A model generated the notes under the pieces. The model saw only the letters and a program-made list of their open reading frames with translations. It was not told the origin of the DNA and did not search any database. From positions 1-30,625 of IMG/VR virus record IMGVR_UViG_3300030090_003403: a DNA stretch of 30,625 bases; one strand, given 5' to 3'. This DNA comes from a virus. Position 1 is the first letter of the stretch. Each line of letters begins with the position of its first letter. The position numbers and the translations under genes are program-made. This document shows positions 1 through 30,625 of this stretch, one piece after another.

Positions 1-110
1 AAGGTAGACCAACTAGGCTTAAGCTAGCTTTAAAAGCATGGGGCTTTGGTTCTAAAGAAGCCGCACGTAACTTTGCCGCACGTCACAAGAAAAAGAAAGG
101 AAAAAAATAA
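1..110 (+). CDS. C-terminal end of a small basic protein, cut by the window edge
   Basis: An open frame enters from the left edge (first full codon at base 3) and stops with TAA at 108-110. The 35 visible residues contain an Ala/Arg/Lys-rich stretch and end in KKKKGKK. No start codon is visible, so the true length and function are unknown. The stop codon overlaps the ATG of the next gene (TAATG), so the two are probably translationally coupled. Such lysine-rich tails are common in nucleic-acid-binding phage proteins, but nothing here identifies a family. Confidence 0.6.
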   Translation, partial: GRPTRLKLALKAWGFGSKEAARNFAARHKKKKGKK

Positions 111-235
111 TGCCAAAAGCAAAAGGTAAAAAGAAATATAGTAAAGCACAAATGAAGATAGCTAGAGTTGCTAAACCTAGAAACAAGATTACTGGTGCTG
201 ATTTTAAAAAACTTAGAAAGAAGAAAAAGAAATGA
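110..235 (+). CDS. 41-aa lysine-rich hypothetical protein
   Basis: ATG at 110 overlaps the previous stop (TAATG) and the frame ends with TGA at 233-235. The protein begins MPKAKGKKKYSKAQMKIA and ends LRKKKKK; about a third of the residues are Lys or Arg, with no Cys and no membrane segment. The next gene starts at 232 in an ATGA overlap. Unbroken coupling with neighbours on both sides argues that this short frame is real. The charge suggests binding to DNA, RNA or acidic surfaces. The function is unknown. Confidence 0.6.
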   Translation: MPKAKGKKKYSKAQMKIARVAKPRNKITGADFKKLRKKKKK

Positions 236-384
236 TAGGTAAACTTAGACCACAAATATTTTTAGCTATAGTAGTGTTAGGTATACTAGCCGCTATTGGT
301 GCATTAAAAGGTGTACCTGAACTAGCAACTGCTACAATAGGTGGCATCATAGCACTAGGAATGAAAGTACTTGAAAACGAATAA
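232..384 (+). CDS. 50-aa small membrane protein
   Basis: ATG at 232 overlaps the previous TGA; the stop is TAA at 382-384. A short basic N-terminus (MIGKLRPQ) is followed by a hydrophobic segment at about residues 9-25, then a Gly/Ala/Ile-rich second hydrophobic stretch at about 33-44, and a charged end (KVLENE). This is the outline of a small two-segment inner-membrane protein. A holin-like role is possible because it lies beside other small membrane proteins at the end of a late operon, but no lysin is visible in the window to support that. The function stays unassigned. Confidence 0.6.
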   Translation: MIGKLRPQIFLAIVVLGILAAIGALKGVPELATATIGGIIALGMKVLENE

Positions 385-478
385 AAACCAAGCAAAAAAA
401 AGATTACTAGTAAGTTCTGCTTTACTTGCAGTATGCATAGCTAGTATGATTGTAATAGGAGAAATAAACGCACGATGA
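371..478 (+). CDS. 35-aa small membrane protein with TTG start
   Basis: The frame opens with TTG at 371, inside the end of the upstream gene (14-nt overlap), and ends with TGA at 476-478, overlapping the next ATG (475) as ATGA. The N-terminus is strongly basic (KTNKNQAKKR), followed by a single hydrophobic segment LLVSSALLAVCIASMIVIG and a short tail EINAR. LAVC superficially resembles a lipobox, but the residue before Cys is Val, which is unfavourable, and only about 13 residues would follow the Cys. It fits a single-pass small membrane protein. The evidence is position and composition only. Confidence 0.4.
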   Translation: MKTNKNQAKKRLLVSSALLAVCIASMIVIGEINAR

Positions 479-1758
479 TACGTTTTTTAAAAACATTTAA
501 AGATTTTGTCTTCCCGTATGCAGCGGGCCTGGCAAAAGGGGGCCTTTTATTTGCAACATTTTTATGTGCAACAGCTGGCGCTTTAGGTTTAGCTATTACT
601 TTTATTAACCCAATTAATTTATGGTGGTCTATAGCGCCCATTAAAATACCGTATTATACAATTACGTATTCTAGTGTTATAGAATATTTAGAATTTATAC
701 AATTATATTACTGGTATAGCATAGGCATTTCTTCCGCATTAATTGTATTTGCTTATGCTATACATATAAGAAGTTTAAAACAATTGTGGAGTGGTATAAA
801 AGCAACTCCACGTGCAATTTTGTACTCCCCTATAACTACGTACAAAGAACTTGTACTATTTAGGGACTGGTTATTTGAAAAGATTGAATACCTCAACTCT
901 GAGTCAGCTAAATGGAGAAGGTTCTTTAACGTTTTAAAATCTCCTTACTCTTTATTACGCTCCTTTGGACTTTCTCCACAGCTGGCAATAGCTTTACTTG
1001 GTATTGGTACTGCGTCTGGTACTGCGGTTGCAGTAAACGAAGTAATACAAGAGCGTAGTTTTGCAAACAGTTCTCCTGGTATATACTCTGCACCATCAGA
1101 TTTACCAGATGAGGAACTTGAAAAACGTATGGCATGGCGTAAAGATAACCCTGATGACAATACTTTAAGAATTGTAGTAGGTACTGTGCCAGTAGAAACT
1201 ATATCAATATCAGACGTTAGTATTAATAACTATACTAATTCTACATTACCATCAGGAAAAACAGAGGCTTTGCTCGTAGATGGCAAGACTGTGGGTATAG
1301 ATATTGGAGAACTTGTGTATGAGCGTGTTACGTGTAAACAAATGACTGTAACTAACGTCAACGCACACAAGATAGTTATAAAAGAAAACATATCAGACGG
1401 ACAAAGTATTGCACAGACATCAGGCAATCAAAGAGATTTAAGAATATCAGGCGGATATGACATGGCTAAAGAACTAAAAACAGAGGGTGGTAGATTTGAC
1501 AGAATATGGTTAGACACAGATACGGCTACTTCAACACCTAAGATAAACAAACTTGTATTGTCAAATATCGTAACCAAAGGCGGAACTTGTGATCTTAAGA
1601 ACTTAAACGTAGGATTATTGACGATACAGTACAACGCTACGGGACATGATCAGAACTTTGCTACCAAAGAATTTACGGTAGCTACTACGACCAAGGCAAA
1701 CATATGGGAAGTAACAAACAACATTGAGGTTCTTCTCACAGAGCCACCTACCCAGTAA
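475..1758 (+). CDS. 427-aa membrane-anchored hypothetical protein
   Basis: ATG at 475 overlaps the preceding TGA. An AGGAG sequence lies further upstream (456-460) than usual, so translation may rely on coupling. Hydrophobic segments lie at about residues 20-45 (Gly/Ala-rich), 75-95 and 170-187 (AIALLGIGTASGTAVAV). The second half (about 195-427) is soluble, rich in Thr, Ser, Asn and Val, and looks beta-rich. This suggests an N-terminal membrane region and a long beta-structured domain on one side of the membrane. No enzymatic motif was seen. It could be a virion-associated or infection-stage membrane protein, but the family is not recognised. Confidence 0.75.
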   Translation: MIRFLKTFKDFVFPYAAGLAKGGLLFATFLCATAGALGLAITFINPINLWWSIAPIKIPYYTITYSSVIEYLEFIQLYYWYSIGISSALIVFAYAIHIRSLKQLWSGIKATPRAILYSPITTYKELVLFRDWLFEKIEYLNSESAKWRRFFNVLKSPYSLLRSFGLSPQLAIALLGIGTASGTAVAVNEVIQERSFANSSPGIYSAPSDLPDEELEKRMAWRKDNPDDNTLRIVVGTVPVETISISDVSINNYTNSTLPSGKTEALLVDGKTVGIDIGELVYERVTCKQMTVTNVNAHKIVIKENISDGQSIAQTSGNQRDLRISGGYDMAKELKTEGGRFDRIWLDTDTATSTPKINKLVLSNIVTKGGTCDLKNLNVGLLTIQYNATGHDQNFATKEFTVATTTKANIWEVTNNIEVLLTEPPTQ

Positions 1759-1916
1759 TGCCGTTATATGACTATATATGCAACAATGATGATTGCGAAA
1801 CTGACACTTTTGAAGTTCTTAGTAGTTACGAAGAAAAAGAAATAGCAACTTGTCCGAAGTGCCAAGAGAAAAGTAAAGATAGAAAAAAGTTTTACCAGTT
1901 TGATTTTAGATTATGA
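1758..1916 (+). CDS. FmdB-like zinc-ribbon protein, 52 aa
   Basis: ATG at 1758 shares its A with the preceding TAA (TAATG); the stop is TGA at 1914-1916. The start MPLYDYIC and the spacing of two cysteine pairs (C8 and C13, then C32 and C35 in CPKC) match the FmdB/CxxC zinc-ribbon family, whose members begin MPxYxYxC and carry two CxxC-type knuckles. The first knuckle is CNNDDC (four intervening residues) rather than CxxC, so metal binding is likely but not certain. Family members are often small regulators or of unknown role. In a phage it could be a transcription-modulating or DNA-associated protein. Confidence 0.7.
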   Translation: MPLYDYICNNDDCETDTFEVLSSYEEKEIATCPKCQEKSKDRKKFYQFDFRL

Positions 1917-2014
1917 ATAAAGTAGAGAAATTAAATAAAACACGCAAGCTACTTCGTGGAGTGCAATTAACAAAAATTCTAAATCGCAGGGTGCTTCCCA
2001 AAAGCACAAAATAA
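1913..2014 (+). CDS. 33-aa basic peptide, hypothetical
   Basis: ATG at 1913 overlaps the stop of the zinc-ribbon gene (ATGA) and the frame ends with TAA at 2012-2014. The product MNKVEKLNKTRKLLRG... is strongly basic, with about ten Lys/Arg and few acidic residues. Its support is the ATGA coupling that runs through this whole operon; there is no separate ribosome-binding site. It would be the last gene of the rightward unit before the hairpin region. It may not be expressed as a functional protein. Confidence 0.35.
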   Translation: MNKVEKLNKTRKLLRGVQLTKILNRRVLPKSTK

Positions 2015-2060
2015 AACTGTCCATACATTTTTGGAATTAGTTCTAAAATTTTTTATATTC

Positions 2061-2098
2061 AGTATGCCCTGTGGAAGTTGCATAACACAGGGCATATT
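2061..2098. terminator. Stem-loop between convergent operons
   Basis: TATGCCCTGTG (2063-2073) and CACAGGGCATA (2086-2096) form a perfect 11-bp stem around a 12-nt loop; pairs 2062-2097 (G-U) and 2061-2098 extend it. It sits between the last rightward gene (stop 2014) and the last leftward gene (stop 2143), where a bidirectional terminator is expected. There is no strong T tract directly after the stem in either direction (a T-rich run, 2050-2056, lies on the left side), so it may instead stabilise 3' ends. Confidence 0.6.
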
Positions 2099-2108
2099 AA
2101 AACGAGCA

Positions 2109-2133
2109 AGGAAAACAAGCGAGGCGTTTTCCT
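2109..2133. terminator. Second stem-loop between convergent operons
   Basis: AGGAAAAC (2109-2116) and GTTTTCCT (2126-2133) form an 8-bp stem with a 9-nt loop, 10 bp before the end of the leftward operon at 2143. On the minus strand it is the first structure met after the last stop codon. It may act with the 2061-2098 hairpin as a tandem terminator or 3'-end stabiliser. No U tract follows, so the assignment rests on position. Confidence 0.35.
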
Positions 2134-2142
2134 ATACGTAAA

Positions 2143-2526
2143 TTATATTGTCAAGTCTAAGCTAGAGTCAAGCGACTTTTTAATTCTACGTTCTTCTTTT
2201 CGTATTGGTTCTGTAATTTTTAAAAACGTAGCAAGATCTAAGGTAACTAAAGGTACTGAAACAGTTTTATTAACCTTATGAACTTGCACCACAACAGGTA
2301 TCTTGTTAGTTGACACACCCGCTTTTTTTGCTTGATCTACTGCTTTAAGTGTACGTGAACTCACGACTTTCCCAGCTTTGACTTCAATAGCAAACTTAAT
2401 TGTTTCTACATCAGGTACGTCCCCTGACTGTCTACCTGTAACTGGTATTCGTTTTGCATTTACACCATCACCACCAAACCATTCAGCAACTTTACGTTCC
2501 CAGTTTTTCCATGTACTTCTATCCAT
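2143..2526 (-). CDS. PD-(D/E)XK nuclease, Holliday-junction-resolvase-like, 127 aa
   Basis: The N-terminal part reads as a compact PD-(D/E)XK nuclease of the Hjc/VRR-NUC style. It has an early helix with Glu10, a PVTGRQSGDVPDVE segment containing Asp36 and Asp39, then a beta strand IEVK (Glu48-Val-Lys50). These are the expected metal-binding and catalytic positions. In phages such proteins cleave branched DNA during replication, recombination or before packaging. The start overlaps the stop of the helicase-loader gene (TAATG), so the two are coupled. It is the last gene of the leftward replication operon. Archaeal Hjc-type resolvases are of similar length. The fold assignment is fairly secure; the substrate is inferred. 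Confidence 0.75.
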   Translation of the reverse strand: MDRSTWKNWERKVAEWFGGDGVNAKRIPVTGRQSGDVPDVETIKFAIEVKAGKVVSSRTLKAVDQAKKAGVSTNKIPVVVQVHKVNKTVSVPLVTLDLATFLKITEPIRKEERRIKKSLDSSLDLTI

Positions 2527-3425
2527 TATCGTTCCACACTCCTTACATCAACTCCGTCCATAATTGCTAAGCTACTTACCATGTGATCTGTAAGTCTACT
2601 TACAATTGGTTTACCTACTATCTTCTCAAGTTCTTCAAGTGAGTGGTTAGTGGTAATAAGAGTACGTAGATTGATGTTGTTGTTGTATCTGTAATCTATA
2701 ATCTCATGAAATATAGCAGTCGTCCACCCTGTTGTGTATTCTCTACCTAAGTCATCTAACACTAAGTTCTGTGCAGATTTTACTTGTGAAACTAAAGTAT
2801 CTAACTCTCCGTCCCCTACTGCTCTCTGCAAATCACGTATAAGTTCGCTACTGCTATAAAACAAAACAGGTTTTTCCATACCTAAAGTTACCCAAGCTGA
2901 CGCAATTGCAAGATGTGTTTTACCTACACCTGTACGCCCATATAACGTAAGCATAGACGTACCCTCTCCTCTTGACCATTCCAAACACATATCATGTGCG
3001 TCTTTGCAATTAGGATTTAAAGATAAGTTAAAATCAGTAAAAGTTTTCTTTTCATGTAAGTTGCTCATTTGAACAAGTATTTCCTTACGAGTAGAAACGC
3101 TTGATGTTCGTGAGCAAATACATTTTACAACTTGCCCAAAATCCATATGTGTAATTGGAAAGTGAAACCCAACCCACTCTAAACCCTCACAAGTACATTT
3201 GTTTTCTCGTAAGAACTTACTTTCTAAGTCAGTAATGCGTGTTGTATGGGGTACTAAATCGCATGGTAATTTCATGCCATTAGCCCCCACAACATTACAA
3301 GAACATTTTTTATTTGTTTTCCCGAAGTTTTCTTTGATGCTCTGCGACTTTTCTTGTGTATTCGTCGATTGAGTTTGTAACTTCTGTGGAACTACCTTTT
3401 GCAGTTCGTTTGATAGTTGATCCAT
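2526..3425 (-). CDS. DnaC/IstB-like AAA+ helicase loader, 299 aa
   Basis: The C-terminal half is an AAA+ domain: Walker A GRTGVGKT (163-170), Walker B LVLDDLG (221-227), sensor-1 ITTN (257-260) and a conserved arginine in IVSRL (Arg277). This is the DnaC/IstB pattern, used to load a replicative helicase. The N-terminal third is unusual for the family in carrying CxC pairs at 41/43, 77/79 and 102/104 plus Cys55, so a zinc-binding module is likely. The ATG at 3425 is preceded by a good site (GAGGAAG), even though the start lies 116 nt inside the upstream gene. The initiator-like gene just upstream supports a replication-initiation pair. The helicase is not in the window and may be the host's. 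Confidence 0.85.
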   Translation of the reverse strand: MDQLSNELQKVVPQKLQTQSTNTQEKSQSIKENFGKTNKKCSCNVVGANGMKLPCDLVPHTTRITDLESKFLRENKCTCEGLEWVGFHFPITHMDFGQVVKCICSRTSSVSTRKEILVQMSNLHEKKTFTDFNLSLNPNCKDAHDMCLEWSRGEGTSMLTLYGRTGVGKTHLAIASAWVTLGMEKPVLFYSSSELIRDLQRAVGDGELDTLVSQVKSAQNLVLDDLGREYTTGWTTAIFHEIIDYRYNNNINLRTLITTNHSLEELEKIVGKPIVSRLTDHMVSSLAIMDGVDVRSVER

Positions 3426-4020
3426 TATTCTTCCTCGCTTTATCTAGCCAATTTCTAAAAGCTAGTTTTGGTTTTTTAGCCGTTTTATCTTCCCACCACA
3501 GAGCATATTTCTTCGCCTCACTAACCAAATCTAAATCCTTAAAGTCTTTTTCAATATCAGATATCCAACTCTGTACTGTGGGATTTTGAATATTGTCTAT
3601 TAACTTTATATCAGTTGTCAAGTCGACAACTTTTAACCATTCGGGTACGTGTATATGCGTTTTAGTAGGTTCTATCTTATGGTTATTAATATCTACTTTA
3701 GTAGATATAGTCGACGCAATAGATTTCGCCTTAAATGTGCAACCAGTTGCGGAACATGGTTCTATGATTTCGGGTGGAAGATTTAATTTAAATCCCCCTT
3801 TTACCCTTCGTACCAAATCCACTTCTTGTAGGATTTTAATGTGATGTTGCACACTTCTTTGACTTAGTGATGTCAAAGATCCAATGCGTTTAGTTGAGGG
3901 GAAACAACAACCACACGCCTTGCTGTGATCTGCAAGAGATAACAGTACAAGTTTTGTACTTGGTAGCAACCTAGGAAACAAATCAATCTCCCATGCCCAT
4001 TTTGTTGATGGTATGCTCAT
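3310..4020 (-). CDS. Winged-helix protein, putative replication initiator, 236 aa
   Basis: Residues about 15-75 (LPSTKLVLLSLADHS ... CFPSTKRIGSLTSLSQRSVQ) read as a winged-helix domain of the type at the N-terminus of phage replication proteins (lambda O/DnaD-like), with the recognition helix near SQRSVQHHIKIL. The rest is poorly conserved to the eye, with a Trp-containing helical segment (IQNPTVQSWISDIEKDFKD) and a lysine-rich tail. The order winged-helix protein then DnaC-like loader is the classic phage initiator-loader pair, which is the main reason for the call. The start overlaps the upstream gene (ATGA), and its 3' end overlaps the loader gene by 116 nt. Confidence 0.65.
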   Translation of the reverse strand: MSIPSTKWAWEIDLFPRLLPSTKLVLLSLADHSKACGCCFPSTKRIGSLTSLSQRSVQHHIKILQEVDLVRRVKGGFKLNLPPEIIEPCSATGCTFKAKSIASTISTKVDINNHKIEPTKTHIHVPEWLKVVDLTTDIKLIDNIQNPTVQSWISDIEKDFKDLDLVSEAKKYALWWEDKTAKKPKLAFRNWLDKARKNNGSTIKRTAKGSSTEVTNSIDEYTRKVAEHQRKLRENK

Positions 4021-4268
4021 TCTACTCTACGTACCCATACTTCATCTTCTTTAACAATGGTCTGATATTTTCTATCTTCCCCCTTTTCTCGCATTAGATA
4101 AGCGTCATTTACGACACTATGTCTTATACGTAGACCATTTGCTTTGTTGTCGCTAGGGATAGCGATTGCACTACCAATCGCTAAACCCCTAACTTCTTTC
4201 ATAAAGTCTTGCTGACCTGTTATTTTTTTATACTCTTTATTAAACTCTGCGTTATTAAGCACTCGCAT
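4017..4268 (-). CDS. 83-aa hypothetical protein
   Basis: ATG at 4268 (MRVLNNAEFNKEYKK) is preferred over the TTG at 4277. The frame lies inside the coupled operon, overlapping the 3' end of the upstream gene, and its stop overlaps the next ATG. The protein is charged, with a central segment GLAIGSAIAIPSD and a beta-rich end (YQTIVKEDEVWVRRVE). There are no recognisable motifs. Its place between a probable annealing protein and the initiator suggests an accessory replication or recombination role, but that is only guilt by association. Confidence 0.6.
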   Translation of the reverse strand: MRVLNNAEFNKEYKKITGQQDFMKEVRGLAIGSAIAIPSDNKANGLRIRHSVVNDAYLMREKGEDRKYQTIVKEDEVWVRRVE

Positions 4269-5055
4269 TTTCTTCAATACCTTTCACTATCTCATTTTTA
4301 AGTTCTTGACTTGCGTCATCTAACGACAGTATCCAATTAAGGTAACTCAAACCTTTTTGTACACCTGACTTTTCGTCTAGCGTAGGATCGTCAAGCACCT
4401 CTGCAATAGTTCTGCCTTTAACAAACGCCCCAAACCTAACAAAGATGAGTTCGCCGTTAGAGTTTCTATCCATTTCCATTGGTATTTCTCCGCCTGGGAT
4501 GTTGTCAGGGGATACACTTTTTGCCTCTTTCCCCGTCATCTGTTGCGTTACTTCCTTAACCATGTTTACTGTTTCTGATAAAGTGTTTCCGCTCTCAGTC
4601 TGCTCAGCAACTTTTGGGGAAGAACTTTTTACTAAGTCATCATCTTGGCTAAACAATCCGTGAGATGATGTAGCGTATCTAACCCCCATAACGTAAGCAC
4701 GTTTGTATGCCATAGCAATACCTCTTTGTCTTGCACCCGCTCTATTTCCCAACATTTCCCCACTATCCCATGTGCCTACACCAACACAATGTCTGTCAGC
4801 AGTATTCCTGTCTAACATATCAATTGTTACTGTAATCTGACTTTGCCCGTCAACCTGTACCTCACTTACATCTGACATAATGCCGTCTATTTCAAAGACA
4901 TCAGCAAGTAAACTTGCTCCATTTAACCACAAGAAATCACTTGTAGCACCTTGTATCTTGCCGTAATGCACACCCTCTTTCATGAGTTCCTGTTTAATTT
5001 CAGTTGCTCTTTCTAGTTTGGTTTGTATTTTTTCTTCTTCATTTTTATTTGTCAT
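4255..5055 (-). CDS. Putative single-strand annealing protein (ERF/Rad52-like), 266 aa
   Basis: The segment ARQRGIAMAYKRAYVMGVRY followed by ATSSHGLFSQDDD resembles the alpha-helix plus acidic tail of phage single-strand annealing proteins (ERF/Sak/Rad52-like), where an Ala-rich basic helix is followed by a DDD-type motif. Upstream, TVTIDMLDRNTADRHCVGVG looks like the beta strands of such a fold. The C-terminal part is acidic and flexible, as in many of these proteins, where it contacts SSB. The ATG at 5055 has a strong site (AAGGAG). Association with a resolvase-like nuclease and replication genes supports recombination, but the fold assignment is by eye. Confidence 0.5.
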   Translation of the reverse strand: MTNKNEEEKIQTKLERATEIKQELMKEGVHYGKIQGATSDFLWLNGASLLADVFEIDGIMSDVSEVQVDGQSQITVTIDMLDRNTADRHCVGVGTWDSGEMLGNRAGARQRGIAMAYKRAYVMGVRYATSSHGLFSQDDDLVKSSSPKVAEQTESGNTLSETVNMVKEVTQQMTGKEAKSVSPDNIPGGEIPMEMDRNSNGELIFVRFGAFVKGRTIAEVLDDPTLDEKSGVQKGLSYLNWILSLDDASQELKNEIVKGIEENASA

Positions 5056-5476
5056 TAGTGTTCTCCTTAACGCTAATAGATTTTGTTGTTTTTACTGTGC
5101 ATTTCTCAATGCGTTCTGCTACTTCGCCACCTTGTAACATGAGTTTGTTTACTTCCGTAAGCATTACTCTTTCTGGTTCTGTAACAATCTTGTTGCGTTC
5201 TGGTCTTATACACGCCTCAAGTTCCTCTTGATCAACCCAACCATCGCCAATGGCTACACGAAGATCATCAGGATTAATAGTTTTAGTTAAGCTACGTTTG
5301 ATCGTATTTCTCCCGCCAACAAGCATGGTTGCCATGTTGGTATCGGAAGAAAGTTCGTCAAAATATTGCATGATTGTAACCTCTAACTCTTCTATTTCTT
5401 TCTTCATTTCGTTTAACTTTTTCTTCTTGCTTGTAAGAATGTCAGCAGTCAAATCAATTTTGTCTTTACTCCACAT
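5045..5476 (-). CDS. 143-aa coiled-coil hypothetical protein
   Basis: ATG at 5476 (MWSKDKIDLTAD) has an AAAGGAG site eight bases upstream; an earlier ATG at 5494 would include that site in the coding sequence and is not chosen. Residues about 10-45 (KKKKLNEMKKEIEELEVTIM) are a clear amphipathic coiled coil. A middle region (GGRNTIKRSLTKTINPDD...WVDQEELEACIRPER) and a second charged helical end follow. It overlaps the annealing-protein gene slightly and is cotranscribed with it. It may be an oligomerising accessory protein of replication or recombination, but no family was recognised. Confidence 0.65.
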   Translation of the reverse strand: MWSKDKIDLTADILTSKKKKLNEMKKEIEELEVTIMQYFDELSSDTNMATMLVGGRNTIKRSLTKTINPDDLRVAIGDGWVDQEELEACIRPERNKIVTEPERVMLTEVNKLMLQGGEVAERIEKCTVKTTKSISVKENTNDK

Positions 5477-5478
5477 AA

Positions 5479-5742
5479 TTACACTCCTTTCCATTTCTTT
5501 CTAAGGATTTCTACACCCTCTTTTTTATTGAACTCTTCTACACTCATTGTGCTTGTAAGATGACTACCCAATACTCTGATGTCATACACAATTGTTTGTA
5601 ATGCCTCACGTATAGATAAAGGTAACTCGTACGCTATTTCTATGTCCGTATCTTTGAGTGCATTATTAACCTCATCTATGAGTTCCCAATCGCCCAACTC
5701 TATTATGTCGTTGACAACTGCGTCTTTCCACTCATTACTCAT
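5479..5742 (-). CDS. 87-aa acidic hypothetical protein
   Basis: ATG at 5742 lies 8 nt inside the end of the upstream gene. The product is acidic and helical (WKDAVVNDIIELGDWELIDEV...), with a short basic end KKWKGV and no cysteines. It ends just before the ribosome-binding site of the next gene. Operon position and frame integrity support a real gene. Size, charge and lack of motifs would fit a small protein-protein adaptor or inhibitor, but no function can be assigned. Confidence 0.6.
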   Translation of the reverse strand: MSNEWKDAVVNDIIELGDWELIDEVNNALKDTDIEIAYELPLSIREALQTIVYDIRVLGSHLTSTMSVEEFNKKEGVEILRKKWKGV

Positions 5743-6247
5743 CTTTGTCTAGCCCCTCTCTTATGTCTTTGACAATGCCTGACAACGCCTCTATCATTCC
5801 GTATCTTCTTGTCCAACTCGCCAACTCACTCTTGGCTTGTAGTATAAGACTTTCGTGTATGTCAGGTGTAGTAGTAATGACTGTCTTGTCTGTGTACGCT
5901 CGTCCATTTTCCGTCGGCACACTAAGTAAGTGCATACTTGCAATCTCATTGTCCCACTTGTCTACGTTAATAGTGATTATGTTCCCTAATATACTTCTTG
6001 CTATTTGCAGTCTGTACTTGTGTGCGTACTCCTCTGAAGTATCGGAAAAACATTCTCCTAGTGGACTTTTTGGATTGTGATAGCTTTCTTCAACAACCAT
6101 TTCAGGTGTAATAAACCCGCCATTTTTGTTCCTGATTTTTTCTATATGTAGTGCTATCTTGCCTACATCTAGTTTGTTTATACCCTCTTGGCTAAGTACG
6201 ATATTACTTTTCCATTGGTACGTGTTTTTAGTTTTAGTTTTTGGCAT
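5735..6247 (-). CDS. 170-aa conserved-type phage hypothetical protein
   Basis: First gene after the 6285-6313 promoter. The ATG at 6247 follows a purine-rich AAAGGGGG site. The middle has a pattern I associate with an uncharacterised phage/prophage family: an ITPEMVVEESYHNPKSPLGE segment, an acidic stretch, then YAHKYRLQIARSIL, and a C-terminal helix ending ELASWTRRYGMIEAL. In such proteins the segments look like a small winged or helical domain followed by a long helix; their role is unknown to me. A DNA-binding or regulatory role is plausible as the opening gene of a replication operon. Confidence 0.65.
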   Translation of the reverse strand: MPKTKTKNTYQWKSNIVLSQEGINKLDVGKIALHIEKIRNKNGGFITPEMVVEESYHNPKSPLGECFSDTSEEYAHKYRLQIARSILGNIITINVDKWDNEIASMHLLSVPTENGRAYTDKTVITTTPDIHESLILQAKSELASWTRRYGMIEALSGIVKDIREGLDKDE

Positions 6248-6284
6248 ACGTCCCCCTTTGAACTTGCCCGTTGTTTATAAGTAA

Positions 6285-6313
6285 ATACTATCATATATTA
6301 TAAATAGTATCAA
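6285..6313 (-). promoter_or_regulatory. Leftward promoter with overlapping inverted repeat
   Basis: On the minus strand TTGATA (6308-6313) and TAGTAT (6285-6290) are separated by 17 bp, a good sigma70-type arrangement 38 bp upstream of the 6247 start. ATACTAT (6285-6291) and ATAGTAT (6304-6310) form a perfect 7-bp inverted repeat that covers the -10 and part of the -35, so a dimeric regulator bound here would block polymerase. It would drive the replication operon 6247 to 2143. Confidence 0.6.
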
Positions 6314-6325
6314 TCCATATCTAAG

Positions 6326-7021
6326 CTGACTTATCTTACCAAAACATAACAGATCGGATACCTAACTCAACATAAATTGCCTTACCTAGTCTGCCCTTTC
6401 TTAACTCGCCTCTCCTAAAGATACCCAAACATTTCCCACCTCAACGGATCTGACAAAACTAACCAATCCCAAACGTAACGGAACAATATGCGACGTAACC
6501 CGACTGACTGGACGTAACGTAACGTTACTAAACAAAACACATCTGACGAAACTTACCTTAACGTGCCTGAACGATTGCTTGACTAAACTCGTCGCACCAT
6601 GACTGACATAACCTTACTAAACCTATTAAGAACGGAACTAAACAGAACACATCTGACATATCTTACCACAATCGTATACACGAACATAACATGACTGAAC
6701 CCATCTGCTTTGCCGTAACTGAACTCGCCCCACCATAGCGATACGTAACGTAACGGGGAGTACCTATACTAGCAATACCTAACCATACGTAATCTGACAA
6801 AACGAAACTAAACCTTACAGAACGGATCTAAACAGATCGCTACTGACAATCCATGACTTTCCAATACCTAAGCCCAACCCAACTCATCTTAACCGAACGT
6901 ATCTCGCCACATCTGACAATACAGATCATAACCGAACACACAACCAACGAAACCCAACCTGTCTGACGGAACACAACTTACCTGAACCCTTACCAACGTA
7001 TCCCATCATATCTTATCTGAC
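6326..7021 (-). repeat. Degenerate pentamer array with GTCA register resets
   Basis: On the minus strand this reads as successive pentamers beginning with G, mostly G(T/A)(T/A)NN, e.g. GTTTA GATCC GTTCT. Hand placement of the phased base (C on the plus strand) gives about 104 steps of exactly 5 nt over some 690 bp. The longest unbroken runs are 6798-6843 (nine steps), 6714-6754 and 6873-6913 (eight each). The last two bases of each unit are highly variable, so it is not a conventional tandem repeat. The register slips by one base at eleven GTCA tetramers (CTGAC on the plus strand: ends at 6330, 6454, 6508, 6547, 6607, 6657, 6798, 6847, 6917, 6967, 7021). A few 4- or 6-nt units also occur. The plus strand is C-rich and G-poor. 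Function unknown; candidates are a multimeric-protein binding RNA, a single-strand binding platform or an origin. Confidence 0.9.
7001..7019. repeat. 19-bp direct repeat, copy 1 (array edge)
   Basis: TCCCATCATATCTTATCTG is the last part of the pentamer array, including the C that precedes the final TGAC. An exact second copy lies at 7227-7245, 226 bp away. Here it continues as ACATATG. Confidence 0.9.
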
Positions 7022-7030
7022 ATATGCTCA

Positions 7031-7069
7031 TGGCATGAAAGGGATAATGCGTTTCAACAATTCATGCCA
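7031..7069. repeat. Inverted repeat beside the array
   Basis: TGGCATGAA (7031-7039) and TTCATGCCA (7061-7069) are perfect 9-bp arms around a 21-nt loop, starting 10 bp outside the array. It could form a stem-loop in RNA or single-stranded DNA, or bind a dimeric protein. No T tract follows, so a simple terminator is unlikely. Confidence 0.6.
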
Positions 7070-7226
7070 ACCCGAAACGTGTTTTTTACTGTGTTACTAG
7101 GGATTTCACATCTGTATTTTACATATTTATTCTCGTATCAACTCCTCACAAGTGATATATCGCACTATCTCTCGTGTATCCTATCAACTAACAACCTTTC
7201 TGCTTATTGGTTTTGGCTATAAATTC

Positions 7227-7245
7227 TCCCATCATATCTTATCTG
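7227..7245. repeat. 19-bp direct repeat, copy 2 (detached)
   Basis: An exact copy of 7001-7019, here followed by CCGAGAG rather than ACATATG. It shares the array's 5-nt spacing of C residues and looks like a detached array fragment or a second binding site. It sits 11 bp from the hairpin at 7256-7292. Confidence 0.9.
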
Positions 7246-7255
7246 CCGAGAGTTA

Positions 7256-7292
7256 GGAACGGGATAGTATTTGGGAGATACCACCCCGTCCC
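7256..7292 (-). other. Stem-loop after the 248-aa gene, pairing best as minus-strand RNA
   Basis: On the minus strand GGGACGGG pairs with CCCGTTCC as an 8-bp stem containing one G-U pair; on the plus strand the same position is an A-C mismatch. A 3-by-3 internal loop leads to a second 4-bp stem (GTAT/ATAC at 7267-7270 and 7278-7281) closed by a 7-nt loop. It begins 8 bases after the stop codon of the leftward gene. No U tract follows, so it is better read as a 3'-end stabiliser, processing site or boundary of the array RNA than as a classical terminator. Confidence 0.55.
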
Positions 7293-7299
7293 TTAGCAA

Positions 7300-8046
7300 C
7301 TATACTTTTTTGCTTTTAGTGTGCAAGTCAATATTTTTCATAATTTTATCAACTTGTTCCTTGGTTGGTGCAACGGGAGATACCTCAAATGTACCATTGT
7401 CCCCGTTCTTTTCTGGTCTATGCTCACATAAACCAACACCAAATCCCGCCCTCATAAGCAAGTGTGTGATTGCCTCTTGCGAGATCAAATCTTCATCAAA
7501 CTGTATGGGTACAGTAATTCTCCACCCAACAGGATATGCTGGACGATACCTCAAATCAGTTGCCCCCTTGCTCAATCTTACTGTGTCCGTCCTCATGTAC
7601 GGCTCTACGTCCTCAACTGCTAGATACTCTTGAGGTATAAATACCATACCTCTCATTTCTGTCATAGCAATACTTTCCACTTGTCTACAAGCGTTGACCA
7701 TAGCTTTCTTAAGACCGATTGCCTTGATACCCGTAGAGTATCCGTCCCAATCTTTAGGTTTCTCCCAAGCGTCTGTGCCACCTTTACCTACCCTGTAAAA
7801 ACTATCTTCGTATTCCTTGATTGGATTACGTTTTGGTTTAGCCGTCTTAACTTTCTTTGCTTGTTTGTCAGCAATCTCTTTTCTAGATTTCTCGCTGAAC
7901 CTATGCACAATCAGTTCTGACGTACCAATGATGTTTACTAGAGCAATCTTGATTTTAGGTTTAGGAATGTCTACCCCAACCCTCATTTCTACACTCTCGT
8001 CTAGTATTTCGGGAGTGATTTTGTTGTTTGTACTTGTTGTCGCCAT
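7300..8046 (-). CDS. 248-aa phage protein of unknown function next to the array
   Basis: ATG at 8046 (MATTSTNNKITPE) has a strong AAGGAG site and is chosen over an in-frame TTG at 8067. Recognisable stretches are VNIIGTSELIVHRFSEKSRK with KQAKKVK after it, then DTVRLSKGATDLRYRPAYP, and a glycine-rich segment AGFGVGLCEHRPEKNGDNG followed by TFEV. I recall similar patterns (LIVHRWSEK..., AG...GIG.WRP...G.F.V) in uncharacterised phage and prophage proteins. The Gly-rich loop before a beta strand faintly recalls RAMP-type RNA-binding folds, but this is speculation. It follows the CobT-like gene with a 29-bp gap and is the last gene before the pentamer array, so it probably belongs to the ATPase/VWA operon. 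Confidence 0.75.
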   Translation of the reverse strand: MATTSTNNKITPEILDESVEMRVGVDIPKPKIKIALVNIIGTSELIVHRFSEKSRKEIADKQAKKVKTAKPKRNPIKEYEDSFYRVGKGGTDAWEKPKDWDGYSTGIKAIGLKKAMVNACRQVESIAMTEMRGMVFIPQEYLAVEDVEPYMRTDTVRLSKGATDLRYRPAYPVGWRITVPIQFDEDLISQEAITHLLMRAGFGVGLCEHRPEKNGDNGTFEVSPVAPTKEQVDKIMKNIDLHTKSKKV

Positions 8047-8075
8047 AGTTTTCTCCTTACTTCGCAACTTATTTT

Positions 8076-9941
8076 TTAAAAAGTTTGTCCTATTCTTGCA
8101 ATTGCGTCGCCCACTAATTGCATTTTAGACACGTTGTCTAGTTGTACTGCCACATCACTAGGATAATACTCCTGATTTGCGTAACCACCAACTAAGACAG
8201 AAACGAAACGCAAACCTTGATCGTATAACCTATGGGATACACTTTTTGTATGATGATGAAGATGTCTATGCGACATAGGGGACGGACTTGCAGGAGAGCC
8301 GTCAGATATAATAACTGCCAAACTATCTTGCATTTGCCCCTGTGTCATTTGTTCCATAAACATCAACGCCGAACAATCTGTGTTCCCCCCATATTCAAAC
8401 CCCGAACGCCTAGCACTATCTCCCAAATAGTGTCCGTTTGGAATTTCATAAATAAAGCATTGTCTATCGCTTGAATTGAAAGCAAATGTTTTGCTCATGG
8501 GAAATACCTCTGATATCGCAGTTGCAACTTGGAAAGCGTCGTATCCTGTTGTTCCCTCGTTATCAGCGTGTCCCATAGAACCTGATACATCAACTAAAAT
8601 CATTAGTTCTCCCCTTTTTGACGGGGACTTACCAAACACTTTAGTATCTCCAAACTTACTCATCTTCCATACATTACTCGTAGGAATACCATATCTGTTA
8701 AGCCTAGACACGCCATTCCTCTCAACATCATTGAGCAAGTTAACTGTATGTGCGTTTAGAACCACGGGATCACATGGGTAAGAGCGAACAAGAACTGTAT
8801 GATCTTCTTCGTCGCCGTCAAAACTTTCCATTTTGATAACCTCTTCTTTTCTCTTATCATGCTTGTCCTTGGCATAAATACTACCCCCGTATATCTTCTT
8901 ATCGGTTTCTTCAAGTTCAAATGCCTCGTCCCATGCACTCTGTATCATGTCGTTGAAACTTGTTCCACTAATGTTTACGTCATAATGTGTTTGCCAACTA
9001 TCATGTATTCCACCCTCTTTGGATTTACTGTTCCCGTCTTTGCCTGTACCACCCCCACTCTCGTCATCACTTGGTGTTGTGTCTGCACCATCTCCGTCTA
9101 TTCCTACATCTCTCACAGGTAAATCTGACATCATGTGAACTATGGATATTGCAAAATCAATTGTTTCAGAAATGATTTCTTTTACGTTACCATCACGACT
9201 TAAGCTCTTGAACCTATCAATGTGCTTGTCAATCGCTTGATTAATCTGTTCCCATTGTTCCTTACTGAACGTCCAATCATCATGCAACCCACCCATGTTA
9301 AATGTGTTTTCATCTGTTTGCTTACCATTAAGCAACCTGTTCATCAATGCGTGATAGACGTGTTTAGAACCCCAACCCCACATATGATCGTTCTTGTGAT
9401 TAGGATCTTTTTCAATATGCTCTAATCCTTTTCTAAGAGATATTTCGCTCTCCGTAACGCAAGTTGTACGATAGTACCTAGCGTCAGCAATACTTGAACA
9501 TCTAAGAGTATCTATCGCATTGAACACAGGATTACCCAAACTTGTAACCCACCACCTGATCTCACTCGCTTTTCTTTGCTGATTGACATATTCCTCGTTT
9601 TTTCTTTCGTCGTCTGTCAATTGATATTCTCCCTTAACAACCTCATTCAGATATTGATTGACCACATCTGAAATAACCTTAACGGCTCTTGTAGGGGGCA
9701 ATTCACTTTCCCCACGTATGCCTGATACAAGAGATATTTCAAAGGGATCAGATACGTGTCTGTACACCTCTTCTCTCCCGTAGTTACCATGCCCACTATC
9801 ATCAGTAATGAAAGCACCTTTCAATGCTTTCACACCTCTTGTGCTTTTTACAGTAACTTTACGCCCTGTACCGAAACTTAGTAATGCACTATGATCGTTA
9901 GACCTAGGATCAGACTTCCATGTCTTTCTTCTTCTAGCCAT
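8076..9941 (-). CDS. CobT-like von Willebrand factor A (VWA) protein, 621 aa
   Basis: The C-terminal 180 residues form a VWA domain with an intact MIDAS: DVSGSMG (Asp451, Ser453, Ser455), GGNTDCSAL (Thr521, Asp522) and ISDGSP (Asp547). The N-terminal 270 residues are mostly helical and unassigned. A Gly/Asp/Ser/Lys-rich linker (about 276-311) separates the two parts, as in cobaltochelatase CobT. The partner AAA+ ATPase lies directly upstream and overlaps it (TAATG), the classical MoxR/CobS plus VWA pairing, in which the ATPase remodels a substrate recruited by the VWA protein. Such pairs are known in phage genomes but their target is not established. No other cobalamin genes are present, so chelation is unlikely. 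Confidence 0.85.
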   Translation of the reverse strand: MARRRKTWKSDPRSNDHSALLSFGTGRKVTVKSTRGVKALKGAFITDDSGHGNYGREEVYRHVSDPFEISLVSGIRGESELPPTRAVKVISDVVNQYLNEVVKGEYQLTDDERKNEEYVNQQRKASEIRWWVTSLGNPVFNAIDTLRCSSIADARYYRTTCVTESEISLRKGLEHIEKDPNHKNDHMWGWGSKHVYHALMNRLLNGKQTDENTFNMGGLHDDWTFSKEQWEQINQAIDKHIDRFKSLSRDGNVKEIISETIDFAISIVHMMSDLPVRDVGIDGDGADTTPSDDESGGGTGKDGNSKSKEGGIHDSWQTHYDVNISGTSFNDMIQSAWDEAFELEETDKKIYGGSIYAKDKHDKRKEEVIKMESFDGDEEDHTVLVRSYPCDPVVLNAHTVNLLNDVERNGVSRLNRYGIPTSNVWKMSKFGDTKVFGKSPSKRGELMILVDVSGSMGHADNEGTTGYDAFQVATAISEVFPMSKTFAFNSSDRQCFIYEIPNGHYLGDSARRSGFEYGGNTDCSALMFMEQMTQGQMQDSLAVIISDGSPASPSPMSHRHLHHHTKSVSHRLYDQGLRFVSVLVGGYANQEYYPSDVAVQLDNVSKMQLVGDAIARIGQTF

Positions 9942-10879
9942 TATACGTTCTCCTCTACTACGCTATCTAAATCTTTGACATCAAACTCCTCAAAGTATGC
10001 TCTTGCTTGTGTAAGTATGGCACTATCATTACCCTCGTACTTTGGCATAAGCACAGTTTCACACACTCTCTTGGGATCAATACCTCTCTTGATTGCTTTC
10101 GCAAAGAAATGTAAATCTCTTGTAGACAAGTAAGTGTTTTTATCTTTCCGACACGCATCTGCGAAATTCATTATTCGGTCAACCAATTTCTCATTTTCTA
10201 GCGTATCCATCAAAGCGTGTCTTTCATCTGCTAACGGCTCGTCAATCCTTAGAACCCCTGCGAACCTAGACATACTTGCTTTGTCCTCTCTCATAGTACC
10301 TGTGTACCCATTACCCGTTGGATTGGCACTAGCCACAATCACAGTCTGCTTAGGTACGTGTATGTCTTTAGTACCATTCTCAAACAAGTTCCATGATCTG
10401 TTACGACTATCAAGAATACCGAACAATCTTGATTTCAATTCAGGATTGGCTCTTGTGTATTCCTCAATACGTATGATTGCACCATTCCTGATACCCTCTG
10501 ACAGAACTCCGTCTTGCCAAGTAATCTCTCCCGACGCCGTTGGACGCCATATCCCAATCAATTGTGCTATATCCATACCTGTATAGCAGTTGAAACCAAC
10601 GCTATCTCGCTTTAGTTTCTTGGCTATCATTTCAAGTATCACAGTCTTACCCATACCTGTACCACCAATCAATAGCGTAGGATCACTTTCTTCTATGTAT
10701 CCCTCAAGTTCCTGTGCAATCTGTTCGCCAAACTTACTTAGCTTGAACCAAGTGGGTAACCCGTCTACCTTAGCTTTCACTTTCTTAATTTCTTTTTTTG
10801 TTTCTTTGTTTGTAGATTTAGCGTTTGCGACTACGCTTTGTAATAGCTTTGCTAAATCTGTATCACTAATCTCGCTCAT
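9941..10879 (-). CDS. CobS/MoxR-like AAA+ ATPase, 312 aa
   Basis: A single AAA+ module: Walker A GGTGMGKT (72-79), Walker B AIIRIEE (134-140), sensor-1 SANPTGNG with Asn187, and an arginine in SRFAGVLRID (about 205). This arrangement is that of the MoxR/CobS clade. The N-terminus (1-40) is a charged helix. The start has a GAGGAT site and overlaps the stop of the upstream 241-aa gene (ATGA); its own stop overlaps the VWA gene. Together they probably form a chaperone-like complex in the cytoplasm. It may act in replication, virion maturation or host takeover; the sequence does not say which. Confidence 0.87.
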   Translation of the reverse strand: MSEISDTDLAKLLQSVVANAKSTNKETKKEIKKVKAKVDGLPTWFKLSKFGEQIAQELEGYIEESDPTLLIGGTGMGKTVILEMIAKKLKRDSVGFNCYTGMDIAQLIGIWRPTASGEITWQDGVLSEGIRNGAIIRIEEYTRANPELKSRLFGILDSRNRSWNLFENGTKDIHVPKQTVIVASANPTGNGYTGTMREDKASMSRFAGVLRIDEPLADERHALMDTLENEKLVDRIMNFADACRKDKNTYLSTRDLHFFAKAIKRGIDPKRVCETVLMPKYEGNDSAILTQARAYFEEFDVKDLDSVVEENV

Positions 10880-11604
10880 TATTTATCCTCTCGTTGCTCG
10901 TTAATGTATTTTTTGATTAGGTTCACGAAATCTTCTTCGCTACTAATCTCGCCACTTTCGTAACTTTTTTTAAGTTTCTCTGCCATATCCTCTGCCATAT
11001 TGTATGCGTCTTGTATGGTTTCATTTGGTGTATTCATGTGTTCTTTAGCCATAATTTCTTTGTATGCTCTTATCAACCCACGAACTGCACCAGCTTTTAT
11101 TGGGGGGAGTTTTGTGATGTCAACGTACGCTAACAAGCAATCAACCATACTTGCAAGAATTTGTGCGTCATGCAGTAGTTCATGCGAACTAGCAACAGTT
11201 GATAAGCCATTTACTCCATCTTTTGTAAGATCACGCCCCGTAATCTCTTTAACTTTTTCAGCAAAACTATCCCAATTGTTGCTTATGTAACTATCAATCA
11301 GCTTGTGTACGCTCTCTAAGACTGCGTTCATTCGCTTATGATTGATATTTTCTTTCTCACGCAAACACATATCACATCTTCCCTCGTCTGTATTTACGGA
11401 GAACCCCTTGACCTCTATGTTTATCGTACACCTCATTTTACATGGGCAACTATCATACAACCTGAAAATGAGTTCCCCCGTCTTTTCAAACAAGACAGGG
11501 GCATACTCTTTCTCCCATTTGTCATACGATATTTGATTTGCAACGAACTTGTCCGTAACATCTACGTCAAGTGTAAGTGTTGCCTGTTTTTCACTCTCTG
11601 ACAT
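10879..11604 (-). CDS. 241-aa hypothetical protein with paired cysteines
   Basis: Starts with ATG at 11604 behind an AGAGGA site. Two short cysteine clusters, CPCKMRC (about residues 54-60) and CDMC (about 78-81), could bind a metal. The rest is mainly helical (VHKLIDSYISNNWDSFAEKV, MAEDMAEKLKKSYESGEI) with an acidic end. It overlaps the CobS-like gene (ATGA), so it is cotranscribed and may be a substrate or adaptor of the ATPase/VWA pair. No family recognised. Confidence 0.65.
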   Translation of the reverse strand: MSESEKQATLTLDVDVTDKFVANQISYDKWEKEYAPVLFEKTGELIFRLYDSCPCKMRCTINIEVKGFSVNTDEGRCDMCLREKENINHKRMNAVLESVHKLIDSYISNNWDSFAEKVKEITGRDLTKDGVNGLSTVASSHELLHDAQILASMVDCLLAYVDITKLPPIKAGAVRGLIRAYKEIMAKEHMNTPNETIQDAYNMAEDMAEKLKKSYESGEISSEEDFVNLIKKYINEQREDK

Positions 11605-11615
11605 TTGGTATCCTC

Positions 11616-11885
11616 TTACGTGTGAACTGCCTCTGCGTCCACTTCAGTTGTTTGGTCAATGCTATCAACCTCTGCACCGACATCATCAATGGCTTTCGCC
11701 AATGCTTGTGTTACTCTATCTTCGGGAGTAGATTTCGTCAGAATATCTACTGCACTCGTATAGATTGGTTTTAGTGTTGACGACTTTGCATGGTCGTCTA
11801 GTTCGCCCTCAAGCTGTTTCAAAGGTTTCCCTGTGATATCTACGCCCAAGAGTTTGCCAATTAGTATACGCTTTTCTATTTTCAC
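11616..11885 (-). CDS. 89-aa acidic hypothetical protein, GTG start
   Basis: GTG at 11885 lies six bases after a GGAG site (AAGGAG), which decides the start. The ATG at 11889 is in another frame and encodes only a short peptide. The protein starts MKIEKRILIGKLLGVDITG and ends with an acidic, Asp/Glu/Val-rich tail (AEVDSIDQTTEVDAEAV). It is the first gene after the promoter region 11937-11966 and precedes the 241-aa gene by 11 bp. The small size and acidic tail could fit a regulator or inhibitor, but nothing recognisable is present. Confidence 0.6.
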   Translation of the reverse strand: MKIEKRILIGKLLGVDITGKPLKQLEGELDDHAKSSTLKPIYTSAVDILTKSTPEDRVTQALAKAIDDVGAEVDSIDQTTEVDAEAVHT

Positions 11886-11926
11886 GCATTACTCCTTACT
11901 CGTTGTTTTTGGTCAACAGATGTCAA

Positions 11927-11966
11927 CCTGTAAATAATTGTATCATATCTGTCAATCAACGTTCGT
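11927..11966 (-). promoter_or_regulatory. Leftward promoter region with 26-bp motif, copy 2
   Basis: Positions 11941-11966 match 13286-13311 at 23 of 26 bases. On the minus strand the motif contains ACGAAC, TTGATTGACAG and TGATA. TTGACA (11950-11955) could serve as -35 with a poor -10 at 11927-11932. Alternatively TACAAT (11937-11942) is a good -10 and the -35 is not sigma70-like. Nearby GTCAAC is repeated at 10-bp spacing (11912-11927), further TTGAC-type sites. It is 50-80 bp upstream of the GTG at 11885 and probably drives the ATPase/VWA operon. Confidence 0.55.
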
Positions 11967-12134
11967 ACCCGTGTTGTATTTCTTAAAACGATACAATAAA
12001 TAATTCAGCATTACGCAGAACGCACCATAGTCTGACGCATATGGTTCTTTCTTCCGTAATTTAGCCATCATTTTATACCCGTACACGCTTATTGGTGTAA
12101 GCGTAATGTTTCTTTGTATTTCTTTTTCGCTCAT
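11952..12134 (-). CDS. 60-aa basic hypothetical protein
   Basis: ATG at 12134 overlaps the stop of the preceding gene (ATGA), with an AAGGGG sequence upstream. The protein MSEKEIQRNITLTPISVYGY continues with KMMAKLRKKEP and a helical segment YGAFCVMLNYLLYRFKKY. It is basic overall. It ends at the edge of the 11941-11966 regulatory motif, so it closes the second leftward unit. Start coupling supports translation; there are no family clues. Confidence 0.55.
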   Translation of the reverse strand: MSEKEIQRNITLTPISVYGYKMMAKLRKKEPYASDYGAFCVMLNYLLYRFKKYNTGTNVD

Positions 12135-12412
12135 TCTTGCCCCTTTGCAAATTGTTTCTCGTAATACTTTATAAATTCATCTTCCCCCAACTCTATAAGC
12201 TTATCCCTGAACTCAAGTTCAAGCTTTGTGCGTCCATACATTTGTTTCTCTAGGATTACGCAAAATTCATCCCTAAGTTCCTCGTAAAAAGAGTTACCAT
12301 CATGATTACTATCTGGAGTGAGTAAGAGCGAACTTACTCCCAAATGTGCCATTGTCGTAGTAACTGCGTCCATTAATTTTTCTAACATTTCGTCCTTTAT
12401 TATTTCGTCCAT
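12131..12412 (-). CDS. 93-aa acidic hypothetical protein
   Basis: ATG at 12412 follows a good AAAGGAG site. The protein is acidic and helical throughout (MDEIIKDEMLEKLMDAV ... LELEFRDKLIELGEDEF) with a short polar loop SNHDGNS in the middle. Its stop overlaps the next start. No motif of known function. It belongs to the run of small genes between the 13286-13311 and 11941-11966 promoters. Confidence 0.6.
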   Translation of the reverse strand: MDEIIKDEMLEKLMDAVTTTMAHLGVSSLLLTPDSNHDGNSFYEELRDEFCVILEKQMYGRTKLELEFRDKLIELGEDEFIKYYEKQFAKGQE

Positions 12413-12433
12413 TTTTTCTCCTTTATGGCTCGT

Positions 12434-12682
12434 TTATTGCTCGTGTAAGTATAGTTGAGCAGTAGCATATCTAATCTTCTTCTCACGTATCTTACCCGTA
12501 AATTCTTCTCTGTATGTTGGTATTTGATATGCGTCTGGAACACGTCCAGTTGCACGTATCAATGCTTTTCTTCGTTGCTCTTTACGAGCAAGAAAGTCTT
12601 GTTTATCTCTCCTGTACCTCGCACGTCTACTCTCTTCGGGAGAACAATTCCTGATTGCCCCCCCGTATCTATCGTCTTGCAT
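12434..12682 (-). CDS. 82-aa arginine-rich hypothetical protein
   Basis: ATG at 12682 with an AAGGAC site. It is very rich in Arg and Lys: EESRRARYRRDKQDF, ARKEQRRKALIRATG, then KIREKKIRYATAQLYLHEQ. This composition suggests an RNA- or DNA-binding protein or one that contacts nucleoprotein. No domain is recognised. It lies 13 bp downstream of the 48-aa gene and 21 bp upstream of the 93-aa gene. Confidence 0.55.
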   Translation of the reverse strand: MQDDRYGGAIRNCSPEESRRARYRRDKQDFLARKEQRRKALIRATGRVPDAYQIPTYREEFTGKIREKKIRYATAQLYLHEQ

Positions 12683-12695
12683 TTATGTCCTTTCG

Positions 12696-12842
12696 CTAAA
12701 CTCCTGCAACCTCACGGAACACATCTTCATCAAATCTTTCATTCTCTTCGTTACATATACGTATAATATGTGCAACTAAATCATCTTTCGTGTATGACTT
12801 GCGTATAGCCTTAGCCAACTTTACGAATACTTTTCTACTCAT
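12696..12842 (-). CDS. 48-aa hypothetical protein
   Basis: ATG at 12842 overlaps the stop of the upstream gene (ATGA at 12839-12842); the stop TAG is at 12696-12698. The product starts MSRKVFVKLAKAIRKSYTKD and continues with a short helical segment and an acidic end (NEENERFDED). It fills what would otherwise be an empty 150-bp gap in a tightly packed operon, and its coupling to the upstream frame supports expression. Function unknown. Confidence 0.5.
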   Translation of the reverse strand: MSRKVFVKLAKAIRKSYTKDDLVAHIIRICNEENERFDEDVFREVAGV

Positions 12843-13054
12843 GCCACCCCCATAAGAATACGCTTAGGTAAAACGTCATCTATCTCGTGAAAGTTAGTCA
12901 TACTAACCCACGCATAGTAACTCTCGGTAGCTTTGTCGTATCTAATCTCGTAGTTCTCGCCATTGATTACGAGATCAAATGATTTCTTCTCTCGCATGAG
13001 ATTGCGTATGCTTTCCCAATTGCTCTCGTCTATCGTTATCTCAAACTTAATCAT
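12839..13054 (-). CDS. 71-aa hypothetical protein
   Basis: ATG at 13054 (MIKFEITIDESNWESIR) is preferred to TTG at 13060; a G-rich stretch (GGGGGG) lies just upstream. The predicted outline is a beta strand, a helix (NWESIRNLMREKK), then beta strands (FDLVINGENYEIRYDKATES, YYAWVSM). This is a compact alpha/beta domain. It overlaps the stop of the upstream gene by 8 nt and the start of the next. No known family recognised. Confidence 0.55.
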   Translation of the reverse strand: MIKFEITIDESNWESIRNLMREKKSFDLVINGENYEIRYDKATESYYAWVSMTNFHEIDDVLPKRILMGVA

Positions 13055-13217
13055 TGACAACCCCCCGTAAGTAATCCCAACGACTTTCTCCGTCGCTTGA
13101 GTATGTGTCCCTGTCTAGTTGTGCATGGTCTACATCTTCCCAATCGTACTCTTTCTTTACGTAACCATGTTCCTGTAAAGCTTTTATGTCGTTTTGTTTC
13201 TCGCTTATCGTAAACAT
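13047..13217 (-). CDS. 56-aa acidic hypothetical protein
   Basis: ATG at 13217 (MFTISEKQNDIKALQEHGYV) is preceded by AAAGGAG at ideal distance. A longer open frame reaching 13397 would run through the promoter motif at 13286-13311 and is rejected. The rest of the protein is acidic (KKEYDWEDVDHAQLDRDTY). It is the first gene of the second leftward unit, with an untranslated leader of roughly 50 nt after the proposed -10. Function unknown. Confidence 0.6.
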   Translation of the reverse strand: MFTISEKQNDIKALQEHGYVKKEYDWEDVDHAQLDRDTYSSDGESRWDYLRGVVND

Positions 13218-13272
13218 TACAACTCCTTTTACTCGTTTACGCTTAGCAATAACTTTGCCAAGCATTACCAAC

Positions 13273-13311
13273 CTTATCAAAATCTTATCAATTCTGTCAA
13301 TCAAGGTTCGT
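13273..13311 (-). promoter_or_regulatory. Leftward promoter region with 26-bp motif, copy 1
   Basis: Positions 13286-13311 are 23/26 identical to 11941-11966. On the minus strand TTGACA (13295-13300) is a perfect -35; 16 bp away is GATAAG (13273-13278), a weak -10. TTGATA recurs at 13286-13291 and 13275-13280. It lies 56-94 bp upstream of the ATG at 13217 and probably drives the small-gene operon to 11952. Confidence 0.5.
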
Positions 13312-13312
13312 G

Positions 13313-13360
13313 ATACGAGTAGGTACGCTCGTTGTACGTATACATTACGCATACTCGTAT
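13313..13360. repeat. 9-bp inverted repeat upstream of the 13286 motif
   Basis: ATACGAGTA (13313-13321) and TACTCGTAT (13352-13360) are perfect inverted arms 30 bp apart, just upstream of the leftward promoter. The spacing of whole turns and position suit a looping or dimer-binding operator; an RNA hairpin is less likely because it is upstream of the proposed start. Confidence 0.45.
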
Positions 13361-13573
13361 GTATTCGGGGAAAATGATAATCTAGATATATCTTCAATAG
13401 CTTAAAGCTAACATCAATTTAAACGCTATTAAATACGCCATACACGACGTTTTATATTCATGCAGTAGGTAACTATCATTTAACCCTTAAAACGTGCTTA
13501 AACGCTAAGGATTGCGTTATTTGGGTATAATTAAGATGGGATTAGATAGCTTTTTAATAGCTTGGAATTAGGT

Positions 13574-13611
13574 AAAAAAAAATCCCCCGTACCCGTTAAG
13601 ATACAGGGGAT
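13574..13611 (-). terminator. Rho-independent terminator after the 146-aa gene
   Basis: On the minus strand a 10-bp stem, ATCCCCTGTA with TACGGGGGAT (13602-13611 and 13582-13591, one G-U pair), encloses a 10-nt loop and is followed by a run of nine T (13574-13582). This is a textbook intrinsic terminator 14 bp after the stop codon at 13625. Confidence 0.9.
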
Positions 13612-13624
13612 CAATTTTGAGGGA

Positions 13625-14065
13625 TTAGCCTAAGATCGCCTTGATCTTTGCTAATTGTTCGGGAGTAATTCCCTCGAGTATGTTAGCCGTTTCTTTTTTG
13701 GCTTTCTTCTTCTCTTCCTTAGCGTCATCTATCACGAACTCTTCAAAATCCTCATTGGGTAAGTACCCGTTAAAGTTCTTTTTCATCTTCTCGTGTAGCT
13801 TGATTGCTTTTTTAGAGTTAATGACGGCTTTCACGTCATTCTTGGTTAATCTGTATCCCGTATCTTTATCCACGTATGATTTGATTAATCCCATCTCGTT
13901 TAATACGAACATCATCACCCAACGCCTATTAGTTCGTTGTTGTTTCTTCGTGAAATCCCCAGCTTTATATTGCTTAGATGATTTCTTCAATTCCTCGCTC
14001 GTGATCTCGCTTATATCACGTGGGAATAGTGGGCTTGATAGTTTAGTAGTTTTAGTTTTAGCCAT
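13625..14065 (-). CDS. 146-aa lysine-rich protein, first gene of the leftward region
   Basis: ATG at 14065 (MAKTKTTKLSSPLFPRDISE) follows an AGCGAGGTAAC site. The protein is basic, with a segment KKQQRTNRRWVMMFVLNEMG followed by a helical region, and a lysine-rich stretch KEEKKKAKKETAN before the final ITPEQLAKIKAILG. It has its own promoter (14123-14151) and a strong terminator (13574-13611), so it is monocistronic. That layout is typical of a highly expressed early protein or regulator. The basic, helical character suggests nucleic-acid binding. No known family is evident. Confidence 0.75.
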   Translation of the reverse strand: MAKTKTTKLSSPLFPRDISEITSEELKKSSKQYKAGDFTKKQQRTNRRWVMMFVLNEMGLIKSYVDKDTGYRLTKNDVKAVINSKKAIKLHEKMKKNFNGYLPNEDFEEFVIDDAKEEKKKAKKETANILEGITPEQLAKIKAILG

Positions 14066-14122
14066 TTTCGTTACCTCGCTTTTGGCTCGTTTTATCCCGT
14101 TAAATCAACGGGCTTGTTAGAT

Positions 14123-14171
14123 ACAATACACGAAAAATAAATTAATATCAACTATTATCAAAAAATATCAA
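14123..14171 (-). promoter_or_regulatory. Strong leftward early promoter with triple TTGATA
   Basis: On the minus strand TTGATA (14146-14151), a 17-bp spacer and TATTGT (14123-14128) form a good promoter 58 bp upstream of the 14065 start. Two further TTGATA boxes lie at 14156-14161 and 14166-14171, giving three copies at exactly 10-bp spacing, on one face of the helix. They may be activator or repressor sites, or alternative -35 elements. Confidence 0.65.
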
Positions 14172-14541
14172 TGAATTTTATAATTTTAGCTTTGCACCCT
14201 TGCGTTTTTACGTTGAAGAACGTCGGCTATTTCGTTTTCTTCTCGTGAATATCTCCAACTATTATAAGAGTTCAACTTTATTATGCACGTGTAGTATGAA
14301 ACGTCATTGTGTAAGCGTTGTTTCGGTGCTTGTTTCTATCTTCTCGTGTAGATTAGGATTAATTTACGTACGGGTAACGTCTTAAAATTGACGCCGATAG
14401 ACCGACACGTACATGCGATATATATGTGTGGTACTCAGAGCGTTGAAATTAGATACAGGCCGCCCCTTATAGGAGCGCTATGTTTTGCGTCGTTGGTAAT
14501 GCCTCTTACAGTAGTCGCTAACTTCCCTGAAATAGGAGTAT

Positions 14542-14597
14542 TGGTGATCCCGTCCCTTCACCACTCTGTCTTTCCTGGGGCATCCCTAGACCCCCAG
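14542..14597 (+). other. Two adjacent stem-loops upstream of the terminase genes
   Basis: TGGTGA (14542-14547) pairs with TCACCA (14558-14563), and CTGGGG (14575-14580) pairs with CCCCAG (14592-14597). Loops are 10 and 11 nt. They could be part of a packaging-site structure, a terminator of an upstream transcript or an RNA leader; no T tract follows the second stem. Confidence 0.35.
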
Positions 14598-14663
14598 TAG
14601 GAGTAACCCTGTAGGTTTTGGTCTTTTTGTGGTGACCTGGTTACCTACTTCGTTACTGTGCGG

Positions 14664-14706
14664 TTATAACTGTCCGTAAAAATAGTGTATACTCAAAAAA
14701 ATAGTG
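14664..14706 (+). promoter_or_regulatory. Candidate rightward promoter for the terminase/structural operon
   Basis: TATACT (14688-14693) is a good -10; the best -35 at 18-bp spacing is TTATAA (14664-14669), which is weak. AAAAATAGTG occurs exactly twice, at 14678-14687 and 14697-14706, on either side of the -10, an arrangement suited to a regulator that turns on or represses late genes. A start near 14700 would give a leader of about 22 nt before the ATG at 14722. Confidence 0.4.
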
Positions 14707-14721
14707 AAGTCAAGGAGGAAC

Positions 14722-15282
14722 ATGGCTTTAAGTATGATAGCAAAGAGTAGTACAGGTGTGTCGGAGATAGAGCGTAGAGTTCTAAAGGCTATACCTGAAT
14801 GGAAAGACTGGACTAGACAGCTAAAACAAGTATATATTTTACTGCCAGTATTCGGTTCTACTGATGATGCTATAGAAGAAATGTGTGACGAGTTTGGTTG
14901 GAATAGTGAAAAGCTATTTGAGAAGGTAAAAAAATTTTTGTCGTTCCGACAAAGACTACAAGAGTACAGAGACGATGGTCACTATCCTATCTTTCCAGGT
15001 TCTAAAAAAAATTATATAAAAAAATCGCACTTAGATACTGTGTATGCTCACGAGTCAGCAGTAATTAGTTTTATGCATTTAGAAAAAGCTAAAGCACAGG
15101 GTAGTGCTGGTGTAAACTTTGCGCTTAAGATGATGGCCAATGGTTACGTAGATCATTTAGAGCCTGTATCTTCTAGACCAGAAATAAAACACGCTATGGG
15201 TGACGTAGTACAACCTGGTATTGTGCAAGAGTCAGATGTAAAAATAGATCTATCAGGTGATGGTTTACCTGACTTCTCATAA
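14722..15282 (+). CDS. Probable small terminase subunit, 186 aa
   Basis: ATG at 14722 (MALSMIAKSSTGVSEIERR) directly follows an AAGGAGG site and is chosen over a GTG at 14704. The protein lies immediately before the large terminase gene (1-nt gap), the standard position for a small subunit. A helical N-terminal part includes TDDAIEEMCDEFGWNSEKLF, suited to a helix-turn-helix that binds the packaging site, followed by further helices (AHESAVISFMHLEKAKAQG). A short tail ends DLSGDGLPDFS. Sequence similarity by eye is weak, so the assignment rests mostly on size, order and predicted DNA binding. Confidence 0.65.
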   Translation: MALSMIAKSSTGVSEIERRVLKAIPEWKDWTRQLKQVYILLPVFGSTDDAIEEMCDEFGWNSEKLFEKVKKFLSFRQRLQEYRDDGHYPIFPGSKKNYIKKSHLDTVYAHESAVISFMHLEKAKAQGSAGVNFALKMMANGYVDHLEPVSSRPEIKHAMGDVVQPGIVQESDVKIDLSGDGLPDFS

Positions 15283-15283
15283 T

Positions 15284-16771
15284 ATGTACGAAGCGTATCC
15301 TTGGCAAAAAGAAATGCATCAATCACAATCTAAAATTAAGTTTGTGCAAGCAGGTCGTAGAGCAGGTAAAACAAGATCAGCTTTACAAGAAGTATTACAA
15401 GTTATAAGACAAGCAAGTATACAACCAGTACAGTTTCCAGGAAAAAAAGAAAGGCTTACTGCAGAACAGGCAGGCCTCATTCCCCCTATACACATATGGA
15501 CAGTAGCGCCAACTAGAGCGCAGATGATGCAGGTGTGGAATGAGATGCAAGCGTTTATTCCAAAACATATTGTTAGAAGAACTAAAAATAAAAACCAAGC
15601 TGGTGGGCGTGGTGGTGGATTTAAACAAGATGATCTACACGTGTGGTTAGATTTAAAAGATGAGAAAGGCAACTGGTTACCAAACAGATGGAGAAAATCT
15701 GTGTTTTGGGAACTTAAGTCTGCTGACAACCCAGAAGGATTACAAACTGTAGGTCTTGACTTTCTGCATATGGCAGAATCACAAGACATCAAAGAAGCGG
15801 CGTGGAATAAAGTCAGGCCTACACTTAACTCACCAGGACGATTGGGTAGGGCTATTGTTGAGGGTGTTCCTCCAGATAGCACCCAGCATTGGTTTGCTAG
15901 AAACTACAAGATCGCAAAAGAAACGCCTTCTGATAGAAGAAGAGCTTTTCATGCAACCACCTTTGACAACCCCTACCTTACAGAGGAAGACAGGATTGAG
16001 ATTGAGGAAGAAAAAGCATCTTTAACAGAGGGCATATGGGATAGGTTCTATATGGCAAAACAACCAGAAGGTGCGGGTAACTTTTTTAAAAATATATCAA
16101 AAGCATACTCACATGGTACATACGAAATGATTGGTCCAGAGGAAGGTAGAAGTTATGTAGCAGGTCTTGACTTGGGAAGAAACAATGACCCTACTGTAAT
16201 GATTATAAAAGATAGAATATCAAGACACTCTGTTGCAGCAATAGAATTAATAAAAACAGATTGGACTCTGCAGGTAGAAACAATTAAAGGTGCTGCAGAA
16301 AAATGGGGCATTGAAGAAGTATACATGGACTCTACAGGACTTGGTGGTAAGTTTGGTGAAGATGTGCTGTATCGTGAACTCATGGAGTTGTCTATTCCTG
16401 TTGTTGGATATAATTTTACTCCGCAAAAAAAATACCAATTATTTTTAGACTATGCTATCTCTCTTGAAAAAGAGACTGTTGCATTTCCACAGAGTTGGGT
16501 TAAACTAATAAGTCAGTTAGAAGATATTGCTCATAGGGAAACATCTAACAGAGGGCATTCTTTTTATACTGTATCAGGTGCGAATGATGACTGGGTTGAT
16601 GCTGAATGTCTAGCATTAATGGCTTGTGATCCTGCTGTTGAAGTAGGAGAACAATTCACAATGCCAAGGTCACGTAGAGGGATAAAACCCATAAATAATA
16701 ACTACAATCAAAAGGGTGGTAGGATAATTCGCTGGAGACAGATGAGAAAAGAATTAGCTGAACAAGGATAA
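15284..16771 (+). CDS. terL: Large terminase subunit, 495 aa
   Basis: ATPase domain: Walker A GRRAGKT (residues 24-30, in VQAGRRAGKTRSAL) and a Walker-B-like VGLDFLHMAES with Asp159 and Glu165. Nuclease domain: RNase-H-like acidic residues Asp296 (VAGLDLGRNNDPT), Asp349 (VYMDSTGLGG) and Asp436/Asp439 (DDWVDAE). This is the ATP-driven motor that threads DNA into the procapsid and cuts it. ATG at 15284 is preferred; an earlier ATG at 15257 lies within the small-terminase gene. Length is typical for the family. The portal gene follows after 3 bp. Confidence 0.95.
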   Translation: MYEAYPWQKEMHQSQSKIKFVQAGRRAGKTRSALQEVLQVIRQASIQPVQFPGKKERLTAEQAGLIPPIHIWTVAPTRAQMMQVWNEMQAFIPKHIVRRTKNKNQAGGRGGGFKQDDLHVWLDLKDEKGNWLPNRWRKSVFWELKSADNPEGLQTVGLDFLHMAESQDIKEAAWNKVRPTLNSPGRLGRAIVEGVPPDSTQHWFARNYKIAKETPSDRRRAFHATTFDNPYLTEEDRIEIEEEKASLTEGIWDRFYMAKQPEGAGNFFKNISKAYSHGTYEMIGPEEGRSYVAGLDLGRNNDPTVMIIKDRISRHSVAAIELIKTDWTLQVETIKGAAEKWGIEEVYMDSTGLGGKFGEDVLYRELMELSIPVVGYNFTPQKKYQLFLDYAISLEKETVAFPQSWVKLISQLEDIAHRETSNRGHSFYTVSGANDDWVDAECLALMACDPAVEVGEQFTMPRSRRGIKPINNNYNQKGGRIIRWRQMRKELAEQG

Positions 16772-16774
16772 TCT

Positions 16775-18703
16775 ATGACAATGAATTATGGTGGGGGAGC
16801 TGGCAGTAGCTTAGACCCACAAGAAGAAATCGCACGAGAAAGTGCAAACCCATTAGAAGAGCCTTTATTATCTATTGATTGGGTTAAATCAACACTAAAC
16901 GCTAAAAGAACAGAGTTTCAAGAATTTTTTGAAAACTGTGAAGAAGCAGAAGATTTTTATTTATCTAACTTTGACTTTGATGTTCCTGAGACTGGATCAC
17001 AGGTAAGACTTGGCACAGCACACTCAACAATTAATACATTGGTAGCACACGTAACTCCACAGTTTTTAGATATTTCAGTTCCGCCACCAGGACCAAAAGG
17101 TCAAGCAAGAGCAGAACTACTTGAGAAGTTTTTACGTGGTGCAAATCACATGCTAGAACAGTTTTCCCCAACTCGTAGAGAAACAGCAAAACACATGGCT
17201 TTATACGGGATTGCGTTTGAAAAAACAGAGTTTGCTGCAAACAGGTGGGACGATTTCCCAGAACCACCACAAGATGGTGATGATCAATCATACAGAGAAC
17301 AATTACAAGAAGTTCTTGATAGAAGAAATATTAACTGGCCAATAACCTCAACATGTATAAATCCAAAGATGATGGTATGGGATACCAACAATTTACAAGA
17401 ACCAAGATGGGTCATGCATTTTTATGAAATTGACGCATCATGGGTAAAAGCCCATTTCCCTTCATGGGAGGGTGCTGATGAGGGTACGGTAGAGTTTGTG
17501 GAAACCTGGACTCACAGTCAAGTGTGTTACATGGCGGATGGTAAGTTTGCATTAGAGCCAAAGCGACATGGCTACAAAACATTACCATTCACTATGTACT
17601 GGCCTCATACAGGACTTATGACTGATGGCAACGAACCCTCTACATTATACAGAGGAATACTTAGTGGTAACTTTGAAATGCTTAGAGCAGAATCTAGGTT
17701 AGCTTCTCAGTATCTTGATATTGTTGGAAATGCTGCATGGCCTACAAGAGACTTCAGAGGACCTCCAGGAATTACTGAACAGGTCATGGAGCAGTATGAA
17801 GAGACACCTGGGGCAAAAAACTTTTTACCTCAAAATGTACAGATAACGCAATCAGAGACGCCTGATCCACCATCTTCAATCGTAGTTGCTCAACAGATGA
17901 TGCAAAATGCAATAGAAGATAATACAGCACCAGCTGTGTCAAGAGGTCAAAGACCAAAAGGTGCAGCATCTGGATATCATACTGCTGTGCTTGCAGGAAT
18001 AGCAGCACTTAACTTTGGTGCATATATTGAAGCGGCACAACGTGGGCTACAAGATAGAAACTCAATTATGTTACACATAATAGAAAACGTAATACAGGAT
18101 AAAGTAACTGTGTTTGGTAAAACAGAAACAGGCCCACTTGATGCTATACTAAGACCAAATGATATTAGGGGTCACTATATGAACATTGTGCAGTTAACAC
18201 CTACGTCTCCAGAAGAACAAGAAAGAAAACTTAACTTGTATAATAACTTATGGAGAACAGGATTTATTGATCAAGATTCAGCTTTGAGAAAAGCAGGTGT
18301 ATCTAATGCACTTGAAGTAAGATCAAAACTTTTAGCAGAACAATTCTTAAAGAGTCAGCAAGTACAGCAAGTATTGCAAGGTGAAGCTGCTAGAAGAATA
18401 CCTTTGTTACAACAGTTAGTTGAAGCTACTGGCGGAGCAACAGGTTCTGAAGCACAACAGATAGCACAAAATATACTAAATACGCAAGGACAGACGCAAT
18501 TACCTAATGCAGGTAACTTTAGTACTGTAAATCAACCACCAAGATCGCCAGCTACAGAAGCAGCAAGAGTAGAAACTAATACTAGGCCTGTTGTACCTGG
18601 CAGTTTAAGAGAACAAGAATTAGTAGGTAGACAAATAGCTTCTCCTAGAACTGGTAACAGGAGAGTTCCAACAACTGATTTAGCACCAGGATTAGGAAGG
18701 TAA
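16775..18703 (+). CDS. Portal protein, 642 aa
   Basis: Position directly after the large terminase, length and layout fit a portal. The N-terminal two thirds have the mixed helix/strand pattern of the clip and stem regions (PTRRETAKHMALYGIAFEKT; SRGQRPKGAASGYHTAVLAG; QRGLQDRNSIMLHIIENVIQ). The C-terminal 110 residues are rich in Gln, Ala, Pro and Thr, as in portals with a long flexible end or barrel. It forms the dodecameric ring at the head vertex through which DNA passes. The start ATG (MTMNYGGG) follows an AAGGA site. A second ATG at 16781 is possible. Confidence 0.85.
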   Translation: MTMNYGGGAGSSLDPQEEIARESANPLEEPLLSIDWVKSTLNAKRTEFQEFFENCEEAEDFYLSNFDFDVPETGSQVRLGTAHSTINTLVAHVTPQFLDISVPPPGPKGQARAELLEKFLRGANHMLEQFSPTRRETAKHMALYGIAFEKTEFAANRWDDFPEPPQDGDDQSYREQLQEVLDRRNINWPITSTCINPKMMVWDTNNLQEPRWVMHFYEIDASWVKAHFPSWEGADEGTVEFVETWTHSQVCYMADGKFALEPKRHGYKTLPFTMYWPHTGLMTDGNEPSTLYRGILSGNFEMLRAESRLASQYLDIVGNAAWPTRDFRGPPGITEQVMEQYEETPGAKNFLPQNVQITQSETPDPPSSIVVAQQMMQNAIEDNTAPAVSRGQRPKGAASGYHTAVLAGIAALNFGAYIEAAQRGLQDRNSIMLHIIENVIQDKVTVFGKTETGPLDAILRPNDIRGHYMNIVQLTPTSPEEQERKLNLYNNLWRTGFIDQDSALRKAGVSNALEVRSKLLAEQFLKSQQVQQVLQGEAARRIPLLQQLVEATGGATGSEAQQIAQNILNTQGQTQLPNAGNFSTVNQPPRSPATEAARVETNTRPVVPGSLREQELVGRQIASPRTGNRRVPTTDLAPGLGR

Positions 18704-18704
18704 A

Positions 18705-18902
18705 ATGGCTAAGAAAAAAGATAGTTCAATAGAGTTAGCATTTAATGAATTTGATACAGTTATAAATAATTTTTTTAAAGAGGCTACTTCAAGTTTAGAG
18801 AACTTAGAAAAACCTGTTGATCCACAATCAAAAAAACAAACAAGACAACCACGGTTGCCAAAGCTAAGCGACCCATTTGGAGAAACATATGGCACAATAT
18901 AG
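18705..18902 (+). CDS. 65-aa hypothetical protein
   Basis: ATG at 18705 follows the portal stop by one base (TAAAATGG). The product starts MAKKKDSSIELAFNEFDTVI, contains a helix (NNFFKEATSSLENLEKP) and a basic, Pro-rich end (SKKQTRQPRLPKLSDPFGE). It overlaps the start of the next gene by 14 nt. In this context it is likely a small virion or assembly factor, but no family is recognised. Confidence 0.6.
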   Translation: MAKKKDSSIELAFNEFDTVINNFFKEATSSLENLEKPVDPQSKKQTRQPRLPKLSDPFGETYGTI

Positions 18903-21003
18903 AGTTACACTAGGAAATGGTCAAACATATAGATTTGAAGCTGATAATAGAGTTGAAGCAATAAGAAATGCTCAAAGAGCAGCAGCTTTTTTTAATACAT
19001 TTGCAGGTTCTGTAGAATTAGCAGAAGGTGAAACAAGACCGACAACTCCATTTCAAGCTGATGAACAATCTGTAAGACCAAGTGCTGATGACATAACACG
19101 AGAAGTTCAAACACAAACACAGACAGTTCCAGATACACCTGTAAATAGTGTTTTAGATGATACTAAAGATAAAGATCCTTTTGAAACTACAGATTTTGGT
19201 GCTGGTGGAGATACAGGACCTGGTGGTTTAGGTGCTTTGACTGGAGATATGTCTGGTAATATGAATGCTATATATGAAGCAGAAATAAGAAGATTAAGAA
19301 TACAAGCACTTGTAAGCACATGGAGTGATCCGTTTGTTTTAGCAGCATATATAGCTGAAGCTGGTGAAAACAAAGCAAGACAACTAATGTCTGAATTTGG
19401 ATATAGTGGTCCACAAATTGATACATTAATTGCAAGTGTAAGCAATATAACAGAAGAAAGTTTAGAAAGTGTTTTTAAAAATGCAAGTGATGAAAAAAAA
19501 CAAGAACTTGAAAACTCAGCGAGAGCAGGAAGTAATGATGATGGAGATGGTGAAGTGGAAACAGAGATTGGAGTTAGTGCTGCTAATAAGTTTAAGGATG
19601 ATGATGATCCTGGTATTGTTGAGCGTCCTGATACTATTGATGGCGATAATGATGTAGATAATACGGTAAATGGTAGAAAAATTATTGGAATATTTCCAGG
19701 AGGTGATTATCCGCAAGCATCATTAGAAGAATTTTTATCTAAAGCAGGTTTTGTGTTACCAACAGATACTGAAGGTAGACCTTTGCCACTTGATGCTTTT
19801 GAAACATTACCTGGTTTTCCAGCAGAACTGTTAGATCCTGCTAACCTTTTTATTAAAGTTGTTGAGGAAAGAGAAGAGTTTGATGATGAAGGTCAACCAT
19901 TAGGAACACAAGTTATTGAAAGATTTATACCGAATCCTGCAGTTGAAGCAGCATTATCAGTTTATGGAGAACAAATTGGTTTAAGAGGTAACATTGCTGG
20001 AGAAGCAAATGATTTAGTTCAAGCACAAATTTCTGCAACTGGTGGTGTTTTACCAGGACCAGCTTCAGGACTATCTACAGATGATTACAATGCATTAGCA
20101 ACAAACTTAAGAGTCATTGCATCTACTGGTGGTAGGCTTACTGCGGATTTACAAACTCAAGATGGTAGGACATCAATAGTTGAGAGTTTGTCTCCTCTTG
20201 CTAAACAAGACCTTACTGCAGAAGTATTAAGACAAACTGGTGGTAGAGTTGGTGGATATTTTGATGCACAAGGTAGTTTTGTTGAGGGTCAAACATTTGA
20301 TCAATTCTTAGAAGATCAAAGACAAGAAGCTAACAGACAACAAGTAAGAGATCTTGAAAGAATACAAGCACAAAATGCACCACAGTTTTTTTCTAGTAGA
20401 TTAAATGCACAACAAGCAGAGGGTGCAAGAAGAAGAGGACTTCTTCAAGATATTACGCAAATATATCAGAACCCTGCACAGCTTGCTGCAATAGTACAAG
20501 CTGGTGGTGGCCCATTACTTCAGTTACAACAAGAGCTTGCAACGCAACCTACATTGCCAATGGCACCAGGTACGCAACAACCACAAACTCCTGTTTCACA
20601 GCAAACACCAACTATTGGTACTCGTGGAACATATTTAGATCCAAACTTTGTACCGCCAACTGGATTAACGATGGATGAGTTTATTGCAACACTTACTCCT
20701 GAACAGAGAATTACACAACCAATGAATCAACAGGCAACACCTTTGCAACCAGCTACAGGTACACAAATACCTCCAGCTGAAGTAAATGTAGGTTTGCCGT
20801 TAGTACAAGGATATAATCCGAGAGCAACTGAAGCAGACTTTGCTAACTTAACACCAATACAAAGACAGCAAGCATTAGGTTCTGCTGCAGTATTTGGTAA
20901 AACACCTGAAGAAGTTCAAGAGGATTTAGCATCATTTACACCAGGTGAGCAAAGTTCACCGTTGTACGGAGTGGGTGGTACAGTAGTTACAACAAGGAGA
21001 TAG
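18889..21003 (+). CDS. 704-aa Gln/Ala-rich virion-type protein
   Basis: ATG at 18889 (MAQYRVTLGNGQTYRFEADN) lies 6 nt after GGAG and is chosen over an in-frame ATG at 18877. The first about 50 residues form a small beta/alpha unit. A long disordered region follows (Gly/Asp-rich near 105-120 and Asp/Glu-rich near 205-240), then a helical, Gln-rich section (about 460-540) and a Pro/Gln/Thr-rich end. No catalytic motif was seen. Its place between the portal and the scaffold, and its pairing with the very large protein downstream, suggest an internal virion or ejection-type protein. Confidence 0.6.
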   Translation: MAQYRVTLGNGQTYRFEADNRVEAIRNAQRAAAFFNTFAGSVELAEGETRPTTPFQADEQSVRPSADDITREVQTQTQTVPDTPVNSVLDDTKDKDPFETTDFGAGGDTGPGGLGALTGDMSGNMNAIYEAEIRRLRIQALVSTWSDPFVLAAYIAEAGENKARQLMSEFGYSGPQIDTLIASVSNITEESLESVFKNASDEKKQELENSARAGSNDDGDGEVETEIGVSAANKFKDDDDPGIVERPDTIDGDNDVDNTVNGRKIIGIFPGGDYPQASLEEFLSKAGFVLPTDTEGRPLPLDAFETLPGFPAELLDPANLFIKVVEEREEFDDEGQPLGTQVIERFIPNPAVEAALSVYGEQIGLRGNIAGEANDLVQAQISATGGVLPGPASGLSTDDYNALATNLRVIASTGGRLTADLQTQDGRTSIVESLSPLAKQDLTAEVLRQTGGRVGGYFDAQGSFVEGQTFDQFLEDQRQEANRQQVRDLERIQAQNAPQFFSSRLNAQQAEGARRRGLLQDITQIYQNPAQLAAIVQAGGGPLLQLQQELATQPTLPMAPGTQQPQTPVSQQTPTIGTRGTYLDPNFVPPTGLTMDEFIATLTPEQRITQPMNQQATPLQPATGTQIPPAEVNVGLPLVQGYNPRATEADFANLTPIQRQQALGSAAVFGKTPEEVQEDLASFTPGEQSSPLYGVGGTVVTTRR

Positions 21004-24000
21004 ATGGTTACACCTGGACCACAATTTGATGATAGAAGTTTAATAAGACTTCTAAAAGCTAAAGAAGAAAAAAAACTTGCTCAAGAAGCAAAATTAATGG
21101 CAGAAGAGCAAGCTAAGCAAATAACGCCACCATCAACAGATGTTGTTGAAAGAGCTGCACAAGCTACTCAACCAGGGACAGAACCTACTCCTTTGGACAA
21201 TCCAAACTTTTTTTCAAGGTTAGGGTCAAACGCATTAAAGGCAATATCTGCACCAGGAGAAGTTGGTGCTGGATTAGCTTTTGATTTATTTAGTAAAGAT
21301 TTTTCAAAACGTAGAAGAGAGTTGCAAAATCAAACTCCAGAAAAAGGTTTGTTTGATTATTTCTCACAAGTAAGAAATACATACAAAGAAAAAGATTTGC
21401 CATTATGGGCAACTCTTGCACTTGAAATTCCACTTGATCCATTGACATATATACCTGTAGCAGGTGCTGCAAACATTGCAAGAAGAGCTATACAAGGTGG
21501 TAACGTAGCAGCTAAAGTAACCAAAGAAATTGCAGAACAGTTACCAAAGATTTCATCTACTATTGACTTTGAGAAAGCAGTCAAGGTAGCTGATGATGCA
21601 GTTATGAAATCTGGTAGTGGTAAATTTACTTCTGAAAATTATAAAGGTGGAGTCATATCTCAAACTTTTGAATTAGCTAAAGGTAGAGGGTTTAGATTAA
21701 ATAGTGCTAATGAACTTGATAGAGGACTTATGAAACACATGAACATAGGTACAAAAATAAATAGCATGGCATCTGCAAATACAGCAAAAATAAATAGTAT
21801 TAGAAGATGGAATGATGAATTTATTGATAGTAAAACAGGTTTATTACAAAATACAGGAACAGAGTTTGATGGAAGACAAATGTATGAGGCCCTTGAAGAT
21901 GTATTTGATGTAGAAAAATTTACTGGACGAAGTGATGTTGTTGACTTTGATGCAATAGCAAAAACAATTTCAAAAGATGAAAATCAAACTTGGTTAAATT
22001 TAATTGCATCTAAAGAAGGTTTAGAAACAATTAAAAAACAACTTGTAAATAAAAAAATATATAACAATGGCTATATTGGCAGAATTAAAGATGATGAAAT
22101 AAGAAGCCTTGGTCAATATCTAAAAGGGTTTCAAGAACTTGGAGAACAAGCAAATAAAGCTGGAGTAAATTTAAAACTTATAACAGGTCAGACATATTTA
22201 AGTAGAAGAGTTTTATCAAGAAATGTTGACACAGTTATAAATTCAAGAACTAGTGGTAGGTTTGGTAAGCCAACAGGTGCAGAAAAGAAAAGAAAAATAA
22301 GAAGAGAAGATTTTAAAACTGAAAATGCATACAGGGATACATTACAAGAAATAGCAAAAGCTGGAGATATAAAATATTTAACAAGTTTAACTGATATATA
22401 TACTGCATATTCTCGTGATATGTATAAAGCTATGAACGACAATACATTAAGAAAACATTTAGACGGGTTAGCATCTAAACCAAAATCAGGTGTAGCTTTT
22501 GATTTATCTCAAAATGCAGGTGAACTACAAAAAATTGTAAATGCAGCTATTAAAAAAGGAAATAAATTAACACCTGAACAGAAAAAAAAGTTAAAAAATT
22601 TAGGTTATACTAATTTAGTTGAAGCAGCTGATACTGATGGATTTGCTGGTTTATTAAAAAGAAAAAAACAACTTGAAGAATTTGATATTCGTAATGGTGC
22701 AGCAGCACGTGTCTTTGAATCAAGGCATGGTAAAGTTCCAGATAATTTATATAATTTTTTCTTTACTGGTGAAAATGGTGAAAAATTAGCTAAGAGATAT
22801 AGAGACCTTACAGGATTAGCAGATGACACAATATTTACAGGTTTAGCAAAATCTGTTGATGCTGTTGGTGGAAGTATTCGTGTTCTTAAAACTGGTTTTG
22901 ACTTTGGATTTTCTTTATTACAAGGACTACCTATGTTAGCAAGAGCATCACTAGGAGACACAGCAGCTTTTAAAACATGGGCTAAATCTGTTGAAAATGG
23001 CACAAGAGCATTATTTGGAAGAGAAGCTGTTGATCAGTTTATGCAAGAAATGCGTGATATAACTGTAAAAACAGTTGATGGAGATGATATAAGTTTACTA
23101 GATGAATTTGTTTTAAATGGTGGAGAGTTAGGAGAATATGCAACAGACTTGTATAGAGGTAAATCATCAGTAGCTAGAGGTTTTCAAAAGTTGGGTGCAG
23201 ATAAATTAGGTGAAGTTTTTAGTGGTGCGCTAACACCTTTTGAAAGAAGCTTTCAGTTTTCTTCAGACACCTTAAGATTAAAAGGCTACCAACATATGCG
23301 TAATTTATATTTTAGAAATGCTCCAGATGGTGAAAAAGGTGAAGCTCTTAAAGGTTTAATTAGTTTTCTTAATAAATCAACTGGTGCATTAAATCCTGTT
23401 GCAGCAGGTATACCAGCTAATCAACAAGCAATTGAGCGTGCTTTTGTATTTTTCTCACCAAGATACACACGTGCATCTTTTTCTTTACTAGCAGATGTAA
23501 TGAGAGGTGGTGTGCAAGGAAGAGAAGCAAGAGCTACAATGGTAGGTTTAGCTGGATTTGGCATATCTCATTACGTTGCAATAGCAAGTGCATTAGGTCA
23601 AGAAATACATTTAGATCCAAGAAATAGTAAATTTTTAACTATAGATATAAAAGGTAATAGAGTTGGTATAGGTTCTTTTTGGACAAGCTTTGCAAGAGCT
23701 GTTGTAAAATCAGTAGATTATTTTGACCCATTTGATGGTCCAAAAACAATAAGAGAAGAACAACAAGGTAACCCTATATTTCAATACATAAGATCACGAA
23801 CATCTCCAGGTACTTCACTTATTTATAATATTGCAACAGGTGCAGATTATTTAGGAAGAGAATTTAAAACATTAGGTGATTGGGGTGAGTTTGGAATATC
23901 AACAGTTTTACCATTATCTCTTGAAACAACATTAATGGAAGGTGGCGACTTATATTCAAGAGGAACAAGATTAGGAGCTGGTTTTTTTGGTTTTAGAGAA

Positions 24001-25002
24001 AGGCCAGTAAGTATTTGGGAACAAAGAACAATAATGAGAGATGATTTATCTATGCAAAAATATGGCAAGAAATATCAAGACATAAATAGATTACAACAAA
24101 ATCAACTGTTAATTGAAAACGATCAACTTAAAAATCTTGATGAAGAAGCAAAAGCAGAAGCTGCAAAAAGAGGTGATGGTTTTGATACAGAAATTACAAA
24201 TTACTATACTGAAAGAGATACGATACAACAAAAATATCAAAAACAATTAGAGGATGGTGAAGAACAAGGTTATCAGGCAGGGTTTAGACCAAGTGATTAT
24301 AGAGAAAGAGTTCTTAAACCTGCTAATAGAGAAAAATCTACTTTGTATGGATCTTTACAAGATAAATTAGGTGTAGGCGGAGAATACGAAAGAGTGCAAA
24401 CCTATTTTGATCAAATGGGTAATATGTTTAGTGATAAAATGCAAGTAGAAGATAATGCGTACCAAGACTATATTGAAACAGTTATACTTGGTGATTTTGA
24501 TGATATAAGAGGTTACAACTGGATTAAAAGAGATGAAGAAGAAAGAAAGTTTATTGAGAGGTGGGGTTCTGAATATTACGATTATGTCAAAGAAAGATTG
24601 AAGCAAAGTAAAAATGTATCTGGACTTGCTGCTGAATTTTATGAAATGAGAGAAGAATATTCTTATTTTTGGAAAGAAACTGAACAAGCTGTAATTAATA
24701 GTAGACCTGATCCAGAACTTGCAGCTAAACTAAGAGCGCAATGGTTAAGAGGGACAGATGCAGAAAGAGAAAAGTTATCTGACATACAAGAAATGGAAGA
24801 TATTAATAGTTTAATTAGTGGCGCAAAAAGAGAGCTTAGAAAGCTTGATTCAGGCTTAGATGCATTTCTATTTAGATGGGGTTACTATAGTAAACTTACC
24901 CATAAAGATAATAAAGATTTAGAAGATTTTTATAATAGTTATGATGTATTAGAAAAAGAACTTTATTATAATGGTGGGCCTGTTGACTTTACACAGGTTT
25001 AA
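21004..25002 (+). CDS. 1332-aa very large virion/ejection-type (polyvalent-like) protein
   Basis: It starts directly at the stop of the previous gene. Residues about 1-50 are a charged helix. A hydrophobic stretch lies near 636-658 (TGFDFGFSLLQGLPMLARAS). The region near 740-825 has the order PFERSFQFSS, then FLNKSTGALNP, then FFSPRYTRAS, which resembles the LPD38-type domain I associate with phage polyvalent proteins, large proteins injected with the DNA. The C-terminal 300 residues are charged and helical (EEERKFIERWGSEYYDYV). Length, helix content and place between portal and scaffold fit an internal, ejected virion protein. No peptidase or transglycosylase motif was recognised. Confidence 0.65.
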   Translation: MVTPGPQFDDRSLIRLLKAKEEKKLAQEAKLMAEEQAKQITPPSTDVVERAAQATQPGTEPTPLDNPNFFSRLGSNALKAISAPGEVGAGLAFDLFSKDFSKRRRELQNQTPEKGLFDYFSQVRNTYKEKDLPLWATLALEIPLDPLTYIPVAGAANIARRAIQGGNVAAKVTKEIAEQLPKISSTIDFEKAVKVADDAVMKSGSGKFTSENYKGGVISQTFELAKGRGFRLNSANELDRGLMKHMNIGTKINSMASANTAKINSIRRWNDEFIDSKTGLLQNTGTEFDGRQMYEALEDVFDVEKFTGRSDVVDFDAIAKTISKDENQTWLNLIASKEGLETIKKQLVNKKIYNNGYIGRIKDDEIRSLGQYLKGFQELGEQANKAGVNLKLITGQTYLSRRVLSRNVDTVINSRTSGRFGKPTGAEKKRKIRREDFKTENAYRDTLQEIAKAGDIKYLTSLTDIYTAYSRDMYKAMNDNTLRKHLDGLASKPKSGVAFDLSQNAGELQKIVNAAIKKGNKLTPEQKKKLKNLGYTNLVEAADTDGFAGLLKRKKQLEEFDIRNGAAARVFESRHGKVPDNLYNFFFTGENGEKLAKRYRDLTGLADDTIFTGLAKSVDAVGGSIRVLKTGFDFGFSLLQGLPMLARASLGDTAAFKTWAKSVENGTRALFGREAVDQFMQEMRDITVKTVDGDDISLLDEFVLNGGELGEYATDLYRGKSSVARGFQKLGADKLGEVFSGALTPFERSFQFSSDTLRLKGYQHMRNLYFRNAPDGEKGEALKGLISFLNKSTGALNPVAAGIPANQQAIERAFVFFSPRYTRASFSLLADVMRGGVQGREARATMVGLAGFGISHYVAIASALGQEIHLDPRNSKFLTIDIKGNRVGIGSFWTSFARAVVKSVDYFDPFDGPKTIREEQQGNPIFQYIRSRTSPGTSLIYNIATGADYLGREFKTLGDWGEFGISTVLPLSLETTLMEGGDLYSRGTRLGAGFFGFRERPVSIWEQRTIMRDDLSMQKYGKKYQDINRLQQNQLLIENDQLKNLDEEAKAEAAKRGDGFDTEITNYYTERDTIQQKYQKQLEDGEEQGYQAGFRPSDYRERVLKPANREKSTLYGSLQDKLGVGGEYERVQTYFDQMGNMFSDKMQVEDNAYQDYIETVILGDFDDIRGYNWIKRDEEERKFIERWGSEYYDYVKERLKQSKNVSGLAAEFYEMREEYSYFWKETEQAVINSRPDPELAAKLRAQWLRGTDAEREKLSDIQEMEDINSLISGAKRELRKLDSGLDAFLFRWGYYSKLTHKDNKDLEDFYNSYDVLEKELYYNGGPVDFTQV

Positions 25003-25012
25003 ATGTTATTTT
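24983..25012 (+). promoter_or_regulatory. Candidate internal promoter upstream of scaffold and capsid
   Basis: TTGACT (24983-24988) and TATTTT (25007-25012) are 18 bp apart at the end of the 1332-aa gene, 52 bp upstream of the scaffold start. An extra promoter here would let scaffold and capsid be made in excess over the injected proteins. The -10 is only moderately good. Confidence 0.35.
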
Positions 25013-25019
25013 AATAAAA

Positions 25020-25035
25020 GCGCATAATATTGCGC
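25020..25035 (+). other. Small GC stem-loop in the scaffold leader
   Basis: GCGCA (25020-25024) and TGCGC (25031-25035) flank the loop TAATAT in an otherwise very AT-rich 60-bp leader. It may protect the 5' end of the scaffold/capsid transcript or mark RNA processing. It is short, so it could be chance. Confidence 0.35.
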
Positions 25036-25063
25036 ATTAATATTTATAGGAGTTAAGGCAACT

Positions 25064-25864
25064 ATGGACGAACAAGAAGTTAAGGCTTCAGAACAAAAAG
25101 AAACTGTTACGGCAGAAGAACAGCAGATAGCTGAAAAAGTAAATGATGCTGCAACGACACCAGTAGAAGCTCAAGGGCAAGAACAGGAAGTCAAAGCAGA
25201 AGAATCTCTAACAACTGAAAAGATTGCAGAACTTACTGCTAAAGCTGCGGCAGATGCAAGTAAAGAAGCGTTAAATTCTTTTCAAGGTAGATTTGCTAAT
25301 TACACAGCAAGTCAGCAAAAAGAGATACAGGAGATGATCGATAAAAGGTTGGAACCTGTACTTAGGTTTACTGAAGGTGTGGAAAAGGCTCAAGTAGAAC
25401 AGCTTGACCCTGAACAACAGGTAGAATATTACAAGCAAAAACTGAATGAAAAGAATGAAGTTCCTCCAAAAGAAGAACCGAAAGCTAATAATACAGAGCT
25501 TGAAATCCTAGCGGAAACTACTAGGCAAATGATTCAAGAGGCAGGTTTGTCTGTTGCTGAAAATGATCAGCAAGTATGGCAAGGTTGGACTCAAGATATG
25601 TCTACTGCGCAGTTAATTAATCTTGCGCAAAGAAATATTAATAAGATGAAAGAGCCTAAAGAAACTCCAAAAGCGACATCGCCTGAGCCAGAACCGCAAA
25701 CTCAAGCGCCACCTAGTACGGCAGGCGCACCTAAAGCTGGTACAGCAGGCAGAGTAACAACTATATCCGATTTATCCCAAATGATGGCTTCTGGCCAAAT
25801 TGATGCTACACAGTATCGTGCGGCAAAGAGTGAAATTAAAAATAAAGGTTACGCAAACCTATAA
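25064..25864 (+). CDS. Capsid scaffolding protein, 266 aa
   Basis: ATG at 25064 follows an AGGAG site at somewhat long spacing. The protein is acidic and rich in Glu, Gln, Lys and Ala, with long coiled-coil-like helices (KAAADASKEALNSFQGRF; QKEIQEMIDKRLEPVLRF) and a Pro/Thr/Ala-rich linker near 195-225. It ends in a short basic helical segment (TQYRAAKSEIKNKGYANL), as is usual for scaffolds that grip the coat protein through a positively charged C-terminal helix. It lies directly before the major capsid gene, the standard order. The protein would guide procapsid assembly and leave before packaging. Sequence alone does not fix the family. Confidence 0.75.
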   Translation: MDEQEVKASEQKETVTAEEQQIAEKVNDAATTPVEAQGQEQEVKAEESLTTEKIAELTAKAAADASKEALNSFQGRFANYTASQQKEIQEMIDKRLEPVLRFTEGVEKAQVEQLDPEQQVEYYKQKLNEKNEVPPKEEPKANNTELEILAETTRQMIQEAGLSVAENDQQVWQGWTQDMSTAQLINLAQRNINKMKEPKETPKATSPEPEPQTQAPPSTAGAPKAGTAGRVTTISDLSQMMASGQIDATQYRAAKSEIKNKGYANL

Positions 25865-25880
25865 AAAAGGATAAAGAATT

Positions 25881-26777
25881 ATGGCAACAGGATTGACGCT
25901 TTCGTCAAGTTCTAGTCTTTCTGACCAATCAAGTATTGTGATCGCAGCAGCGATTTCAAACATTGAGCCAGCTGGTCCTACAAACCAGCTAGTATCAAGA
26001 TACGATATTCCGCAAGGAAGCAAACAGGTAAATGTACCTATTTGGGGAAGAAATGATGCTGCTGCTCTTACAGAAGGTGTAGATATTTCTACTCCACAAC
26101 AATTATCTGTAACAGTTACAAGCATTACTTCGTCTGAACATGGTATTTTAACATTCGTGTCTGACAGATTAACTAGACAAAACAACGAAGACATACTTTC
26201 ACACGTTGGTGATGTACAAGGTGGAGCTTTAGGTAGATTACTTGAAGACGATCTAATTACATTATTCGATGGATTTTCAAACTCTATCGGATCAGCGGGT
26301 GCAAACTTAACTTACAGAGATATTGCAGGTGCAGTATCTTTCTTAAAAACTGACAACAACTCATCTTTTGGTATGGCACCAGGTACGCCTAACGCAGTTA
26401 TGCACCCAGAACAAATCAGAAGATTCGTACAAGAAGTTACTGGCATACAAGCTGGTGGTTCTGGTATGGCAGCACAACCAATTCCAGAAGGTATTACTCA
26501 AGAAGTAATCCAAAACTACTTCAGAGGAAACGAAAGAGCATTTGGTGTACCGATTTTCCAATCAGGTGTACTAGGTAGAGATAGCTCTGGTGATGCTAAA
26601 GGTGCAGTATTTGTACCACAGGCATTAGCACTAGCTATGGCTCACGAAATGGAAGCTGAAGAAGAAAGAGATGCTTCATTAAGAGGTACTGAAATGGTAA
26701 TGGTTGGTGAATGGGGAGAAGCTGAAGTAGCTGATCCTTGGGGTGTAGAAATGCTTGGTGCAGCTGACGCACTATAG
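25881..26777 (+). CDS. Major capsid protein, 298 aa
   Basis: Good AAAAGG site before the ATG. The N-terminal part includes a helical start (SSLSDQSSIVIAAAISNIEP) and an extended arm (SKQVNVPIWGRNDAAALTEG). The strands and loops that follow (TSSEHGILTFVSDRLTRQNN, LGRLLEDDLITLFDGFSNSI) are typical of HK97-fold coat proteins, and similar sequences are frequent in marine phages. The end is acidic and Gly/Ala-rich. Size, position after a scaffold and before small head proteins support the call. Its codon use is more balanced than that of the long upstream genes, consistent with high expression. Confidence 0.85.
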   Translation: MATGLTLSSSSSLSDQSSIVIAAAISNIEPAGPTNQLVSRYDIPQGSKQVNVPIWGRNDAAALTEGVDISTPQQLSVTVTSITSSEHGILTFVSDRLTRQNNEDILSHVGDVQGGALGRLLEDDLITLFDGFSNSIGSAGANLTYRDIAGAVSFLKTDNNSSFGMAPGTPNAVMHPEQIRRFVQEVTGIQAGGSGMAAQPIPEGITQEVIQNYFRGNERAFGVPIFQSGVLGRDSSGDAKGAVFVPQALALAMAHEMEAEEERDASLRGTEMVMVGEWGEAEVADPWGVEMLGAADAL

Positions 26778-26785
26778 GAGATTAG

Positions 26786-27106
26786 ATGACTACTGAACAA
26801 GATTATTATGTAAAAAGAATTGAAGAAAATGACGATCACTTATACACAACTATCTTTGACTCAGTAAGCGGCGACCCTTTTCGTGTTAAAACGGATAGGG
26901 TTGGTCACTACCTAACTAAACTTAAACAAAAGTCTAAGTTAGATGGTGAGAAAATGTCCTTTACAGGTGACTGGTTTCCAGCATTTGTAAAAACAAAAGA
27001 AGAAATTATTGGTTCTCCGTCTTCCAGCAAGGTTGAAAGGGTTGCTCCTGTCAATCAGGTTAAAGCTGGGAAACGAAGAAGAGGTAGGAGAGGTAGAAAG
27101 AAATGA
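26786..27106 (+). CDS. 106-aa basic hypothetical structural protein
   Basis: ATG at 26786 with a TAGGAG site, 8 bp after the capsid stop. It starts MTTEQDYYVKRIEENDDHLY; the middle is mixed, and the C-terminus is strongly basic (KAGKRRRGRRGRKK). A basic tail on a small protein just after the capsid gene suggests contact with packaged DNA or the inner shell, for example as a head-completion or decoration protein. It overlaps the next gene by 4 nt. The family is not recognised. Confidence 0.65.
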   Translation: MTTEQDYYVKRIEENDDHLYTTIFDSVSGDPFRVKTDRVGHYLTKLKQKSKLDGEKMSFTGDWFPAFVKTKEEIIGSPSSSKVERVAPVNQVKAGKRRRGRRGRKK

Positions 27107-27492
27107 CTACTGAAATTAAAGGCAGATGGGAAACCATCATAAAAGAACTTAAGTACAAGAATGAGTGGAATGAAACTCTACAGAATTATCTGAAAGAGCA
27201 GAAATTAGACGAACTTCCTGAACCTGAGTGGTCTGAAGATCCTACTATGGCTTACATATACCTGCCTGTTAGAGACCTTAAAGGTAATCTTTCTAGGATG
27301 GACAAAACCAAAGCACGAATGTTTCCAGAAAGCATCGTTGGGTATCTTGAGAAAGGCGGACTGATGAAGCTCCCTGCAAAGGTTGTAGCATCTCAGAGAT
27401 CGCAAAAAAAAGAGCAGCTCCCCAAGATGGAAACGGAGAGTCCAATACCAGATAAACTTGAAGAAAAAATAGGAGACTTAAAAGATGAGTAA
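27103..27492 (+). CDS. 129-aa hypothetical head-region protein
   Basis: ATG at 27103 overlaps the previous stop (ATGA). The protein is charged, starting MTTEIKGRWETIIKELKYKN, with a middle segment (YIYLPVRDLKGNLSRMDKTK) and an acidic, Lys/Glu-rich end. It overlaps the next gene by 8 nt. The position suggests a head-to-tail or assembly role. No motif was recognised; a helical, coiled structure seems likely from composition. Confidence 0.6.
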   Translation: MTTEIKGRWETIIKELKYKNEWNETLQNYLKEQKLDELPEPEWSEDPTMAYIYLPVRDLKGNLSRMDKTKARMFPESIVGYLEKGGLMKLPAKVVASQRSQKKEQLPKMETESPIPDKLEEKIGDLKDE

Positions 27493-27874
27493 CACTATGG
27501 GTAACAAGTATGAATCATCCAGCGCTGAGACTCTTTCTGGAGCTAAGACTTTAGCAGTAACTGATGCTAAATATCAATTCTTAGACCCAGGAGGTTCTGG
27601 CAGAAACGTAGACTTACCTGACATGAGAACTCTTACTACAGATATTAACTCTGAAGGTACGGGTGATGCAGGTACAGACAGGTACGTTGACCAACAGACA
27701 GGTTACTTCGTCATTAGCAATACTGCTGATGCTGCTGAAGTATTAACTGTTAGAGGATGGAACGGTTCATCAACCACAGGGACAATTATGACTCCAACCC
27801 AAAATGAAACTGCAATCTGTATTTGGACAGGTGCAACTAATGGATGGATTGGTATCGCTGGCTCTGACGCATAA
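27485..27874 (+). CDS. 129-aa small structural protein
   Basis: ATG at 27485 has a TAGGAG site. The product is Gly/Thr/Ser/Asp-rich and beta-rich to the eye (SSSAETLSGAKTLAVTDAKY; TGYFVISNTADAAEVLTVRG; TAICIWTGATNGWIGIAG), with the composition of a head decoration or fibre-type protein. It lies two genes after the capsid gene and before a stem-loop, so it is probably abundant in the virion. Decoration versus head fibre cannot be decided. Confidence 0.6.
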   Translation: MSNTMGNKYESSSAETLSGAKTLAVTDAKYQFLDPGGSGRNVDLPDMRTLTTDINSEGTGDAGTDRYVDQQTGYFVISNTADAAEVLTVRGWNGSSTTGTIMTPTQNETAICIWTGATNGWIGIAGSDA

Positions 27875-27891
27875 ATTAGTTAATTTAGGAT

Positions 27892-27940
27892 AGGCTAGAG
27901 AAAAAACTAATCAACTGATTATTTAATTAGACTCTAGCCT
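27892..27940 (+). other. Intergenic stem-loop between structural genes
   Basis: AGGCTAGAG (27892-27900) and CTCTAGCCT (27932-27940) form a perfect 9-bp stem; inside it CTAAT (27907-27911) pairs with ATTAG (27926-27930). No T tract follows and the next site (GAAGGAG) begins 5-10 bases later, so it is more likely an RNA stabiliser or processing site or a leaky terminator than a full terminator. Confidence 0.5.
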
Positions 27941-27957
27941 TCCTAGAAGGAGAAAAT

Positions 27958-28260
27958 ATGGCATTAGGAAGCGAAGTAAATAAAACAGTCGCAGGTTCAG
28001 CAGTATCTTTAACAGTACCAGATGGCACTAATTACGCAGTTGCAAGCATTGAAACAGCAGCAATTAGAGTAAGGCATGATGGTACAGCACCTACAGGAAC
28101 AAATGGAGTTCTAGTAAGTAATGGTGAATTTTTAGAAATTTACGGAGAAGATACTCTTGATCAAATACAACTGATTAGAGATACAAGCACAAGTGCAGTT
28201 TTGAATATAGCTTATGGTGTTGACCATAGCGGTTTTCACGGCATAAGAATTAGTAAATAA
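27958..28260 (+). CDS. 100-aa small structural protein
   Basis: Strong AGAAGGAG site before the ATG at 27958. The protein MALGSEVNKTVAGSAVSLTV continues with a segment EIYGEDTLDQIQLIRDTST and ends HSGFHGIRISK. It is beta-rich and of even composition, typical of small head or tail-connector phage proteins of unknown name. The next gene starts at the last base of its stop codon. It follows the stem-loop, so it may be produced at a different level from the preceding genes. Confidence 0.65.
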   Translation: MALGSEVNKTVAGSAVSLTVPDGTNYAVASIETAAIRVRHDGTAPTGTNGVLVSNGEFLEIYGEDTLDQIQLIRDTSTSAVLNIAYGVDHSGFHGIRISK

Positions 28261-28721
28261 TGGGCAAGTATAACAAGTCCAATAAGAATAATATTTTTAG
28301 AGATAAGCCTGAAATATCTGTTTCTGAACATACTGTTGAAAAAAATGGTAAGAAGATGAAAATGGTTATACCTGAAGGTAAGATTGGATATGGTGATGTT
28401 GAATCACACGCACAAATTGCAGGTGACTTGGCTAATAAACATTCAAGCGACACTAAAGCAGGTCAAAGAGTTTATGAAGAAGTCAGAAAACAACGTGAAG
28501 AAGACAATGGATCTTCTGTTGAAGAGCATAAACTTAAGATGGCTTACAACAAAATGTCAGGCAGAATGCCTGTTATGCAACAGTTTAAAGTAACTGATAA
28601 TACAGGACAGCATGTTGCAACAGATTATTTATTTATGAAAACTGAACCTAGTGGTCTTACAAGACCATTAAAAATTAGAGTAGATTTAGGTACAGGTAAA
28701 ACAACGGAGATACCAGTTTAA
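28260..28721 (+). CDS. 153-aa hypothetical protein
   Basis: ATG at 28260 overlaps the previous stop (TAATG). A basic Asn/Lys-rich start (MGKYNKSNKNNIFRDKPE) precedes a mixed region and a helical central part (HAQIAGDLANKHSSDTKAGQ; REEDNGSSVEEHKLKMAYNK). The C-terminal 45 residues look like a beta-rich domain (VTDNTGQHVATDYLFMK). It sits between small head proteins and a connector-like protein. No family recognised. Confidence 0.65.
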   Translation: MGKYNKSNKNNIFRDKPEISVSEHTVEKNGKKMKMVIPEGKIGYGDVESHAQIAGDLANKHSSDTKAGQRVYEEVRKQREEDNGSSVEEHKLKMAYNKMSGRMPVMQQFKVTDNTGQHVATDYLFMKTEPSGLTRPLKIRVDLGTGKTTEIPV

Positions 28722-30031
28722 TGGCAACAACATCATTAAATACTATGCTACCTGCTTTTGGTAGAACTATTGGAGCATTCATTGGCTCTTTCACTACTAC
28801 AACTGCTATTGGTGGAACAGGATCATTAACTGTAGTAATTTCTACAGAACTTACAGACTCTGGATTTAACAATGATGATTCGTTAAATGACACTTTTATT
28901 AAAATAACAAGTGGTAATAATGATGATACTGTAAGGCGTGTAACAGACTATACAGCGAGTTCTGGCACAATGACTATATCAGGTACTGATTTAACTAATG
29001 ATAGTAGTACACAGGCTACTTTTGAGCTTTATAGATATGATCCTGATCAGTTACGTGACACATTAAATGATGCAAGACTGCAATCATTTCCAAGACTATA
29101 TCAAGAGATACTAGATAGAACTACGACTGGTGCAGTAAATGTTCCTAGATATACAAGACCATCTACAATACCACAAAATTTTGTAAGACAGATATATGAA
29201 GAAACTAGAATAGAAGTAAAAACATTTTCTAACAATTTAGTAAATACACTTAATTGTGACTTTGAAAGTTCTACAATAACTGATGATTGGTCTACAAGTA
29301 ATATTACACTTACTGCAGAATCAGACACAACAACACCAGATAACTGGGTTGTTTTTGATGGCACTCAATCAGGTAAAGGAACTGTATCAGCATCAAGTGT
29401 AGGAACTTTATTACAAACTGTACCGTCAAGCACTAACTATGTTGGTGAAGAAATTAACATGGGTATTTGGGTATACAGTAAAACAGCATCTAGAATATCT
29501 GCAGCTATACAGCTAGATAGCAACTCAGTATCTACAAGTTCCGCAACACATAGCGGTAATGGTTGGGAAAGACTTACACACTCTCTGGTAGCTGATGGTG
29601 TAAGCAATACAATTAAATGTGGTGTGCAAGTAAGTAGCGGTACTGCATTTGTATTTTATGCAGATCAACTTCTTGTAACAGCAGGATTTGGTAGTATTCC
29701 TCAAATACTTGGTGAAAGAATAACTACATGGAGAGAAGAAGGTAATGATATTGTTTTATTGCAAGGAGCAGTTGGTGACAGAAACCTACTTGTAAGAGGC
29801 ATGGGACATCTATCATCTGTATCTTCTGGTTCAGATACTATGGAAATAGATGAAAGGCAAGCTAGGTATTTATATCATGTAGCAGCAGCGTTGTGGTTTC
29901 AACAAGATATTGATCAATTAGATGTATCTGATTTAAATGCAGCACAACGAAGATATACACATTTTGCAAACCTAGTTAGAGAAAACCATGGTGCAATGGC
30001 ACCAATTACGTTATATAGAGGTGTTGTATAG
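28721..30031 (+). CDS. 436-aa head-tail connector-like protein with jelly-roll-like insert
   Basis: ATG at 28721 overlaps the preceding stop (TAATG). The N-terminal segment (about 15-115) is Thr/Ser/Gly-rich and beta-like. Residues about 115-160 (DPDQLRDTLNDARLQSFPRL) and the C-terminal part (ERQARYLYHVAAALWFQQDI; LNAAQRRYTHFANLVRENHG) are helical and recall head-tail adaptor proteins. Between them, about 175-320, is a domain with the pattern CDFESS...DDWSTSN...GTVSASSVGTLLQTV...INMGIWVYSK, which looks like a CBM4/9-type jelly roll. This combination suggests a neck protein that also binds carbohydrate or stabilises the neck. The assignment is by eye. Confidence 0.6.
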   Translation: MATTSLNTMLPAFGRTIGAFIGSFTTTTAIGGTGSLTVVISTELTDSGFNNDDSLNDTFIKITSGNNDDTVRRVTDYTASSGTMTISGTDLTNDSSTQATFELYRYDPDQLRDTLNDARLQSFPRLYQEILDRTTTGAVNVPRYTRPSTIPQNFVRQIYEETRIEVKTFSNNLVNTLNCDFESSTITDDWSTSNITLTAESDTTTPDNWVVFDGTQSGKGTVSASSVGTLLQTVPSSTNYVGEEINMGIWVYSKTASRISAAIQLDSNSVSTSSATHSGNGWERLTHSLVADGVSNTIKCGVQVSSGTAFVFYADQLLVTAGFGSIPQILGERITTWREEGNDIVLLQGAVGDRNLLVRGMGHLSSVSSGSDTMEIDERQARYLYHVAAALWFQQDIDQLDVSDLNAAQRRYTHFANLVRENHGAMAPITLYRGVV

Positions 30032-30625
30032 TGGCTACTTCTCCTTATAGTTCAGATATTGTTCTTAGTAAAACAGATGGTTCTACTAATAAAATTGGTT
30101 TGAAGTTATTTAGAGATGCACCGAATGTGCCTGGTGGATGGAGAATAGATCATGTATCTCCTGCACCGCCAAGACAAGCGTCTGATTCTGCAAACTATCA
30201 ACAACAATCACCTGACATTGGTTTAGTTTTAGATCAGGACTCATGGCATAGAGGCTTTGGGTTGTCAACATTTTCTAGGTTTGGTACAGCTACTGAATCA
30301 AACAGAGCAAGAGCAAGATACGGTTATTCTGATGGAGTTCTAGGTATGTTTAGAAATGAACTTGTGCTTGGATATTTACAGGATGAAACCGATATATTGA
30401 TTAGAAATGGTAGATTTGAACAGGTTGCAAGTGATAGTTCTTTTGATTTAACAGATTACACAACAAGTAATGCATCTCTTGCATCTCAAACTACTTATGT
30501 AAAAAATGGTAGTCGAGGTGGTCAGATAACTGCGACTGCAAATGGTGGTTACATAGAGCAAACTATAAACAGTCCGACATTATTTCAAAGTAAAAAAGTT
30601 TTTGCTCATGTATATTTACGAAGAA
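30031..30625 (+). CDS. N-terminal part of a tail/receptor-binding type protein, cut by the window edge
   Basis: GTG at 30031 overlaps the TAG of the previous gene (TAGTG), and the frame stays open to the window end (about 198 codons). It begins MATSPYSSDIVLSKTDGSTN. Near residues 130-195 it has the order RNGRFEQ ... DLTDYTTSN ... GGYIEQTINSP ... KKVFAHVYLRR, the same jelly-roll-like pattern as the insert of the preceding protein. A likely role is a tail or tail-tube protein with carbohydrate-binding domains. The truncated end prevents a firmer call. Confidence 0.6.
   Translation, partial: MATSPYSSDIVLSKTDGSTNKIGLKLFRDAPNVPGGWRIDHVSPAPPRQASDSANYQQQSPDIGLVLDQDSWHRGFGLSTFSRFGTATESNRARARYGYSDGVLGMFRNELVLGYLQDETDILIRNGRFEQVASDSSFDLTDYTTSNASLASQTTYVKNGSRGGQITATANGGYIEQTINSPTLFQSKKVFAHVYLRR

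Follow-up and report, generated by a model that had tools for sequence, protein, structure and literature searches.

What kind of signal can hold a 5-nt period over some 700 nucleotides while its units differ from one another? The question is raised by the minus strand of a viral sequence (IMG/VR record IMGVR_UViG_3300030090_003403, of which positions 1 to 30,625, a stretch of 30,625 nucleotides, are called the window here), where G(T/A)(T/A)NN pentamers, about 134 in all, run from 7021 down to 6321. An earlier note, made from the letters alone, had placed this array at 6326-7021, an extent that holds, and had proposed autocorrelation against shuffled sequence. Within 6326-7021, identity at lags of 5, 10, and 15 nt reaches 309, 289, and 269 matches, against means of 194, 193, and 191 in 1,000 dinucleotide-preserving shuffles of the same region, and all three values lie above the shuffle maxima (233, 227, and 235; z = 9.4, 8.1, and 6.8). 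The 5-nt period is therefore real, and the pentamer-array score of 93 compares with at most 15 in 200 Markov-1 samples.

Base use over the 134 units has the same shape. The first position is G at a frequency of 0.80, which corresponds to about 107 G-initial units and comes near the 104 or so steps that the note had counted by hand. The second position is mostly T (0.58, with G 0.19 and A 0.17), as is the third (T 0.66, A 0.18), and positions 4 and 5 are almost unconstrained, in agreement with the near-free last two bases described before. That the array is non-coding and no tandem repeat in the usual sense was likewise judged correctly: 6321-7021 contains no ORF of at least 50 amino acids. The array matched no known family in Rfam, and its strand does not fold better than shuffled sequence (z +1.49).

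What the earlier note overlooked is that the array is punctuated and modular. The main slips in the period are indeed contractions, and each consists of a tetramer, GTCA or sometimes GGCA, in place of a pentamer. These tetramers lie at 7021, 6967, 6917, 6847, 6798, 6657, 6607, 6547, 6508, 6454, and 6330, spaced about 40 to 60 nt apart where they are regular, and between them lie about a dozen modules, each some 10 pentamers long. The 2 cleanest modules have exactly 10 units between GTCA tetramers, and the other modules vary. The first of these, module 1 (7017-6968, minus strand), carries the NN pairs AA AT GG AC GG GG CA AA GT CC, and the second, module 6504 (6504-6455, minus strand), carries GG AC GC TT CC AC TG TT TA TT. 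Also overlooked was that the first part of module 1 (GATAA GATAT GATGG GA) recurs on the minus strand between the array and the next gene, where 7227-7245 repeats 7001-7019 exactly over 19 nt; this copy is perhaps a relic of guide duplication or a leader copy. Modules 6843-6799 and 6653-6609 share the NN run CT TA CC CT over differing skeletons (GATCT versus GTTCT, GATCC versus GTTCC), so that the skeleton has drifted under an unchanged NN code, as would be expected of guides. Neither Rfam nor folding against shuffles revealed a structured 3' tail between the modules of the window.

The gene beside the array (7300-8067, minus strand) offers an answer to what the modules are. It encodes 255 amino acids from a TTG start, with an ATG at 8046. 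A profile of its product matched the Vipr protein of Escherichia phage SUSP1 (PDB 36pp) with an E value of 2e-39 and Csm5 weakly, and hhalign against SUSP1 Vipr gave a probability of 99.8% (E 3e-29). An AlphaFold2 model (pLDDT 84) found its best Foldseek matches among the Csm3/Cas7 backbone proteins of type III and type VII CRISPR complexes. Residues G208, G212, R217, and G225 are invariant in the Vipr homologs, the invariant glycines falling in a C-terminal loop. Judged by sequence profile and predicted fold, the product is a Vipr/RAMP (Cas7-like) protein of the ancestral type.

VIPR (Viral Interference Programmable Repeat) is described in a 2026 preprint (PMC13142463) as a phage-encoded ancestral RAMP protein, of a single domain with an RRM core and a glycine-rich loop, with vrRNAs in which GGY alternates with NN. 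A guide comprises 9 to 16 units of a conserved triplet alternating with hypervariable NN, the triplet being GGY "or a related consensus"; array architectures vary by type, staggered arrays are mentioned, and a structured 3' tail on each vrRNA is given as a feature of the SUSP1 clade (PMC13142463). The vrRNAs bind double-stranded DNA through their NN pairs with one base skipped, mostly at the codon wobble position, and competing elements are repressed (PMC13142463).

The profile match to Vipr, together with the predicted Cas7/Csm3 fold, identifies the array locus as a VIPR system. Our reading, to which we give a probability of about 0.93, is that the array encodes the guide RNAs (vrRNAs) of this system, that its modules of about 10 pentamers are guides, and that at least 2 of them are aimed at C5 methyltransferase genes. 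By analogy with SUSP1, the minus-strand transcript would be cut into guides, one for each module set off by GTCA, and the Cas7-like Vipr would oligomerize on the RNA with one subunit per pentamer. Vipr would hold the G-W-W skeleton and expose the NN pairs, which would pair with double-stranded DNA in a pattern of two bases read and one skipped, and the complex would repress transcription of the matched gene. The targets of at least 2 guides would be conserved motifs in C5 cytosine DNA methyltransferase genes, read on opposite strands. For the window phage we infer RNA processing, Vipr-RNA binding and RNP assembly, DNA binding, and repression from the SUSP1 system. Of the single-stranded RNA or DNA favored by the earlier note, single-stranded RNA from the minus strand is the best reading.

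Similar arrays occur in other viruses. A scan of 2.9 million viral contigs (IMG/VR) for GTTNN runs, followed by a scoring script for degenerate arrays, recovered degenerate pentamer arrays in at least dozens of contigs, whose lengths range from about 5 to 331 kb. Almost all of the arrays occupy the mRNA-sense strand, often 0 to 70 nt past a stop codon, and 33 of the 49 arrays listed sit between two co-oriented genes. When the neighbors of the arrays were clustered blind to the genes of the window, 29 of the 33 loci selected by array (39 minus 6 set aside by hand as short or oppositely placed arrays or as AFV1) had a homolog of Vipr no more than about 600 nt from the array, and the Vipr profile matched in all 20 whole records searched. 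In the opposite direction, Vipr homologs found by protein alone in the Gordonia phages Ecliptus and UmaThurman and the Mycobacterium phage Saal adjoin pentamer arrays with the skeleton GG(C/T)NN and GGCA punctuation. The skeleton thus differs between clades, being GWW in the window, GTT in most relatives, and GGC or GGT in the Gordonia and Mycobacterium phages, while the 5-nt period is kept and NN stays free. A search for the pattern in other phages, as the note had suggested, therefore bears out the period and the variable NN but not the constancy of the skeleton.

Punctuation of 4 nt recurs as well: GGCA, GGCG, or GTCG interrupts the arrays of 5 further loci (L080, L155, L177, L179, and L132) every 10 pentamers or so, and elsewhere we observed GGCA/GGCT (L096) and ATAA (L153). 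GC-rich hairpins closely follow the arrays at L179:7660-7700, L193:6820-6870, and L132:1100-1133; those of L179 and L193 look by eye like intrinsic terminators on the sense strand of the array, and such terminator-like hairpins support transcription of the G strand. A different layout, unlike the GTCA punctuation, was seen at L205:900-2664 and L048:967-1931, where a recurring hairpin, tRNA-like by eye (a TTCGA-type T loop, with the T-loop motif on the opposite strand in L048), is interspersed between pentamer arrays. ARAGORN called no tRNA in L048, and Rfam matched nothing in L048 or L205.

In cellular genomes, at least 116 stretches matched the GTTNN pattern; one was a degenerate array and nearly all the others were simple tandem repeats, so an array cannot be called from the pattern by itself. 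BLAST matches in Bacillus phage BSP15 and Vibrio phage Aphrodite1 were discarded as simple or non-array sequence. Sequenced phages contained no direct DNA homolog of the window locus, and a single-query search of viral contigs confirmed no close protein relative of its Vipr.

If the modules are guides, the skip rule should allow their targets to be read. We applied the 1-nt skip rule to 4 modules of the window, decoded without knowledge of their targets, and searched all viral contigs for the resulting exact 18-base patterns (9 units). The matches numbered 0 for module 6913 and 1 for module 6843, but 87 for module 1 (from 7017) and 23 for module 6504. About 1 to 2 matches are expected by chance for an 18-base pattern, and the contiguous (0-skip) reading of module 1 gave 1 match in viral contigs. 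Modules 6913 and 6843 and this 0-skip reading serve as the baseline; a skip control on targets that had been chosen with one skip was excluded as circular. For module 1, 86 of the 87 matches are in frame (in the longest open frame) with the skipped base at codon position 3, and 86 contigs agree at the tenth unit as well, which the search pattern did not include. The module decodes to the codons of NMGTGGHNVP in C5 cytosine DNA methyltransferases, with target contexts that read ...LTANMGTGGHNVP... or close variants. For module 6504, 20 of the 23 matches lie antisense and in frame to YKQVGNAVP, motif X of the same enzymes. The 5 matched genes tested in Pfam are all C5 cytosine-specific DNA methylases (PF00145), and one contig (L479) carries both sites, matching 20/20 and 17/20 bases, 138 nt apart. 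Two independent guides thus converge on one enzyme family from opposite strands, and the NN pairs, which had been taken for mere spacers, carry the information of a guide.

The motif matches are spread over many phages. The breadth of module 1 among methyltransferases comes from its lying on an invariant motif and disregarding the wobble bases; the placement of the skipped base on the wobble position accounts for its matches in 86 viral contigs. It is conceivable, though we hold it to be somewhat doubtful, that module 1 acts as a broad-spectrum, mutation-tolerant silencer of the whole enzyme family on both strands and not as a guide against one competitor. The targeted methyltransferase genes most likely belong to competing phages or prophages, and satellites may be among their carriers as well; DNA cytosine methyltransferases as targets point to phage-phage or phage-restriction conflict.

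Further searches returned little. The collections searched held no convincing target of the other window modules and no single contig with exact matches to several modules, and the window guides have no self-target in the window or in the rest of the record. Searches among the contigs of the array phages themselves, with skips of 0 to 3, yielded nothing beyond chance, and guides of other loci matched methyltransferase contigs at chance level. The exact module 1 target was absent from 299 genomes of one bacterial phylum, and one exact copy was found in a Bacteroidia MAG. Targeting of tRNA genes by module 6843 was not supported, and a 19/20 match in L438, which runs from one module into the next and has its skip at codon position 1, was treated as chance. 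In 20 of 24 loci the composition of NN is closer to codon positions 1-2 than to 2-3 or 3-1, and that of the window itself is neutral, without preference for positions 1-2; this codon-like composition across the 24 loci fits the skip rule, composition by itself being weak evidence.

The most serious competing view accepts a VIPR array and holds that the methyltransferase matches are coincidental, with the true targets elsewhere. It draws on the other modules, which are without convincing targets, and on the way a conserved motif yields many matches once a single one fits. We consider it improbable, because chance gives about 1 to 2 matches (0, 1, and 1 observed) against 87 and 23, because two independent modules fall on the same family with both frame and wobble aligned, and because the tenth unit of module 1, outside the search pattern, matches in 86 contigs.

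A second view, which the earlier note had approached by analogy, is an RNA-binding array of the TRAP kind. TRAP binds RNA targets of the form (G/U)AG-NN with a 5-nt period and triplet contacts, about 11 units per particle. A ring- or filament-forming protein of this or another type would grip the GWW triplets in RNA regulation without any targeting. The array shares with TRAP targets the 5-nt period and triplet contacts and has the 3 constrained and 2 free bases, the single strand, and the modules of about 10 units that such a protein would suit, but its skeleton is GWW and the conserved neighbor is a RAMP protein, Vipr, and not TRAP. Moreover, the spacer bases of TRAP targets are uninformative, whereas the free bases here are informative, 2 modules exactly spelling conserved methyltransferase codons. 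An oligomerizing partner, as the note had supposed, is likely, and its being TRAP-like is very unlikely, more so even than coincidence. Least credible of all is a structural or replicative DNA element (origin iterons, a telomere-like end, or a packaging site) with a 5-bp period: one genome end of the archaeal virus AFV1 has degenerate GTTNN-like pentamers that score as a similar GTTNN array of 48 units (L345:25-273, AJ567472), but those stand at a genome end, whereas the arrays considered here lie inside operons, after stop codons and beside vipr, slip by contraction, and can be decoded as guides.

As a VIPR guide array, the locus is closest to the type II VIPR systems of Escherichia phage SUSP1 and a Pseudomonas fulva prophage (PMC13142463). 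It shares with them a phage-encoded Vipr RAMP homolog, adjoining pentamer arrays with hypervariable NN, and targets readable by the 1-nt skip rule with the skipped base at the wobble position. The differences are the skeleton, which is GWW/GTT instead of the GGY of the preprint's characterized systems, and the guides, which adjoin directly with GTCA/GGCA tetramers between them and lack a structured tail, whereas in the SUSP1 sequence we saw arrays of GGTNN units followed by a tail. In addition, the candidate accessory protein of the window is unrelated to SUSP1 vap1, and the decoded targets are methyltransferase genes and not a satellite. With Class 1 CRISPR effectors (the Cas7/Csm3 backbone) the locus has in common the protein fold, an RNA coated by repeated subunits, and periodic unpaired guide bases, but its period is 5 nt and not 6 nt and its guide is noncontiguous. 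A CRISPR array in the window was rejected: identical repeats with unique spacers are lacking, and no cas genes were found among the tested neighbors of the array.

The VIPR system itself is already known from the preprint (PMC13142463), and its supplementary figures may already record the GWW skeleton and tetramer layout. What the present locus adds is a member with a GWW/GTT skeleton, in a virus record of 33 kb, its tail-less layout punctuated by the 4-nt GTCA, and a natural target family that could be decoded. A metagenomic virus thereby lends independent support to the guide logic of two bases read and one skipped that was published months earlier, and extends the 1-nt skip rule to such a skeleton and layout; the exact target matches make the rule directly testable. 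Degenerate 5-nt periodicity beside PHROG 4652 proteins also provides a recipe for finding further VIPR loci.

The gene on the other side of the array (5735-6247, minus strand; 170 amino acids, PHROG 15946) is a likely candidate for a vipr accessory protein (vap) gene, since 13 of the 33 loci have a homolog next to their array; its product matched no Pfam family and had no convincing fold match among solved structures. In 8 loci (L006, L128, L184, L186, L189, L201, L218, and L221), another conserved protein of 137 to 154 amino acids occupies the accessory position and is probably another vap type. Farther out in the window, the product of 4255-5055, without PHROG or Pfam match, resembles a single-strand annealing protein by eye. 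In the region 8076-10879, a 621-amino acid protein without family matches adjoins an AAA_5 ATPase (9941-10879) that belongs to a porphyrin-biosynthesis/CobS-like PHROG.
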